Shown: in pieces, positions 1 through 64,000 of the stretch
Layout: the number at the start of each line of letters is the position of its first letter
Numbering within the stretch: position 1 is the first letter of the stretch
Origin: Ereboglobus luteus
GTDB lineage: Bacteria > Verrucomicrobiota > Verrucomicrobiia > Opitutales > Opitutaceae
Assembly: GCF_003096195.1 (NCBI RefSeq)
Contig: NZ_CP023004.1
Span: 1,096,501 to 1,160,500 of the forward strand
Length of the DNA stretch: 64,000 nt
Direction of reading: 5' to 3'
Translations under genes and position numbers: made by a program
The notes under the pieces: model-generated
Seen by the model: only the letters and a program-made list of their open reading frames with translations
Databases searched by the model: none
Told to the model about the DNA's origin: nothing

Positions 1-1269
1 CTTCTGCCCCTTCGCGCCAAGCTCCTCGAACTTTCGCGCGCCGGGCAGCACGCTGCCCTCGAGCGAACCGACGGCGGCGTTGTAGCTTTTGGTCGCGGCA
101 TCAAGCCCGCGGCCCACTTTGCCCAAATGGTCGGCAAACGTCGCAATGCGGTCATACAACTCGCGACCGAGCCGGCTGACTTCCTCGGCGTTTTTCGACA
201 CTGCCTCCTGACGCCATCCATACGCGGCGGCCTTGAGAAGCGCGATCAAAGTCGTGGGCGTGGCGAGCAGCACTTTTTTTGAAATCGCGCGATCCAGCAG
301 CGTGTTGTCCGTCTGCAGCGCGGCCGTCAAAAAGTGATCCCCCGGCACAAACAAAACGACAAACTCGGGCGCGGGCTGGAACTGTTGCCAGTAATTTTTC
401 GCGCCAAGCTGGTCGATGTGTGTGCGCATTTTTTGCGCATGCTCGGCGAGTTTCGACGCGCGCGCGTTTTCGTCCGCCGCATCAAGCGCGTCGCGATAGG
501 CCTGCACCGGCGTCTTCGCATCGACCACGATGCGCTGCCCGCCCGGCAAGCGCACCACAAGGTCGGCGCGCAGTTTCTCGCCGTCGCCCCCGGTGGCGGT
601 TTCCTGCTCGGTGAAATCACAATACGAAAGCATGTCGGCAAGCTCAACCACGCGGCGCAGTTGGAGCTCGCCCCAGCTTCCGGCGTAGGAAGTGGAGCGA
701 AACGCATTCGACAACTTGAGCGTTTCCGCCTGCAGGCGGGTTTGCGCGGTGTTGAGCGATTCGAGCTGCTGGCCGAGCTGCCCGTAGGCGTTTGCGCGCT
801 TTTGCTCAAGCTCGCCGATCTTGGTGTCCACTTTTTCGAGCGATTCCTTGAGCGGCTTGACGAGCGAGTCGATCGCCTGCTGGCGCGCGGCGAGGTCGCC
901 CTCGGCCTTTTGCTGGTATTGCTTGAGCGCTTGCTGGGCGAATTGCACAAACGCGTCGCTGTTGCTCTTCAGCGCGTCGGAGGAAAGCGCCTTGAACTCC
1001 GCGGTCAGGCGCGCGTGCGCGTCGTTGAACGCGGCGATTTTTTCCGCGGCGGCGGCGCGCTCGCCCGCGAGCGTTTTTTCAAGCGCGATGCGCTGCGCCT
1101 CAACCTCCGCAAGCCGCGCAAGCTCGGCATCGCGCGCGCGCAACCGCTCGACAAGCGCGGCACGCTGTCCGCGCGCATGAAGCCAGGCCAAAAGCGCGCC
1201 CGCGATGACGCCCAAGATTGCTGCGAGGATAAGGTATGCGATCACGATCAGCCCAGCGTTGCGCTTCAC
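1..1269 (-). CDS. rmuC: DNA recombination protein RmuC (C-terminus beyond window)
   Basis: RmuC-family membrane-anchored protein. In E. coli it limits inversions between short inverted repeats, and the fold resembles restriction-endonuclease cores. Read from the GTG at 1269, residues 7-30 form a transmembrane helix. A long Ala/Glu/Gln-rich coiled coil follows to about residue 170, then the conserved RmuC domain with the segments [30 protein letters not shown] and [12 protein letters not shown]. The frame is open at base 1, so the last part of the protein lies outside the window. The same frame closes upstream at 1300-1302, which is also the stop of the DUF167 gene, so the start must lie between. 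The GTG at 1269 and a second GTG a few codons later are the only candidates, and neither has a Shine-Dalgarno. It probably forms an operon with DUF167, 30 bases away. Confidence 0.9.
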
Positions 1270-1299
1270 CGTGTTTTGGCAACCAAGGAACGCGACCGC

Positions 1300-1587
1300 T
1301 CACACCTTTAGCCGCGCGCGCGCCTCGTCCAGCGAAAGCCCGTCAATTTGGACGACCTTCTGGCGGGACTTCCCGCCATGCGCGACCGAAACCGCGCGCT
1401 TTGGCAGGTCCAGCGTCTCCGCCAAAAATTCGCACAGCTCCTCGTTGGCGCGCCCCTCAAGCGCGGGCGCGCGCACCTTGACCTTGAGCGCGTCGCCGAG
1501 CCACCCCGCCACCTCGTTGCGAGGCGCGTTCGGAATGGCCTTGATCGCGAGTTTGCAGGAGGCAGCGGATGGCGGTTGGGTGGACAT
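1300..1587 (-). CDS. DUF167 (YggU-type) family protein
   Basis: A 95-residue protein matching the DUF167/YggU fold, a small alpha/beta protein of unknown biochemical role. Family hallmarks seen are IPNAPRNEVAGWLGDALKVK near residue 17, the segment APALEGRANEELCEFLA, and KSRQKVVQI near the C-terminus. Length is normal for the family (about 95-100 aa). The ATG at 1587 has no Shine-Dalgarno. It is followed at 30 bases by rmuC in the same orientation, so the two are probably co-transcribed. Function is not established; family assignment is confident. Confidence 0.88.
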   Translation of the reverse strand: MSTQPPSAASCKLAIKAIPNAPRNEVAGWLGDALKVKVRAPALEGRANEELCEFLAETLDLPKRAVSVAHGGKSRQKVVQIDGLSLDEARARLKV

Positions 1588-1706
1588 TTTTGCGAATCAG
1601 TTTCCGCAAATACGAGCAGTCTTCGCACGCCTCGGCAACACGACAAAGACGGTCTGTCGGCATATTTTTGTAAACAGACCGGTAACTTTATGCGGTGTTT
1701 TGTATA

Positions 1707-4556
1707 TTAGAATTTATAGCTTACGTCGGCGTAAATGACACGTCCGTAGGCGCCATAGGTTCCAATGTCCGCGTAGCTGTCAAACCATGTCCATGTCGTC
1801 GGGGGCATTTTATTGAATGCATTATTACAACCAAGACGAGCAGTCAGTCCTTTCATAACGCCTTTGCGGAATGTATAGCCGACAGCCAGGTCGATGCTCG
1901 TGTAGTCATCAACTTTTCCGTATTTTTCGGCACTATAAACCTCGTGCATTTTGGGGATGTAGGTTCCGAACAGAGAGGCATTCCAATCTCCATAGTTCCA
2001 TGTTACTCCAAAGTTGGCACGCCAGCGCGGGATGGAGCCGGCTTCCTCAAAGCCGTCCGATGTGGTGCCGGCATAATCATATTTCATAACTCCATTATAA
2101 TAACGGTTATACCATGTGCCGACGACCTGGAACCCAAATTTGCCTGCGGCTTGCGTGTTCAGGTCGTAACGAACGGAGAAATCGACGCCGTCCTGCATCG
2201 CATAATTGGTGTTTTCATTCACATTAATGTAATATAAATCGTATAATGACTGACCGTTGGAATGGTATGATCCCGATATCTGGCCCGGATCGGTAACGGG
2301 GGTTCCGCTAAAACCGCCAAAATGCACAAATTGGGCATAGCGTGAAGCGGTGCCGTTTAGCTCAACATCCTCAAGAATTTTTTCTAGGGGCATCGCACTG
2401 CCTATCAAGTTGGTGCGTTTGATATGAAAATAAGTCGCCTCCAACTCGAGGCCTTTCACCGCCTTGGGTGAATAAACAACGCCGATGTTGAAACTTTTGC
2501 TCTTTTCCGGTTCCAAATTCGGATTGCTGCGATCCAACTGAAACGCCTGACACCTGTCATTGCCAATTGAGCCGCCGCCATGCTGCGCCACGTTGCGAAT
2601 AACACTGGTGAAGCCGACAGAATCGGGCGCGGACAAGTTGTAAAGCGCCGGCGCGTTAAACGATTGCGAATAGGTGGCACGGAAAGCCAGTTCGTTGTTA
2701 ATCGGAAGGTAACGCAGCAATATTTTCGGAACAACGGGATCATCGGTGTCGTTGTATTTTTCATAGCGCAGGGCGAAGTCCATTTCGAGCGTGTGCAAGC
2801 CGGGAATTTTTTGCGCCGGACTGGTTATCGGCACGCGCAGTTGCAGGAAGCTGGAATAAATATCACGGGAGTCCCTGAACGGATTCCCGCCCGTGGCTCC
2901 GTCCCATTTGACCGGATTACCGTAGAGAATATCGCTTGTGTCGCTTATTGTATAGCTACCCTCATCGTAATTGCCGTCGAGTGTTTCGTGACGCATCTCA
3001 ACGCCAACGGCGATTTGTATCGGACCCGCTGGCAGTATATTATGGAAGGTGCCGTTCACACGGAAATCCATTGTGAACAGCGAGCTGTGGGCTCTTTGCC
3101 AGGCGGTGCCAAAAATACCTGCCTCCTCGAAGCCACCGTGAGCTTGCTCGACCGCAAACAGATTTATAATTCCGGAGTCAACGGCCGCCGTAAGCGCGTC
3201 ACGATCAATGACGCCCGTCTGTTTTTGTTTCTGCGAAGCCTTGTTATAGTTGGCGGCGCCTTCCCAGTGCCAGTCGGCGTTGATGCGTCCGCGCGCGCCG
3301 CCCAGCAGACGTAGCGAGTTGGTTGTTGTTTTGTAGCCTCGCGAGTAATCCACAAAACGGTTTCTCGGCGCCGCCTCGGTGTCGAACGGGTTTTGGGGAT
3401 GATTCGCATTGGCAACACCGTAGCCATCGGTATTGGTCGCGCCGTAGGGCATTGAAGTGATCGGCTGACCGGCGAGTTGCGAGTAGGTCTTGACGTTTGA
3501 AAACAGAACGTCGCCGAAATAAGTGAGATTGGCGTTATACTTGTGCTCCAGTGAAACCGTGCCTGCGGCCCTTTCACTTCCGTTGATCAGGGTAACATAC
3601 GGCGACAGGTTGAAGTTCTCTCCCACAGTCACGTCATCTCCATGCGACTCGAGAGTATAGTATCCGGCGGCGATAAGCTGATCCGCCGTCATGTTGCTAC
3701 CGGTTGGCGGAGTATTTTCCGCAACAGCCTTATACCAATTTCCGGTGGTGGCTGATGTCGCGATATACACCGCGCCAGGCAGACTGTAAGTCATGTTCGA
3801 CATGTCGGAGGAAAACGGCCTTTCATTCTGATACAGCGGATCGCTCTTCAGCCATTCAAAGGAAACCGTAAGGCTCGTCTTGCTCAACTGCGCGCCGGCG
3901 ACCGCGCGCACGGAGCGTTCCTCCCAGTGACCGGAGCGCGTCGCGAACTTATAGTTCCCGCCGACTTCGAGGCCGGTGTAGTTTGTCTTGAGTATGACAT
4001 TTACCACACCCGACACCGCATCCGCGCCGTAGATCGCGGACGCGCCGTCGCTGAGCATTTCGATGCGCTCCACCGCCGAGAGGGGAATGGAGTTCACATC
4101 CACAAATGTGAAACCGGTCAGCGCCGCAACGGGCGAATGGGCCGCCCGGCGACCGTTGATAAGCACAAGGGTAGGCTCGCTGCGCAGGCTCAGCATGGAG
4201 CCGCCGTTGGTCCAGTTACTGGCTATGTTTGAGTTGTTCGAACCGATGTTGGCGCTACCGACAAACTGCGGTGCCTGTTTGCGCAACAAATCCAGCATGT
4301 CTCCGGAGACACCGGTGTTTTCGATATCCACACGGCTTATGATGCGCACCGGCACAGCGGGCGCATCCGCAGCCCAAGGAATGTGGGATCCGACGACATA
4401 TCTGTCCATCATGATGATATCCCCTTCGGGAACGGCGGAGCCGATTGTCGCGGTCTGCGCCGGCGCCTGTGTCAAAGCCATAAGCAAGGCGCTTCCGGCG
4501 GTCAATAATTTGGCAAAACACATGAAGTGGCTGCCTGTGCAGGTGTTCGTTTTCAT
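1707..4556 (-). CDS. TonB-dependent outer-membrane receptor
   Basis: About 949 residues from the ATG at 4556, chosen because it begins a proper signal peptide (MKTN.., hydrophobic core, cleavage near PAQ-T); an upstream in-frame start would add 12 unlikely residues. The N-terminal plug domain has the usual phrases TLVLINGRRAAHS, IPLSAVERIEMLSDG and ASAIYGADAVSGVVNVILK. The rest alternates like a 22-strand beta barrel (FRATYSQSFNAPALY, LEPEKSKSFNIGVVY) and ends in YADVSYKF, the terminal Phe recognised by the BAM complex. It imports a ligand across the outer membrane using TonB/ExbB/ExbD energy. The ligand cannot be read from sequence, but nearby lyase and glycosidase-like genes suggest an oligosaccharide. 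No SusD-like partner is present. Confidence 0.95.
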   Translation of the reverse strand: MKTNTCTGSHFMCFAKLLTAGSALLMALTQAPAQTATIGSAVPEGDIIMMDRYVVGSHIPWAADAPAVPVRIISRVDIENTGVSGDMLDLLRKQAPQFVGSANIGSNNSNIASNWTNGGSMLSLRSEPTLVLINGRRAAHSPVAALTGFTFVDVNSIPLSAVERIEMLSDGASAIYGADAVSGVVNVILKTNYTGLEVGGNYKFATRSGHWEERSVRAVAGAQLSKTSLTVSFEWLKSDPLYQNERPFSSDMSNMTYSLPGAVYIATSATTGNWYKAVAENTPPTGSNMTADQLIAAGYYTLESHGDDVTVGENFNLSPYVTLINGSERAAGTVSLEHKYNANLTYFGDVLFSNVKTYSQLAGQPITSMPYGATNTDGYGVANANHPQNPFDTEAAPRNRFVDYSRGYKTTTNSLRLLGGARGRINADWHWEGAANYNKASQKQKQTGVIDRDALTAAVDSGIINLFAVEQAHGGFEEAGIFGTAWQRAHSSLFTMDFRVNGTFHNILPAGPIQIAVGVEMRHETLDGNYDEGSYTISDTSDILYGNPVKWDGATGGNPFRDSRDIYSSFLQLRVPITSPAQKIPGLHTLEMDFALRYEKYNDTDDPVVPKILLRYLPINNELAFRATYSQSFNAPALYNLSAPDSVGFTSVIRNVAQHGGGSIGNDRCQAFQLDRSNPNLEPEKSKSFNIGVVYSPKAVKGLELEATYFHIKRTNLIGSAMPLEKILEDVELNGTASRYAQFVHFGGFSGTPVTDPGQISGSYHSNGQSLYDLYYINVNENTNYAMQDGVDFSVRYDLNTQAAGKFGFQVVGTWYNRYYNGVMKYDYAGTTSDGFEEAGSIPRWRANFGVTWNYGDWNASLFGTYIPKMHEVYSAEKYGKVDDYTSIDLAVGYTFRKGVMKGLTARLGCNNAFNKMPPTTWTWFDSYADIGTYGAYGRVIYADVSYKF

Positions 4557-4592
4557 CGTTGGGTTGCTTGGGACCTGCGCATCAAAAAACAC

Positions 4593-4863
4593 GCGGACAG
4601 CACGTGCCCGACGCGCAGAAACAGGGTTGATAGTGTTCAGTTATATGCGGCAAAGGGGATTGGGTGGAGGGGCGAACCGCCAAGCCAGACGATCCGCCCA
4701 TCGCGGCGACCAAGATTGCCGCTGCTCCGAGTAAATTAACCAGAAGTTACGGGCAAAGCGACAAGTGCAATCACCCGCATTTCTAGAAGCCCAAGAAGTT
4801 CAAATCCTTTTTCACACCAGTGGTTGCGCTCGTGAAACATAATTCATTTATAGCACGCCACCC
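4593..4863. other. Intergenic region between TonB receptor and RHH gene
   Basis: About 270 bases between the receptor gene (minus) and the ribbon-helix-helix gene (plus), so it should carry two divergent promoters. The half next to the small gene is clearly more AT-rich. No convincing -35/-10 pair, Shine-Dalgarno or extended palindrome could be assigned on either strand. Confidence 0.5.
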
Positions 4864-5253
4864 GTGAGCAGTTCCAAGATAGCCGAAACCGTGGGAGTTC
4901 ATATACCCAAAAATATTGTGCGCATAATCGAGGCGCGCGCGGAGGCTATTGGGCATAAAAAAAGCCGCTATGCGGCCATGATCATCAAGTGGTGGATGGA
5001 TCAAGGCGCTCCCGCAGTGAGCCATGTTGATCAAACCATGCGTGCCGAAGTCATGACCCGGTTTGTCCCAGTAGGCACATCAGATGAGAGTTGCACGGAA
5101 AATAACAATCTCGAGCCAGATACAAAAACGTCCGCTTGTTTTAATAATGAAACCTTGGAATCCGAAATTGAGCTCGGCGTTTTGAAAATTGTGAACGGAG
5201 ACGTCGTTTTTATCAAATCGAGCCGCGCTTCATCAGGAATCCAAAAACAATAA
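4864..5253 (+). CDS. Small ribbon-helix-helix-like protein
   Basis: A 129-residue protein starting at GTG 4864. Residues about 10-45 read as a ribbon-helix-helix DNA-binding fold: a short beta strand VGVHIPKNI, then helices IVRIIEARAEAIG and SRYAAMIIKWWM. The C-terminal half is polar and acidic (many Asn, Glu, Thr) with no recognised domain, ending in IELGVLKIVNGDVVFIKSS. Base composition is visibly more AT-rich than its neighbours, which may reflect acquisition. It stands alone between the receptor and DUF4097 genes and is closed by a strong terminator. A regulatory role, perhaps on the divergent receptor gene, is inference only. The fold call is moderate confidence and the ORF itself is likely real. 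Confidence 0.65.
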   Translation: MSSSKIAETVGVHIPKNIVRIIEARAEAIGHKKSRYAAMIIKWWMDQGAPAVSHVDQTMRAEVMTRFVPVGTSDESCTENNNLEPDTKTSACFNNETLESEIELGVLKIVNGDVVFIKSSRASSGIQKQ

Positions 5254-5280
5254 GCGGGTCGCCAAGCCAAGCGACCCGCT
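5253..5280 (+). terminator. Intrinsic terminator after RHH gene
   Basis: Perfect 10-bp stem AGCGGGTCGC / GCGACCCGCT with loop CAAGCCAA, starting on the last base of the stop codon. The downstream T-run is short. It sits between convergent genes and may serve both. Confidence 0.7.
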
Positions 5281-5333
5281 TTGATGAAACGGCGGCCCTC
5301 AAGCGGCCGCGGCATCTCAAAATACTTCCGAAA

Positions 5334-6281
5334 TTATCGCGTCTTCACCTCGATATCGCCGCCCGAGGTGCGAACCTTGACCAGCGGTCCGCCGCCGTTG
5401 ATTCTGCCCGACAGGCGGTTCTTGCCATTGCCACCCGCAAGCAGGGCGATTTGCAGGTTGCCTTCGGTTTTCACACGCCCGCCTTTTGTCACTGCGTCCA
5501 CCAGCAATCCGGACGATTTGCCCAGCTTCAATTCCACATCGCCGCCGGAAGTGCTCAGCGAGCACTCGCTCGTCACCTCGGAGAGGACGGCCTCAATGTC
5601 GCCCCCGCCTGTGCGCGCAGTGATCGCGCCCGAGGCTCCTTTTATCTTGATATCGCCTCCGCTTGTCGTGATCGCCAAATCACCCGCCACGGCGCCCGTC
5701 TCGATGTCGCCGCCGCTTGTTTCGAGCGTCGCGTTTTTTGTGCAACCCGCGAGATCCACATCGCCGCCGCTTGTGTGCGCGCTGACAATCCCGTCGATCC
5801 GCCCGAGCTTCACATCGCCGCCGCTCGTGCGCACCTTGATCGTGCCGGCAAGGTCGCCCACGAACACATCGCCGCCGGAAGTCGTCACCGTGGCATCGCA
5901 TGCGCGCGGCACGGTGACATCGAACTCCACGCAAACCGGCGCGCGCCTCAACGTGGCCTTTGTGTATTTCGCCGACGCGCTCACCGAGTTGCCCGACTGC
6001 TCCATGACGAGGTCGAGCGATTTCGCAATCTCATCGGCCTCGGCCTCGCTCTTCGCCCGCGGGAAAATTTGCCGGGCGACAATTCGCACACTTTGAACAT
6101 CGCCCGGCTCGACGCGCACATTGCCGCCCGACGTCGAGACGGAAAGTTTCGCGCCAGATTGAACCGAAAATGTTTTTTCGACAGCGCGCTCGATTCTGGC
6201 CGACGCGACAGTGGAAAAGAAAGCGAGGGCGCAGGCCGTCGCGAGAAACAGAGTTGTTTTTTTGGAAGTAAAAAAGTTCAT
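5334..6281 (-). CDS. Exported DUF4097-family beta-strand repeat protein
   Basis: 315 residues with an N-terminal signal peptide (hydrophobic FLATACALAFFSTVASA, cleavage near residue 28). The mature part contains about nine copies of a T-S-G-G-[DN]-[VI] turn spaced roughly 19-22 residues apart, the signature of DUF4097 right-handed beta-solenoid proteins, so each repeat is one coil. There is no membrane anchor or lipobox, so it is expected in the periplasm or on the surface. Function in the family is not known. It is divergently transcribed from the heparinase-like gene with 135 bases between them, which suggests shared control but not a shared pathway. The ATG at 6281 is chosen because it starts the signal peptide. 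Confidence 0.88.
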   Translation of the reverse strand: MNFFTSKKTTLFLATACALAFFSTVASARIERAVEKTFSVQSGAKLSVSTSGGNVRVEPGDVQSVRIVARQIFPRAKSEAEADEIAKSLDLVMEQSGNSVSASAKYTKATLRRAPVCVEFDVTVPRACDATVTTSGGDVFVGDLAGTIKVRTSGGDVKLGRIDGIVSAHTSGGDVDLAGCTKNATLETSGGDIETGAVAGDLAITTSGGDIKIKGASGAITARTGGGDIEAVLSEVTSECSLSTSGGDVELKLGKSSGLLVDAVTKGGRVKTEGNLQIALLAGGNGKNRLSGRINGGGPLVKVRTSGGDIEVKTR

Positions 6282-6416
6282 GTCCCATCAAACACGCCGG
6301 GCCGCCGGAAAGTTACACGTCTTGTGAAAAAAGTTTTTCCGCCGCCGCCACGCCGCGCATTATTTTCGCGCTCGTTATTGGCTGGAAAAACAATGCCGCC
6401 AGTCTTTCATGCGCGC

Positions 6417-8303
6417 ATGAGAAAACCCCTCGCCGCCCTGTTTTCGTTTTTGCTTTGCTCCTTGTTTTTCCCGGCGGTCGCAACCCGCGCGGCAGCCGAT
6501 GATCCGTTGTTAACGCTGCGCAAGGAGCACCCGCGCCTTCTTTTCACCGCGCGGGACTGGGCGGTGTTCGACCGGCGCGCGCGCAATCGCGCCAACGATC
6601 CGCAATTCGACGCGCTTCTTGCGCAACTCGAAAAAAACGCACGCGCAATCCTCGGCGCTCCGGCGCTCGAGCGCAAACTCACCGGACGCCGCCTGCTCGG
6701 CGTCTCGCGCGAGGCGTTGCGCCGCGTGCTCACACTCGCCGTCGCCCATCGCTCGACGCAAAACGATGCGTTTCTGCAACGCGCCGAGCAGGAGATGCTC
6801 GCCGCCGCGTCGTTCGATGACTGGAACCCGTCGCATTTCCTCGACGTCGCGGAAATGACCGCCGCGCTCGCGCTCGGTTACGACTGGCTCCACGAAAAAC
6901 TATCCCCCGAAACGCGCGCAATCGTTCGTCGCGCAATCGTCGAAAAGGGACTCCGCGAGGGGATCGATTCGAAGCTCCGGCGAAACAGCTGGCACCGGCA
7001 GGAAAACAACTGGAACCAAGTCTGCCTCGGCGGGCTTTCCCTCGGCGCGCTCGCGGTTGCCGAGGACGAGCCCGCGCTTGCCCGCGACATGCTCAAGGCC
7101 GCGCGTGCCGGCATCGTGAACGGACTGCGGCCCTACGCGCCCGACGGCGTTTATCCCGAGGGGCCGGGCTATTGGAGCTACGGCACGGCGTATCAAGTGC
7201 TCCTCGTCGCCGCGCTCGAATCCGCGCTCGGCACGGATTGGGATCTTTGCGCCAGCCCCGGATTCCTCGCGAGCGCCAACACGCAACTCCACCTCACCGG
7301 GCCAACCGGCAAACAATTCAACTTTTCCGACTGCGGGCTCCAAAGTTTTTTCGATCCGATTTTGTATTGGTTCTCCGGAAAACTGAACAACCCCGTCCTC
7401 GCCGCGCCGCCAAACTTGAAATCGCGGGAACGGTTTCTCCCGCTCATCGCGCTCTGGTGGCCGGACGCCGGGCTTGCGCCGCCTAACACCGAGCCGGGCC
7501 TTCCGCTCGCATGGAAGGGCGAGGGCAAAAATCCCGTCGCGGTGTTTCGCAGTTCGTGGACCGATCCGAACGCGCTCTTCCTCGCCTGCAAAGCCGGCGC
7601 GGCCAACGCCTCGCACGGACACATGGACGCCGGCTCGTTCATCCTGGAGGCCGACGGCGTGCGCTGGGCAATCGACCTCGGAATGCAGAACTACGAATCG
7701 CTTGAGTCAAAAGGCATGCGCATTTTCGGACGCACACAAGACGCGCAGCGCTGGACGGTTTTTCGCATGAATAATTTTTCGCACAACACGCTCACCATCG
7801 ACAACCAGCCGCACCGCGTTGGCGGGCGCTCGGAGTTTTTGCGATTTTGGCGTGATGGAATAATCATGGCCAGCGAGGACAAATCCAGCGGAGTGGAAAT
7901 CGACCTTTCCCCCGTGTTCGCGGGTCAAGTCGGCAGTGTGCGTCGCGAAATCAGCTTTCAGCCGAAGTCGCGCACCGTCTTCATCAAGGACTCAATCGAG
8001 GGCGCCGCGCCCGGCGCCGAAATCCGCTGGGCCATGGTGACAAAAGCCCAAATTCAACTCAGTCAGGACAACAGCGGAGGCCACGCCCTTTTGACACAAA
8101 ACGGAAAGCAGTTGCGCGCGTGGGCGGGCAACGTGGACGGCGAAAAACGCGAGTTCGAAATCATCCCGGCCGGGGCCTCGGTCAAAAACAATTACGACGC
8201 GCCAAACCCAGGCACGCGCATCCTGATCGTCCGCGCAAAAGCGTCCGCCGGGGGAAGCGCCGTCATCGCGGTGGAACTGCGCGCGGGCGAGACGCCTCGT
8301 TGA
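6417..8303 (+). CDS. Heparinase II/III-like polysaccharide lyase family protein
   Basis: About 628 residues. The start at 6417 gives a normal signal peptide (MRKPLAALFSFLLCSLFF, cleavage near TRAAA); an in-frame ATG at 6393 adds eight residues and cannot be excluded. The middle is an alpha/alpha toroid with the family phrases NNWNQVCLGGLSLGALAV and YPEGPGYWSYGTAYQ. The C-terminal half is an anti-parallel beta sheet region with HGHMDAGSFILEADGVRW, where the conserved His and Asp are typical of heparinase II/III-like lyases (PL12/15/21 and relatives). It probably cleaves uronic-acid polysaccharide in the periplasm. Substrate is unknown; glycosaminoglycan, alginate and other polyuronides are all possible. 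Confidence 0.88.
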   Translation: MRKPLAALFSFLLCSLFFPAVATRAAADDPLLTLRKEHPRLLFTARDWAVFDRRARNRANDPQFDALLAQLEKNARAILGAPALERKLTGRRLLGVSREALRRVLTLAVAHRSTQNDAFLQRAEQEMLAAASFDDWNPSHFLDVAEMTAALALGYDWLHEKLSPETRAIVRRAIVEKGLREGIDSKLRRNSWHRQENNWNQVCLGGLSLGALAVAEDEPALARDMLKAARAGIVNGLRPYAPDGVYPEGPGYWSYGTAYQVLLVAALESALGTDWDLCASPGFLASANTQLHLTGPTGKQFNFSDCGLQSFFDPILYWFSGKLNNPVLAAPPNLKSRERFLPLIALWWPDAGLAPPNTEPGLPLAWKGEGKNPVAVFRSSWTDPNALFLACKAGAANASHGHMDAGSFILEADGVRWAIDLGMQNYESLESKGMRIFGRTQDAQRWTVFRMNNFSHNTLTIDNQPHRVGGRSEFLRFWRDGIIMASEDKSSGVEIDLSPVFAGQVGSVRREISFQPKSRTVFIKDSIEGAAPGAEIRWAMVTKAQIQLSQDNSGGHALLTQNGKQLRAWAGNVDGEKREFEIIPAGASVKNNYDAPNPGTRILIVRAKASAGGSAVIAVELRAGETPR

Positions 8304-8336
8304 GTTTGCAACACTCAATGCGCGCGCGTTTCCGCA

Positions 8337-9725
8337 TCAGGACAGCTTCGCGCCTTGCGACAAAAGACGCTCGCGAATCTCCGCAAATGGCACGCGCGCC
8401 GGGGTTGTTTGGCCAAGCGCGGCCAACGCCGCCGCCACTCCCCCGCCCTGCCCGATTGCCATTGCGATTGGCGTGACACGAAACGCCGCCGACGCCTCGT
8501 GTGTCGCGCTGATGCAGCGCCCCACGACAACCAGGTTTTCCGGCCGCTCCACGAGAAGGCTGCGCAGCGGTATGCGATACGCGCTGTCGGGGCGCAGGTG
8601 CGTGGTGGTCGTGACCGCCGCGCCGTCCGCGGAGTGGATGTCGATTGGATACGCGCCCAGCGCAATCGCGTCCTCAAAATCGCGCGCGCCGAGTATGTCT
8701 TCGGCGGTGAGCACATGCAGTCCGCGAATGTGCCGGCTTTCGCGCACGCCGATTTTGGCGGCGGTGTCCATGCGGATGGCCTTCGAAAAACCCACCGCGT
8801 GCTTGCGCAAAAAATCAAATATCCGCGCGCACTGGCGGCGGCCGGTCATCCCGGCCTTGCCCAGCGCAAAAGGGTCGGTCGCATCAAGCCCGGTGATGCG
8901 CGAAGTGTTCACGATCACAACGCCGGGCTCGGCCGTCTCGAAGAAAAGCACTTGGTCGCGCGGAACATCCACCTCGCCGCGTTCGCGCGCGGCCTTCCAC
9001 GCGCCGAGGAATCCCGCCAGGCTGATGCGCGGCGAGGTCCGCAAGCGGCGCGCGCCCTCCTCCGGCCCGCGCGGATGCCAGAGAAAATCCTCCGGATGCG
9101 CGAGCGCGTAGGCGCGAATCGCGGCGGTATCAACATTGGCGAGCTTGAGGTTCATCGTCATCGGTTGCGCCGCGCCGTCTTTTTCCCGGCCAAGCTGGAA
9201 CGGCACGCCCGCGCGCGCCGCGAGGTCGCCGTCGCCGGTGGCGTCGACAAACACCTTCGCGCGAATCGCGGTGAGCCCGGCCTTGTTGCACACGATAATG
9301 CGCGCGATGCCGCCCGCGGCATCGGTTTCAACCGCGGCGAGTTGCGTGTGATAAAGCATGCCGCAGCCCTCATCGGCCAGCATGGTTTCGAGCTCGATCT
9401 TGAGCGCCTCGCTGTCGAACGGCGTGACGGTGCTGCAATAAGTCGTCGTGTCGGCGATGTGCCCCGTGCTCGCGCCGCGCTCGCGAAGCCGCCCGATAAT
9501 CTCGTCGGGAATCCCGCGCACCACCTGCTCCCCGGCGGGATTGTGAAAACTCATCATCGGCCCCACGCCCATCGCCGTGAGCGAGCCGCCGGGAAATCCC
9601 TGCTCCTCGACGACAAGCACCCGCGCGCCACAACGCGCCGCCGCGATTGCCGCGACACTTCCCGACACGCCGCCGCCGACAACAACAACATCAAATGCGG
9701 GACCTTCGTTTACTGGTAATTCCAT
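8337..9725 (-). CDS. FAD-dependent oxidoreductase (FAD_oxidored family)
   Basis: 462 residues from the ATG at 9725; an upstream TTG in frame is less likely. The N-terminus has the dinucleotide-binding motif DVVVVGGGVSGSVAAIAAA followed by the acidic strand end VLVVEEQ. GGSLTAMGVGPMMSFHN and VFVDATGDGDLAARAG are typical of the large FAD-dependent family common in Verrucomicrobiota, Planctomycetes and Bacteroidota glycan clusters. There is no signal peptide, so it is cytoplasmic. It lies convergent to the heparinase gene and divergent from the GH109-like gene. A role in oxidising a sugar or sugar acid released by the neighbouring enzymes is plausible but unproven. Confidence 0.88.
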   Translation of the reverse strand: MELPVNEGPAFDVVVVGGGVSGSVAAIAAARCGARVLVVEEQGFPGGSLTAMGVGPMMSFHNPAGEQVVRGIPDEIIGRLRERGASTGHIADTTTYCSTVTPFDSEALKIELETMLADEGCGMLYHTQLAAVETDAAGGIARIIVCNKAGLTAIRAKVFVDATGDGDLAARAGVPFQLGREKDGAAQPMTMNLKLANVDTAAIRAYALAHPEDFLWHPRGPEEGARRLRTSPRISLAGFLGAWKAARERGEVDVPRDQVLFFETAEPGVVIVNTSRITGLDATDPFALGKAGMTGRRQCARIFDFLRKHAVGFSKAIRMDTAAKIGVRESRHIRGLHVLTAEDILGARDFEDAIALGAYPIDIHSADGAAVTTTTHLRPDSAYRIPLRSLLVERPENLVVVGRCISATHEASAAFRVTPIAMAIGQGGGVAAALAALGQTTPARVPFAEIRERLLSQGAKLS

Positions 9726-9967
9726 GATGAATATCAAATTTTCAAAAGACGATGCCCCGCGCCCGCCGGAACTTCAACGGCAACCGACTGGATTCCTTTG
9801 GCATCCTCAGAACCCCGCGCCGCCCGGACTCCGCCCCCGCGCGCGGAAAAACAAACCTGCCGCATTGACCGGCGATTACAAAAGAGGTTTCTTAAACGCT
9901 TCGTTTCTATTGTTACCTGTTGCACCCGACACCCGCCTCATAATCTTTCACTACCAACATCATCCCC

Positions 9968-11413
9968 ATGAGCACCCAACACAACCACTCGCGTCGCGAC
10001 TTCCTCAAAACAACAGCCCTCGCGGGGCTGGGCATCGGCCTCGCCGGAATGGCACCCTCCCGCGCGGCCGGCGCGGAACCCGGATTCGGCGCCGTGCGCA
10101 GCCGCGCCAAAAACATCAGCCAGACACGCCGCCGCCCCGCCGGACAAAAACCCGTCCATTCCCTGACTACCACGCCGATTGAAAAAGTTCGCGTCGGGCT
10201 CATCGGCTGCGGGGGCCGGGGCGGCTCGCTGCTCAAGGACCTGTTGAACATCCCCTTTGTTGAAGTCACCGCCATCTGCGACGTCCGCGAGGAACGCGTC
10301 GCCATGATGCTCAAGCGCGCCGGGGACAAGGGGCAGACCCCGAGAACCTATTCCGGCGGCGACCGCGCCTGGGAAAACCTCCTGCGGCAGGACAACATCG
10401 ATGTCGTTTACGTCGCCACGCCCTGGGAATGGCATTGCGAAATGAGCGTCAAGGCGATGGAGGCGGGCAAGCACGCCTTCGTGGAAGTCTCCGCCGCCGT
10501 CACTGTTGACGAGTGCTGGAAGCTCGTGGACACCTCGGAAAAAACCCAGCGCCACTGCGCGATTTTGGAAAACTGTTGTTACGGCCGCAACGAACTCTTC
10601 GTGCTCAACATGGCCCGCGAGGGTGTTTTCGGCGAACTCACGCACGCCGAGTGCGCCTACATCCACGACCTGCGCGGCATGCTCTTCAAACTGGGCACCG
10701 AGGGCGACTGGCGCCGCGAATACCACAAGACCCTCGACGGCAATCTCTATCCCACGCACGGCCTCGGCCCCGTCTGCCAATACATGGGTATCGGGCGCGG
10801 CGACCAGATGAAATATCTCGTCTCCATGAGCTCGCCCGAGGCCGGCCTTTCCAAGTGGCTCAGGGAAAAGAATCCAAACGACGGGCGCCACGCCGGCGAG
10901 AAATACGTCTGCGGCGACATGAACACCACCCTCGTCAAAACCGAGCTGGGCCGCTCCATCATGATCCAGCACGACGTGATCAGCCCGCGACCCTACAGCC
11001 GCATCAACGCCCTCAGCGGCACCGGCGGCACGTTTTTCGGCTACCCAAACCGCCTCGCGCTCGATGATCCGAAAAAATACAACCTCAAGGCCAAGAGCAG
11101 CCACGGCTGGCTCAAGGACGACGATTTTAAGGTCATGCGCGAAAGGTTCGACCATCCGCTCTACAAACAATTGCAGGAACGCGCCAAGAACAGCGGCCAC
11201 GGAGGCATGGATTATGTCATGAGCTACCGCCTGCTTGATTGCATCCGCAAGGGTCTCACGCCCGACATGACGGTTTACGACGCCGCGCTCTGGAGTTGCA
11301 TCCTCGAACTGTCGGCAAAATCAGTCCAGGAAGGCAGCCTCCCCGTCGGCATCCCCGATTTCACCCGTGGCGATTGGAAAACCATCAAGCCCCTCGGCAT
11401 CGCGACAACCTGA
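9968..11413 (+). CDS. Gfo/Idh/MocA-type protein of GH109 (alpha-N-acetylgalactosaminidase) kind
   Basis: 481 residues. A twin-arginine signal (SRRDFLKTTALAGLGIGLAG) indicates Tat export of the folded, cofactor-loaded enzyme. The Rossmann motif VGLIGCGGRGGSLLKDLL lies near residues 76-93. The C-terminal part carries GHGGMDYVM (His about residue 411), DAALWSCILELSAKSV and VPD/IPDFTRGDWK-like phrasing that matches glycoside hydrolase family 109, whose members use tightly bound NAD to cleave alpha-GalNAc. The family also contains enzymes of other specificity, so the substrate should be treated as open. It stands divergent from the FAD oxidoreductase and convergent to the AraC gene. Family assignment is confident; the exact activity is moderate. 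Confidence 0.85.
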   Translation: MSTQHNHSRRDFLKTTALAGLGIGLAGMAPSRAAGAEPGFGAVRSRAKNISQTRRRPAGQKPVHSLTTTPIEKVRVGLIGCGGRGGSLLKDLLNIPFVEVTAICDVREERVAMMLKRAGDKGQTPRTYSGGDRAWENLLRQDNIDVVYVATPWEWHCEMSVKAMEAGKHAFVEVSAAVTVDECWKLVDTSEKTQRHCAILENCCYGRNELFVLNMAREGVFGELTHAECAYIHDLRGMLFKLGTEGDWRREYHKTLDGNLYPTHGLGPVCQYMGIGRGDQMKYLVSMSSPEAGLSKWLREKNPNDGRHAGEKYVCGDMNTTLVKTELGRSIMIQHDVISPRPYSRINALSGTGGTFFGYPNRLALDDPKKYNLKAKSSHGWLKDDDFKVMRERFDHPLYKQLQERAKNSGHGGMDYVMSYRLLDCIRKGLTPDMTVYDAALWSCILELSAKSVQEGSLPVGIPDFTRGDWKTIKPLGIATT

Positions 11414-11434
11414 GCCCCGGTGCCAACCCAAGCC

Positions 11435-12355
11435 CTAGCCGGCGTTCGCCTTGTCATGGTTCACAAGATTGCGCCGCCATGCGCGCGGCGAAATTCCGTG
11501 CACTTGCTTGAAGGTGGCCGACAGGTGAAAGGCGGAGCTGAAGCCGAGCTGGGCCGCCGCCTCATCAAGGGTTGTGTCGGTCGACGCAAGCAGGCGGCGC
11601 GCGTGCGCCATGCGCAGATTTATCACATATTGCCAGGGGGCATAATTTGTATGCTGCTTGAAAGCGCGCCGCAAATGCGAGTAGGCCACGCCGAGTTTTT
11701 TGGACAGCTCCCGCACATTCACCGCCTCGGTGTAACGCTCGGCAAGGATGCGCTCAAGCTGGCCGACCGAATGGCTCAGGCGCGTGGGGGGCGCATTCTC
11801 AATCCGGCCCGCCTGCTCCCACGCGGCGAGGACGGCGTAGGCCGACGCGCTGCGCGCCGGGTCGTGCGACGCGCCGTTTTCCCTTGAGTGCGAGTGCAGG
11901 CGTTGCAACGACGCCTCCATTTCAGTCGCGAGCACGTTCGCGCGCACGGATTGGGCGGCATTGATGATTTTTTTCGAAATCAAGCGCGTCACGAGCGGGC
12001 CGCGCGCCTCCAGCCAGCTCTCCACCCAGCCGGTCTGCGGGTCGGGCTGGTAGCGGTGCCAGACGCCGGGCAGCAGGGCGAACGCCGCGCCCGGACCGAC
12101 TTCGACCAGCCCCGTCTGGCGGGTTTCAAACCGTCCGCGCCCCTCCTCAATGAGGACGATTTGAAGCGCGTCAAGGACGCGACCGCGCGTCCAGTTCAGC
12201 GCGTGGTCGTCGGGATGCGCGGACATGGGATAACGGGCGCCGGGCGGAATGCGGGTGAACCCCGACGCGGTCACCGCCAGCCCCCATATGTTCATTTCGG
12301 GCGGCGTTGCGAAGTAGCGAAAATAATCACGGGCGGTTTTGTCAGGGGTGGACAT
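11435..12355 (-). CDS. AraC-family transcriptional regulator
   Basis: 306 residues. An N-terminal cupin-like sensing half (ALQIVLIEEGRGRFETRQ, PGAAFALLPGVWHRYQPD) is followed by a C-terminal double helix-turn-helix: VNVRELSKKLGVAYSHLRRA for the first and LDEAAAQLGFSSAFHLSATF for the second, ending in the usual G-I-S-P-R-A-W. It is divergent from the isomerase-like gene, with 66 bases between the start codons (12356-12421), the normal arrangement for a sugar-responsive activator controlling the adjacent catabolic gene. The inducer is unknown, probably the sugar handled by the isomerase or by the GH109-type enzyme. Confidence 0.93.
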   Translation of the reverse strand: MSTPDKTARDYFRYFATPPEMNIWGLAVTASGFTRIPPGARYPMSAHPDDHALNWTRGRVLDALQIVLIEEGRGRFETRQTGLVEVGPGAAFALLPGVWHRYQPDPQTGWVESWLEARGPLVTRLISKKIINAAQSVRANVLATEMEASLQRLHSHSRENGASHDPARSASAYAVLAAWEQAGRIENAPPTRLSHSVGQLERILAERYTEAVNVRELSKKLGVAYSHLRRAFKQHTNYAPWQYVINLRMAHARRLLASTDTTLDEAAAQLGFSSAFHLSATFKQVHGISPRAWRRNLVNHDKANAG

Positions 12356-12421
12356 TTTTTATATGAAAAAAAGCAATAAGACAATTCACAACGCTGTGTC
12401 CACACGCTAAGCTTCGCAACC

Positions 12422-13873
12422 ATGAATCCACCGAATGCTCCCCAAAATGCGTCCACGCTTCGAATCGGTTTGTTTGGCATTGGTCTGGACGCCTACTGGC
12501 CCCAGTTTTCCGGACTGAAGGAACGGCTTGAGGGTTATTTGGCGCGGGTCGCGCAAAAACTGGCGCGTCCAAATGTCGAGGTGGTGAATGTCGGCCTCGT
12601 TGACAATGCCGACCGGGCGCGCGAGGCGGGCGGCGAGTTGCGGCGCGCGGATGTGGACTTGATCTTTTTGCATGTCACCACGTATGCGCTGTCCTCGACG
12701 GTGCTGCCGGTCGTGCAGCGTGCGCGGGTGCCCGTGATCGTGCTCAATCTCGCGCCCGAGCCGGCGATCGACTACAAAACTTTCAACAACATGGGCGATC
12801 GCACGCGGATGACGGGCGAGTGGCTCGCGCATTGCGCGGCGTGCCCGGTGCCGGAAATCGCCAATGTTTTCAAGCGCGCGGGCGTGCGGTTCCACCAAGT
12901 CACGGGCGTGCTTGAGAACGACCCCGTGTGCTGGTCGGAGGTCGACGCGTGGGTGGAGGCCGCGCGCGTGGCCGCCGGCATGGCCGGGAACCGGCTCGGA
13001 TTGATGGGGCACTATTACGGCGGCATGCTGGACATTTATTCGGACGTCACGCTGCAATGCGCGACGTTTGGCACGCATGTCGAAATGCTCGAAGTCGAGG
13101 AGCTGGTTGCGCGCCGGCGCGAGGTCGCCGCGGATAAAATCGCCGCGCGCGTGGCGGAGTTTCGCGAGATATTTGACGTGCAGCCCGACTGCGGCGACGA
13201 CGCGCTCGCGGAAGCCGCGCGCACATCCGTCGCGCTCGACAAGCTGGTCGCGGATTATCGCCTGGGCTCGATGGCGTATTTCCACAAGGGCTCCGGCGTG
13301 AAGGAATGCGAGGACGCGATCAGCTCAATCATACTCGGCACGTCGATGCTGACCGGTCGCGGCGTTCCCGTCGCGGGCGAGTATGAGGTGAAGAACGCGC
13401 AAGCGATGAAGATCATGGATTTGTTTGGCGCGGGCGGCTCGTTCACGGAATACTACGCGATGGATTTCGCGGACGATGTCGTGCTCATGGGACACGACGG
13501 CCCGGGGCACATAAAAATCGCCGAGGGCAAAACCAAGGTGCGCCCGCTCACGGTTTACCACGGCAAGGTCGGCAGCGGCATTTCGGTCGAGATGGCCGTG
13601 CGTCACGGGCCGGTGACAATGCTCGCGGTGGTCGAGACGGGCGACGGCAAAATCGGCCTGCTCTGCGCGGAAGCGGAGTCGGTGCCGGGACCGATTCTCG
13701 CCATCGGCAACACAAACAGCCGCTATCGCTTCAAGTGCGGTGCGCGCGAGTTTGTGAATCGCTGGAACAGCCACGGCCCCGCGCATCACTGCGCGGTTGG
13801 CGTCGGTCACATCGCGCAAAAGATCGAAAAACTCGGCCAGTTGTTGCAGATGCCCGTGGTGCGGGTCTGCTAA
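12422..13873 (+). CDS. L-arabinose/L-fucose isomerase-family protein
   Basis: 483 residues of the AraA/FucI superfamily. Supporting segments are the N-terminal Rossmann-like half with LFLHVTTYALSS-type phrasing, GVPVAGEYEVKNAQAMKI with the conserved active-site Glu, ILYH-type metal region MDLFGAGGSFTEYYAMDF, VLMGHDGPGH, and the C-terminal NSHGPAHHCAVGVGHI with paired His. The architecture resembles arabinose isomerase more than classical fucose isomerase. It probably interconverts an aldose and ketose in the cytoplasm; specificity cannot be decided here. It is divergent from the AraC regulator, which is likely its controller, and convergent with mpl, 12 bases away. Confidence 0.85.
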   Translation: MNPPNAPQNASTLRIGLFGIGLDAYWPQFSGLKERLEGYLARVAQKLARPNVEVVNVGLVDNADRAREAGGELRRADVDLIFLHVTTYALSSTVLPVVQRARVPVIVLNLAPEPAIDYKTFNNMGDRTRMTGEWLAHCAACPVPEIANVFKRAGVRFHQVTGVLENDPVCWSEVDAWVEAARVAAGMAGNRLGLMGHYYGGMLDIYSDVTLQCATFGTHVEMLEVEELVARRREVAADKIAARVAEFREIFDVQPDCGDDALAEAARTSVALDKLVADYRLGSMAYFHKGSGVKECEDAISSIILGTSMLTGRGVPVAGEYEVKNAQAMKIMDLFGAGGSFTEYYAMDFADDVVLMGHDGPGHIKIAEGKTKVRPLTVYHGKVGSGISVEMAVRHGPVTMLAVVETGDGKIGLLCAEAESVPGPILAIGNTNSRYRFKCGAREFVNRWNSHGPAHHCAVGVGHIAQKIEKLGQLLQMPVVRVC

Positions 13874-13885
13874 GGGCAGTCCGCG

Positions 13886-15382
13886 TCACGCCGCCGCCTT
13901 CGCGTATTTTGCGATGATGCCGTCGAAGCTGCCGTTGCTGAAAAAGATCACGGCACGCGGATTCGAGGGATCTGCCGGAAGCGTGGCGGCGGTGAGTTTT
14001 TCGAGAAGCGCGATGTTGCTCGAAAACGCCCCGGCGCGGATGTCGCGCGCGGCGAGTTGTTGAATCACAGCGGCGGTGTCGAAGCGCTCGTCAGCTGAAA
14101 GTTTTTCGGCGCGGTTAACCGGGCCGAGATAAACTTCGTCGGCAAAAACAAGTGTGGCGGCAAAATCGTCTTGCAGTGCGCGCGTGCGCGCGGTGTTGCT
14201 GCGCGGTTCAAAAACCGCCGTGAGCGTTGCGCCGGGAAAACGGTTGCGAAATGATTTTAGTGTTTCGGCAATCGCGGTCGGATGATGCCCAAAATCCTCA
14301 ACCACGGTGAGCGCGGGAGTGGCGACAAGTGTTTCCTGACGGCGTTTCACTCCGCGAAAGCGGGCGAATGGCCCGGCGATGTGAAGACTCTCTTTGGGTG
14401 GGGCGAAGCCTCCGGTTAAGCCGAAATTGTTAGGAAAAACTAACGCTTGCGACTCAGCCGGAGGCTTTGCCCCGCCAAGGCTTAGCGCCGTCGCCACGGC
14501 CGCCATCGCGGCATTGCGGGCATTGTAAAGGCCGGGCGTGGCCATGCGGATTTTTGTCCACTCGGCACCGTTCCAGAGAAGCGTGAAGGATATGCCGTCC
14601 GCGTCCTCCGAAAAGTCGGCGATGCGCACAAAATTATTCTCGCCCGTGCCAACACCGAGGATTTTGCACCAGGTCACTTTTTCGACGACTTCGCAAAGGT
14701 TGGCATCGTCTCCATTAAAAACGATGGCGCCATTGCCCGGCACGAGGCGGGTGAGGTGCGTGAACGTGCGTTTCACGTCGGCGAGATCGCGAAAGATGTC
14801 GGCGTGGTCGAACTCGAGGTTGTTGAGGATGGCGACGCGCGGCGCGTAATGGATGAACTTGCTGCGCTTGTCGAAGAACGCGCTGTCGTATTCGTCGCCC
14901 TCGATCACAAAAGGATCGGCGGGCGCACCGAGGTGGTTGCCGACGGGCGGATCCTGCGGAACGCCGCCGATGAGAAAGCCGGGATCGCATCCGTTTTCCC
15001 GAAGGAGAAACGCCGTCATCGCGGTGGTGGTGGTTTTGCCGTGCGTGCCGCAGACGACGATGTTGTCGCGCCGGGCGAGGATGTGATCGTGCAGCAACGC
15101 GGGGAGCGACGTGAAGGGAATAGCGCGCCCGGCGAGAAGCCATTCGACCTCGGGATTGCCGCGCGACATCGCGTTGCCGATCACGACGAGATCGGGCGCG
15201 AGTTTTTCGAGGCGCGCGGGATCGTAGCCCTCGTGGAGCGAAATGCCCGCCGCCGCGAGCACGGTGCTCATGGGCGGATACACGCCGGAGTCGGCTCCGA
15301 GCACCTCGTGCCCGGCGGCGCGCACAAGCAGCGCCGCGTTGCCCATCGCCGTGCCGCAAATGCCCATGAAGTAAATTCGCAT
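13886..15382 (-). CDS. mpl: UDP-N-acetylmuramate:L-Ala-gamma-D-Glu-meso-DAP ligase (Mpl) with in-frame palindrome insert
   Basis: 498 residues. Mpl attaches recycled murein tripeptide to UDP-MurNAc. The start at 15382 (MRIYFMGICGTAMG) aligns with the family start; an in-frame ATG at 15400 would add six residues. Motifs seen are DSGVYPPMSTVL, the ATP P-loop VVCGTHGKTTTTAM near residue 110, EGDEYDSAFFDKRSKF and the late VVEDFGHHPTAIAETL. E. coli Mpl has about 457 residues. Most of the excess is one insert at about residues 300-329, encoded by a nested palindrome (see the repeat at 14393-14481), just before the conserved F-R-G-V-K-R-R-Q-E. The rest of the protein looks intact, so the insert is probably a tolerated surface loop. 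Confidence 0.92.
   Translation of the reverse strand: MRIYFMGICGTAMGNAALLVRAAGHEVLGADSGVYPPMSTVLAAAGISLHEGYDPARLEKLAPDLVVIGNAMSRGNPEVEWLLAGRAIPFTSLPALLHDHILARRDNIVVCGTHGKTTTTAMTAFLLRENGCDPGFLIGGVPQDPPVGNHLGAPADPFVIEGDEYDSAFFDKRSKFIHYAPRVAILNNLEFDHADIFRDLADVKRTFTHLTRLVPGNGAIVFNGDDANLCEVVEKVTWCKILGVGTGENNFVRIADFSEDADGISFTLLWNGAEWTKIRMATPGLYNARNAAMAAVATALSLGGAKPPAESQALVFPNNFGLTGGFAPPKESLHIAGPFARFRGVKRRQETLVATPALTVVEDFGHHPTAIAETLKSFRNRFPGATLTAVFEPRSNTARTRALQDDFAATLVFADEVYLGPVNRAEKLSADERFDTAAVIQQLAARDIRAGAFSSNIALLEKLTAATLPADPSNPRAVIFFSNGSFDGIIAKYAKAAA
14393..14481. repeat. Nested palindromic element inserted inside mpl
   Basis: Two arms of about 27 bases form an imperfect inverted repeat whose core is GGGGCGAAGCCTCCGG against CCGGAGGCTTTGCCCC (15 of 16 paired). 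The 30-base loop holds a second hairpin, GTTAG-gaaaaa-CTAAC. Its length keeps the mpl frame open and adds about 29 residues (GGAKPPAES... to ...GGFAPPKE). Confidence 0.8.
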
Positions 15383-15509
15383 GATGCCATGTATGCGCAT
15401 GGATTTTTCGGGATGTGTCAAAGTGGAAGCGGTGTCCCGTCGCTTGTTTTTATAAAACGGCGGGGGAACGCGCCCGCCTCCACTTTGGTTTGCCCTTGGC
15501 GCGCGTTTT

Positions 15510-16106
15510 GTGATGATTCGCGGCATGATTGAATTGGCTGAGAAATTTCTTAAGGCATTCATTCCGCTTTTTGTCGCGATGGACCCGATCGGGCTTGCGG
15601 CGCTGTATCTCGGTTTCACCCCGCTCATCCCCATGGAAAAGCGCAAGCGCATCACGCGCCAGGCCATCCTCACGGGCGCGGGCGTGGCGTTGTTATTTTT
15701 GTTTCTCGGACAGGCGATTTTTCGCGCGCTGTATATCACGCCGGGCGATTTTCAAATCGCCGGCGGGCTTATCCTGTTGATCCTGGCCGCCCGCGATCTG
15801 CTCACATCGAGCGAGTCGGCGCCGCAAACGCTTTCGGAGGATTTTGGCGTGGTGCCGCTGGGCATGCCGCTCATCGCGGGGCCGGCGGTGATCGCGACTT
15901 TGTTCATCTGCGTCGACATGGTCGGTTTTGTGATGACGCTTGCCGCGCTCGCGGCGAATCTCGCGCTCGTCGTGCTCGCGCTGGCGTGGAGTGACAAACT
16001 CGGAAAACTGATCGGCATCACGGGCATGAAGGCGATTTCGAAAATCATCTCCATGCTCCTCGCCGCAATCGCCATCTCAATGATTCGCCAAGGGCTCAAC
16101 TCATGA
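15510..16106 (+). CDS. MarC-family integral membrane protein
   Basis: 198 residues, six predicted membrane helices, standard length for MarC/YchE proteins. Seen are FVAMDPIGLAALYLGFTPLI in the first helix region, a second repeat-like unit PLGMPLIAGPAVIATLFICV, and the C-terminal ITGMKAISKIISMLLAAIAI, all characteristic of the family. Function is unresolved: MarC was once linked to multiple antibiotic resistance, later work did not confirm this, and some members are proposed as small-molecule exporters. The start may be the ATG at 15510 or at 15525; neither has a Shine-Dalgarno. It is divergent from mpl and closed by the hairpin at 16199-16230. Confidence 0.9.
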   Translation: MMIRGMIELAEKFLKAFIPLFVAMDPIGLAALYLGFTPLIPMEKRKRITRQAILTGAGVALLFLFLGQAIFRALYITPGDFQIAGGLILLILAARDLLTSSESAPQTLSEDFGVVPLGMPLIAGPAVIATLFICVDMVGFVMTLAALAANLALVVLALAWSDKLGKLIGITGMKAISKIISMLLAAIAISMIRQGLNS

Positions 16107-16472
16107 GCATGCGCACCACGCAATGCGCGCTTCCGGGAAGTGTCATTGGGGCCGTGTGTTTTCAGTAAAACAGCAACCTTCGAATCGGTAAAAAAAGTTG
16201 GCCGGTCGCCTACCCCTAAGCGACCGGCCATTTGCTTTCTTAGTTACCCCAAAACTCCCGCTATGCGGGAGAAGTGAAATTGATAAGCAAAGAAGATTAA
16301 ATTCAGGTGTCTTCGTCAACAAGAAATTGAAATGTTTTTTCAATTAAAAGTTAATTCATTCATTACCAATGAATTAAAGTGTAATTATTTTTGACCCATT
16401 TCATGATACTCATGCTGATACAGTCATTTTGGAGGTGCAACGGGCTTCTAATCCAACCTTTTTTCTTATCAG
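16107..16472. other. AT-rich intergenic region after marC
   Basis: About 365 bases without a convincing gene. It holds the marC terminator at 16199-16230, then a distinctly AT-rich stretch (16260-16470) that lies downstream of both flanking convergent genes. A 66-codon minus-strand ORF at 16143-16343 overlaps the terminator stem and is not accepted. Confidence 0.6.
16199..16230 (+). terminator. Bidirectional intrinsic terminator after marC
   Basis: Perfect 11-bp stem TGGCCGGTCGC / GCGACCGGCCA, loop of about 10, followed by TTTGCTTTCTT on plus and preceded by an A-run, so it can act in both directions between marC and the convergent DUF2262 gene. Confidence 0.85.
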
Positions 16473-16841
16473 TTACCCGATGATGTCTGCAGAAGTTGGG
16501 GTGCCATCTTCGACTGAGACTTCGATACTATGGCCGGCGAATAATCCTGCATCGTCGAAATATACCACGGAGGCCCCGACTTCGTCGAACAGGTGAATGC
16601 TTGGGTTGGTCAACATGTGGGCAAATCGCTTCTCATCCACGGTCCCAATGCTCTCATCAAGCCAAGTGTCATTGTAGAGAGAGCACAATTCTTTGGCGGC
16701 AAATGCGCGAAGCTCCGGCAATCGTTTGACCAAGCTTTTGTAGTGTTTGACCGCCGTGACTGAAGGTTTTCCGTCTTTCAGATATGGCCCATCCATTATG
16801 CGCACGGGAACGTTATCAAAAGTTAACTCGATATTAGGCAT
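16473..16841 (-). CDS. DUF2262-like small protein
   Basis: 122 residues with no signal or membrane segment. The last third reads ASVVYFDDAGLFAGHSIEVS followed by ADIIG, resembling the closing motif of DUF2262 (a [F/Y]-D-D-x-x-[L/M]-F-x-G-H-S-I pattern). The N-terminal part (IRIMDG.., HYKSLVKRLPELRAFAAKEL, YNDTWLD) fits the helical region of the same family. Such proteins are often scattered next to toxin-immunity or mobile genes, but nothing of that kind is seen here. Codon usage is more AT-rich than the housekeeping genes either side. Function unknown; the call rests on the C-terminal motif only. Confidence 0.6.
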   Translation of the reverse strand: MPNIELTFDNVPVRIMDGPYLKDGKPSVTAVKHYKSLVKRLPELRAFAAKELCSLYNDTWLDESIGTVDEKRFAHMLTNPSIHLFDEVGASVVYFDDAGLFAGHSIEVSVEDGTPTSADIIG

Positions 16842-17065
16842 CGTATTTTTCTTCTGGTTAGCAGTGACATTAGGCCAAGGCGGTCGAGGGGAAAAGGAGT
16901 GGGTTTATGGACGACAACGTTTTTGTTGTCGCTGCGAACGTCAACGGTCGAATTGCATCCGAACACCGGGCGCGACGAAGTCGTCGCCTTGTCCAAGAGA
17001 CGAAAACTCAAGGACTGCGAGGCTTCGCCTCGTCCGCCGGCAGGAAAGCCGCCACTCCGTTATGC

Positions 17066-18982
17066 TTACGCGGTCTCCAGCAGCTTGTAGATTCGCGCGA
17101 CCATTTTGCTGGCGTCGTCGAGGAGGCCAGCGCTGATGAGGGCGTTGTCCAGGATTTGCTCGGCAATCAACGCGGCTTTTTCGGGCGCGGTTTTTTGCGC
17201 GTCGGCAAGGCGCTTGATCACGGCGCTGCGCGGGTTGACTTCGAGATTCACCTTGAGCGGGGGCTCGGCGGGGATTTCGCCTTCCTTGCCGTCGGTTCCC
17301 GCGGCGGCTTGCTGCTGGCGCATGGCGCGCATCATGCGGCGCATGTGCGCGGGCATGGGGTCGGCGTTGAGCGCGAGCGCGGGCGAATCGGTGAGGCGGT
17401 CGCTCGACTTCACCTCGGCGACGCCGCGCGCGGCGAGCGTCGTCTTGAGCCATTCGACGAGGGCGGCGGTGTCGGTTTCGGAGAGCGCGTTTTCATCGGC
17501 GGGCGGCTTGGGCGCGTCGGGAAGTTTCAGGTCGGCGCTGTCGGCGGAGACGAGTTTTTTGCCGTCAAATTCGCGGACGTTGCTCATCACGTAATCGTCA
17601 ACGGCCTCGTAGCAGTAGAGGACTTCGAGGTTGCGCGATTTGAAGCCCTCGATGTAGGGGCCGCTTTCGATCGATTCGCGGGTGGCGCCGATGAGGTAGT
17701 AGATCTCGGTTTGGCCTTCCTTCATGCGCGAAACGTAGTCGGCGAGCGAGGTGGTCTTGCCTTTTTCGGTGAGCGAGGATTCGTAGCGGAGGAGCTTGGT
17801 GAGTTGCTCCTTGTGCGTGAAGTCGAGCGCGGCGCCCTCCTTGAGGAAGATGCCGAACTGGGCGTAGAGGTCGGCGTAGGCGTCGGCGTTGTTTTGCGCG
17901 AGTTCGTCGAGGTGCTTGAGGAAGCGCTTGGTGATGACCTTGCCGAGTTTGTCGATCAGCGCCTTGTCCTGCATGGTTTCGCGCGAGATGTTGAGCGGAA
18001 GATCCTCGCAATCGACGACGCCCTTGAGGAAGCGGAGCCATTCGGGGAGGAGGTCTTTCGGGCGCGAGTCGATGAGGACTTTGCGGCAGTAGAGCGCGAC
18101 GGAGGGCTCGAGGCGCGTCATGCCGAAACGCTCGGGGTTTTCGTTGGGCACGAAGAGGAGGGCGTTGATGGCGAGCGGGGCGTCGGCGGAAAAGTGGAGG
18201 TGCGTGCGCGGCTCGTCCCAGGCGTGGGCTTGGAACTTGTAGAACTCGGTGTATTCCTCGGGCTTGATTTCGTTTTTGTTGCGCAGCCAGAGCGCCTGGA
18301 CGGTGTTGATGCGCTTAGTGTTGAGGTTGACCGGGAAGGAGACGAAGGCGGAGTAGTGCTCGAGGATTTGCTTGATGCGCGACTCGCCGGCGAAGTCGGC
18401 GCAATCGTCCTTGAGCGTGATGGCGATGGAGGTGCCGCGCGGGGTGTCGGCGGGCGCGGTTTCGATGGTGTAGGAGCCGGAGCCGTCGCTCGACCAGGTG
18501 TGCGCGGGCTCGTCGGCGCGCCATGAGCGCGAGGTGACGCGCACATGCTTGGCGACCATGAACGCGGAATAGAAACCGACGCCGAACTGGCCGATGAGGT
18601 TGGCGTTTTTCTGGCCGTTTTCACCGAGCGCCTTGAGGAAGGCCTTGGAGCCGGAATGCGCGATGGTGCCGAGGTTTTCAACAAGCTCGGCGCTGGTCAT
18701 GCCGAGGCCGTCGTCGGCGATGGTGATGGTTTTTTCGTCAGCCTTGTCGTCGGTGGTGATGTTGACCTCGAGGGGGCGCTGGTCGTCGGGGAGATTTTTT
18801 TCGGTGAGCTGGAGGTGGCGGAATTTTTCGAGCGCGTCGGAGGCGTTCGAGACGAGCTCGCGCACGAAGATTTCCTTCTCGGTGTAGAGCGAGTGGATGA
18901 CGATATCGAGGAGCTGCTTGATCTCGGCCTGGAACTCGAATTTTTGCGGTGCGGTTTGTGCGTCGGTTTTTTTGTCGGACAT
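17066..18982 (-). CDS. htpG: Molecular chaperone HtpG (Hsp90)
   Basis: 638 residues from the ATG at 18982 (MSDKKTDAQTA). The GHKL ATPase domain has the Hsp90 signature YTEKEIFVRELVSNASDALE near residue 35, DDGLGMTSAELVENLGTIA, SGSKAFLKAL and the lid glycines GQFGVGFYSAFMVA. The middle domain holds the catalytic-loop Arg region (NISRETMQDK). The C-terminal dimerisation domain carries PAHMRRMMRAMRQQQAA. Length is normal. It is an ATP-dependent homodimeric cytoplasmic chaperone and appears monocistronic. A longer upstream frame exists but lacks homology. Confidence 0.97.
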   Translation of the reverse strand: MSDKKTDAQTAPQKFEFQAEIKQLLDIVIHSLYTEKEIFVRELVSNASDALEKFRHLQLTEKNLPDDQRPLEVNITTDDKADEKTITIADDGLGMTSAELVENLGTIAHSGSKAFLKALGENGQKNANLIGQFGVGFYSAFMVAKHVRVTSRSWRADEPAHTWSSDGSGSYTIETAPADTPRGTSIAITLKDDCADFAGESRIKQILEHYSAFVSFPVNLNTKRINTVQALWLRNKNEIKPEEYTEFYKFQAHAWDEPRTHLHFSADAPLAINALLFVPNENPERFGMTRLEPSVALYCRKVLIDSRPKDLLPEWLRFLKGVVDCEDLPLNISRETMQDKALIDKLGKVITKRFLKHLDELAQNNADAYADLYAQFGIFLKEGAALDFTHKEQLTKLLRYESSLTEKGKTTSLADYVSRMKEGQTEIYYLIGATRESIESGPYIEGFKSRNLEVLYCYEAVDDYVMSNVREFDGKKLVSADSADLKLPDAPKPPADENALSETDTAALVEWLKTTLAARGVAEVKSSDRLTDSPALALNADPMPAHMRRMMRAMRQQQAAAGTDGKEGEIPAEPPLKVNLEVNPRSAVIKRLADAQKTAPEKAALIAEQILDNALISAGLLDDASKMVARIYKLLETA

Positions 18983-19166
18983 GATGCGAATAATGCGTGT
19001 TGAGTTGTTGTGTGTTTGGTTTGTGAAAGTGTCGAAAGAGAAAAAGGATTTTAGCCGCGCACGGAAAAAATCAAGAGCGGGGTTTGCTGAGAGCACCGGC
19101 GCAAAAACGGGAAGGAGGGTGCGCGCATCCGTGAACACACGCGAGCGCGCGCACGGCGTGCTCCCC

Positions 19167-20861
<1,695 letters not shown>

Positions 20862-20963
20862 GGCAATTGTCAGAAAACTAATAACCTCAAAGAGGCGCTA
20901 GAGTCACAGGAAAAACTACGCCGTCGCGGTGTCTTTCGCGTCTCTTCGCGCTTGTTCTTGTGC

Positions 20964-21455
20964 TCAGATAATTTCCTCCGTCTCGACGCTCAGCGGTTTC
21001 GCCGGGTCGCAATCAACGCGCAGCGTCACGAAGCGGTCGCGGTGGTTGTCGAAGATCGGCCAGAGTGCGGCGCGGTCGGTTTCGGGGATGTAAATGTCGT
21101 CCATCGCGGCGCGTGTGAAAAAACCGAACTTGCCCTCGTCGATGTCGGGCGGAAGCGCGGGAATGGGTTTCTTGCAGCGGAAGAGAAACATGAGCCAGTG
21201 ACCGCTGCCCTCGTAGGATTTTTCCGCGATCATGCAGAACAGGTGCAGGTCGGCGGTTGTGATTTCAAAGCCGGTTTCCTCGCGCGTCTCGCGGATGGCG
21301 CACTCGTAGGGTGACTCGCCGGAGGCGGTTTCGAGCTTGCCGCCGACAGGGCTCCACGCGCCGAGGTTCGGAGCTTTTGCGCGGCGGATGAGGAGTTGTT
21401 CGCCCCGCGCGTTTTCGATGAAAACAAGAACGGCGAGTTTGTAGGGGATGCTCAT
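20964..21455 (-). CDS. Nudix hydrolase
   Basis: 163 residues. The Nudix box is present as GGKLETASGESPYECAI followed by RETREETGF, with the catalytic REUxEExGU core intact and a two-residue longer first spacer than the textbook form. It opens with a beta strand typical of 8-oxo-dGTP/ADP-ribose type hydrolases (YKLAVLVFIENARGEQLLIRR) and has no extra domain. It hydrolyses a nucleoside diphosphate linked to another moiety; substrate unknown. It follows ettA on the same strand in the upstream direction with about 100 bases between. A family-H repeat arm lies just upstream of its start. Confidence 0.93.
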   Translation of the reverse strand: MSIPYKLAVLVFIENARGEQLLIRRAKAPNLGAWSPVGGKLETASGESPYECAIRETREETGFEITTADLHLFCMIAEKSYEGSGHWLMFLFRCKKPIPALPPDIDEGKFGFFTRAAMDDIYIPETDRAALWPIFDNHRDRFVTLRVDCDPAKPLSVETEEII

Positions 21456-21470
21456 TTGAAAGCCGATTTT

Positions 21471-21505
21471 CTAAGCACGGATTGCGGGGATTTACACGGA
21501 CAAAA
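21471..21505 (-). repeat. Family H intergenic repeat arm (copy 1)
   Basis: On the minus strand this reads TTTGTCCGTG, then a variable few bases, then GCAATCCGTG-CTTAG. It matches the element at 48906-48938 nearly base for base. It lies just ahead of the Nudix start codon. Confidence 0.65.
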
Positions 21506-21657
21506 ACAAAGCGCCGGCATGCGCAAGCCGCGCGCGACCCAAATGCCCGCGCGCGTGTTTTGCGAAGCGTGTTCAATTTTTTCGGAAATTTTCTGATTGG
21601 TTTCTGGCGCGCGATTCATAGCCATTGCGGGCTTCACCATTCACCAATAACAAAAAT

Positions 21658-22563
21658 ATGTCACTCGCACTTCTCTTCGCCGGTCAAGGCGCACAAAAAG
21701 TCGGCATGGGCAAATCGCTCTACGAAAACTCCGCCGCCGCGCGCGCGCTTTATGACGAGGCAAACAGTGTTCTCGGCTGGGATTTGAAAAAAATCTCGTT
21801 CGAGGGCCCCGATGCCGAGCTCACGCAAACGAAGGTCTGCCAGCCCGCGCTGTTCGTGCACGGGCTCGCGCTCCTCGCCGCGCTCAAGGAAAAGGGCGAC
21901 GCCGGAATCGCGGACGCAAAATACGCGCTCGGCCTCAGCCTCGGCGAAATCACCGCGCTGACCGCCGCGGGCGTGTTCGATTTTGCGACCGGCCTGCGCG
22001 TCGTCGCCGAACGCGGACGCCTCATGCAGATGGCGTGCGAGGCGACCCACGGCAGCATGGCGGCGATCATCGGCGAATCGCGCGAAACCGTCGCGGCGCT
22101 TTGCGCGAAGTTCGACCTTGAGGCGGCCAACTTCAACTGCCCCGGCCAGATCATCATTTCCGGCGAAAAACAAAAAATCGTCGATGCCGTCGCCGACGCC
22201 AAGGCAAACGGCATCCGAAAGGCCATGGAGCTCAATGTGGCCGGTGCCTATCACAGCCGCCTGATGGTTCCGGCGCGCGACGCGTTTGAAAAATTCCTCG
22301 AAACCATTCCCTTCGCCGCGCCGCAAATGACCGTGTTCACCAACACCACCGGCAAGGCCGTCAGCGCGCCCGCCGACATCCGCGCCGCGCTCGTGAAGCA
22401 GGTCGTCTCGTCCGTGCTCTGGGAGGACTGCCTCGTCAGCGCGCAAGCGGCGGGCGCGACGGCGTTTCTCGAACTCGGGCCCGGCGGCGTGCTCGCCGGC
22501 CACGTTAAGCGCACGAACAAGGAGTGGCCCGTCACCAGCAAGTCGGAATACGCCGATTTGTAA
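21658..22563 (+). CDS. fabD: Malonyl-CoA:ACP transacylase
   Basis: 301 residues from the ATG at 21658 (MSLALLFAGQGAQKVGMGK). FabD moves the malonyl group from CoA to acyl carrier protein for fatty-acid synthesis. The nucleophilic elbow GLSLGE has the catalytic Ser at residue 94, and the partner His is at 199 in AGAYHSRLM. FAGQGAQ at the N-terminus and the C-terminal LELGPGGVLAG are the usual family marks. No fab neighbours are nearby, which is unusual because fabD often sits in a fab cluster. It is closed by a strong terminator at 22595-22624, so it is probably monocistronic. Confidence 0.96.
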   Translation: MSLALLFAGQGAQKVGMGKSLYENSAAARALYDEANSVLGWDLKKISFEGPDAELTQTKVCQPALFVHGLALLAALKEKGDAGIADAKYALGLSLGEITALTAAGVFDFATGLRVVAERGRLMQMACEATHGSMAAIIGESRETVAALCAKFDLEAANFNCPGQIIISGEKQKIVDAVADAKANGIRKAMELNVAGAYHSRLMVPARDAFEKFLETIPFAAPQMTVFTNTTGKAVSAPADIRAALVKQVVSSVLWEDCLVSAQAAGATAFLELGPGGVLAGHVKRTNKEWPVTSKSEYADL

Positions 22564-22594
22564 GCGACCCGCCCCGCGCTTCCTTTTTGACACG

Positions 22595-22624
22595 ACGTCA
22601 GGCAATCCATTGCCTGACGTTTTT
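22595..22624 (+). terminator. Intrinsic terminator after fabD
   Basis: Perfect 10-bp stem ACGTCAGGCA / TGCCTGACGT with a 6-base loop and TTTT tail. Confidence 0.93.
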
Positions 22625-22629
22625 CATTT

Positions 22630-22660
22630 CACATCTCGAATCCCGCACTCCGCATTTTCA
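22630..22660 (+). repeat. Family D repeat fragment ahead of gltX
   Basis: Contains CGCACTCCGCATTTTCA, matching the ATTCCGCATTCCG word family seen at 59788, 62811 and 63333. It forms the 5' leader of gltX, where a Shine-Dalgarno would be expected but is absent. Confidence 0.55.
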
Positions 22661-22662
22661 CC

Positions 22663-24036
22663 ATGTCCAACATCCGCGTCCGTTTCGCACCAAGCCCCAC
22701 GGGCTTTTTCCACATCGGCAGCGCACGCACCGCGCTCTTCAACTGGCTCTACGCGCGCCACACCGGCGGCACGTTCGTGCTGCGCATCGAGGACACCGAC
22801 AAGGAGCGCAACAGCGAGGATTTCCTCAATGTCATTTATGACAGCCTCAAGTGGCTCGGCATGAACTGGGACGAGGGACCGGGCGTTGGCGGCGATTACG
22901 GCCCCTACCGCCAGAGCGAGCGCGACGCGATCTACAAGGAATACATCCAGAAACTCTTCGACGCCGGACGCGCCTACGAGAAGGACGGCGCCGTGTGGTT
23001 CAAGCTCCTCGGCGAGCGCTACGAAACCTACGACGACCATCGCAAAAAGACCGTCGAAAAGGTAAAGGTCGCCCCCACCGTAATCGACGATCTCATCCGC
23101 GGACGGGTCGAGCGCGTCGAGGACGAGGACTTCGTGATCGTGCGCTCCGACGGCAGCCCCGTGTTTCACCTCGTCAACGTCATCGACGACATCGCCATGA
23201 AAATCACGCACGTGATTCGCGGCGAGGATCACCTTTCAAACACCAGCAAGCACGTCGAGCTCTTCAAGGCCTTCGGCGCGCCCGTGCCGCACTTCGCGCA
23301 CATACCGCTCATCCTCAAGCAAAATGGGCCCGGCAAAATGTCCAAGCGCGACCAGGGTGCGCTCGTCGAGGAGTATCAGCGCCGCGGATACATTCCCGAG
23401 GCGCTCGTCAACTTCCTCAGCCTCCTCGGATGGAATCCCGGCGACGACCGCGAAAAAATGCCCGTCGCGGAAATCATCAGCCTCTTCGACCTTCCCGGCG
23501 TGAACCAAAGCAACGCGCGCTTTGACGACAAAAAACTCGCCCACATGAACATGACCTACGTGCTGGAGCTGCCGCCCGACGATTTTGTGGCGCGAGCCAA
23601 GGCGTATTTCGCGCGACACGGCACCTTCGCCGCCGGGATGCCCGACGAAAACTATCTGCGCGAAGTCCTCCTGCTCAGCCAGCCCAAGATAAAAGGCATC
23701 GAGGACCTGCCCGGCTACACGGAGTATTTCTTCACGGAAAACTTTCCCCTCAACGAAAAAGCCGCCGCGAAAATCATGGGCAAGGGCGAGCCGAAAACCC
23801 GCCTGCTCGAACTCGCCGGCGCGCTGAAGACAGTCGATTTTTCGAACGACCTCGTGATTGAGGAGGCGATCAAAAAACTCGCCGCCGACAAGGGCCTCGG
23901 TTTCGGCGACTACCAGTCCATCGCGCGCCTCGCCGTTTCCGGCACCAACGTGGGGCCAAACCTCACGGGCATGTTCCGCGTGCTCGGCCGCGACCGCGTG
24001 ATGGCACGAATCGAGCGGTTTCTGGCACGGCAATAA
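22663..24036 (+). CDS. gltX: Glutamate-tRNA ligase
   Basis: 457 residues from ATG 22663. Class I aminoacyl-tRNA synthetase with [15 protein letters not shown] (HIGH-type motif HIGS at residues 17-20), [20 protein letters not shown] and KMSKR at 225-229. The C-terminal anticodon-binding helical domain is complete. It charges tRNA-Glu, and in many bacteria also tRNA-Gln before amidation; no gatABC is in the window to judge. Length is slightly under the E. coli 471. The leader carries a family-D repeat piece rather than a Shine-Dalgarno. Confidence 0.97.
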
Positions 24037-24121
24037 ACAGCCAAAAGTCGCGAGGAGAAAAGGCCCGCCAAACCGCGCGCTTGCGCGCGGGCGCGCGAAC
24101 GTGTTTCCATTGCGCTCTTCC

Positions 24122-24952
24122 ATGTCCACAAATCACACCGAAAACACCGCGTCGCAGGAACTCCTCTCGCGCATCGAGGCCGGCAAGGCCGCCGTGCTCG
24201 CGCAAACCGATCTTATGTTGCGCGAATTCGGCCGCGCCCAAAGCAACTGGAAATCCGACGGCACGCGAGTCACGCCCGTCGATATTGCGATTTCACAAAA
24301 CATCGAGCGGTTCATTCACGAGCGTTTTGCGGACGACGAGTTTTTCAGCGAGGAGCTCGCCGATCCCGCGCGCTTCGAGCCCGAGCCGCTGCGCGCGCGT
24401 TTCGCGTGGATACTCGACCCGATCGACGGCACCAACAACTACGCCACCGGCCTCGCCTGCTGCGCGATCTCGCTCGGCCTCTACGAAAACGGCCTGCCCG
24501 TTTACGGCATCGTTTACGACATGGGACGCCGCGCGCTCATCCACGGCGGCCCCGGCCTCGGCGTGTTCGACGGCGACCGCGCGGTTTCCGTTTCACAGGC
24601 CGCGCCCACACCGCAAAGCCTGGTCGGCTTTCACAGCCCCCATGACAAAATCTACGCGGCGCAGGCAAAAACCGTCGTTGAAAATTTCAAGATCCGCGGA
24701 CTCGGCAGCAGCACGCTCCTCCTCTCCTACGTCGCCAACGGAATGCTCGAGGGCGTCGTCGACCACAACGTCAAGATATGGGACATCGCCGCCGCGATCC
24801 CGCTCTGCATGGCCGGGGGCGGCGAACTTTATTTCTTCAACAACACCAACCCGCTCCCCGTGCGAACCTTCGACCTGAAGATGAAACGCATCCAATACAT
24901 CGCCGGCGGCGCGGCCTTTGTCGCCCGCGCGCGCGAGTTGCTCGGCGTTTGA
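24122..24952 (+). CDS. Inositol-monophosphatase-family phosphatase
   Basis: 276 residues from ATG 24122; a GTG at 24101 is in frame but adds no homology. The metal-binding motifs of the IMPase/CysQ/FBPase superfamily are present: FSEEL (about residue 75), WILDPIDGTNNYATG (about residue 100) and VKIWDIAAAIPL (about residue 215). Mg2+-dependent hydrolysis of a phosphomonoester is expected. Substrate could be inositol phosphate, histidinol phosphate, 3'-phosphoadenosine phosphate or another sugar phosphate. It lies downstream of gltX with 85 bases between, and 41 bases before pncA, in one direction. Confidence 0.92.
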   Translation: MSTNHTENTASQELLSRIEAGKAAVLAQTDLMLREFGRAQSNWKSDGTRVTPVDIAISQNIERFIHERFADDEFFSEELADPARFEPEPLRARFAWILDPIDGTNNYATGLACCAISLGLYENGLPVYGIVYDMGRRALIHGGPGLGVFDGDRAVSVSQAAPTPQSLVGFHSPHDKIYAAQAKTVVENFKIRGLGSSTLLLSYVANGMLEGVVDHNVKIWDIAAAIPLCMAGGGELYFFNNTNPLPVRTFDLKMKRIQYIAGGAAFVARARELLGV

Positions 24953-24993
24953 GACGGCGCGATTTTTTCCAACGGCAAACCCGGATTCACCGC

Positions 24994-25617
24994 ATGAAAA
25001 AAGCGCTCCTGCTTGTTGACATACAGAACGACTTTGTGCCGGGCGGCGCGCTTGCCGCGCCCGAGGGCGACAAAATCATCCCGCTGGTGAACCGCCTGCA
25101 ACCGCTGTTTCAACATGTCCTCGCAACACAGGACTGGCATCCCGCCGACCATGGCAGTTTCGCGGCGCAACACGCAGGGCGCTCGCCGGGCGAGGTCATT
25201 GATCTCCACGGCATCCGGCAAATCCTCTGGCCCGTGCATTGCGTGCAACAAACACACGGCGCGGCTTTCGCCGACGGCCTCGAAACGCGGCGCATCGAGC
25301 ACATTTTTCACAAGGGCGCCGATCCGCGCGTCGACAGTTACAGCGCTTTCTTTGACAACGGCCGCAAGCACTCAACCGGCTTGGAAAAATACCTGCGAGA
25401 GCACGGACTGACGGATATTTACATCGCCGGGCTCGCAACGGATTACTGCATAAAATACAGCGCGCTTGACGCAGCGCAGCTCGGTTTCAACACACACGTG
25501 ATCGCCGACGCCTGCCGCGCGGTGAACATGCAACCGGGCGACGACGCGCGCGCCTTCGACGAGATGAGCAAGGCCGGGGTGCGTGTGATCGAAAGCGCGG
25601 AACTGGCATCAAGGTAG
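24994..25617 (+). CDS. pncA: Nicotinamidase
   Basis: 207 residues. Isochorismatase-fold amidohydrolase converting nicotinamide to nicotinate for NAD salvage. The catalytic triad is visible as Asp9 (LLLVDIQNDF), Lys107 (FHKGAD) and Cys152 (GLATDYCIKYS). The metal ligands Asp47 and His49 (TQDWHPADHGSFA) and His82 (PVHCVQ) match E. coli PncA. The start is the ATG at 24994; longer frames upstream run back into the previous gene. It is convergent with the sensor kinase gene. Confidence 0.95.
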   Translation: MKKALLLVDIQNDFVPGGALAAPEGDKIIPLVNRLQPLFQHVLATQDWHPADHGSFAAQHAGRSPGEVIDLHGIRQILWPVHCVQQTHGAAFADGLETRRIEHIFHKGADPRVDSYSAFFDNGRKHSTGLEKYLREHGLTDIYIAGLATDYCIKYSALDAAQLGFNTHVIADACRAVNMQPGDDARAFDEMSKAGVRVIESAELASR

Positions 25618-25681
25618 CACGGGCGCCTCCGGCCCCGCCACCTTCACAGGCCGGCATTCGCGCGGGCCTTGCGGCCGCCGC

Positions 25682-27925
25682 TCATAATTGCGCGGAGCTT
25701 TCGGACGCGTCGGCATCGCCGGTGTTTTTGGCGAGCCTCTCCACCAGCGTTTGGTGTCCCACGGGTTTGTTGAGAACCGTCCGAAAATAAGGCCGCAGCA
25801 ATCTTCTCTGCTGTTTGTCGATATCAATATCGACAAGGCCAATCACGCGCTCGGCATGCCAGCGTTCGGGCACGGTCGCATAGGTGCGCAACGCCGTCAG
25901 CGTGCCGGCGTCGCACTCGACAACGGCGAGATCCCATTCCGTCGCGCCGAGCCGGGGCATTTGGAGTTCGAGCGCGACGGCTCCGGCGAGGGCAAGCTCG
26001 CGCTTGAGTTCGCGCCGCAAGCCGTCGTGCGATGTCACAACCGCGATGCGTTTTCCACTGAGAAGCGCCCCCTCCGCGGGCATGGCGGAAACATCCTCGT
26101 TGGCGGCGCAGCGTATGGTGAACGAAAACATCGACCCCTTGTCCAACTCGCTGACGACGGTCATGCGCCCGCCCATCAGCCGCACGAGGTCGTAACAAAT
26201 GGAAAGGCCGAGCCCGGCGCCGTCGTAACGGCGCGAATTGGACGAATCGAGCTGGGTGAACGGCTGGAAGATGCGCGACTGGTTCTCGGGCGCGATTCCA
26301 ATGCCGGTGTCGCGCACGGAGAACTCAAGGACGACGTCGTTTTCCCTCGATGGGGAAGGCTCCTGCGATTCGTCGGCCGGGGGACTCTCCAGCGGGAATG
26401 CGTCCGCGACGGGCTCGGACGGATCGCGCGCCACCAAACGAACGGTCACCTCGACCTCGCCCGCGGGTGTGAATTTGACCGCGTTGCCAATCAGGTTGAC
26501 GAGCACCTGGCGCAACCGCCCGGTGTCGGTGATGATGCTCGAGGGAACCTCCGGGGCGATTTCATGCAGAAGCTGCAGTTGTTTGCCGGCGGCGCGCGGC
26601 GCGGCCAGTTCGAGCGTGTTCTCGACAAGGGTGCGCACATCGCAGGGTTCCGTGGCGAGACTCATGCGCCCGGATTCAATGCGCGAATAATCGAGAATGT
26701 CACCCGTGAGCTGCATGAGTGTTTCGCCACCCGCATAAATGGCGTGCACATATTCGCGCTGCTCGGTGCTCAGGTCGGTGTCGAGCAGGAGGTCGGAAAA
26801 CCCGATGATGCCATTGAGCGGCGTGCGCACCTCGTGGCTCATGGTCGCGAGGAAAACGCTCTTTGCGTGGTCGGCATTTTCGGCGCTCTCCTTGGCAAGG
26901 CGAAGCTCGGACGCCTGCCGCTGGATCTCGGTCATGTCCACAATGACAATAATGTAGGCTGCGATTTCGCCGCCGGCGTCGCGGACCGGGGTCGAGGTGA
27001 CTTTCGCGGGAAAGCGCGCCCCGCTCTTGCGTCCCAGCTCGAAGTCCTCCGTCCACGGTTTGCCTTCGTGGATAAACTTTTTGATTTTCGTAATGTTGTG
27101 CTCGGGCATGGCCTGCGCCTTGCCGAGCCAGACTTGGCCGAGCAGTTCCTTGCGATCATAACGAGTGAGCGCGCACAAGCCATGGTTGGCATACTCGATG
27201 ACGCCGGTGTCGCTGACAATCATCATGGGCGTGGCGCTTTGCTCCATGGCGGCGCTGAGTTTGCGAATGGAAAAGGCCTGCCGCGCGTAGCGGCGCACAA
27301 TTACGAATGTGGCAAACGGCACGCCGAAGAGCAGCCATGCATAGAGCGCCTGCACGAAGGCCTTTTCATACAACGCCATGTTCCACACGCTGATCTCGCC
27401 GTCCAGGCGCATGATGTTGTGTTTGCCGTCAAACGAATCGACCGGCACATAGGTGGTAACCCACCTGCCCGTGGAATCGGACTGGAACTCGTTGACGGTC
27501 GTGGCGCCCGTGCGCAAGGTCGTGAGCACGTCGGCCTCGTTGATCTGGCCGGGAAAGGGATCGCCGGGGCGCAGCATGCGCGGCGAGTCAAACGGCTCGG
27601 AATCCGCGAGGCAGACGAGCGCGCCTGTTTCCGGGTTTTGCCGGAACAGGTAGATGTATTCAACGTTGGGATGGGCGGTGTTGAGCTTTATCAACTGGCG
27701 CTTGATTCGCCCGTAGGCATCGGTGCCCTCGTCGGCGCGCGTGCCGGTGAGTTTGGAAAGTTGCTCGGGGTGGATGGCGAGCGCGCTGCGCCGCGCGTTG
27801 CCCGCCACCGCGGCGAGGCGGGCCTTGTGCGCATTGCGATACTCCCACAAGCCGGCGGCGAGCCCGGCGATCACTATGGCGATCACCGTTATCGTGATTT
27901 TTGTCCTGTAGGAAAACATCGGCAT
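25682..27925 (-). CDS. PAS-domain sensor histidine kinase with degenerate receiver domain
   Basis: 747 residues. Membrane helices at about 10-28 and 192-212 enclose a periplasmic sensor of about 165 residues. A PAS domain follows (about 225-340, MMIVSDTGVIEYANHGLCAL), then HisKA with phosphoacceptor His364 (MSHEVRTPLNGIIGFSD), and HATPase_c with N-box NLIGNAVKF, G1 DTGIGI and G2 GAGLGLSI. The ATPase domain has a Ser/Pro/Glu-rich insert (about 503-530). After residue 620 comes a receiver-like fold in which the phosphoacceptor Asp is Glu670 (DLAVVECDAG) and the N-terminal acidic pair is missing, while Lys720 (VLNKPV) is kept. No partner response regulator is adjacent. Signal unknown. Confidence 0.92.
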   Translation of the reverse strand: MPMFSYRTKITITVIAIVIAGLAAGLWEYRNAHKARLAAVAGNARRSALAIHPEQLSKLTGTRADEGTDAYGRIKRQLIKLNTAHPNVEYIYLFRQNPETGALVCLADSEPFDSPRMLRPGDPFPGQINEADVLTTLRTGATTVNEFQSDSTGRWVTTYVPVDSFDGKHNIMRLDGEISVWNMALYEKAFVQALYAWLLFGVPFATFVIVRRYARQAFSIRKLSAAMEQSATPMMIVSDTGVIEYANHGLCALTRYDRKELLGQVWLGKAQAMPEHNITKIKKFIHEGKPWTEDFELGRKSGARFPAKVTSTPVRDAGGEIAAYIIVIVDMTEIQRQASELRLAKESAENADHAKSVFLATMSHEVRTPLNGIIGFSDLLLDTDLSTEQREYVHAIYAGGETLMQLTGDILDYSRIESGRMSLATEPCDVRTLVENTLELAAPRAAGKQLQLLHEIAPEVPSSIITDTGRLRQVLVNLIGNAVKFTPAGEVEVTVRLVARDPSEPVADAFPLESPPADESQEPSPSRENDVVLEFSVRDTGIGIAPENQSRIFQPFTQLDSSNSRRYDGAGLGLSICYDLVRLMGGRMTVVSELDKGSMFSFTIRCAANEDVSAMPAEGALLSGKRIAVVTSHDGLRRELKRELALAGAVALELQMPRLGATEWDLAVVECDAGTLTALRTYATVPERWHAERVIGLVDIDIDKQQRRLLRPYFRTVLNKPVGHQTLVERLAKNTGDADASESSAQL

Positions 27926-27977
27926 GGGAGGTGCGGCGATTGCTTATAACATTTGTGCGGACACAAAAGCACAAAAA

Positions 27978-28006
27978 AAACCGCCGCTATTTGGAAGCGG
28001 CGGTTT
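27978..28006 (-). terminator. Intrinsic terminator after SWIB gene
   Basis: 11-bp stem AAACCGCCGCT / AGCGGCGGTTT with a 7-base loop. On the minus strand it is followed by a long T-run, ending the SWIB transcript before the kinase gene. Confidence 0.93.
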
Positions 28007-28037
28007 TTCTTAAACAAAGCAGGGGATGCCTTGGCTC

Positions 28038-28328
28038 TTATTTGACGAGGTGCGTCGAGACGAGCTTGGTCATGTCGAACATGTTGACGGACTTCTTGCC
28101 GTTGAAGACGGCCTTCAGCTTGTCGTCAGCATTGATCTGGCGCTTGTTCTTGGCGTCCTGGAGACCGTTCTTTTTGATGTAGGCCCAGAGTTTCTTGGTG
28201 AGCTCCGTGCGGGGGAGCGCTTTGTTACCGACGACGGCCGCGAGGGCTTCATCGGGCTGAACAGGCTTCATGAAAGCAGCGTTCGGCTTGCGGGTGGTTT
28301 TTTTGGTTTTAGTAGATTTTTTAGCCAT
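28038..28328 (-). CDS. SWIB/MDM2-domain protein
   Basis: 96 residues. The Lys/Thr-rich basic tail (MAKKSTKTKKTTRKPN) is followed by a complete SWIB/MDM2 fold: ALPRTELTKKLWAYIKKNGL, then NKRQINADDKLKAVF and a closing VNMFDMTKLVSTHLVK. SWIB domains are mostly eukaryotic (chromatin remodelling, p53 regulation). In bacteria they occur mainly in Chlamydiae, often on topoisomerase I, and in Verrucomicrobiota as free-standing proteins. The basic tail suggests nucleoid binding, but function in bacteria is unknown. It is transcribed alone, with a terminator 30 bases past the stop and a pair of direct repeats upstream. Confidence 0.92.
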   Translation of the reverse strand: MAKKSTKTKKTTRKPNAAFMKPVQPDEALAAVVGNKALPRTELTKKLWAYIKKNGLQDAKNKRQINADDKLKAVFNGKKSVNMFDMTKLVSTHLVK

Positions 28329-28371
28329 ACAGGAATCCGGTGTAGTGCGGCGTTTTGCGAAGGCAACATAT

Positions 28372-28407
28372 TTTCAGAGGGAAAATTTTTCATTTCAGAG
28401 GGAGAAA
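28372..28407. promoter_or_regulatory. Pair of direct repeats upstream of SWIB gene
   Basis: TTTCAGAGGGAAAA at 28372 and TTTCAGAGGGAGAAA at 28393, 21 bases apart start to start, about two helical turns, so both lie on one DNA face. They are 44-80 bases ahead of the SWIB start. Possible operator or duplicated promoter element; no -35/-10 assigned. Confidence 0.4.
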
Positions 28408-28519
28408 GTTTGCCAAGTCGTTGAAAAAGGTCTTGGCGGTGCGCGCGATTTTTCACCGCGCCCGTGTTGTATCAAGATTTTGGATACACAACTCGCCGGG
28501 CCCGCCGGACGGCAATCAC

Positions 28520-29083
28520 TTACCGGCGCTGCTGGTTTTGCTGCGCGCTCGCCTCGCGCTGGGCGCGGCGGCGGGCGACCTCGGCGCGAATCGCCTCGAG
28601 CCGCTTGGCCTCGTCGGCGCTTCGTTGCTGCGTGTTTTGCTGGCCGGGGGTATTGGCGCGGGGCGTGCGCCCCTGGACGGGTTGCGCGACGTTTGTTCGC
28701 GCGCCGCCCGCGGGCACGGGAGCCGAAACCGCGATGCTTTTGCCGGGCCCAAACTTGGGCTCGACAAGCGCGATGGTCTGTGTCCTGCCCTGGTAGTCGA
28801 CATTGATGCGATTCGTGGCGGCGTCGTAGGAACGCACGACAAACGGCTGCCCCGTCTCATCGACACTCACCCACGTGCCCTCTTTTTTGGCGGGGTCGTA
28901 AATCGCGAAGCGCGGGCCGTTTTCGTCGGACACGATCGCGCGCAACTCGATGGGCGTGTTGTTCGCGATCTTGCCGGCCGCGGCCGAGCCGCGCGGAACA
29001 AATGGGGAATCGGTCGAAACGCCCGCGCGCATTGCGACGCAGCCAAATGCGATCAGGACAAAAATAATGCGGCGGATGTTCAT
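28520..29083 (-). CDS. Exported protein of unknown function
   Basis: 187 residues from the ATG at 29083, which starts a signal peptide (MNIRRIIFVLIAFGCVAMRA). The mature part opens with a beta-rich segment (IELRAIVSDENGPRFAIYDP, GTWVSVDETGQPFVVRSYDA, RINVDYQGRTQTIAL) resembling type II secretion/pilus accessory proteins only in general character. The tail is Gln/Arg/Ala-rich, low complexity and probably helical (RLEAIRAEVARRRAQREA). I do not recognise a family. Neighbours give no clue: a phosphatase-like gene lies upstream and SWIB downstream on the same strand. Confidence 0.7.
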   Translation of the reverse strand: MNIRRIIFVLIAFGCVAMRAGVSTDSPFVPRGSAAAGKIANNTPIELRAIVSDENGPRFAIYDPAKKEGTWVSVDETGQPFVVRSYDAATNRINVDYQGRTQTIALVEPKFGPGKSIAVSAPVPAGGARTNVAQPVQGRTPRANTPGQQNTQQRSADEAKRLEAIRAEVARRRAQREASAQQNQQRR

Positions 29084-29177
29084 GGCAGGGTGTTTGATTC
29101 TTGTCATGACGAAATCAAACGCACGAGGTTGCGTCAAGGCGGGTAAAAGAATCGCCCGGGTGCCGGGCCGCCATGGC

Positions 29178-29540
29178 CTAACCGTTGTTTGCAAGCAAGT
29201 GATCGATTTCCGGGTCGAGCATGGTTTTCAGGATTTCGACGAGGTCCGGCTCCATGAACTCGAACTCGTCGGGAACATCAAGGACGTCGACGGGCGGAAA
29301 GCTGAAGTCGGAAAGGCCGGCGAAACGCGTGGCGATGGCATGCTTGTGCTCTCGTTCCATGACAAAAACAACATCCGCCCAGCGAAGATCGTCCTCTGAA
29401 ACGCGGCGGTTTGCGCCGGTTCGCACGCCGGCGGACCGGACTTCGACGCGCGGATCATTGCGATAAATCCGCTCGGCTGTCGAACTGCGCCGCCTGTTCA
29501 TTGCGCAGACAAAGAGTATTTTCAAGCGACGCGCGCGCAT
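29178..29540 (-). CDS. Low-molecular-weight phosphatase-fold protein
   Basis: 120 residues. The N-terminal P-loop ILFVCAMNRRRSSTAE carries C-x-x-N-x-x-R-S, the active-site pattern of low-molecular-weight protein tyrosine phosphatases and arsenate reductases. DLRWADVVFVMEREHKHAI follows, but the canonical D-P acid loop is only loosely matched by LDVPDEFEFMEPDLVEIL. It is shorter than typical LMW-PTP (about 150 aa). The start at 29540 is used because the longer frame reads through the 3' end of tmRNA, which is the only source of its Pro-rich N-terminus. It begins 12 bases after the tmRNA 3' end. Activity is uncertain. Confidence 0.82.
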   Translation of the reverse strand: MRARRLKILFVCAMNRRRSSTAERIYRNDPRVEVRSAGVRTGANRRVSEDDLRWADVVFVMEREHKHAIATRFAGLSDFSFPPVDVLDVPDEFEFMEPDLVEILKTMLDPEIDHLLANNG

Positions 29541-29552
29541 TAGTTTAAAAAT

Positions 29553-29910
29553 TGGTGGAGGTGGCGGGATTTGAACCCGCGTGCCCCTGACCTTCTCATA
29601 TCGCATCTACCGTTATAGTGTCGTGTTTATCTCGCTGATGTCACGCGACTCCACGCGCTTGGGCATCAGCCAACTCCCAGATTTGAAGTATACGGCGCAA
29701 GGACTGCGAGTCTCTCCATGCGCTATGCCTGCTGTCGACGCTCGCAGCGGCTAGCAGGTGTCGCCGTGCGAACGAGGCCGCGCTTAGGCGGCCAAGGGCA
29801 TCTCTTCGTAGTTGCCTATTATTGGTGTGAAGGATGATTAACGAGGCCAACCTTCATCCTCGAACGGCAGCAATATAATCCAACCAAGGGTCGAATCCAG
29901 AACACCCCCA
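29553..29910 (-). ncRNA. ssrA: Transfer-messenger RNA (tmRNA), one-piece
   Basis: 358 bases on the minus strand. The 5' end GGGGGTGTTCTGGATTCGAC is the classic ssrA opening. The 3' end has a T-arm GCGGGTTCAAATCCCGC and encoded CCA. The acceptor stem pairs GGGGGTG with CACCTCC (one G-U). The tag frame lies at 29784-29816: GGC AAC TAC GAA GAG ATG CCC TTG GCC GCC TAA, giving GNYEEMPLAA. The LAA end is the usual ClpXP degron. It is shown as one piece with no intervening permutation. It rescues stalled ribosomes with SmpB, which is not in the window. The resume codon is inferred from the frame that ends in LAA. Confidence 0.95.
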
Positions 29911-30076
29911 AAATGATATTGGATTTCGCGACGCGGGTTTTTGATCGCTCAAATCGCGCGCCTGAAAAATCCGACTGGTGTGTTTTGCCAGTCAAAGAAC
30001 GAGGCGCAAACGATGCAGGTTCCCCGTCGGAGTGCAAGCGACGAAATTCGCGCCCGCGAAACCGGAGAAGGCCGAG

Positions 30077-30631
30077 TCACTCGCTCACGCACTTATACAC
30101 AAAGGCCGGCGGAAAATTCAACGGCGTGTAACCGAGTCGCACCGTCTCAAAATGCCGCTTCATCAAGCGGTAATCGAGCAGCGAATATTGGAACTGGCTG
30201 AAATGCCCGCCCGGCTTCAAAATCGCCTGCACCGTGCCGAGGACGGCCAGCTTCGTGCGCCTGCCGAAATTGCCCATCGGCAAACCCGACACGATGTTGT
30301 CCACGGAGCGCGGCTCCAGCATTGTCGCGGCCAGCGTGGCCGAGCCGTGAACCGCCGTCAGGCGGGGATCGGTCTCCGCGATCGATTTGATTTCCTCGTA
30401 AAAAACCGCGTTCAGCTCGAAACTGATCAGGCGCGCGTCCGGCCGCATCCTGCGCAATATCTCGCGCGTCACGTAGCCGCTGCCCGGCCCGAATTCGACG
30501 ATCAGCCTCGCCTCGGAAAAATCCACGTCCGCGAGCAGGGAGCCGACCAGATACCTCGAGCTGTGCATCAATGTTCCGACCTGCCAGAAATGGCGCACGG
30601 ATTCCTTAAAAAATTTCCACCTTTTACCCAT
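30077..30631 (-). CDS. Class I SAM-dependent methyltransferase, phospholipid N-methyltransferase-like
   Basis: 184 residues. The SAM-binding motif I is LIVEFGPGSGYVTREIL (about residues 42-58), motif II is ARLISFELNAVFYEEI, and motif IV is VDNIVSGLPMGNF, a phrase shared with PmtA-type phosphatidylethanolamine N-methyltransferases and the KsgA-related family. It has a short N-terminal amphipathic helix (KRWKFFKESVRHFWQVG) that could touch the membrane. The substrate is not decided; lipid is a reasonable guess from the motif IV phrase. It is not in an operon; ssrA lies downstream on the same strand. Confidence 0.8.
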   Translation of the reverse strand: MGKRWKFFKESVRHFWQVGTLMHSSRYLVGSLLADVDFSEARLIVEFGPGSGYVTREILRRMRPDARLISFELNAVFYEEIKSIAETDPRLTAVHGSATLAATMLEPRSVDNIVSGLPMGNFGRRTKLAVLGTVQAILKPGGHFSQFQYSLLDYRLMKRHFETVRLGYTPLNFPPAFVYKCVSE

Positions 30632-30950
30632 GGTTTTGTGTTGAGGCGTTTAAAGCCCGACGATGAGTGGCATCCCGGCCTTTGCACACCATGGGTGACA
30701 CTGGATAAAAAAATTACATGAACACCAGCCAAAATCGTGACATTTTTTTTGAACGCGCGAGGCGCCGGAAACGCAAAGGGCGGCGCGCCGCAAAACCTTG
30801 CGGAACCAAACCGCCTCCGCGCAAGTCCGACAAACATCGACAAACATCGACAAACATCGACAAACATCGACAAACATCGACAAACACTCGCCTTGCACTC
30901 CGCCGACCAAACACCCATACATTTCCCTCACAGCCGATTCTCGAAACACC
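30632..30950. other. Intergenic region with a 10-bp tandem array
   Basis: About 320 bases between the divergent methyltransferase and small lipoprotein genes. Besides the tandem array at 30831-30886 it shows a GC-rich, Arg/Lys-codon-rich stretch (30745-30800). A plus-strand ORF at 30718-30954 runs through it and overlaps the lipoprotein start by ATGA, but has no recognisable features. No clear promoter was assigned. Confidence 0.5.
30831..30886. repeat. 10-bp tandem repeat array, CAAACATCGA x5 plus a partial copy
   Basis: Five perfect contiguous copies of CAAACATCGA (30831-30880) and a sixth that diverges after six bases. The unit length is one helical turn, so every copy presents the same face. 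It lies 65 bases ahead of the small lipoprotein start. Confidence 0.95.
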
Positions 30951-31112
30951 ATGAAAAAATTTCTCATTGCATTTATGGCCGCCGCGCTCCTCGCCATTTT
31001 CAGCGGATGCACAACCCAGGACTCCACGGACACCACGATCCCGTGGAGCCGCCCCGCCGACTGGGAAGGCGGCATTCCCGGCATGGGCAACGCCGGCGAG
31101 CAACGCCGCTGA
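30951..31112 (+). CDS. Very small lipoprotein
   Basis: 53 residues. Signal MKKFLIAFMAAALLAIFSGC ends in a lipobox-like F-S-G-C at Cys20, so the mature chain is only 34 residues: an Asp/Thr-rich stretch then PWSRPADWEGGIPGMG. The Trp-Ser-Arg-Pro...Trp-Glu-Gly-Gly phrase looks conserved-type rather than random and may be a verrucomicrobial family of mini lipoproteins, but I cannot name it. It is closed by a terminator at 31144-31174, and preceded by the 10-bp tandem array. Short size makes automatic callers likely to miss it. Confidence 0.7.
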   Translation: MKKFLIAFMAAALLAIFSGCTTQDSTDTTIPWSRPADWEGGIPGMGNAGEQRR

Positions 31113-31143
31113 TTTTTGCCGCGCGCACTCTCTTTTGTTTCGC

Positions 31144-31174
31144 AAAAAATCCGGTCCTGTGACCGGATTTTTTT
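31144..31174 (+). terminator. Intrinsic terminator ending at the rsmI start codon
   Basis: Stem AAAAAATCCGGTC / GACCGGATTTTTT with a 4-base loop CTGT, T-run at 31168-31174. The ATG of rsmI is the next base, so nothing is left for a leader. Confidence 0.9.
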
Positions 31175-31930
31175 ATGTCCGCAACCGACGACACGCCATC
31201 AACGCCCTCGCCGCGCCCCTCCAACGCCTCGCTCACCCCGCTCCCCGGCTATCTCTACGTCGTCGCCACGCCCATCGGCAACCTCGCCGACCTCACCGAG
31301 CGCGCGCGCGCCATCCTTTCCTCGGTCGACCTCATCGCATGCGAGGACACACGCACCACCGGCGCGCTCCTCAGCCGCCTCGCCCTGCCTCGCCGCGAAC
31401 TCACCGCCTACCACGACCACAACGAAACCGAGGCCGCCGAACGCCTCGCCGCCCAGCTCGCCGCGGGCAAGTCCGTCGCCGTCGTCAGCGACGCCGGCAC
31501 GCCCGCGCTGAGCGACCCCGGTTTTCGCATCGTGCGCGCGTGCCGCCGCCTCGGGCTTCCCGTGGTGCCCGTTCCCGGCGCGTGCGCCCTCGCCGCGGTC
31601 ATCAGCGCCGCCGGCCTGCCGACCAACGGATTTCTCTTCGCCGGATTTCTCCCGCCCAAAACCTCCGCCCGCGCCGCCTTCCTGGAAAAGTATCGGGATT
31701 TTGAATACACACTCGCGCTCTACGAAAGCTGCCATCGCATCGACAAATTCGTGGACGAAATCACCGCCGTGCTCGGCCCCAAACGCGTGATTTGCGTCGC
31801 GAAGGAAGTCACCAAGCTCCACGAAACCTTCCTCACCGGCCCCGCCGCCGCCGTGCAAGCCCGCCTCGCCAAAACCGCCCTCAAGGGCGAGTTCACGCTC
31901 CTGATAGCGCCAAATGGATTTGTCCTCTGA
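31175..31930 (+). CDS. rsmI: 16S rRNA (cytidine1402-2'-O)-methyltransferase
   Basis: 251 residues. RsmI methylates the 2'-OH of C1402 in 16S rRNA. Seen are GYLYVVATPIGNLADLTERA, LIACEDTR, VSDAGTPALSDPGF and VPGACALAAVISAAGLPTNG, in the order of the tetrapyrrole-methylase fold. The N-terminal 20-residue Ser/Pro-rich extension precedes the conserved start. No other start codon lies between 31175 and the conserved part, so ATG 31175 is forced although the T-run of a terminator ends immediately before it. It would therefore be read as a leaderless message or by read-through. Confidence 0.95.
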   Translation: MSATDDTPSTPSPRPSNASLTPLPGYLYVVATPIGNLADLTERARAILSSVDLIACEDTRTTGALLSRLALPRRELTAYHDHNETEAAERLAAQLAAGKSVAVVSDAGTPALSDPGFRIVRACRRLGLPVVPVPGACALAAVISAAGLPTNGFLFAGFLPPKTSARAAFLEKYRDFEYTLALYESCHRIDKFVDEITAVLGPKRVICVAKEVTKLHETFLTGPAAAVQARLAKTALKGEFTLLIAPNGFVL

Positions 31931-31968
31931 TGCGCATCCCTAACTCGCAATTCACCCGCATGCTTTTG

Positions 31969-32068
31969 AATTCTCGATTTTGTATTGGGAGCTTTCGCTC
32001 CGTTTTCGTTTCGAGCCCCGCGCGGTAGCGCGCAATCCAAAATCGAGAATCCAAAATCCAAAATAACA
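31969..32068. repeat. Inverted repeat (family E-like) upstream of ppx/gppA
   Basis: ATTCTCGATTTTG-TATTG at 31970 pairs with CAATC-CAAAATCGAGAAT at 32033 (17 of 18), enclosing two smaller hairpins (GGAGCTTTCGCTCC and a GCGCG stem). It is followed by CCAAAATCC words that recur in the element at 47427. It fills the whole rsmI-ppx gap. Confidence 0.8.
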
Positions 32069-32998
32069 ATGACTGTCGCCGTCATCGATATCGGTTCCAA
32101 TTCGATCAAAACACTTGTCGCCACGCGCAATCCGTGCCGCGAACCCGTTTCGCTTTTCTACAAAACGCTCGAGGCGCGCATCAGCGCCGGCATCGACCGG
32201 ACAAACCCCGCGCTCACCGGCGAATCAATGGCGCGCGGGCTCAAGGCCATTCAGGAACTGCTCGCCGACACCGCGCAATTCGCCCCCGACCGCACAATCC
32301 TCGTCGCGACAAGCGCGGTGCGCGACGCAAGCAACGGTGATGAATTCCGCGGCATGGTTCGCGCCGCCACGGGACACGACATCCTCATCCTCACCGGCGA
32401 CGAGGAGGCCAGTTACATCGGGCGAGGGCTCGCCTGCGATCCCGCGCTTTCCGGCCTGCGCGATTTCTACGTCTTCGACCTCGGCGGCGGCAGCCTCGAA
32501 TGCCTCGCCTTTCGCGACCGCCGCATTGTCCGCGAAAAAAGCCTCCAGCTCGGCTGCGTGCGCCTCAGCGAGCGCTTCGTGCCCGACATGGCGCAACCCA
32601 TTCCCGTCGCCGCCAGCCGCGCCATTTCCGGGCACGTCAAGGCGACGCTCGAGACGGGCGGTTTCACTTTCGACCTGCCGCCCGTCGCCGCCGCCATTGC
32701 GACCGGCGGCACCACCACCACCGCGCGCGCCGTCATCGGCGCCGCCGCGGGCAAAATGCTCGCCGAGACCAGCCCGCGCCTCGCGCTTCCCGATCTGCGC
32801 GCGCTTTACGAACGCATCGCCGGCATCGACCTCGCATCGCGCCGCCAAATCCCCGCGATGCCCTTTGGCCGCGCCGATGTTTTTCCGACCGCGCTCGCCA
32901 CTTTCATCGCGCTCGCGGAGTTCGCGCATTTCGAGACATTCGAAACCTCGCTCTACAACCTGCGCTGGGGAATCGCCGCCGAGGCGCTCGACGTTTGA
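32069..32998 (+). CDS. Ppx/GppA-family exopolyphosphatase / guanosine pentaphosphatase
   Basis: 309 residues of the ASKHA phosphotransferase fold. VAVIDIGSNSIKTLVA opens the P-loop. VFDLGGGSLECLAF carries the second phosphate loop, and IATGGTTTTARA the third. Only the catalytic two-domain core is present, with no C-terminal HD domain as found in long E. coli Ppx, so it is the short type. It removes phosphate from polyphosphate ends or pppGpp. Gene position (after rsmI) gives no pathway clue. The ATG at 32069 is chosen because it opens the conserved core; the longer frame is intergenic repeat. Confidence 0.9.
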   Translation: MTVAVIDIGSNSIKTLVATRNPCREPVSLFYKTLEARISAGIDRTNPALTGESMARGLKAIQELLADTAQFAPDRTILVATSAVRDASNGDEFRGMVRAATGHDILILTGDEEASYIGRGLACDPALSGLRDFYVFDLGGGSLECLAFRDRRIVREKSLQLGCVRLSERFVPDMAQPIPVAASRAISGHVKATLETGGFTFDLPPVAAAIATGGTTTTARAVIGAAAGKMLAETSPRLALPDLRALYERIAGIDLASRRQIPAMPFGRADVFPTALATFIALAEFAHFETFETSLYNLRWGIAAEALDV

Positions 32999-33121
32999 AG
33001 CGCGAGCAGCGGCGAAGGGGAACAGCCTCCATTTGGCTTCAAAGATTTCGCGTTCGGCGGGCCGAAGCCTCGCTCAGTTCATGCTTGTCAAGGCCCCGAG
33101 GAATCGGGACTTGGTTGCGCG

Positions 33122-34348
33122 GTGGAAAAATGGAAAAAAGTTTTTGCGATCATTTGGGCCGGCCAGTTCCTGTCGATCCTTAGCTCCACCATTGTCAATT
33201 TCGCCGTCATTTTGTGGCTGAGCATCGAGACCGGTTCCGCGCAAATACTCGCGCTCGCGGCCATCGCGGCGATGCTGCCGCAGGCGTTGATCGGACCCGT
33301 GAGCGGCGTCTTCATCGACCGCTGGAATCGCAAATACACGATGATCGCGGCGGACAGTTTCATCGCGTTGTGCACGCTCTTGCTCGCGGTTTTGTTTGCG
33401 CTGGGGATTGCGGAGACATGGCATATTTTCCTGCTGCTGGCGCTGCGCTCGGTGGGATCGGCGTTTCACATGCCGGCGATGCAGGCCTCGGTGCCGTTGC
33501 TCGCGCCTGAATCGCAGCTGACGCGCATCGCGGGCATCAACCAGATGATTTATTCGGTCGGCAACATCGCCGGTCCCGCGCTGGGAGCGCTGTGCATCAC
33601 GATTTGGGACATGCAATATGTGCTGCTGCTGGACGTGGCGGGGGCGTTGTTTGCGTGCGGCACATTGCTGTTTGTCGCCATTCCGAAACCCGCCGGGACC
33701 GAGGCGCGCGCGCAATCAATCGCGCGCGAAATGAAGGAGGGGTTCCTGACCGTGTGGGCGAATCGTCCGCTGAGCCTGGTTTTTCTTTTTTCCATACTCG
33801 TGATGTTTTTCATCATGCCGGTGAGCGTGCTTTTTCCGCTGATGACGCTGGAGCATTTCAAGGGGAACGCGTTTCAAGTGAGCCTCGTGGAAGCGTTGTG
33901 GGGAGTCGGCTCGCTGGTCGGCGGAGCCGTCATGGGCATGAAAGTTTACAACATAAACCGGGTCGCGCTCGTGAACTGGATGTATCTGTTGCTGGGCGTG
34001 ACGTTCGCGCTGTCGGGCACGTTGTCGCAGAGTGGCTTTGCGTGGTTTGCCGTTTACACGGCGATCGGCGGCGTGGCGGGCGCGGTGTATATGGCGACAT
34101 TCACCGCGATCATACAAACGAACGTGGCGTCCGCGTCGCTGGGGCGCGTGTTTTCGATGTTTCACACGGTGAGCATAATCCCGTCCCTCATCGGCCTCGC
34201 GGGCATCGGTTTTTTTGCCGAAAGGCTGGGGCTCACGCTTTCGTTCGTTGTCTGCGGGGTGATCATTTGCCTGATCGGTCTCGCGGCGTTCATGGCGCGC
34301 TCGACCTTGCAAATTGATAAAAAGCAACCTGCGCCGGCCAATGGCTAG
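33122..34348 (+). CDS. MFS transporter, macrolide-efflux/enterobactin-exporter-like
   Basis: 408 residues, about 12 membrane helices. Major facilitator superfamily signature in the loop between helices 2 and 3 is GPVSGVFIDRWNRKYTMIAAD. LLLALRSVGSAFHMPAMQAS and the second half (GVGSLVGGAVMG, GVAGAVYMATFTAIIQTNV) are typical of MefA/EntS-type drug or siderophore exporters. The start is GTG 33122. It is a single gene; no regulator or siderophore gene is adjacent, so substrate is open. Confidence 0.92.
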   Translation: MEKWKKVFAIIWAGQFLSILSSTIVNFAVILWLSIETGSAQILALAAIAAMLPQALIGPVSGVFIDRWNRKYTMIAADSFIALCTLLLAVLFALGIAETWHIFLLLALRSVGSAFHMPAMQASVPLLAPESQLTRIAGINQMIYSVGNIAGPALGALCITIWDMQYVLLLDVAGALFACGTLLFVAIPKPAGTEARAQSIAREMKEGFLTVWANRPLSLVFLFSILVMFFIMPVSVLFPLMTLEHFKGNAFQVSLVEALWGVGSLVGGAVMGMKVYNINRVALVNWMYLLLGVTFALSGTLSQSGFAWFAVYTAIGGVAGAVYMATFTAIIQTNVASASLGRVFSMFHTVSIIPSLIGLAGIGFFAERLGLTLSFVVCGVIICLIGLAAFMARSTLQIDKKQPAPANG

Positions 34349-34439
34349 CCGTCCATTTGTGCATTGTTTGTAAACCGGCCCGGCTTTCGAAAAATCATTT
34401 TGCGAACAACACATTTTGGGATTTGTTGTCTTACTAAAC

Positions 34440-35096
34440 ATGAAACCCATGACCAAAGCATTGCCGCAACTGTTGGGCGCGTGCGCCGTCCTGTTCGCCG
34501 CGTTGCAACTTGGCGCGCAGACAACCACGGCATCGGGAACCTCGACGACCGTGCAACCGCCGCAACCGGAGCGCGCGCTGTCGCCCAGGGCGTCGGCGGC
34601 GATAACGGCCGGGTTCAAATATACACCGCCCCCGCCGCCCAAGCCGGTGGATGAAGACGACGAGGTCGATCTGCGCGACGTCGACAAGCCGAAAAATGAA
34701 ATCGTCCGCCTGCCGCGATACACGGTGACCGCAAAAAAACCGGAGGTTTTCACCGACCGCACACTCTACACGCAAGACGAGCTCAAGAAGCTCGCAATGT
34801 CGCGCCACTTGAGCGGGCTCGACACGGGACTACTCAACAAATGGACGGCCTCCATGCGCCTTAATTCGTGGACGACGGTCGGTTTCGGCGCGTCGAACGA
34901 GGAGCGGGCGATGGGAATGTATCTCGAGGATGAGCGACTCCGAAACATGGCCGGCATGAAGGACGAAATCTCGCTCATGCGCGCGACCGGCGAAACAGAA
35001 CGCGCCGACCAGACCCAGGCCGATTATTACGACATGTTCCTGCGCCGCCGCGACGACGTCCACACGGACGCATTCACGCGCCAGCAGGGCAAATGA
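34440..35096 (+). CDS. Exported protein of unknown function
   Basis: 218 residues from ATG 34440. Signal peptide MTKALPQLLGACAVLFAALQ with cleavage near LGAQ-T. A Thr/Gln/Pro linker is followed by a Pro-run (PPPPPKP) and an acidic stretch (DEDDEVDLRDVD). The central phrase EIVRLPRYTVTAKKPEVF recalls the N-terminus of verrucomicrobial TonB receptors (L-P-x-Y/F-x-V-x-A). The C-terminal half is helical and charged (LKKLAMSRHLSGL, MKDEISLMRATGETERADQ). No family recognised. It lies between the MFS exporter and the DUF2339 gene. Confidence 0.7.
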   Translation: MKPMTKALPQLLGACAVLFAALQLGAQTTTASGTSTTVQPPQPERALSPRASAAITAGFKYTPPPPPKPVDEDDEVDLRDVDKPKNEIVRLPRYTVTAKKPEVFTDRTLYTQDELKKLAMSRHLSGLDTGLLNKWTASMRLNSWTTVGFGASNEERAMGMYLEDERLRNMAGMKDEISLMRATGETERADQTQADYYDMFLRRRDDVHTDAFTRQQGK

Positions 35097-35199
35097 CCGG
35101 TTGAGCTGCTTGCGCCGGGGCGCGGGACTCCGCGACGACAAACCTTGCACCGGCGCGATGCGGGCGTGATATTGTCGCGAACAAATATCCGCGCCCATC

Positions 35200-38100
35200 A
35201 TGGAGCCAATCCTCATACTCCTAGCATTCCTGCTGCTTCTCGCCTTCATTGCATTTCCAATCTGGGTCATCGTGCGCATCGCGGACCTGTCGCGCGAGAC
35301 GCGGCGCATGCGCGAAGAAATGGCCTCGCTCCGCGAGCGCGCGGGGAAAACACCCGCCGCGCCAGCGCACCCGCAAGAGCGGGCGGAACCGGAAAAAACG
35401 CCGGCGACCGCCCCGGTTGCACCGCCTCCAATGGCAGCGGTGCCGCCGGCGGTTCCCAAAGTCGAAACACCCGCCCCGGCCATCCCGAAGCCGCCGCCGA
35501 TTCAAGCCAAGGCGCCCGCGCCGCCCGTTTTCACTTTGCCACCCAAGACGGCCGCGCCCGCCTCCCCGGTTTTGCCGCCGCCAGCTCCGCGGGCACCGGA
35601 GCCGAAAAAAGCGGAACCCGCGTTCAACTGGGAGGTTTTCATGGGCACGAAGTTTCTCTCGTGGCTCGGCGCGGTGGCGGCGTTTCTGGCGGTGGCATTT
35701 TTCCTGAAATACTCAATCGATCGCGGGCTCATTCCGCCGATCGTGCGCGCGGCGATGGGATTTGTTTTCGGCGCGGGGCTTGTTGCCGGCGGGTTGTTCG
35801 CCGTGAGGAAAACATATCCGATTCTCGGCCACGCGCTTTGCGCGGCGGGCATCGTGAGTTTGTATGGCGTCACGTTTGCGTGCCGGGCGCTGTATCATTT
35901 TCCGTTTTTCGGAGTCGTGCCGACGTTTGCGCTGATGTCGCTCATCACGGCGGCGGCGTTCACGCTGGCGGTGCGGTTGCGCGGAAAATTTATCGCGATC
36001 CTCGGTTTGCTCGGCGGTTTCGCGACGCCGGCCATGCTTTCGACGGGCGTGGACAATCCGCTCGGGCTCTTCGGCTACATCGCGCTGCTCAACATCGGTC
36101 TTTACGCGGTGGCGCTGCACCGGCGCTGGAATTTTCTGGTGGTGCTCGGCGTGATAGGCACGGTCTGCATGCAAGTCGGCTGGGCGGTGAAATTTCTCGG
36201 CGACCACAACACGCTCACGGCGATGATCGTGTGCCTCGTTTTTGACGCGCTGTTTCTCGCGGGTTATTGCGCGGCGCGGCGAATGGGGCGTGAAACCGCA
36301 ACGCACGGCCGCAGTGTCGCGGCGATGGTGTTTGTTTCGCTTTGCTTTGCGCTGTATTTGGGCGTCGACACGGTCGCTGCGTGGCGCCCGTTGTGGCTGC
36401 TCGGTTTTGTGTTTCTGGCCGACGCGTGCGCTCTGGCCGTGGCCGCGCTCGACCGGCGCGCGAAGGATTCGGTGTGGCTGCCCGCGGTCGCGGGCAGCGC
36501 GGTGTTTGCCGTGCTCGCCGCATGGACTCCCGTGAACGTGAACCCGCACTCGGGCTTGCTGCCGTGGGCGCTCGGCGCGTATTTTGTTTTTGCGGTGCTG
36601 CACACGGCGTTTCCGCTGATTCTCGCGCGGGTGCGCCCGGAGCTGAATCGCGCCGCGGGCGGATTGGTCGCTCAGTTTTTCGCCCCGCTTGCGCTGCTGC
36701 TCGTCATCATGCCGGTGCTCAAGGATCCCAACGTGCACTGGCTCGTGTGGCCGGCGATTTTGCTGATCGATTTTGTCGCGATCATTTGCGCGGCGATGAC
36801 ACGGTCGCTTGGCAGCGTGGCGGCGTCGCTCGTGCTGACGCTGGTGACGGCGGCGGTCTGGGTGTGCAAGATTCCCGTGACGATGGCGGCCATCCCCGTG
36901 CCGGTGCTGCTGGTCACGGGCGGGTTTGCGATTCTGTTTTTCGCGGCGTCGCTCTGGCTCGGACGGCGGTTCGGCGGCGCGGACAAATCGCCGGATGGAT
37001 TCAAGCTGGCGCTGCCCGCGCTCTCATCGCTGCTGCCGTTCGTGCTGATCGTGATGATGCTGGCGCGAATCACGCTGGTCGACCCGACACCGGTGTTCGG
37101 GCTCGGGCTTGTGCTCACCGTGATGACACTCGGCCTCGCGAAGATTTTGAAAAACGAATGGCTGCCGGCGTGCGCGCTCGCGGGCGTGCTGGCGATTTGC
37201 TGGGTGTGGTTTCAGGACGCGCACAAGATGGCCGTTGTTTTCGACGCCGTGCGCATGATTGGCAAACCGCCCCCCGCAAACGCGTATATCGGCCTGGGAT
37301 GGTTTGCCGGGTTCTATGCGATCTTCGCGGTGTTTCCGTTCGCGTTCCGTGGTTGTTTTTCAAACACACGCGGCCCGTGGCTGACCGCCGCGGCGGCGGG
37401 CGTGCTGTTTTTCCCGCTCGTTTATTGGATGATAAAACTGTGGTGGCCGAACGACGTGATGGGGCTCGTCCCCGCGATGTTCGCGCTGCCCGCGCTGACG
37501 AGCCTGACAGCGGTGTTGCGCTATGATCCGCCGGGGCATCCGCGCCGCATGGGGCGGCTCGCGCTTTTCGGCGGGGTGGCGCTGCTTTTTGTCACGCTGA
37601 TATTTCCGATTCAGTTCAGCCGCGAATGGGTCACCATCGCGTGGGCGCTCGAGGGCGCGGCGCTGTTCTGGCTCTACACGCGCGTGCCGCATCGCGCCCT
37701 GCCCTGGGCGGGCGCTGCGCTGCTCGCGGTGACGTTTGTGCGGCTGGCGCTCAACCCCGCCGTGTTCAGCTATCATGTGCGCGGCGATGTGCCGGTTTTG
37801 AACTGGTATCTCTACACCTACGGCATCGCGATTGCGTGCATGTTTGGCGGCGCGTGGCTGCTGAGGCAGGCGGTGGCGCAAAACAAGTTCACCGCCGTCA
37901 CGGCAAAAATTCTTCCCGGACTCGGCGCGGTGCTCGCATTTCTGCTGCTGAACATCGAGATCGCCGATTTCTTCACGGCGCCCGGCAGCCGCGTGCTCAC
38001 ACTGGAGTTTTCCGGCAATTTCGCGCGCGACATGAGCTACACGATTGCGTGGGCGCTGTTCGCGCTGGCGCTGCTGGTGGCGGGCATCTGGCGGCGCCAG

Positions 38101-38343
38101 CGTGTGTCGCGTTACGCGGCGCTGGGGCTGCTCGCGATCGTGGCGATCAAGCTCGTGTTTCGCGACCTCGACAAACTCGACACGCTCTACCGCGTCGGCG
38201 CGCTTTTTGCCGTGGCGATTGTGATGAGCCTCGCCTCGTTTCTTTATCAAAAATACATCGCGCCACGCGAGGGCGGAAAAACATCCGCGCCGCCACCCAT
38301 TCCTTCGGATACTCCGCCGCCGCAACCTCCTTCCGAATCATGA
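35200..38343 (+). CDS. DUF2339-family polytopic membrane protein
   Basis: 1047 residues. One N-terminal helix (LLAFLLLLAFIAFPIWVIV), then a Pro/Ala-rich low-complexity linker (about residues 45-140), then the family opening FNWEVFMGTKFLSWLGAVAA and FLAVAFFLKYSIDRGLIPP. The remainder is a continuous series of more than twenty hydrophobic helices, as in DUF2339 proteins. Function is unknown in the family. It ends in Pro-rich SDTPPPQPPSES, and its stop overlaps the DUF3999 start by ATGA, so the two are translationally coupled. The DUF2339-DUF3999 pairing recurs in other bacteria, which suggests one envelope complex. Confidence 0.93.
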   Translation: MEPILILLAFLLLLAFIAFPIWVIVRIADLSRETRRMREEMASLRERAGKTPAAPAHPQERAEPEKTPATAPVAPPPMAAVPPAVPKVETPAPAIPKPPPIQAKAPAPPVFTLPPKTAAPASPVLPPPAPRAPEPKKAEPAFNWEVFMGTKFLSWLGAVAAFLAVAFFLKYSIDRGLIPPIVRAAMGFVFGAGLVAGGLFAVRKTYPILGHALCAAGIVSLYGVTFACRALYHFPFFGVVPTFALMSLITAAAFTLAVRLRGKFIAILGLLGGFATPAMLSTGVDNPLGLFGYIALLNIGLYAVALHRRWNFLVVLGVIGTVCMQVGWAVKFLGDHNTLTAMIVCLVFDALFLAGYCAARRMGRETATHGRSVAAMVFVSLCFALYLGVDTVAAWRPLWLLGFVFLADACALAVAALDRRAKDSVWLPAVAGSAVFAVLAAWTPVNVNPHSGLLPWALGAYFVFAVLHTAFPLILARVRPELNRAAGGLVAQFFAPLALLLVIMPVLKDPNVHWLVWPAILLIDFVAIICAAMTRSLGSVAASLVLTLVTAAVWVCKIPVTMAAIPVPVLLVTGGFAILFFAASLWLGRRFGGADKSPDGFKLALPALSSLLPFVLIVMMLARITLVDPTPVFGLGLVLTVMTLGLAKILKNEWLPACALAGVLAICWVWFQDAHKMAVVFDAVRMIGKPPPANAYIGLGWFAGFYAIFAVFPFAFRGCFSNTRGPWLTAAAAGVLFFPLVYWMIKLWWPNDVMGLVPAMFALPALTSLTAVLRYDPPGHPRRMGRLALFGGVALLFVTLIFPIQFSREWVTIAWALEGAALFWLYTRVPHRALPWAGAALLAVTFVRLALNPAVFSYHVRGDVPVLNWYLYTYGIAIACMFGGAWLLRQAVAQNKFTAVTAKILPGLGAVLAFLLLNIEIADFFTAPGSRVLTLEFSGNFARDMSYTIAWALFALALLVAGIWRRQRVSRYAALGLLAIVAIKLVFRDLDKLDTLYRVGALFAVAIVMSLASFLYQKYIAPREGGKTSAPPPIPSDTPPPQPPSES

Positions 38344-39629
38344 AAAAACTACTCGCACTCATCCCGGCAATTTTTGTTTTCGGCGCGACTGCGCACTGCC
38401 TCAACCAGTCCGACTGGGAGTGCCGCCAGTCGTTTGATGTCGCGCAAGCCGGCCCCGCGCGCGTCTCCGTGCCGATCGACACGCTCGGGCGCGCCCAAGC
38501 GGATTTGCGAGACCTGCGGATCGTCGGGCCGGACGGCGCCGAGCTGCCCTACGCGATGCTGGCGCTGCCCGATGCGCGCGCCGCCTATCGCGTTTCGCAA
38601 ACCGTCGCGCCGCGCGCATTCGGCGCCGCGCTCGACGGCACGACCACGGTCGTCACCATCGAGACCGGCGCGGACAAGCCGATCGAAAGCATCGAGCTCA
38701 GCATCCCCGACGCGAAAGACTACATGAAACCCGCGCGCGTGGAGGTTTCGACAGATCGGAAAAACTGGACGACGATCGCCGGCGGCCAGCCGCTTTTCCG
38801 GCGCAACCAAAGCGGACGTTACGACGCGGTCGCGCAAAACACCCTTCCGCTCGGCGGGCGCACGGAGCCGTTTGTGCGCGTCACGATTTACGACCAGGGA
38901 CACGAGCCGATCGCCGTCGCAGGAGCAAAACTCAAGGTGGTTGACGAGGTCGCCGCGCGCGGCACCGTGCCGGATGAAAATGTCGCCGCGACGATCACAA
39001 ACGTGAAACAGCTCGCGGACGAAACCGTGCTCACAGTCGATCTCGGCGCGGCAAATCTCCGGTTGACCTCGCTCAGCCTCGCCGTCGGCGATTCGCTCTT
39101 CGCGCGTTCGGTGACCGTCACGCTGCCCGCCGCCGGGGACGACACGACGGAACGGGAAAGCACGCTCGCGCGCAACCGGCCCGTTTATTCGCGCACCTCG
39201 ATCGGCGGCATCGAGACATCCGGCAAAACAACGGTGGCGCTCGGTGGCGCGCCCGTGCCCTCGCGGACGATTCTTGTGCGCATCGCCAACGGTGACAGTC
39301 CCCCGCTCGATATTCGCGGCGTGGTCGCGACACGACGTCCGGCGCACCTCGCCTTCAACCCGTCGGTCGCGGGTCGCCACACATTTCTTTCCGGCAACCC
39401 GCAGGCCGCCGCGCCGCGCTACGACATCGCGATGCTCTCCAGGGAACTCGCGCGCCTGCCGTTGACGGAGATCGCCGCGGACACGCTTGCGGTGGCGCCC
39501 GACTATCGCGCCCCCGCCGCGCCTTCGGGACAAGTCACCACGCGCGTCCTGTTTTGGATCGCGCTGGCCGTGACTGTCGGCGTGCTGCTTTACGTGATCG
39601 GCCGGTTGCTGCCCAAAACGGACAAGTGA
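38340..39629 (+). CDS. DUF3999-family exported protein
   Basis: 429 residues. Signal peptide MKKLLALIPAIFVFGATAHC, a long beta-rich extracytoplasmic region (FRRNQSGRYDAVAQNTLPL, YSRTSIGGIETSGKTTVAL), and one C-terminal membrane helix (VLFWIALAVTVGVLLYVIG) ending in a short basic tail. This is the usual DUF3999 layout. Its ATG overlaps the DUF2339 stop by one base, indicating coupled translation and a shared function. Function is unknown; a periplasmic partner of the DUF2339 membrane protein is the reasonable inference. Confidence 0.92.
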   Translation: MKKLLALIPAIFVFGATAHCLNQSDWECRQSFDVAQAGPARVSVPIDTLGRAQADLRDLRIVGPDGAELPYAMLALPDARAAYRVSQTVAPRAFGAALDGTTTVVTIETGADKPIESIELSIPDAKDYMKPARVEVSTDRKNWTTIAGGQPLFRRNQSGRYDAVAQNTLPLGGRTEPFVRVTIYDQGHEPIAVAGAKLKVVDEVAARGTVPDENVAATITNVKQLADETVLTVDLGAANLRLTSLSLAVGDSLFARSVTVTLPAAGDDTTERESTLARNRPVYSRTSIGGIETSGKTTVALGGAPVPSRTILVRIANGDSPPLDIRGVVATRRPAHLAFNPSVAGRHTFLSGNPQAAAPRYDIAMLSRELARLPLTEIAADTLAVAPDYRAPAAPSGQVTTRVLFWIALAVTVGVLLYVIGRLLPKTDK

Positions 39630-39729
39630 CAACGCTGGTTTTTGCTTTTACAAGGAGCGCGCAACTTGATTCAATCCAACAGATTACAAGAGTTATCATT
39701 TTCTTTTGAAAATTGATTTCAGTCTGATT

Positions 39730-39760
39730 TTGACGAACGCAATAAACTTGTTCATTTTAT
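39730..39760 (+). promoter_or_regulatory. Weak candidate promoter for the thioesterase gene
   Basis: TTGACG at 39730-39735 as -35 (5 of 6) and TTTTAT at 39755-39760 as -10 (4 of 6), 19 bases apart, in the AT-rich 170-base gap ahead of the gene. Spacing is slightly long, so this is tentative. Confidence 0.3.
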
Positions 39761-39799
39761 GCGACTCTAGTTTTTCGATCAGTCACGCCAATTCGAACC

Positions 39800-40276
39800 A
39801 TGAAGCCGGTCAAAATTCCAGCATTTGAGCATTTCCTGCACGAGATGATTCCGCTCGCGAAGGCGATGGGCGTGGGCGTGGATTTGAGCGATGAAAACGC
39901 GCTCGTGCTCCGCGCGCCAAAGGAGCAAAATCGCAATTCGCTCAACACCGCGTTTGGCGGCAGCCTTGTTTCGCTGGCCACGCTCGCGGGTTACGGCGTC
40001 GTTTGGGATGTGATGCGCAGCGAGCCCGCGGACGGAAAGGGCGCGACCGAAAAACCCCAGTGGCACATCGTCGTGAAGGAAAGCAAGGCCGCTTATCGCC
40101 GCCCCGTGATCGGCGACCTGATCGCTATTTGCGAGCGTCCCGCGCAAGCCGCCATCGCGGAGTTCAAGGACGCCTTCTCGCGCTACGGCAAGGCGAAGTT
40201 GAAGTTGCGCGCGCGCGTCGTCGAGGATGGCAAGACGGCGGTTGATTTTCAGGCGGCCTACGTCGTGTCGAAATAA
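39800..40276 (+). CDS. YiiD C-terminal-type thioesterase (hotdog fold)
   Basis: 158 residues matching the thioesterase half of YiiD. The family phrase FEHFLHEMIPLAKAMGV opens the domain, the hotdog helix is NSLNTAFGGSLVSLATLAGY, and AAYRRPVIGDLIAICERP sits where the second strand set begins. The N-terminal acetyltransferase half of full YiiD is absent, so it is a stand-alone domain. It probably hydrolyses an acyl-CoA thioester; substrate unknown. It stops 8 bases before the phosphatase-lipoprotein gene, so the two likely form an operon. Confidence 0.87.
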   Translation: MKPVKIPAFEHFLHEMIPLAKAMGVGVDLSDENALVLRAPKEQNRNSLNTAFGGSLVSLATLAGYGVVWDVMRSEPADGKGATEKPQWHIVVKESKAAYRRPVIGDLIAICERPAQAAIAEFKDAFSRYGKAKLKLRARVVEDGKTAVDFQAAYVVSK

Positions 40277-40284
40277 GCGGCGTC

Positions 40285-40959
40285 ATGAAAGCGCGGGCTT
40301 TGCATGTGGGGCAGCCGGAACGCCGATTCTCCGGCGGGAGGCCCTTACGGCTTGTGTTGTTTTTGTGCGTGTTTGCCGCATGCGGATGCAACAGCACAAA
40401 TGCGACGCAACCGGAAACAACCGAATCCGCGAACGCGGAGGCGCGCAATCCGGAATGGGCCGTGCTCGTCAACAAGGAGATGAATCTCTGGCGCGTGACG
40501 CCGACGTTTTACCGCTGCGAACAATTCAAAAAAAGCGAGGTTGCCGAGCTGCAGCGGCTGGGCATCCGCACGTCGGTCAATCTGCGCAATTTTAACTCGG
40601 ACGACAAGGAGCTGGAAGGCTCGACCATCAAACAAGTGCGCGTGCGCATCAACACATGGAGCATCACCGACAAGCATGTGGTTGCGGCGCTGGCCGCGAT
40701 CCAGGCCGCGCAGGCGGAAGGCCCCGTGGTGTTGCATTGCCAGCACGGCGCGGACCGCACGGGGCTGGTGACGGCGATGTATCGCATCGTTTACCAGGGA
40801 TGGACAAGGGATGCCGCGCTCGACGAGTTGCGCAACGGCAGCTACGGTTATCACTCGATCTGGAAAAACATCCCCAAGTATATCCAAAAAGTGGATACGA
40901 AAAAAATCCGGAAGGCCGTTGACAGGCGGCTCGCCGAAGAGGCGGCAAAAGCCGGCTGA
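40285..40959 (+). CDS. Cysteine-type (dual-specificity-like) phosphatase lipoprotein
   Basis: 224 residues. A signal sequence with hydrophobic core LRLVLFLCVFAACGC near residues 21-35 gives a lipobox-like site at Cys33, so it is probably membrane-attached. The mature part is a small phosphatase domain with P-loop VLHCQHGADRTGLV (nucleophile Cys152, Arg158), the H-C-x-x-G-x-x-R-T pattern of tyrosine/dual-specificity phosphatases. Bacterial examples act on phosphotyrosine, phosphoinositide or exopolysaccharide regulators. Its operon partner is the thioesterase, which does not fix the substrate. Confidence 0.85.
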   Translation: MKARALHVGQPERRFSGGRPLRLVLFLCVFAACGCNSTNATQPETTESANAEARNPEWAVLVNKEMNLWRVTPTFYRCEQFKKSEVAELQRLGIRTSVNLRNFNSDDKELEGSTIKQVRVRINTWSITDKHVVAALAAIQAAQAEGPVVLHCQHGADRTGLVTAMYRIVYQGWTRDAALDELRNGSYGYHSIWKNIPKYIQKVDTKKIRKAVDRRLAEEAAKAG

Positions 40960-41035
40960 GCGAATTCCAAAAAGGAAACCAGTTGCCAGCCGGCGACACC
41001 GCCGCTATCGGTGGGAAACTTCATTCATAAATCCC

Positions 41036-41611
41036 ATGCCTCGCAAAAAAGTCTCCGTAAAAGCGCCGTTGAGCTCCGATCTTGCAAGCGTCCTCGTCAC
41101 ACCCGCCGCAATCAAGCGCCGGCTCAAGGCGCTTGGCGCGAAAATCAGCAAAATCTACGGCAAGGAGGAGGTCACCGTGGTGCCCATCATCAACGGGGCG
41201 ATTTTTTTCACGGCGGATTTGCTCCGGCATGTGCACAACCCGATCCGCCTGGATTGCGTCCGCATTTTCAGCTACCGCAACAGCACCAAGTCGCACGGCA
41301 AGCCGAAGCTCCTGCACAGCCTCACGCTCGACATCAAGGGCAAGCATGTGCTCGTGATCGACGACATTCTCGACACCGGCAAAACGCTTTCCGCCGTCGT
41401 CAACCTGCTGAAAAAACAAAAGCCGGCGAGCCTGCGCACATGCGTGCTCCTCGACAAAAAAGTCCGCCGCGAGGTGGACTTCGAGGCGGATTTTGTCGGG
41501 TTCGAAATTCCCGACAAATTTGTGGTCGGCTACGGCCTCGACTACGCCGAGCGTTACCGCGGCCTGCCGTGCATCGGCGTGCTCAAGCCGGAAAAACAGA
41601 AGCTGGAGTGA
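41036..41611 (+). CDS. hpt: Hypoxanthine phosphoribosyltransferase
   Basis: 191 residues. Type I phosphoribosyltransferase with PRPP-binding loop VLVIDDILDTGKTL and the family region VTVVPIINGAIFFTADLL near the start. The C-terminal base-binding region is EIPDKFVVGYGLDYAERYRG, the hallmark of HPRT. It converts hypoxanthine (and usually guanine) plus PRPP to IMP/GMP in purine salvage. The convergent neighbour purB belongs to de novo purine synthesis, so the two purine genes face each other with 20 bases between stops. Confidence 0.94.
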   Translation: MPRKKVSVKAPLSSDLASVLVTPAAIKRRLKALGAKISKIYGKEEVTVVPIINGAIFFTADLLRHVHNPIRLDCVRIFSYRNSTKSHGKPKLLHSLTLDIKGKHVLVIDDILDTGKTLSAVVNLLKKQKPASLRTCVLLDKKVRREVDFEADFVGFEIPDKFVVGYGLDYAERYRGLPCIGVLKPEKQKLE

Positions 41612-41631
41612 GGCCGCAAAGGCGCCCGGAC

Positions 41632-43077
41632 TTACAATAATTTCCCCGGCTGGTAGGTGGATGCGCCCTTGACCTTGGCGGCGGCGCGCTTGGCACCGGC
41701 GACAAACACATCGACCTGTTGCGGAGCAGCGCCGACAAAACGCGCGCTCTCGCCGAGAATCGACTCGAGCTTCGCGCGGGTGAGCCTGAGACGAGCATCG
41801 CCCGCGAGCCGTCCGACGAGATCGGGATCGCCCCCGCCGGTGCGCATCGCGTTCGCCGCGGCAAGCGCGTGCTCCTTGATCGCCTCGTGCGCCGTTTCGC
41901 GGCCCGCGCCGGCCTTGACCGCCTCCATCAGGATTGTGGTCGTGGCGAGGAAGGGCAGATTGCGCGTGTTTTCGGCGGCGATCGCTGCGGGAAAAACATT
42001 CATCTGGCGAAGGATTGTCAGGTAGGTTTCAAGCAGTCCGTCGATGGCGTAAAACGCGTCGGGCAGCGCGATGCGGCGCACCACCGAGCAGGAAACATCG
42101 CCCTCGTTCCACTGGTGCCCGGCGAGCGCGCCGGTCATGGTGACGTAGCCCGAAATGATCGTGGCAAAACCGCAAACGCGCTCGCAGTTGCGCGCGTTGA
42201 CCTTGTGCGGCATCGCGGACGAGCCGACCTGGCCCTTTTGAAAACCCTCGGTGAGAAGCCCCTGCCCCGCCATGAGCCGGAGCGTGGTGGCGAAGCTCGC
42301 CGCCGCCGCCGCGACCTGATGAAGCGCGGAGACAACATCAAAGTCCAGCGAGCGCGGATAGACCTGGCCAACGGCGTTAAACGCGGTGCGGAAACCGAGG
42401 TGCTTGACAACGCGGGCCTCGAGTCGCGCGACTTTTTTCGCGTCGCCGCCGAGAAGCGTGAGCTGGTCGAGCTGCGTGCCGACGGCGCCCTTGAGCCCGC
42501 GCGCCGGATACCGAGCGCAAAGCTCCTCGAGTCGCGTGAACGCGAAGAGCAGTTCCTGCCCGAACATCGCGATGCGCTTGCCAAGCGTGGTGGGTTGCGC
42601 GGGCACGTTGTGCGTGCGCCCCGTGATCATGAGCGCGCGATGCGCGCGCGCCTGCTTCGCGAGGGCGAGAAGCGCGGCCGCGGTTTTCATGCGCACGACG
42701 GCGAGCGAGCGCTGGATTTGCAGCTGCTCGACATTTTCCGTGAGGTCGCGGCTGGTCAGGCCGAGGTGGATGAACTCGTGGCCGGCAAGATCGGAAAACT
42801 CCTCGATGCGCGCCTTCACATCGTGAAGTGTGACGCGCTCGCGCGCGGCGATGCTGGCGAGGTTGATGTTGTTTTTGACGCGCTCGTAATCGGCGATTGC
42901 CTTCGCGGGAATCGCGACGCCGAGATCACGCTGCGCCTTCATGACTGCGATCCAAAAATCGCGCTCGATGGCGATGCGCCCCGAAGGCGACCAGATGGCC
43001 TTGAGCGCGGGCGAGGCATAGCGCTCGGCGAGGACGTTGGGAATGGAATCAGCGGCGGAGTTGTCAGTGGTCGTCAT
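41632..43077 (-). CDS. purB: Adenylosuccinate lyase
   Basis: 481 residues from the ATG at 43077. Fumarase/aspartase-superfamily lyase working twice in purine synthesis: SAICAR to AICAR and adenylosuccinate to AMP. The signature loop GSSAMPHKVNARNCE is present near residue 290, ITGRTHNVPAQPTTLGKRIA supplies the catalytic His region, and LTSRDLTEN lies in the first conserved region. Length is normal. Start choice is supported by the family alignment beginning shortly after TTTDNSAADS. Monocistronic, divergent from rhaA. Confidence 0.96.
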   Translation of the reverse strand: MTTTDNSAADSIPNVLAERYASPALKAIWSPSGRIAIERDFWIAVMKAQRDLGVAIPAKAIADYERVKNNINLASIAARERVTLHDVKARIEEFSDLAGHEFIHLGLTSRDLTENVEQLQIQRSLAVVRMKTAAALLALAKQARAHRALMITGRTHNVPAQPTTLGKRIAMFGQELLFAFTRLEELCARYPARGLKGAVGTQLDQLTLLGGDAKKVARLEARVVKHLGFRTAFNAVGQVYPRSLDFDVVSALHQVAAAAASFATTLRLMAGQGLLTEGFQKGQVGSSAMPHKVNARNCERVCGFATIISGYVTMTGALAGHQWNEGDVSCSVVRRIALPDAFYAIDGLLETYLTILRQMNVFPAAIAAENTRNLPFLATTTILMEAVKAGAGRETAHEAIKEHALAAANAMRTGGGDPDLVGRLAGDARLRLTRAKLESILGESARFVGAAPQQVDVFVAGAKRAAAKVKGASTYQPGKLL

Positions 43078-43375
43078 GGAAATTGAAAAATAAAACTGAT
43101 GCAGGAAAACCGTGTTCGCGCAAGGAAGCGCTGCAACGAAAACGGAAAGTGGGAATCCGGCTGTGCTCCCCCATGCCAATTGAAGCGCCCTGCCGCATTT
43201 TCACCATGCCGCCAAGGTGCAAATAGCGCTCGTTTTTATTTGCGCGACTCCAGTCATATCCGGTAGTGTTTCTGACTGTTGGATGCCCGCCGCTGTTTCA
43301 ACGGCGGGCATTATCCCGCAAGTTCTCCCGAAAGTTTTTCCCTCAACACTAATTAATCCCAACCCTTCGTATCAC
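43078..43375. other. Intergenic region purB-rhaA
   Basis: About 300 bases between divergent genes. The only structure seen is the hairpin at 43283-43311 in the rhaA leader. No RhaS/RhaR-like site or clear promoter was recognised. Confidence 0.5.
43283..43311 (+). promoter_or_regulatory. Hairpin in rhaA leader
   Basis: Stem ATGCCCGCCG / CGGCGGGCAT, 9-base loop CTGTTTCAA, perfect over 10 pairs, 65 bases before the rhaA start. A T-run is nearly absent (TTAT), so it may be an attenuator or mRNA-stability hairpin rather than a terminator. Confidence 0.5.
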
Positions 43376-44623
43376 ATGGATGCCTTCAACCTCGCCAAAG
43401 AACGCTACGCCGAAATCGGCGTGGATGTCGAAAAAGTCCTCAAGACGCTCGCGCGCACACCCGTCTCCCTCCAATGCTGGCAGGGTGATGACGTCGGCGG
43501 CTTCGAACGCGCCGGCGCCGAGCTGACCGGCGGCATTCAGGCCACCGGAAACTATCCCGGCAAGGCCCGCACCGCCGACGAACTGCGCGCCGACCTCGAC
43601 AAGGCCCTCTCGCTCATCCCCGGCAAAAACCGAGTCAACCTCCACGCCTCCTACGCCGAGCTCAATGGCAAAAAAGTCGACCGCGACGCCTACACGATCG
43701 CGCAATTTGAAAACTGGGTCGCCTGGGCCAAAAAGCGCCGCATCGGACTCGACTTCAATCCCACCTATTTCTCGCACCCGCTTTCCGCCGACGGCTTCAC
43801 GCTCTCGCATCGCGACGCCGGCGTGCGCAAATTCTGGATCAACCACGGCATCGCCTGCCGCAAGATCGCGCAGGAAATGGGCCGCCGTCTCGGCAAAACC
43901 GTGATCACCAACTTCTGGATGCCCGACGGTTTCAAGGACACCCCGGTCAACCGCCGCGAATATCGCGAGCGCATGGAGGATTCGCTCGACAAAATCTTTG
44001 CCGTCAAGATCGACCAGAAGCTCAACCGCGACGCGGTCGAGAGCAAACTCTTCGGCGTGGGCGTCGAGTCGTGCACCATCGGCTCGCACGAATTCTACAT
44101 GGGTTACACCGTGAAGAACAAAAAAATCCTCTGCCTCGACGCCGGCCATTTTCATCCCACCGAAACGCTCGCCGACAAGATTTCCGCCATCCTCCAATTT
44201 GTCCCCGAAATCCTCCTGCACGTGAGCCGCGGCGTGCGCTGGGACAGCGACCACGTCGTCACACTCGACGACCAGACCCGCGCGCTCATGGAGGAAATCG
44301 TGCGCGGCAATTATCTAGACCGCGTGCACATCGGCATGGACTTCTTCGACGCGAGCATCAACCGCCTCGCCTGCTGGGTGATCGGCGCGCGCAACACGCA
44401 AAAAGCGCTGCTGCTCGCCCTCCTCGAACCCGCCGCGCAACTCCGCAAATACGAGGCCGCCGGCGACTACACCTCGCGGCTCGCCCTTCTTGAGGACGCG
44501 AAGGTGATGCCCTTCGGCGCCGTTTGGGACGAGTTCTGCAAACGCAACAACGTTCCCACCGGCCATGCCTGGCTCGCCGAGGTGAAAGCCTACGAGAGCG
44601 ATGTGCTCGCCAAGCGCGCGTAA
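43376..44623 (+). CDS. rhaA: L-rhamnose isomerase
   Basis: 415 residues from ATG 43376. Converts L-rhamnose to L-rhamnulose, a Mn2+-dependent TIM-barrel enzyme. Recognised segments are [32 protein letters not shown] with metal-binding region, [33 protein letters not shown] and [13 protein letters not shown]. No rhaB, rhaD or regulator is adjacent, so the pathway is dispersed. The downstream metY gene is separated by a terminator, so no operon. Confidence 0.96.
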
Positions 44624-44652
44624 ACGCAAGCACGCCAGGATCGCAACTTCCC

Positions 44653-44682
44653 AGCCAATGCGCGTCCCGCATTGGCTTTTTT
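44653..44682 (+). terminator. Intrinsic terminator after rhaA
   Basis: 10-bp stem AGCCAATGCG / CGCATTGGCT, 5-base loop, T-run of at least five. Confidence 0.93.
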
Positions 44683-44768
44683 GCATATAAAAACCGGCCA
44701 ACCGTTTTTTGCATCACGCCGCCGCTTGCTTTCCACCCGCTACTCGCTAGCATTACCCGATACTTTTT

Positions 44769-46073
44769 ATGAAACTCACAGGACTTGGCACCAAAGCGCT
44801 TCACGCCGGACAAAAACCCGACCCGACCACGGGAGCCAGCGTGGTGCCCATTTACCAGACCAGCAGCTACGCCTTCCGCGACACCGAGCACGCCGCGAAT
44901 CTTTTCGGCCTGAGGGAGTCGGGCAACCTCTACACGCGACTCGGCAACCCCACGACCGACGTGCTCGAGCAGCGCGTCGCGGCGCTCGAAGGCGGCAGCG
45001 CGGCGCTCGCCTTCTCGTCGGGCCAGGCCGCCATCACCGCCGCAATCCTCAACATCGCCGGGGCGGGCGACCACATTGTCTCCGTCGCGCAACTCTACGG
45101 CGGCACCTACACGCTCTTCCACTACACGCTCAAAAAGTTCGGCATCGACGTGAGCTTTGTCGACGCGCTCGATCCCGAGGCGTTCCGCCGCGCCGTGCGC
45201 CCGAACACAAAAGCCTTTTACGGCGAGGGCCTCAGCAACCCCGCGCTCAATGTGTTTGATTTCGAAAAAATCGCCGCCATCGCCCGCGAGTCCGGCGTGC
45301 CGCTCATCGTGGACAACACCTGCCTCTCGCCGATTCTCAACCGCCCATTCGAATGGGGCGTCAATGTGGTCGTGCATTCCACAACCAAATACATCGGCGG
45401 CCACGGCAACTCGATCGGCGGCATCGTCGTGGACGGCGGCAATTTCGACTGGGGCAAACACGCCGCGAAATTCCCCGGCTTCACCGAGTCCGACCCGAGC
45501 TACCACGGTCTCTCGCATTGGGACGCGTTCAAGGCCTTCCCGCCCGCCGGCGGGGCAAACGTCGCCTACGTCATGAAAATGCGCCTGCAGCTTCTCCGCG
45601 ACACCGGCGGCTGCCCCTCGCCCTTCAACTCCTTCATGATGCTCGCCGGCATCGAAACGCTGCACCTGCGCATGGCGCGCATCTGCGAAAACGCGCTCAA
45701 AACGGCCGAGTTTCTCTCCGCGCATCCCAAGGCGGCCTGGGTCAACTATCCCGGCCTTCCCGCAAGCCCGCACCACGCCAGCGCAAAAAAGTATTTGAAA
45801 AATGGATACGGCGGGCTTGTCGGCTTCGGCGTGAAAGGCGGCTACGAGGCGGGCAAACGCTTCATCGAGTCACTGCAAATGTTCTCGCACCTCGCGAACA
45901 TCGGCGACGCGCGTTCGCTCGCGATTCATCCCGCGAGCACGACGCACAGCCAGCTCAACGAGGACGAGCTGAACGCCTCTGGCGTGTCGCAGGACTTCAT
46001 CCGCCTGTCGATCGGCACGGAGGATTTTGTCGATATCCAAGCCGACCTCGAACAGGCGCTGGCAAAGGTCTGA
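44769..46073 (+). CDS. metY: O-acetylhomoserine aminocarboxypropyltransferase
   Basis: 434 residues, PLP-dependent Cys/Met-metabolism family. The Schiff-base Lys lies in [13 protein letters not shown], with [20 protein letters not shown] and [20 protein letters not shown] in the N-terminal half. Length above 420 and the closing phrase [15 protein letters not shown] fit the O-acetylhomoserine sulfhydrylase (MetY) branch rather than cystathionine enzymes. It makes homocysteine from O-acetylhomoserine and sulfide. No met regulator or SAM riboswitch was seen in its 145-base leader, which holds only the rhaA terminator. Confidence 0.93.
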
Positions 46074-46191
46074 TCGCTTGCAACCGTGAGCGCGCGTCAG
46101 GTTTTTTGAAGACCAAACGCGCGGCGGGGTCGGCGTTTCGAGCAATAGCGGCAGTCTGCCAACCGGCCGGCCACACTTGCTCTAACGCCGC

Positions 46192-47415
46192 TCAATTTCG
46201 CATCTGGCTGCGGTAGATAACCACGTCTTTGGACGCCGCCCCGATAGGCAGCGCGGCGGGGTCGGGCACGGTGATCATGAAATTCTGAGTCTGTTGTTTG
46301 TATTGGGCTCCCTTTTCATCGAAGAAAGCGAGCTCGGCTTGGTGCGTGCCGGGCGGCAACTGAATCGCGGCAAAACTGAGATAGCGCGGAAGGTTGTCCC
46401 AGCAGCGGGTGTCGGCGCGCGTTCTGGTCGAGGCGGAGATGATTTTTGAGGCGAACCCCGCGAGGAGCAGCGCGCCGGTGATGATCTGCGCATCCTTGCT
46501 ATCGGAGCTGTTCGACACGGCCATGGCGCCGATCAATCCGACATCGCCAATGGTGTCGGTCGTGCGCTTGAAGGCGGCTTTGTTGCCGAGGATTTGATCC
46601 ATGACGCGTCCGCCGCGCGTGATGGCTTGAAAACTCACGTCGTCGTAGGGCGGCAGCGCGTAACTGCGGCCGCCAACGCTCAGGCGCGCGGAGGTCGCCG
46701 AGGGCGGCAGGACGCGGTAGAGGAGTTGCTGGCCGCTGTCGCCGCCAGCATATTTTTGCGGCCCGGCGCCATAGTCAACAAACACCATGACGTTGGCAGC
46801 CGTGTCGTAATCGGGAGGCGCGGCGCGCTCCTGCGCGGCGGCGCTGGCACGGGCGCGCTTGAGCGCGTCGGCACCGGCGTCGGGACTGTGCGGGTTGAGT
46901 TTTGCCGAAACGTAGCCGTCGAGGTAATCGAGCAACACGTAGTCGCCCGCGTATTCCTTGTTCAACGTGTCGGAGTCGAGCAACTGCCCGGTGCGGAAGA
47001 GGGCGCGCGCATTGTCGGGCTCGCCCGCGGCCCAGTAGATAATGCCGCGATAAAAATTGGCCATGACGCGCTCGTAGGCCTCGCCGACAAAGGGTTTGCT
47101 GGCCTCCTGGGTGAACATGCCGCGCGACTTGGCGGCGGCCTTGTTGATGTTGCCGTAATTGGCCGCGACAAGGGAGAGCGCGTCGTCGAGGGCCGGCTTC
47201 GCGATGCCGGCCTCGCCCCGGCGGAGCGCGGCAAGCCCGAGCCGGTATTGCCAGAGGGCGCGATCTTTTTCGGGCGCGGCGTCGAGCTGGTTTTGGTAAT
47301 CCACAACGGCGTCGCCTGTGAGCGGCGGCGGTGGTGGACGCGGAGGCGTGGTCGTGCAACCGCCGGCAATGAGCAGGAGGGCGAGGATGGCGGTGCTTTG
47401 AACGACTAAACGCAT
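46192..47415 (-). CDS. COG3014-type lipoprotein
   Basis: 407 residues. Lipobox L-I-A-G-G-C at Cys20 then a Pro-rich spacer (TPPRPPPPP). A helical-repeat region (about residues 40-180) reads ALWQYRLGLAALRRGEAGIA, FVGEAYERVMANFYRGIIYW and EPDNARALFRTGQLLD, the COG3014 pattern, with a DYVLLDYLDGYVSAKL segment. A hydrophobic glycine-rich segment (VGLIGAMAVSNSS... LLLAGFASKIISAST) follows. COG3014 genes are found beside lpoB and ycfL in gammaproteobacteria. It is last in the minus-strand cluster here, and a large inverted repeat separates it from the next gene. Confidence 0.85.
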   Translation of the reverse strand: MRLVVQSTAILALLLIAGGCTTTPPRPPPPPLTGDAVVDYQNQLDAAPEKDRALWQYRLGLAALRRGEAGIAKPALDDALSLVAANYGNINKAAAKSRGMFTQEASKPFVGEAYERVMANFYRGIIYWAAGEPDNARALFRTGQLLDSDTLNKEYAGDYVLLDYLDGYVSAKLNPHSPDAGADALKRARASAAAQERAAPPDYDTAANVMVFVDYGAGPQKYAGGDSGQQLLYRVLPPSATSARLSVGGRSYALPPYDDVSFQAITRGGRVMDQILGNKAAFKRTTDTIGDVGLIGAMAVSNSSDSKDAQIITGALLLAGFASKIISASTRTRADTRCWDNLPRYLSFAAIQLPPGTHQAELAFFDEKGAQYKQQTQNFMITVPDPAALPIGAASKDVVIYRSQMRN

Positions 47416-47426
47416 CTGGAGGGTGG

Positions 47427-47590
47427 AAATCTCAAATCACGAAATCCCAAATCCCAAATAAATTTCAAACTCCAAAATCTCAAATCACAAAAGAAAACCA
47501 ACGGAACCGAGGCCGGGCGCCTGCGTTGAGATTTTGTGATTTTGTCGGTTGGAATTTATTTGGGATTTGGGATTTGGGAGTTTGTGATTT
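47427..47590. repeat. Long imperfect inverted repeat (family E) in lipoprotein cluster
   Basis: Two arms of about 65-70 bases made of CAAATCCCAAATC-type words on one side and GATTTGGGATTTGG on the other, with a GC-rich centre (GAGGCCGGGCGCC). Arms pair over most of their length with gaps. It fills the gap between the COG3014 gene and its neighbour. The same CCAAAATC words occur at 32033-32065. Confidence 0.9.
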
Positions 47591-47639
47591 GAAAATTATA
47601 TATAATTATATCGAAAAAACATTGTGTATAAACACCCCG

Positions 47640-48377
47640 TCACTTCGCCCGCGCGGTCATGTCAGCCATGAGGTTGAACGCGGTGGCTTCGAGAGCGTCC
47701 TGGACGCCCAGGGTTCCAAGCGAGGCGGGTGGCAGCTGGTTGATAATGTCGTTGGCGGTGGCCTGCCCGATGATCGCGGCATCCGAAAGGCGGATGGCCG
47801 TCATTTGAATGTCTGGAATCGTGACGGTCGGGTCGTTGCCCGAGATCGTGGGAACGATCACCTGGCGGCTGGTCACGAGGGTTTCAATGGCGACGTCGTT
47901 GCTCGCGGGCGCGGGTTCCGCGGTGCCCGAGGCGAGCGCGGCGGCGGTGGCCTGGTCGGCAATGGTGGCGCCGGCCTGGGTGAAGGGCCGCGCGGCGATG
48001 CGCTCGATGTCGCGCGCGGTTTGCTTGTCAGCCAGCTTGTCCTTGGCGGAATGCGTTTTCGAGGACGGCCGGGCCTTGCCCTTGAGGTCGCGGTTTATAT
48101 AAAACACGAAACGGGGCTTGCCGAGCTTTTCATAAACGGGTCGGAATTCGTTTATTATTTCCGCGGCGTGCGTGTATTGGGGAAGCGGGACGCCCTCGGT
48201 TCCATACAGGCGCTGGTTGTCCGCGCGCACGGTTTCGTTTTGCGGGGCGGCGACCGTCGTCACCGACGTGACGGGCGCGGGCTCGGAGGGCTGTGTTTTA
48301 TATCTGCTGGCGCAACCCGCGAAAAGGGGAATCGCCGCAAGTGCCGCCGCCAGCGTGAACGCGAATGGGATTTTCAT
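47640..48377 (-). CDS. Lipoprotein of unknown function in lpoB-type cluster
   Basis: 245 residues. Signal with lipobox L-F-A-G-C at Cys22. The first part is Thr/Val/Pro-rich. The middle has LGKPRFVFYINRDLKGKARP, an alpha/beta strand phrase that appears in CsgG/FlgO-like nucleotide or glycan-associated folds, and the end runs ISGNDPTVTIPDIQMTAIRL then a helical tail. I do not recognise a family. Position between COG3014 and ycfL-like genes suggests an outer-membrane lipoprotein in the same complex. Start ATG 48377; 38 bases separate it from the ycfL-like stop. Confidence 0.72.
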   Translation of the reverse strand: MKIPFAFTLAAALAAIPLFAGCASRYKTQPSEPAPVTSVTTVAAPQNETVRADNQRLYGTEGVPLPQYTHAAEIINEFRPVYEKLGKPRFVFYINRDLKGKARPSSKTHSAKDKLADKQTARDIERIAARPFTQAGATIADQATAAALASGTAEPAPASNDVAIETLVTSRQVIVPTISGNDPTVTIPDIQMTAIRLSDAAIIGQATANDIINQLPPASLGTLGVQDALEATAFNLMADMTARAK

Positions 48378-48415
48378 GATTTGTCGGCTTTCCGTTTATA
48401 TTATTTAATTATTGC

Positions 48416-48844
48416 TCAGCGCGACTGGCGCACCCGGATTGTATATGTCTTGGATTGCGCGTTGGAGGCGGTGAAGCGGACGGCCTCGGTGGCGTTTTCA
48501 CCAAGAATCAGTGTTTGCCAGGGCGTTTCGTCACCCGTGGAAAAACGCTGGGCGTCCTTGAACACGCAGCTGATCTGGACTTGTATGCGACGAATCTCGC
48601 GGTTTTTCACGTTCGCCACGATTTCGAGGCGTCCGTCGGCCGTGGTGCGCTCCTGCAATCCGGTGCAGGTGATCGAGTATTGCGCGGCCTGGTCCATGAG
48701 CACGAAATTCTCCGTGTTTTCGATCGTGTATTTGGTGGTGTCCTGCGGCAGGTAGGGACCGGTGCCGTGCGTGTTTTTCGACGCGCAACCGGCCGTCACG
48801 AAAAGCGCGGCTGCAATGGCGAGGACTGAAAGGAGTGTTTTCAT
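48416..48844 (-). CDS. YcfL-like (DUF1425) lipoprotein
   Basis: 142 residues from ATG 48844. Lipobox V-T-A-G-C at Cys20. The mature domain is the DUF1425 beta-sandwich: IVANVKNREIRRIQVQISCV, then SGDETPWQTLILGENATE and a closing strand. In E. coli ycfL lies next to lpoB, and the same order (lpoB then ycfL, transcribed together) is seen here. Function unknown, probably linked to PBP1b activation. It is preceded by a family-H repeat, which separates it from lpoB by 123 bases. Confidence 0.83.
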   Translation of the reverse strand: MKTLLSVLAIAAALFVTAGCASKNTHGTGPYLPQDTTKYTIENTENFVLMDQAAQYSITCTGLQERTTADGRLEIVANVKNREIRRIQVQISCVFKDAQRFSTGDETPWQTLILGENATEAVRFTASNAQSKTYTIRVRQSR

Positions 48845-48905
48845 GATGTTTGGCGATTTTATAATTTTTATATTAACCACGGGCGCGGGCTTCGTCTTGC
48901 TTGTA

Positions 48906-48938
48906 TTTGTCCGTGATATCCGTGCAATCCGTGATTAG
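48906..48938 (+). repeat. Family H intergenic repeat arm (copy 2)
   Basis: Reads TTTGTCCGTG, ATATCC, GTGCAATCCGTG-ATTAG on plus, i.e. the same word order as the reverse complement of 21471-21505. Located between ycfL-like and lpoB-like genes. Confidence 0.65.
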
Positions 48939-48967
48939 TATAATTTTGGCATGTTTTGTTTTATATA

Positions 48968-49621
48968 TTAACGATACGCGGCATCCTCGAGGCCCTGCTT
49001 TTTGATTTCGGCCATGTCTTCCCAAACGATTGCCGAGGTGCGCGCATTGATGAGCTGGAATGAATACATGACGTAGTCGCTCAGGCCCTGGCTGGTGCGG
49101 GTGGAAAGGCTGCTGAGTTTGCCCGTGAGAAAATAATCGGCGCCCTTGAACTCGACTGTGTTGGGATCGGCGCTGGCGGTGACCTGGCCGCTTTGCTTGA
49201 GTTGCTGCTCGCGCTGGAGGGCGGCCATGCGATCGCGCGCGAGGAAGGTGACCTTGCCGGCGGCCTTCTGGTTCAGCGAAATGCGGATGCGGTCGAGGAA
49301 CATGTCCTTCTGGATCGCAAAGCGCGTGTCGTTGACGACGGGATCGAGGATGATCACAGGCGGCGTGACGGCGTTGGCGATTTGCGGGATGCCGAGGATG
49401 CTGCGCGCCATCTTGTCGGTCACGGCGACGAGGTCCTGCGATTCGATGCCGGTGCCGGCGACGGAGCCGCGTTCGTCGGGGTTGACTTCGACGACGGGAA
49501 CGCCGGATGGATATTGCACGCCCTTGCTCGTCGAGGAGCAGGCGCTGATGAGAACGAGTGCGGAGAGCAGCGAGGCCGCGAGTAAAAGCCTTTGGGCGGC
49601 GGTTGGTTTGCGTGTGTTCAT
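48968..49621 (-). CDS. LpoB-like penicillin-binding-protein activator
   Basis: 217 residues from ATG 49621. Signal with lipobox L-I-S-A-C at Cys28. A short disordered linker is followed by an LpoB-type alpha/beta domain: DLVAVTDKMARSILGIPQIA, TPPVIILDPVVNDTRFAI, LDRIRISLNQKAAGKVTFLA, then GADYFLTGKLSSL and a final ARTSAIVWEDMAEIKKQ, in the order of E. coli LpoB. LpoB spans from the outer membrane to stimulate PBP1b transglycosylase/transpeptidase activity. In Verrucomicrobiota the partner PBP is not known here. Neighbouring ycfL and COG3014 genes support the assignment. Confidence 0.88.
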   Translation of the reverse strand: MNTRKPTAAQRLLLAASLLSALVLISACSSTSKGVQYPSGVPVVEVNPDERGSVAGTGIESQDLVAVTDKMARSILGIPQIANAVTPPVIILDPVVNDTRFAIQKDMFLDRIRISLNQKAAGKVTFLARDRMAALQREQQLKQSGQVTASADPNTVEFKGADYFLTGKLSSLSTRTSQGLSDYVMYSFQLINARTSAIVWEDMAEIKKQGLEDAAYR

Positions 49622-49741
49622 ATTAGAAGTTTGCTTGGTGCGGGTGAGGTCTCGAGACAGCAAAGAACGCGCGGGAGTTCAATAAAACAACCTTCAAGTT
49701 CGTTTTTCGAAGAATTATGACGGCGAGCAACGGCACGCGGT

Positions 49742-50386
49742 TCAGCGTCCGAAAAGCGCGTTGGCCTGGCTCATCGGCGTGCTAACGGGCGCGGTTTGGC
49801 GGCGCGGTTGTTGGGGTGCCGGCGTGGAGGGCTGCTGGACGGCTGGCTGCCGGCGGAGATAGAGCATGTTGTCGGCTTCGATTTGGGCGGCTTGCTGCTC
49901 GGCGCGTTGCTGGCGCACGGCGGCGTTATCTGCCGCGCTTCCGGCAAGGAGGCCGATGGTGCTGCCGATGGCCGCGCCCGCCCATGTGTTGTGCCTGCCG
50001 GAATTGTTTCCAATTATGCCTCCGAGAACACCACCGGCGAGCGCGCCGCCGAGCGCATAACCGGGCGCGCCAGAATCGGCGTAGGTCGTGTAGCTCACGC
50101 TCACGCCCGGATAAGTGTATCCGTATGAACCGTAATAATATGGATACGAGCTCGTCACATAATAGGGCCATCCATAATAACCGTGGCGATACCGGTAATG
50201 GCCATGCGGGCGGCTATAGTGGGAACGGTGCACGACGGCAGGGCGCGACGAATGGCTCGGACGCTTGTTATAATGATGCGAGCCTTGCGCCGACGGACGG
50301 CGATTGGGTTGCGCGCTGGCCACATCGGCTCCCGCAAATGCAAAAATCAGCCCAAGGACAAGAAGTGGTGTTATTATTTTTTTCAT
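49742..50386 (-). CDS. Exported Gly-zipper, His/Tyr-rich protein
   Basis: 214 residues from ATG 50386. Signal peptide MKKIITPLLVLGLIFAFAG. Then a His/Tyr/Arg/Ser-rich part (HSSRPAVVHRSHYSRPHGHY), followed by a glycine-zipper segment GGALAGGVLGGIIGNNS and AIGSTIGLLAGSAADN, the YMGG/Gly-zipper 2TM pattern found in many outer-membrane-associated proteins. The tail is Gln/Pro-rich. First gene in the minus-strand cluster. Function unknown; membrane association through the zipper is expected. Confidence 0.78.
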   Translation of the reverse strand: MKKIITPLLVLGLIFAFAGADVASAQPNRRPSAQGSHHYNKRPSHSSRPAVVHRSHYSRPHGHYRYRHGYYGWPYYVTSSYPYYYGSYGYTYPGVSVSYTTYADSGAPGYALGGALAGGVLGGIIGNNSGRHNTWAGAAIGSTIGLLAGSAADNAAVRQQRAEQQAAQIEADNMLYLRRQPAVQQPSTPAPQQPRRQTAPVSTPMSQANALFGR

Positions 50387-50911
50387 AAGCGATTGTGGGT
50401 CTTGTCTGTTATTGGTTGTCCGCGCGTTTGTGCGAATGAGTGTCTTTCGGTTAGACGCCAATTTCACAAGAAAGGTGCCGTTAAATTGCGCCTTGAGAGG
50501 GAATATCTGGAGATTTCAGGTCAAATACACGAAAACAAAATCGCGCATCACAAATATGTGCGTTTTTTGGATACGGTTTGCGCGAATATTGCACTTGGTT
50601 GGTGGTTTTTGTGATCCGCGTGGAATCGTTGGATCATCGCCATTGGTCACCTCGCAACATGGGATCGGAGGTAAACAATTTGAGATAAAAACACATCATA
50701 ACCTATTGTTATACAATCTGTTTCAAGTTTCAAAAATTCAGGGGAATAAACAAATTCTCATCATCGCAAAGCGAATATTTAATCAAGAAACAGCTAGTTC
50801 TCGCCAAAAAATGGATGCCCTTTCCCGTTGAATGCTCACCCACACAAGGTTTTACTAATCATCTTTTTTCTTAATCTTATCTAATTTCAGTTTTTCCCAC
50901 CGCACCAAGCC
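50387..50911. other. Long AT-rich intergenic region upstream of nuoA
   Basis: 525 bases between divergently oriented genes. It should hold the nuo promoter, probably in the AT-rich half nearest nuoA. Two overlapping ORFs seen here are low complexity and lack any family feature. A TTGAGA/TACAAT pair is present but 26 bases apart, too far for a normal promoter. No palindromic repeat of families A to F is present, unlike every gap downstream. Confidence 0.55.
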
Positions 50912-51289
50912 ATGACAATCGCTTCGCATCCCTACGCATTTATTGCCCTTTTTGTTGCCGTCGCTGCCGCGTTTCCGCTCGGGCTGTTGCTGGTGTGCCG
51001 CCTGTGGGTCTGGGCTTTCCAGCCGCCAAAACCCAGTCCGGTCAAAAACGGAATCTACGAATGCGGTCTCGAGTCGAAGGGCGACTCGTGGATTCAGTTC
51101 AAGGCGCATTATTATTTGTATGCGATTTTGTTCCTGATTTTTGACGTCGAGGTGCTGTTCCTGCTGCCGTTCGCGGCGTCGTTCAACGTGCTGCCGTGGC
51201 AGGCGCTTCTTGTGATGCTCGCGTTCATCCTCCTGCTCGCCGAGGGCCTCGTATGGGCATGGAACCGCGGACACCTCGAATGGAAATAA
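50912..51289 (+). CDS. nuoA: NADH-quinone oxidoreductase subunit A
   Basis: 125 residues, three membrane helices, the smallest core membrane subunit of complex I. NuoA hallmark KNGIYECGLESKGDSWIQFK lies between helices 1 and 2, and FLIFDVEVLFLLPFAASF in helix 2. Short alternative starts add nothing. First gene of the operon; the spacing to nuoB holds a family-F inverted repeat. Confidence 0.95.
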   Translation: MTIASHPYAFIALFVAVAAAFPLGLLLVCRLWVWAFQPPKPSPVKNGIYECGLESKGDSWIQFKAHYYLYAILFLIFDVEVLFLLPFAASFNVLPWQALLVMLAFILLLAEGLVWAWNRGHLEWK

Positions 51290-51295
51290 AGGAAA

Positions 51296-51438
51296 AGTAG
51301 GAAGTGGAAATTAGGAATTCCAAACAGACGCAACAAAACCGCACCCGCATCTTTTTCATTCATAATTTCCACAGACCAGCACACGACGAAGTCCGATTCT
51401 TTTTAATTTCTAAATCCTAATTTCTAATTTTCCCCCGC
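51296..51438. repeat. Family F inverted repeat between nuoA and nuoB
   Basis: GTGGAAATTA at 51304 pairs perfectly with TAATTTCCAC at 51362. Outside this, TTAGGAATT-type words on the left match AATTTCTAAATCCTAATTTCT on the right (51402-51428). The element fills the 151-base gap and contributes the nuoB leader. Confidence 0.75.
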
Positions 51439-51440
51439 TC

Positions 51441-52121
51441 ATGAGCAATCCCGCCAACACACCAACATCGACGCACCTTCCCACGCCGCCGCCGGCGGGC
51501 ATTTCGGTGGAGGAGCGCGAAAGCATGCGGAGGCAGGGCGTCCTGCTCACGAGTTTCGCCGAAATCTACAATTGGGGCCGCGCCAACTCCATCTGGCCGC
51601 TCCAGTTCGGCCTCGCCTGCTGCGCGATCGAGATGATTTGCGTGGCCGCGGCGCGTTTCGACATCGCGCGTTTCGGCGCCGAGATTTTCCGCGCCTCGCC
51701 CCGCCAGGCCGACCTCATGATCATGAACGGCACCGTCACGAAAAAAATGCTCCCGCAAGTCGTCCGCCTCTGGAACCAGATGGGCGAGCCGAAGTTTTGC
51801 ATCGTCATGGGCGCGTGCGCCAGCTCCGGCGGCCCCTTCAGGGAAGGCTACAACGTCGTCAAGGGCATCGACCGTTTCATCCCCGTCGATGTGTATGTGC
51901 CCGGCTGCCCGCCGCGCCCCGAGGCGCTGCTCCACGGCCTCATGGAGATTCAGAAAAAAATGCGCGAGGAACCGCTCACCGGCCCTGACGCCCCGCGCTA
52001 CTTCCGCAAGGACACCACCTGCGAATATCCGATCCCCGAGTTCGGCGAGCACGACCTCGTGCCACCATACAATTCCGAACTCTGGAAACCGCCCGCGCCC
52101 ATCGTGCGCGAGGGAAAGTAA
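51441..52121 (+). CDS. nuoB: NADH-quinone oxidoreductase subunit B
   Basis: 226 residues. Carries the terminal [4Fe-4S] cluster N2. Cys ligands are visible in [15 protein letters not shown] (adjacent pair), [15 protein letters not shown] and [17 protein letters not shown]-terminal Thr/Pro-rich extension of about 30 residues and the C-terminal tail after the core are longer than E. coli NuoB. No signs of damage. Operon position 2. Confidence 0.96.
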
Positions 52122-52133
52122 CTGCCGCCCTGT

Positions 52134-52260
52134 TTTCAAACCATTCAACCACGGAGAACACTGAGAGACACAGAGCCAAGCCAATGGAATATTCAACCCA
52201 TGCAATTCGTCCCGATTTTCTCCTCTCCGTGCTCCTCCGCGACCTCCGTGGTTAATTAAT
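52134..52260. repeat. Family A palindromic repeat (copy 1), nuoB-nuoC gap
   Basis: Begins TTCAACCACGGAGAACACTG and ends with CTCCGTGGTTAATTAATT, so the outer arms AACCACGGAG/CTCCGTGGTT pair perfectly. Inner copies of the CCGTG word extend the stem imperfectly. Centre is variable. Confidence 0.9.
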
Positions 52261-52287
52261 TTCATATTCAAATTTTCAATTTTTCCC

Positions 52288-52953
52288 GTGGAAACCCTCG
52301 AACAAATCCGTGACCGCATCGTCGCCAAGTTTGGCGCCGACACCGTCACGCTCATCACAAACCCAGGCCCCTCCGCGCAACACTCGCTCCTGCTCGTGGC
52401 GCACGCCGCGCGCGACATCGCCCGCTTCCTGCACGACGACCCCGCGCTCCGCCTCGACTACTGCTCCAACGCCACCGGCGTTGACTGGCCCGACAAGGAA
52501 ATCGTCGAAACCGTAAAGACCACCCAGCCCGATCCCGCCGGCGGCCCCGACAAAGTCGTCGAGACAAAAACCAAGCGCATCCAGCCCGGCTGCCTCGAAG
52601 CCGTTTACCACCTCTACTCGATCGCGTTGAAAAGCGCCGAGCCCGTTATCATCCGCATGCGCACGGCCAACCGCACCGACGACGTCACCCTTCCCTCGCT
52701 CACCCCCGTCTGGCGCTCGTGCGAGTTTCAGGAGCGCGAAATCTACGACCTCTACGGCATCGTTTTCACCGGCCACCCCGACCTCCGCCGCATCCTCATG
52801 TGGGACGAATTTAAAGACCACCCCATGCGCAAAGACTACGTCGGCCCCGACGACTACGAATGGGAACCCACACCTCACGGCGAGGTGCTGGAGCGCGCCA
52901 AAGCCCATTATCCGACACCACCAGCCAGCACCTCGCCGAAGAGTGAAGAGTGA
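52288..52953 (+). CDS. nuoC: NADH-quinone oxidoreductase subunit C
   Basis: 221 residues, GTG start at 52288. Peripheral-arm 30-kDa subunit. Family signature [19 protein letters not shown] and [18 protein letters not shown]. An extra charged stretch of about 25 residues ([20 protein letters not shown]) lies between the DWPDKE strand and VYHLYSI, longer than common NuoC. The last residues (PKSEE) and the stop lie inside the left arm of a family-C repeat that continues into nuoD. Confidence 0.95.
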
Positions 52954-53077
52954 ATGGTGAAAAACAAACAGCCGTCTCATGAATAACGCATCCACATCTT
53001 CCGCTCCCACAACAGCAAATGCCACCGAAGCCGAAGCTCCGGTTTCACCCTTCCCCCTTCACTCCTCACCCTTCGGG
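52937..53077. repeat. Family C inverted repeat spanning nuoC end and nuoD start
   Basis: Left arm GAAGAGTGAAGAGTGAA-TGGTGAA, right arm TTTCACCCTTCCCCCTTCAC-TCCTCACCCTTC. Arms pair imperfectly across about 28-35 bases with a loop of about 80. It supplies the nuoC stop, the nuoD start and roughly the first 33 codons of NuoD. Confidence 0.8.
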
Positions 53078-54229
53078 CCGTCGTCCGCAAGCGGAGCGAC
53101 TGTCCGGGCGGTGAACGACGAATTCCACGGCGACCTGCTCGAAATCTCCCTCGGCCCGCACCACCCCTCGACTCACGGCGTGTTCCGCATGAACGCCGCG
53201 CTCGACGGCGAGATCGTCACCAAGCTCAAGCCCGTTTTCGGCTACCTGCACCGCAACCACGAAAAACTCGGCGAGACGAACTCCTACCTCGCCAACGTCC
53301 CCTACACCGACCGCCTCGACTACCTCGCCTCGCTCACCAACAACTGGGCCTACGTGCACGCCGTCGAAAAACTCGCCGGCATCACCCCCACCGAACGCTG
53401 CGAATACCTCCGCGTCATCCTCGGTGAACTCGGCCGCATCATCAACCACGTCTGCCTCGTCGGCTTCCTCCTCAACGACCTCGGCACCTCCTTCACCCCG
53501 CTCCTCTACTCCCTGCGCGAACGCGAACGCATGCTCGACCTGCTCGAGGAACTCACCGGCGCGCGCATGATGTATAATTTCTTCCGCTTCGGAGGCCTCC
53601 GCACCGACGTCTCCGCCGACTGGCTCGCCCGCCTCAAGCACTACCTCGAAGGCCTCTTCGCGCGCTACCTCGACGAGCAGGACGCGCTCCTCACCGGCAA
53701 CGAAATCCTCCTCGCGCGCACCCAGGGCACGGGCATCCTCAAGCCCGACCTCGCCATCAACGCCGGCTTCACCGGCCCCGGCCTCCGCGCCAGCGGCGTC
53801 GATTACGACATCCGCAAAGTTGACAAATACTCCATCTACGACCGCTTCGATTTCCGCGTCCCCCTCGGCGAGCACGGCGACACCTACGACCGCTTCATGA
53901 TGCGCATGCTCGAAATGCGCGAGTCGGTGAAAATCATCCTGCAAGCCATGCGCGACCTGCCCGACGGCCCCGTCAACGACCCCAAGGCCAAGTCGCGCGG
54001 CCTCCGCCCGAAAGCCGGCGAAGCCTACGGCCGCATCGAATGCCCGAAAGGCGAACTCGGCTTCTACCTCATCAGCGACGGCACGCCCAATCCCTATCGT
54101 TACCGCGTGCGTCCGCCCTCGTTCATCAACCTCACCATCCTCGAGGACTTGTGCCTCGGCCAAACCCTCGCCGACACCATCATCATCCTCGGCAGCATCG
54201 ACATCGTGCTCGGGGAAGTGGACCGCTGA
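52979..54229 (+). CDS. nuoD: NADH-quinone oxidoreductase subunit D
   Basis: 416 residues. 49-kDa subunit that forms the quinone-binding pocket with NuoB. Core begins near residue 57 (LGPHHPSTHGVFRMNAALDG). YLHRNHEKLGE, GELGRIINH, FFRFGGLRTDVSADW and the final LGSIDIVLGEVDR are as expected. Residues 1 to about 43 are a Ser/Thr/Pro/Ala-rich extension, most of it encoded by a family-C repeat. Alternative starts inside the extension exist but are not obviously better. Confidence 0.96.
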   Translation: MNNASTSSAPTTANATEAEAPVSPFPLHSSPFGPSSASGATVRAVNDEFHGDLLEISLGPHHPSTHGVFRMNAALDGEIVTKLKPVFGYLHRNHEKLGETNSYLANVPYTDRLDYLASLTNNWAYVHAVEKLAGITPTERCEYLRVILGELGRIINHVCLVGFLLNDLGTSFTPLLYSLRERERMLDLLEELTGARMMYNFFRFGGLRTDVSADWLARLKHYLEGLFARYLDEQDALLTGNEILLARTQGTGILKPDLAINAGFTGPGLRASGVDYDIRKVDKYSIYDRFDFRVPLGEHGDTYDRFMMRMLEMRESVKIILQAMRDLPDGPVNDPKAKSRGLRPKAGEAYGRIECPKGELGFYLISDGTPNPYRYRVRPPSFINLTILEDLCLGQTLADTIIILGSIDIVLGEVDR

Positions 54230-54241
54230 CGCGCTGCGCGC

Positions 54242-54399
54242 TAATGAAAAATGAACAATGAAAAATGTATAATGATGAAAACCTCCAAATTTCCCGATTC
54301 TGATATTTTTCATTCGACAATCGGATGCCGCGGTTGGTGCGAACAGCGCGCCAGCGTTCCGGCCATTATACATTCTTAATTATAAATTATACATTTTCT
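54242..54399. repeat. Family B AT-rich palindromic repeat (copy 1), nuoD-nuoI gap
   Basis: Left arm is built from AATGAAAAATG words then GTATAAT; right arm is ATTATACATT-CTTAATTATA-AATTATACATTTTC. It fills the gap completely and its right end is the nuoI leader. Confidence 0.85.
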
Positions 54400-54403
54400 T
54401 CCC

Positions 54404-55081
54404 ATGCTCGGCTTAGGCATACTCAAAGGTTTTTATATAACGGCGAAAAATCTCGTCGGCAGCTATTTCACGACCGAGCGGTTGACGACCCTCGAGTATC
54501 CGGAAGTGCGCGCCAAGCTCCCGCCCGCCTCGCGCAGCTTCCCGTTCCTCGTTTACGACGGCGACAACCCGGTTGACGGACTGCGCTGCGTCGCCTGCCG
54601 CATCTGCGAAAAGGAGTGCCCGCCGCAGTGCATCTACATCGTCCCCGAGCGCGACGAAAAGGGCAAGGTCATGAAAAAGCCGCGCATCTTCGACATCGAT
54701 TACAGCGTGTGCATGGGCTGCCAGATTTGCGTCGAGGCGTGCCCCTTCGACTCGATCAAGATGGACAACATTTACGAAATCGCCGTGCGCAACCGTTACG
54801 AGCCGCTCCTCATGCACCGCGAGCAACTCTCGAAACCCAACACCTACTTTCACGAAATCAACCCGGTCGACGCGATCGAAGTGGACACCCGCCTCGCCGA
54901 GGAAAAACGCAAGGCAGAGGAGCGCGCCAAGGCCGCCGCTGCTGCAAAAGCGGTCGCCGCCGCGAAAGCCGCAGCAGCAACTCCCGCCGCCCCCGCCGAC
55001 GCAGCGCAGACTGCCAAGTCTGCCCCCGCTCCCGCGCCCGCGCCGACCCCCGCCAAACCCACCACACCCGAAACCAAATAA
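54404..55081 (+). CDS. nuoI: NADH-quinone oxidoreductase subunit I with Ala/Pro tail
   Basis: 225 residues. Two 4Fe-4S ferredoxin motifs carrying N6a and N6b: CVACRICEKECP (about residue 66) and CMGCQICVEACP (about residue 110). The remaining core ends near residue 165. Beyond it is a charged helix (LAEEKRKAEERAKAAAAAK) and an Ala/Pro-rich low-complexity tail to 225, absent from most NuoI. It precedes nuoH rather than following it, reversing the common order. nuoH starts only 12 bases later. Confidence 0.95.
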   Translation: MLGLGILKGFYITAKNLVGSYFTTERLTTLEYPEVRAKLPPASRSFPFLVYDGDNPVDGLRCVACRICEKECPPQCIYIVPERDEKGKVMKKPRIFDIDYSVCMGCQICVEACPFDSIKMDNIYEIAVRNRYEPLLMHREQLSKPNTYFHEINPVDAIEVDTRLAEEKRKAEERAKAAAAAKAVAAAKAAAATPAAPADAAQTAKSAPAPAPAPTPAKPTTPETK

Positions 55082-55093
55082 GCATTTCCAAGC

Positions 55094-56326
55094 ATGAACC
55101 CTTTCACTGCCACAATTTGGTTTGAATCCTTCGCTCGCCGGGCCGAAAGCCTCCCCGTCCGCATCCACGATTGGATACTCGGCCTCCTTCCCGCCTGGCC
55201 CTGGCTGCACTGGCTCGTCACCGCGCTCCTCGCCATCGTTGTCATCCTCACATTTTACGGGCTCTTCTTTGCGATGATCACCGTCACCGAGCGCAAGGGC
55301 TTGGGACGTTTTCAAAACCGCCCCGGCCCCAACCGCACCGGCCCGTGCGGATTGCTCCAGCCCTTTGCCGACGCCATCAAGGCCATCTGCAAGGAGGACA
55401 TCGTCCCCGCGACCGCCGACAAAGTCCTTCACTTCATCGCGCCCTGCGCCACCGTTTTTTTCGGCCTGCTCACGCTCGCCATCATCCCCGCCGGACCGTA
55501 TTTCACGGCGCTCAACCTCGACGCGGGCGTGCTCTATTTCTTCGCCGCCGGCGCCGCCTCCGAACTCGCCATCTTCATGGCCGGCTGGTCGTCGCATAAC
55601 AAATACTCGCTCATCTCCTCCATGCGCGCGCTCGCGCAGCTCATCTCGTTCGAGCTCCCGCTGCTCCTCATCTCCGTGTCCGTCGTGATGGCCGCCGGCA
55701 CGCTCTCGCTCCCCGGCATCGTCGCCGGGCAAAGCTCCTGGACGCTCGGCGGCATCATCCCGCAATGGAACATCCTCACGCCCTGGGGCATCTTTGCCTT
55801 CATCATCTTATTCATCGCCGCGCTCGCCGAGACGAACCGCTGTCCGTTCGACCTTCCCGAGGGCGAGTCCGAAATCATCGCCGGGCACCTCACCGAGTAT
55901 TCAGGATTCAAATACGCGCTCTTCTTCATGGGCGAGTATTTCGGCATGCTCGCCCTCTCCGGGCTCGCCATCACGCTCTTCTTCGGCGGCTGGAACGCGC
56001 CCTGCGAATTCCTGCAATTCATCCCCTCCTACATCTGGTTCCCGGTGAAACTTTTCATGATGATGTGCCTCTTCATCTGGATACGCGCCACGCTTCTGCG
56101 CCTGCGCATCGACCAGCTCATGCGTTTCGCGTGGAAGCTCCTCGTGCCGCTCTCGCTCGTCAACCTCGTTGTCGTTGCGTTCTGGATGCGGACGGGCGAC
56201 TGGGCGGGCCCGCTGCAACTCGTCCGCTGGGCCGGCGCCTTCGCGCTCGAGTTCGTGCCCTTCCTCCTCATCGGCCGCCACATGAGCAAGGGCCTCGGCC
56301 CGAGAAAATACAAATACGCGCAGTAA
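55094..56326 (+). CDS. nuoH: NADH-quinone oxidoreductase subunit H
   Basis: 410 residues, eight or more membrane helices, the subunit that links the quinone pocket to the membrane arm. Quinone-site loops ERKGLGRFQNRPGPNRTGP and ALAETNRCPFDLPEGESEII (with the following GHLTEYSG) are clear. The Cys in TNRCPF replaces the usual Thr. Length is greater than E. coli (325) because of longer N- and C-terminal parts. Coupled by close spacing to nuoI. Confidence 0.96.
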   Translation: MNPFTATIWFESFARRAESLPVRIHDWILGLLPAWPWLHWLVTALLAIVVILTFYGLFFAMITVTERKGLGRFQNRPGPNRTGPCGLLQPFADAIKAICKEDIVPATADKVLHFIAPCATVFFGLLTLAIIPAGPYFTALNLDAGVLYFFAAGAASELAIFMAGWSSHNKYSLISSMRALAQLISFELPLLLISVSVVMAAGTLSLPGIVAGQSSWTLGGIIPQWNILTPWGIFAFIILFIAALAETNRCPFDLPEGESEIIAGHLTEYSGFKYALFFMGEYFGMLALSGLAITLFFGGWNAPCEFLQFIPSYIWFPVKLFMMMCLFIWIRATLLRLRIDQLMRFAWKLLVPLSLVNLVVVAFWMRTGDWAGPLQLVRWAGAFALEFVPFLLIGRHMSKGLGPRKYKYAQ

Positions 56327-56327
56327 T

Positions 56328-56456
56328 TTTTCCAAACCAATCAACCACGGAAAACACGGAGCAACACAGAGCCAAGCCAATGAAGCACCCATCGCCATGT
56401 CTCCTCTTACTTTCCTCCTCTCCGTGCTCCTCCGTGCCCTCCGTGGTTAATTAATT
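56328..56456. repeat. Family A palindromic repeat (copy 2), nuoH-nuoJ gap
   Basis: Outer arms AACCACGGAAAACACGGAG and CTCCGTGCCCTCCGTGGTT, ending TTAATTAATTC. Same central layout (ACACAGAGCCAAGCCAATGAA) as copies 1 and 3. Confidence 0.92.
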
Positions 56457-56473
56457 CCGAAACCGCATTTCCC

Positions 56474-57004
56474 ATGTCCCTCTCGCTTCTCATCTTCATC
56501 CTCATCGCCATTGCCACGCTTGGCTCGGCGGCGGTCGCGCTCGCGTTGAAAAACATCATCCGCGCGGCGCTCCTGCTTGTCGTGAGCTGGATCGGCATCG
56601 CGTCGTTTTACCTGTGGGCCGACGCGCAATTCGTGGCCTTCGCGCAAGTGCTCGTTTATGTCGGCGCCATCTCGATGATCGTTCTCTTTGGCGTCGTGCT
56701 CACGCGCCGCGCGCCCGTCAGCGTTGTTGACACCACCGTCACGCCCTCGATGCGCGCGGTCGCCGGGGTCGCCTCCGCCGGGCTCGTCGCGCTCGCCGTC
56801 GTCTGGGGAATTCTCGGCACCGAGCTGCCGCAAACATCATCGCGCGCCGCCGCGCCCGTCGTGGACATGCGCGCGATCGGCCTCGAACTCATGGGCCAAT
56901 ACGCCGCCGCCATCCTCATCGTCGGCGCGCTCCTCACCGTCGCGCTCCTCGGCTCCGTCGTTGTCGCTTCTCATGAAGAGAAGCTAATGAAAAATGAAGA
57001 ATGA
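56474..57004 (+). CDS. nuoJ: NADH-quinone oxidoreductase subunit J
   Basis: 176 residues, five membrane helices. Typical start SLSLLIFILIAIATLGSAAV and the helix-3 segment FVAFAQVLVYVGAISMIVLF with pi-bulge region. The final residues (EEKLMKNEE) and the stop are encoded by the first bases of a family-B repeat, so the C-terminus appears to have been rewritten by the repeat. Operon order here is H-J-K. Confidence 0.94.
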   Translation: MSLSLLIFILIAIATLGSAAVALALKNIIRAALLLVVSWIGIASFYLWADAQFVAFAQVLVYVGAISMIVLFGVVLTRRAPVSVVDTTVTPSMRAVAGVASAGLVALAVVWGILGTELPQTSSRAAAPVVDMRAIGLELMGQYAAAILIVGALLTVALLGSVVVASHEEKLMKNEE

Positions 57005-57101
57005 AAAATGAAGAATCAGGAGAAGGCCTCCGGCTAATCCGAAAAAGCAACCGACGACGCATGCGCCATTATCCATTATACATTTTAAATTATACATTTT
57101 C
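56982..57101. repeat. Family B AT-rich palindromic repeat (copy 2), nuoJ-nuoK gap
   Basis: Left arm TAATGAAAAATGAAGAATGA overlaps the nuoJ stop; right arm ATTATACATTTTAAATTATA-CATTTTC. Centre carries AAGGCCTCCGGCTAATCC, a word also seen in the mpl palindrome arms. Confidence 0.85.
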
Positions 57102-57104
57102 CTC

Positions 57105-57422
57105 ATGAGCGCCCTTCACCTCTGCCTGATTTTTTCGACGCTGCTATTTGCGCTAGGCCTCGCCGCCGCGCTCTCCCGCAGCAACGCCATCCTCGTGCTC
57201 CTCGGCGTCGAGCTGATGCTCAACGCGGCCAACATCAACTTCATCGCCTTCTGGCGTTTCTCGCCGCAATTCGCGAGCAACCCGCACGCCGGCGTCATCT
57301 TCGCGGTCTTCTCGATCGCGGTCGCCGCCGCCGAGGCGGCAGTCGGCCTCGCACTCATCATTGCCGTTTACCGCCACTACAAAAACGTGCGCCTGCAAGA
57401 CGCCGACCAGCTCAAGGGCTGA
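57105..57422 (+). CDS. nuoK: NADH-quinone oxidoreductase subunit K
   Basis: 105 residues, three membrane helices. Two conserved membrane Glu are seen: GVELMLNAANINF and AAAEAAVGLAL, which line the proton channel. Length is normal. The following gap holds a family-A repeat. Confidence 0.96.
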   Translation: MSALHLCLIFSTLLFALGLAAALSRSNAILVLLGVELMLNAANINFIAFWRFSPQFASNPHAGVIFAVFSIAVAAAEAAVGLALIIAVYRHYKNVRLQDADQLKG

Positions 57423-57423
57423 T

Positions 57424-57552
57424 TTTTCAAACCAATCAACCACGGAGAACACGGAGAAACACAGAGCCAAACCCATGAAGAATTTAACTCATGCAACCCG
57501 TCTCCTTTTCCGCCTCTCCGTGCTCCTCCGTGCCCTCCGTGGTTAATTAACT
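57424..57552. repeat. Family A palindromic repeat (copy 3), nuoK-nuoL gap
   Basis: AACCACGGAGAACACGGAG at the left, CTCCGTGCCCTCCGTGGTTA at the right. It is the most regular copy and begins two bases after the nuoK stop. Confidence 0.93.
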
Positions 57553-57579
57553 CCGAGAAAAATTTCCAAAACACTCTTC

Positions 57580-59670
57580 ATGCTTTCCGCAAAATACATC
57601 TGGCTCATTCCGTTGCTTCCGCTCATCTCCGCGGCAATCGGGACATTCCTCCCGCGCGGCGGCAGCTCGCGCAAAATCGCCTCCGCCTCCGCGATCCTCT
57701 CGATGGCCGCCGGATTTGTGCTCTCGTGCCTCGCGCTCCGCGGCGCGCTCGCCAATCCCGCCGCGCACGACACTTGGAATTTTCGCTGGCTCGATTTCGG
57801 CGCCACCACGCTCGAACTCGGTTTCATCAATGACCCGCTCACCGCGTTCATGCTCGTGATGGTGACGTTTGTCGGTTCGCTCATTTTTATTTTCAGCACC
57901 GGCTACATGAGGGAGGACGCCAACGCCGCGAAGTTTTTCTGCTACCTCTCGTTCTTCGCCGCCGCGATGCTAGGCCTCGTCGTTTCCAACAGCCTGCTTC
58001 TCCTCTTCGTGTGCTGGGAACTCGTCGGGCTCGCCTCGTATCTGCTCATCGGTTTCTGGTTCACAAAACCCGCCGCCGCGGCCGCCGCGAAAAAAGCCTT
58101 CATCACCACGCGCATCGGCGACCTCGGCCTGCTCATCGGCATCTGCTGGCTCTACAACGCCGGGGGCACGCTGCTATTCTATGACGGCGGCAACGGGTTT
58201 CTCGAAACCAGCGTCCTCGGGGCACTCACCGTCGTGCTGCCTTGCGGACTTGCCGTCTCGACCGCAATCGGCCTCCTCATCTTTTGCGGCGCGGTTGGCA
58301 AATCAGGCCAGTTCCCGCTGCATGTCTGGCTCCCCGACGCGATGGAAGGCCCGACACCCGTCTCCGCGCTCATCCACGCCGCAACAATGGTCGCGGCTGG
58401 TGTGTTTCTCATTGCCCGCGTTTATCCGCTCATGGCGCTGGATCAGGCCAACATTTTACGTGATGGATTCGATGCCGTGCTCAGTGGAGCGCCTCTCGAA
58501 ATTTATTCCTCCACCGGTATCAAGGCCCTCACCGTCGTCGCCATCATCGGCGCAATCACCGCGCTCTTCGGCGCGGTCGTCGCCGTGGCACAAAACGACA
58601 TCAAGCGCATCCTCGCGTTTTCAACCGTCTCCCAACTCGGCTACATGATGCTCGCCATCGGCGTCGGCGCGTGGCCCGTGGCGATCTTCCATCTTCTCAC
58701 GCACGCGTTTTTCAAGGCGCTGCTCTTCCTCGGCGCGGGCAGCGTCATCCACGCCGCGCATCACGAGCAGGACATCCGTTATCTCGGCGGACTCGCCCCG
58801 CGCATGAAAATCACCTTCGCCACCTTTGCCATCGGCATGATGGCGCTCGCCGGCGTGCCGTTCCTCTTCTCCGGTTTCTGGTCGAAGGAAGGCATCCTCA
58901 ACGCCGCCTTCGAGTGGGGCTATAATTATAATGCCATACCTTTTGTCGCCGCTCTCATTGCCGTCATTCTCACCGCCTTCTACATGACGCGCCTCGTGTG
59001 CGAAGTTTTCTTCGGTAAAGCCCGCTCGCACGCTGCCGAACATGCGCACGAAAACAACCCCGCGATGACCGTGCCACTTATACTTCTCGCCATTTGTTCA
59101 ATCGGTCTCGGTTTTCTCGGTATGCCATCATGGCCTTGGATCCAATCAATGCTTGAAGGCATTCCTTCCGATAAAATTCACGCCCACTCTGGCGAATCAA
59201 TTGTCATGGTTGCTTCCATCGTGCTCGTCGCGCTCGGCATCGGCGTTGGTTGCGCGCTCTATTATTTCCTGCGCAAACGCAACACCACCGGCGAACTCGA
59301 CCCGCTCGAAAAAGCCGCGCCCGCGCTCTGGACCGCGCTCGCCAACCGCCTTTACTTCGACGAACTCTACGCCGCGACCTTCGGACGCCTCTTCGACGCC
59401 ATCGCGTGGCTCTCCGACGCGTTCGACCGCCACGTTTGGGGCGGCCTCATAAACCTGATCGGCGGCCTCGGCCTGTTCGCTGGCGGCGTGAACCGCGAGT
59501 TCGACGAAAACACCCTCAACGGCGGTTTCGACACCGTGAGCGAGGACCTCCGCAAAACCGGCAAGGCATACAGCCGCGCCCAAACCGGCGACGCCCACGG
59601 CTACCTCCGCACCATGGCCCTCGGCTTCGCCGGTCTCATCGCAATCGTAATCCTCATCGTCGCCATCTGA
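57580..59670 (+). CDS. nuoL: NADH-quinone oxidoreductase subunit L
   Basis: 696 residues, antiporter-like subunit at the distal end of the membrane arm. Seen are LFVCWELVGLASYLLIGFWF (conserved Glu of helix 5), FPLHVWLPDAMEGPTPVSAL and LIHAATMVAAGVFL (channel residues), KRILAFSTVSQLGYMMLA and FFKALLFLGAGSVIHA. It is clearly longer than E. coli NuoL (613). The extra length is in the C-terminal part, where the lateral helix and its anchor lie (about residues 540-696). A lengthened NuoL helix is reported for complexes with two NuoM. Confidence 0.95.
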   Translation: MLSAKYIWLIPLLPLISAAIGTFLPRGGSSRKIASASAILSMAAGFVLSCLALRGALANPAAHDTWNFRWLDFGATTLELGFINDPLTAFMLVMVTFVGSLIFIFSTGYMREDANAAKFFCYLSFFAAAMLGLVVSNSLLLLFVCWELVGLASYLLIGFWFTKPAAAAAAKKAFITTRIGDLGLLIGICWLYNAGGTLLFYDGGNGFLETSVLGALTVVLPCGLAVSTAIGLLIFCGAVGKSGQFPLHVWLPDAMEGPTPVSALIHAATMVAAGVFLIARVYPLMALDQANILRDGFDAVLSGAPLEIYSSTGIKALTVVAIIGAITALFGAVVAVAQNDIKRILAFSTVSQLGYMMLAIGVGAWPVAIFHLLTHAFFKALLFLGAGSVIHAAHHEQDIRYLGGLAPRMKITFATFAIGMMALAGVPFLFSGFWSKEGILNAAFEWGYNYNAIPFVAALIAVILTAFYMTRLVCEVFFGKARSHAAEHAHENNPAMTVPLILLAICSIGLGFLGMPSWPWIQSMLEGIPSDKIHAHSGESIVMVASIVLVALGIGVGCALYYFLRKRNTTGELDPLEKAAPALWTALANRLYFDELYAATFGRLFDAIAWLSDAFDRHVWGGLINLIGGLGLFAGGVNREFDENTLNGGFDTVSEDLRKTGKAYSRAQTGDAHGYLRTMALGFAGLIAIVILIVAI

Positions 59671-59672
59671 TT

Positions 59673-59791
59673 TTTAACCACGGAGAACACGGAGTAACAC
59701 AGAGCCAAACCAATGAAACACTCACTGCCGCATCCTTTCTTCCTTTTTCTTCTCTCCGCGCTCCTCCGCGCTCTCCGTGGTTAATTAATTC
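59673..59791. repeat. Family A palindromic repeat (copy 4), nuoL-nuoM gap
   Basis: AACCACGGAGAACACGGAGTA on the left; CTCCGCGCTCTCCGTGGTTAA on the right, with a family-D word block directly attached. Confidence 0.9.
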
Positions 59792-59820
59792 CGCACTCCG
59801 AAATCCGCATTCCGCATTTT
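59788..59820 (+). repeat. Family D word block ahead of first nuoM
   Basis: TTCCGCACTCCG-AAATCCGCATTCCGCATTTT. It is joined to the end of family A copy 4 and ends two bases ahead of the GTG start. Confidence 0.75.
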
Positions 59821-59822
59821 CC

Positions 59823-61388
59823 GTGAACTCCATTCCGCTTCTTTCTCTCATCATTTTTACGCCGTGGGTCGGCGCGCTTTTGGTCGCGCTGCATCATCCG
59901 CGCAAACCCAACGCCATCTCGCGCGCCGGCGCGGTCGTCTTCTCGCTCTCGACGATCATCTACGCCATCGCCGCGATCGTGCTCCCCGGCGGATTCAACC
60001 CCGACGCCGTCGGCCTCCAGCTCACCGAAACACACTCGTGGATCGACTCGCTCAACGTCCGCTACTCGCTCGGCCTCGACGGACTCTCGCTCATGCTCGT
60101 GCTCCTCACCGGCATTATCGGCCCCACCGCGCTCGTCGCCTCGTGGCGCGTCGCGCCCGTCACGCGCGAATCGAATCTCTACCCCGTCCTCTTCCTCCTC
60201 CTCCAGGGCGCGTCGCTCGGCGTGTTTCTCGCGCAGGACTTTTTCCTCTGGTTCCTGTTCTGGGAGCTGAGCCTTTTCCCGGCGTTTTTCCTCATCAAAA
60301 TGTTCGGCGCAAACGCCGCCAAGGCCACGCGCGCAGCGTATCAATTTGTCATCTACACGATGGGCGGAAGCGCGTTCATGCTGTTCGGTTTCGCCGCGCT
60401 CTACGCCACCACCGGCACGCTCGATTTCACCGCGCTCGCGCAACTCGGCGCCGACGGCACGCTCGTCGCGAAGCTCGCCGAGATCGGCGGCATCTGGCCC
60501 GGCGTCGTGTTTGGCGGCGTGCTCCTCGGCCTCGCGGTGAAAGTGCCGCTGTTTCCCTTCCACACCTGGCTGCCCTCGGCCTACGCGGAGGCGCCCGCCG
60601 GCACGTCGATGTTTCTCACCGCCGTGCTTTCAAAAATGGGCGTTTACGGATTCATCCGAATCCTCTGGCCGATCTTTCCCGCGCAACTCTCCGCCGCCGC
60701 GCCTTGCCTGATGGTGCTCGCGCTCGCGGGCGTGGTGCTCGGCGCGTTCGCCGCGATGCGCCAGCGCGACCTCAAGCGCATGATCGCGTATTCGTCGGTC
60801 AACCACCTCAGCTACTGCCTGCTCGCGCTCTTCGCCGTCGCGCGCGTGGCGGGGCGGACAACCCACGACGCCGCGGTGTCGTCCGCGCTCAGCGGCACGA
60901 TTCTGCAAATGTTCAACCACGGCCTCTCCGCCGCCGCGCTCTTCTATTGCATCGGACTGCTCGAAAAACGCTCGGGCGGCTTGCGCGGCATCGGCGATTT
61001 CGGCGGCATGCGCGCAGTCGCTCCGGTCTTCGCGGGCCTGTGCGGCGTGGCGATGTTCTCCTCGCTCGGCCTGCCCGGCCTCAACGGTTTCGCGGGCGAG
61101 TTCCTGATCTTCCGCGGCGTGTTCGGACTCGCGCCGTGGTTTGCCGCCGCCGCGACACTCGGCCTGCTCGTGACCGCGCTTTTCCTGCTAACCTTCTGGC
61201 AAAAAGTTTTCCACGGCCCGGTCGGTGAAAACGTCAAGGGGATGAAGGATCTTTCCTGCTGCGAAATCGCGCCTCTCGTGCCCGCCATCGCGCTGATGTT
61301 CGTGCTCGGCATCGTCCCGCAAGTGCTCGCCGCGCTCTTCAACCCGCTGGTCGCCCAATGGACAACCAGCATCTCCAGCCTGCCTTAA
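59823..61388 (+). CDS. nuoM: NADH-quinone oxidoreductase subunit M (first copy)
   Basis: 521 residues, GTG start at 59823. Antiporter-like subunit with about 14 helices. Helix-5 Glu lies in FLFWELSLFPAFFLIKMFG; VPLFPFHTWLPSAYAEAP and LTAVLSKMGVYGFIRI carry the channel His and Lys; KRMIAYSSVNHLSYCLLA is helix 10. Longer frames upstream are the antisense or shadow of nuoL and of the repeat, so the start is the GTG after the repeat. One of two adjacent nuoM genes. Confidence 0.94.
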   Translation: MNSIPLLSLIIFTPWVGALLVALHHPRKPNAISRAGAVVFSLSTIIYAIAAIVLPGGFNPDAVGLQLTETHSWIDSLNVRYSLGLDGLSLMLVLLTGIIGPTALVASWRVAPVTRESNLYPVLFLLLQGASLGVFLAQDFFLWFLFWELSLFPAFFLIKMFGANAAKATRAAYQFVIYTMGGSAFMLFGFAALYATTGTLDFTALAQLGADGTLVAKLAEIGGIWPGVVFGGVLLGLAVKVPLFPFHTWLPSAYAEAPAGTSMFLTAVLSKMGVYGFIRILWPIFPAQLSAAAPCLMVLALAGVVLGAFAAMRQRDLKRMIAYSSVNHLSYCLLALFAVARVAGRTTHDAAVSSALSGTILQMFNHGLSAAALFYCIGLLEKRSGGLRGIGDFGGMRAVAPVFAGLCGVAMFSSLGLPGLNGFAGEFLIFRGVFGLAPWFAAAATLGLLVTALFLLTFWQKVFHGPVGENVKGMKDLSCCEIAPLVPAIALMFVLGIVPQVLAALFNPLVAQWTTSISSLP

Positions 61389-61391
61389 TTT

Positions 61392-61425
61392 TTTCACTCT
61401 TCACACTTCACCTTTCACTCTTCGA
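61392..61425 (+). repeat. Family C single arm between the two nuoM genes
   Basis: CACTCTTCACACTTCACC-TTTCACTCTTCG, the same words as the right arm at 53041-53073. No left arm was found here. It forms the leader of the second nuoM. Confidence 0.7.
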
Positions 61426-61428
61426 CTC

Positions 61429-63009
61429 ATGTCGCTTCTTCCCTGGACCATTTACCTGTCGTTTGCCGGCGCGTTTGTCGCGCTGATCGCGGGCGCGCGC
61501 TGCAAATGCGCCGCGCGCGTCACCGCGCTTGTGTTCTCGCTCGCCGCGCTCGGCGTCACCGCGTTCGCGGCTTTCGACTTCACACCCGGCCCCGCGCTGC
61601 AAACCCTCGTCAACGTGCCGTGGATTCCGCAGCTCGGCGTCAGCTACCACCTCGCGGCCGACGGCATCAGCCTCACACTCGTCGTCCTCACCGGCATCGC
61701 GTCCGTGGCGGGCATTTTGTTTTCGTGGAACATCGAGGAAAACGTCGGCGAGTTTTTCGCGCTCTACCTCGGGCTCATCGGCGGCGTTTACGGCGTGTTC
61801 CTGAGCGCCGACGCGTTCGTGCTTTTTGTCTTCTACGAAATCGCCATCGTGCCGAAATACTTCCTCATCGCGAAATGGGGCTCCACCAACCGCGAATACG
61901 GCGCGATGAAGCTCGTCCTCTATTCGTTCATCGGCAGCGCGCTCGTCATGGCCGGGCTGCTGTGGGCGTTCGCCTCGGCGGCGACGATCCTCAAGGCAAA
62001 CGGCTACGCGCCCTCGTTCTCGCTTTCCGTGATCGCGCAAGTGGCCGTGCAATTTTCGCACGCGCAGCAACTCGGCATGTTCGCGCTCGTGTTCACCGGC
62101 TTCGCGGTGCTCGCGGGCATGTTTCCGTTTCACACCTGGGCGCCCACCGGCCACGTCGCCGCGCCCACGGCGGCGTCGATGCTGCTCGCCGGCGTCGTCA
62201 TGAAACTGGGAGCCTACGGATGCCTGCGCGTGGCCATCCCGCTCTTCACGGAAGGCTACGCCGCGTTCGCGCCCGTCATCGGATGGCTCGCGGTGATCGG
62301 CATTGTTTACGCCGGATTGGTCGCGCTTGTGCAGGAGGATTTTAAATTTGTCATCGGTTACTCGTCGGTCAGCCACATGGGTTTCGTGCTGCTCGGCCTC
62401 GCCGCCGGAAACCTCGCCTCGCTCGGAGGCGCGGTGCTGCAAATGTTCTCGCACGGCATCATCGCGGGACTGCTCTTCGCCGTCGTCGGACGCATGGTTT
62501 ACGAGCGCACGCACACGCGCAACCTCGCCGACCTCACCGCGATGCCGTTGCACAAATTGATGCCCTTCGCCGCGGTCGTCTTTGTGCTCGCCGGACTCGC
62601 CTCGATGGGCATGCCCGGCTTCAGCGGGTTCCCCGCCGAGCTCAGCATCCTCGTCGGCGCGTGGAAAACCTCGCACATCTGGACGCTCGTCGCCGCGTGC
62701 GGCGTGCTCATCGCCGGCGCGTTCACGCTGAAAGTCGTGCACGTTTCGTTCTTCGGAAAAGCGAATGTTTTTGAAGGGAGTCAGGATAAGGCGCGCGCCG
62801 CGATTTCCGCCATTCCGCATTCCGAAATCCGCATTCCGCATTCATCACTCCCACCAATAACGTGGCCCGAAAAAATCGGCGCGCTCATCCTCGTCGCCTC
62901 GATGATCATCATCGGCGTCAAACCCGGACTGCTTTTGAACTGGATAAATCCCGCACTCGAATCGCCTGCCTTCCAAGCCGCGATGAACGCACTGAAAGGA
63001 GGCCTGTAA
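61429..63009 (+). CDS. NADH-quinone oxidoreductase subunit M (second copy)
   Basis: 526 residues. Second NuoM-type antiporter subunit. Helix-5 Glu in LFVFYEIAIVPKYFLIAKWG, channel segment FPFHTWAPTGHVAAPTAASM followed by LAGVVMKLGAYG, and FKFVIGYSSVSHMGFVLLG. It is not a recent duplicate: identity to the first copy looks limited to motifs. Residues about 460-475 (AIPHSEIRIPHSSLPP) are encoded by a family-D repeat between conserved helices. Two nuoM genes side by side is the hallmark of the 2M complex I layout. Confidence 0.93.
   Translation: MSLLPWTIYLSFAGAFVALIAGARCKCAARVTALVFSLAALGVTAFAAFDFTPGPALQTLVNVPWIPQLGVSYHLAADGISLTLVVLTGIASVAGILFSWNIEENVGEFFALYLGLIGGVYGVFLSADAFVLFVFYEIAIVPKYFLIAKWGSTNREYGAMKLVLYSFIGSALVMAGLLWAFASAATILKANGYAPSFSLSVIAQVAVQFSHAQQLGMFALVFTGFAVLAGMFPFHTWAPTGHVAAPTAASMLLAGVVMKLGAYGCLRVAIPLFTEGYAAFAPVIGWLAVIGIVYAGLVALVQEDFKFVIGYSSVSHMGFVLLGLAAGNLASLGGAVLQMFSHGIIAGLLFAVVGRMVYERTHTRNLADLTAMPLHKLMPFAAVVFVLAGLASMGMPGFSGFPAELSILVGAWKTSHIWTLVAACGVLIAGAFTLKVVHVSFFGKANVFEGSQDKARAAISAIPHSEIRIPHSSLPPITWPEKIGALILVASMIIIGVKPGLLLNWINPALESPAFQAAMNALKGGL
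62811..62843 (+). repeat. Family D repeat inside second nuoM
   Basis: CATTCCGCATTCCG-AAATCCGCATTCCGCATTC in frame, giving IPHSEIRIPHS. It matches the non-coding block at 59788-59820 almost exactly. Confidence 0.88.
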
Positions 63010-63010
63010 T

Positions 63011-64000
63011 ATGAACGCGACGATCAACTACGCCGAACTCGTTTACGCCCTGCGCCCCGAAATCGCGCTCACGCTCGGGCTGCTGCTGGCGCTTGGCTAC
63101 GACATGGCCTTCGGGCGCCGCATGTCCGATTGCGCGCGACGCGGCGTCGCCGTGCTCATCGGAATCGTGACGCTCGCCTCCGCCGTTTTCCAAACGCTCC
63201 ACACAAACGTGCCGCCCGTCGGCCACGCGGCGTATTGGTTTCACGGCGCGTTTGTTTACGACACGCTCGCGCACGGCGTGCGGCTGGGCGTCTTCGGCCT
63301 GTCCGCGCTCACGCTGCTGCTCATCGCCGGTTCCATTCCGCATTCCGCGCTTCGCACTCCGCATTTCAAACACCCCGCCGAATACGTTGCCATCCAGCTC
63401 CTCGCCACGATGGGCTTCTCGCTCATGGCGGTGTCGAACAACCTGCTCATCGCGTTTCTCGGCTTCGAACTCGCGAGCCTCTCGCTCTACGTGATGGCCG
63501 GCTTCGACAAAACCAGCCGCGCCTCCGCCGAGGCCAGCCTCAAGTATTTCCTCTTCGGCGGCATGGCGGCGGCGTTCATGCTCTTCGGCTTCTCGCTCAT
63601 TTACGGAATGACCGGCACGATCGTGCTGCCCGAAATCGCGCGCTCGCTCGCCGTGCAAGGCCCGAGCCCGCTGCTCCTCGTCGCGCTCGTGATGGTGCTC
63701 GTCGGCTTCGGTTACAAGGCCGCCGCCGCGCCCTTCCACCAATGGGCGCCCGACGTCTATCAAGGCGCGCCCGCGCCGGCCGCCGCGCTCATCGCCTCCG
63801 CGTCGAAGCTGGCGGGCTTCGCGTTTTTCGCGCGCCTGCTCTTCAGCGGACTCGGAACCGTGTCGGGCGACGCGATCAATTTCGGCGGCCCCGCCGGATG
63901 GATAATGGTGGTCATAATCATATCCGCCGCCTCGATGCTCCTCGGCAACATCGCCGCGCTCGCGCAGACAAACGCGCGCCGCCTGATCGCGTATTCGGCG
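63011..64000 (+). CDS. nuoN: NADH-quinone oxidoreductase subunit N (C-terminus beyond window)
   Basis: 330 codons seen, open at the window end. Antiporter-like subunit N. Start ATG 63011 has AAAGGAGG at 7 bases upstream, one of the very few clear Shine-Dalgarno sequences in the window, located in the end of the second nuoM. Core phrases LIAFLGFELASLSLYVMAGF and APFHQWAPDVYQGAPAPAAA then SASKLAGFAFFARL are typical NuoN. Residues about 107-120 (SIPHSALRTPHFKHP) are encoded by another family-D repeat. Confidence 0.93.
   Translation, partial: MNATINYAELVYALRPEIALTLGLLLALGYDMAFGRRMSDCARRGVAVLIGIVTLASAVFQTLHTNVPPVGHAAYWFHGAFVYDTLAHGVRLGVFGLSALTLLLIAGSIPHSALRTPHFKHPAEYVAIQLLATMGFSLMAVSNNLLIAFLGFELASLSLYVMAGFDKTSRASAEASLKYFLFGGMAAAFMLFGFSLIYGMTGTIVLPEIARSLAVQGPSPLLLVALVMVLVGFGYKAAAAPFHQWAPDVYQGAPAPAAALIASASKLAGFAFFARLLFSGLGTVSGDAINFGGPAGWIMVVIIISAASMLLGNIAALAQTNARRLIAYSA
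63333..63367 (+). repeat. Family D repeat inside nuoN
   Basis: CATTCCGCATTCCGCGCTTC-GCACTCCGCATTTC in frame, giving IPHSALRTPHF. Same words as in the second nuoM and at 59788. Confidence 0.85.

Follow-up and report, generated by a model that had tools for sequence, protein, structure and literature searches.

REPINs consist of two inverted REP sequences that form a hairpin together with the spacer between them; the REPs carry a GTAG or GTGG head, copies are dispersed in the genome, and the associated RAYT gene is bracketed by the same REPs (PMC3116915; RAYTs, PMC2817692). They have been described as extragenic (PMC3116915). The main text of PMC3733652 reports intragenic GTAG REPs, which were richest in Opitutus terrae, often formed dimers encoding 20-30 residues and often lay in DNA-repair genes; it also describes one case, recB of two Xanthomonas species, in which the REPs differ but occupy roughly the same position. 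In-frame palindromic inserts in functional protein genes are known as well from the Rickettsia palindromic elements, of which RPE-4 and RPE-6 are assigned in that text to the CGTC class, a class of repeats that it does not tie to transposase genes.

The locus studied here lies in a 64,000-nt stretch of the Ereboglobus luteus genome (the window). A nested palindrome of 89 bases had been annotated at 14393-14481, and it is present there. This palindrome is a REPIN, built of two GTAG-class REPs in inverted (HH) orientation, although the element proper is only 78 nt long, the outermost TTGG/CCAA pairs being host sequence (Table 1). Each arm is an imperfect palindrome in its own right, and the heads of this copy are somewhat decayed (GTGG and GCGG). 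The inner GTTAG/CTAAC hairpin (14429-14433 / 14440-14444), also annotated before, is real but is part of a non-conserved spacer, and other copies have different spacers. On both strands none of 200 shuffles folded as well, either as DNA (z -3.75) or as RNA (z -5.8), and the inverted-repeat score exceeded all 200 codon shuffles. Terminator-like hits between 13700 and 15800 all fell outside the element and the promoter search found none, so a terminator or promoter role was rejected. An Rfam search of the element gave no match at the gathering score, with sub-threshold chance hits to hairpin models only. An attC-like reading was dropped, the order of the R-boxes being wrong.

Table 1. Features of the mpl locus, of the window and of the Mpl loop in Opitutaceae (positions are those of the window)
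Feature	Position or genomes	Strand	Basis or remark
mpl, UDP-N-acetylmuramate:L-alanyl-gamma-D-glutamyl-meso-diaminopimelate ligase (murein peptide ligase)	13886..15382	-	TIGR01081, 3hn7, Foldseek; frame open to about 15382
REPIN (HH REP dimer), in frame in mpl	14398..14475	.	pattern and BLAST copies, hairpin model, missing from most relatives
Left REP arm, GTGG-GGC-GA-AGCC-TCC-GGTT-AA-GCC	14398..14422	+	head GTGG, not GTAG
Spacer of 28 nt with private inner hairpin	14423..14450	.	27-30 nt spacer class of the family
Right REP arm, GCGG-GGC-AA-AGCC-TCC-GGCT-GA-GTC	14451..14475	-	sequence
Possible decayed single REP arm (GGCCTCCGGCTAATCCGA)	57020..57042	+	resemblance over about 18 bp
Mpl insert family, same as E. 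luteus element	g1, g27, probably g60		
Mpl insert family GTAGCGCAGGCTTCCAGCCTGC	G001		
Mpl insert family CCTGACCTTGTGTCAGGC	second insert of G002		
Mpl insert family, GATTTTCGATT-type	G068, G098		no GTAG head
Mpl insert family GGTGGAGCGYGACCTCC	G004, G100		
Mpl insert family, GGTGGAGCGCGTTGAC-type	G019		
Mpl insert family, GTAGATCGGG-type	G065		

The gene, which encodes an enzyme that recycles cell-wall material, appears otherwise intact, as the first-pass annotation had noted. Its frame is open, its product matched the TIGR01081 profile with 385.4 bits, slightly below the cut-off of 388.7 and with the match split at the insert, and it aligned to the solved Psychrobacter Mpl structure 3hn7 (E 8e-83), which was also the top Foldseek match. 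The conserved Mur-ligase motifs were intact in an alignment of 36 sequences. The added residues are in frame as proposed, but the element encodes residues 302-328 and the net gain over the usual loop is about 24 codons, compared with the 29 or so that had been estimated. In the AlphaFold model (mean pLDDT 90.3) the insert sits in a predicted disordered loop between the predicted helices 284-300 and 335-340, and residues 304-324 have pLDDT values below 50. Among 29 Opitutaceae Mpl proteins that we measured, the segment before this loop (about 282 residues) and the one after it (about 137) are of nearly constant length apart from two or three outliers, and variation in length is concentrated in the loop itself. 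Mpl of a sister species (G003) is 97% identical and has the same insert. Between the two species 5 of 93 nt differ in the insert and 27 of 1392 nt in the rest of mpl (Poisson P ~0.04, calculated by hand), and two of the four changed codons in the insert are non-synonymous. This faster change, seen in one pair of sequences, suggests relaxed constraint on the insert.

A genome-wide search showed the arm to be repeated at dispersed sites: two pattern searches gave 57 and 69 hits, and neither control gave any. With BLAST and pattern searches that included flanking sequence, we gathered approximately 62 elements of the family from the single 4.17 Mb contig of E. luteus. The arm consensus is GTAG-GGC-GA-N4-TCC-N4-GA-GCC; its TCC loop and GA/GA mismatch hardly vary, and the stem occurs in three main compensating states (AGCC/GGCT in 28 copies, ACCG/CGGT in 26 and ACCC/GGGT in 23). 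Many arms are paired with their heads outward. In the 35 pairings listed, the spacers were mostly 10-13 or 27-30 nt, conserved in length and not in sequence. The family thus shows the features by which REPINs are recognised, namely a GTAG or GTGG head on an imperfect palindrome, an inverted heads-out pair that forms a hairpin, and many dispersed copies. Most of the elements have no open reading frame running through them, that is, they are mainly intergenic. About ten other genes carry copies in frame, so that these and the mpl copy depart from the extragenic description of REPINs. The hosts that Pfam supports are metH, mnmG (with two copies) and genes for a penicillin amidase, a UvrD-type helicase, a RecN/SMC-type ATPase, an SNF2 helicase and a ferrochelatase. 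Other copies fall within a gene for a PHP-domain protein and close to the end of one for an EpsH exosortase. The two REPINs in mnmG (gidA) are separate, in-frame insertions (G000:C1:1370053-1371101, outside the window; L281, L022).

Y1 transposases were searched for in the E. luteus genome and in seven further genomes. In the sister species, a 152-aa RAYT (NF047646, 94.4 bits; cut-off 80) is flanked on both sides by REPINs of the family found in mpl, the whole REPtron spanning no more than 650 bp, and the stop codon of the RAYT is the TAG of the downstream REP head. The bracketing of a cognate RAYT by its own REPs is thus found in the sister species. The corresponding site in E. luteus is occupied by a TPR-like gene. 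None of the six Y1_Tnp loci of E. luteus was flanked by REPs of this family, and the closest RAYT there was 44% identical and bracketed by different REPs. Related RAYTs in other Opitutaceae are bracketed by REPs of similar design with other stems (for example GTAGGGCGAGTTCTCCGAACGAGCC in G116 and GTAGGGCGAGGCCTCCGGCCGAGCC in G031), and in G001 one RAYT shares its REP with the Mpl insert of that genome (GTAGCGCAGGCTTCCAGCCTGC). From the association of RAYT and REPIN in the sister species, we infer that such a RAYT moved the element into mpl.

Outside the window, an open frame of 744 aa (L142, G000:C1:2076922-2080152) has creatininase matches that flank an entire REPtron (REP dimer, RAYT, REP dimer) free of stop codons, which places the transposase in frame with the host protein, and the sister species has the same arrangement (L318). 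In G001 (L320) and G026 (L328), a RAYT and a chorismate-binding enzyme share a single open frame. In G116 a REP-bracketed RAYT lies approximately 75 bp downstream of mpl (G116:C5:82962-84964; L190, L341), whose loop carries a decayed REP-like insert.

We surveyed 85 Opitutaceae Mpl proteins with a readable loop. The usual loop has about 35 aa, mostly 33-37, and 73 of the 85 have no insert of this kind. Each of the 12 loops with at least 55 aa contains repeat-derived sequence; in 11 of them the inverted repeat exceeded all 200 codon shuffles, and the remaining one is the apparent decayed case of G116. By the same measure no loop among the 18 with 39-51 aa beat all 200 shuffles, and a significant inverted repeat (at most two shuffles as good) was found in 1 of 55 short loops. 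The inserts belong to approximately seven unrelated repeat families (Table 1) in six genera, or seven with the decayed case. Most of these families are repeats dispersed in the genomes that carry the inserts; those of G019 and G065 were seen repeated in relatives. Counted from families and genera, with no tree reconstruction, there were at least eight separate insertion events. Within g17, G019 has an insert and G082 has none; thus, some insertions are recent. No insertion was seen elsewhere in the Opitutaceae Mpl proteins surveyed. The presence of unrelated hairpins in the same loop of relatives marks it as a repeatedly used, tolerated landing spot. Since every examined member of the genus has some insert, neither an exact empty site nor a target duplication could be defined for the mpl insert of E. 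luteus. In the loop of G002 Mpl (L207), a span of 148 residues combines a REP pair with a proline-rich stretch and another dispersed palindrome, each of them in frame.

The mpl element is very probably a selfish, non-autonomous REPIN that was spread by a RAYT, inserted into mpl and has been tolerated there. It is an inverted pair of GTAG-class REP hairpins that would have been mobilised by a transposase of the HUH/Y1 type, presumably through single-stranded DNA, and its insertion would predate the split from the sister species. Its survival may be due to three properties: its length of 78 nt is divisible by three, the canonical left arm has no stop codon in two of its three frames, and added residues could be accommodated by the loop that separates the last helix of the central domain from the next helix. 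It probably confers no benefit on Mpl. The eight or more insertions of about seven families would then reflect repeated tolerance and not descent. Both a REPIN and its presence in frame are of a known kind. The closest precedent in the main text of PMC3733652 is O. terrae, of the same bacterial family, with HH dimers in open reading frames and several DNA-repair genes among the hosts. The recB case described there involves two species of one genus, and the Mpl loop, where about seven repeat families have inserted across at least six genera, goes well beyond it; that main text makes no mention of mpl, and a hot spot of several families in Mpl is new so far as the literature was searched. Although the Rickettsia elements are likewise in-frame inserts, they differ in lineage and sequence, and the GTAG-class arms of the E. 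luteus element set it apart from them under the class definitions of PMC3733652. The Mpl loop thus amounts to a natural replicated experiment in the conversion of selfish repeats to protein sequence, with at least eight insertions and close relatives that lack them. This loop offers a way to test an issue that dates back to the Rickettsia elements, namely whether insertions of this sort are ever useful or no more than tolerated.

That the loop is a favoured landing pad, to which unrelated mobile hairpins are drawn or in which hairpins are selected for, is doubtful. If it were so, for instance through translational pausing at the domain boundary, the convergent capture of selfish hairpins would give rise to new protein segments. 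A true target hot spot, in which RAYTs or other machinery prefer a DNA feature of the site and insertion itself is concentrated, could account for so many insertions in one loop and none elsewhere in Mpl, and the G116 RAYT close to mpl fits it. We consider it unlikely, given that the families are unrelated and some have no GTAG head (the GATTTTCGATT type of G068 and G098), which makes one shared target preference improbable; the same loop has also been lengthened elsewhere by non-palindromic sequence (loops of 39-51 aa), and survival alone explains the pattern. The insert might instead be kept because it is useful, with an mRNA hairpin that slows ribosomes for folding at the domain boundary, or with the residues as a disordered linker. 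Its RNA hairpin is highly stable (-56.4 kcal/mol) and directly precedes the start of the C-terminal domain, hairpins of unrelated sequence recur at this spot and the frame is kept in two species; however, most loops manage without one, short loops show next to no significant inverted repeats, and the insert differs between the two species in a manner that suggests relaxed constraint, so that a function of this kind is quite improbable. We give little credence to a MITE with the terminal inverted repeats of a DD(E/D) insertion sequence. The inverted arms around a short non-coding middle speak for one, but each arm forms a fold of its own with compensatory changes, the middle is unconserved in sequence yet falls into two length classes, and these arms also bracket the cognate transposase, which is a RAYT. 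An ancestral protein loop whose DNA is palindromic by chance, for which only the sharing of the insert by two species speaks, is refuted for practical purposes by the dispersed, mostly intergenic copies of the arm and by relatives that, far from all sharing the loop with different codons, mostly have short loops and in some cases unrelated palindromes.

A part of the arm had also been said to recur in a repeat at 57025, as a hint of a shared element. The match is real, but it is a lone stretch of about 18 bp without a GTAG head or partner arm, and a shared element was not established. The window contains other repeats. A longer palindrome-like repeat (AACCACGGAGAACACGGAG ... CTCCGTGGTTAATTAA) is present in four copies, at 52133-52280, 56343-56475, 57424-57571 and 59662-59809. 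AT-richer inverted repeats (AAATCCCAAATCCC; TTTTGAATTCTCGATTTTG) at 47427-47590 and 31964-32056 are similar in style to the GATTTTCGATT palindromes in Mpl of G068 and G098, and a 10-bp unit, CGACAAACAT, forms a tandem array at 30818-30896.
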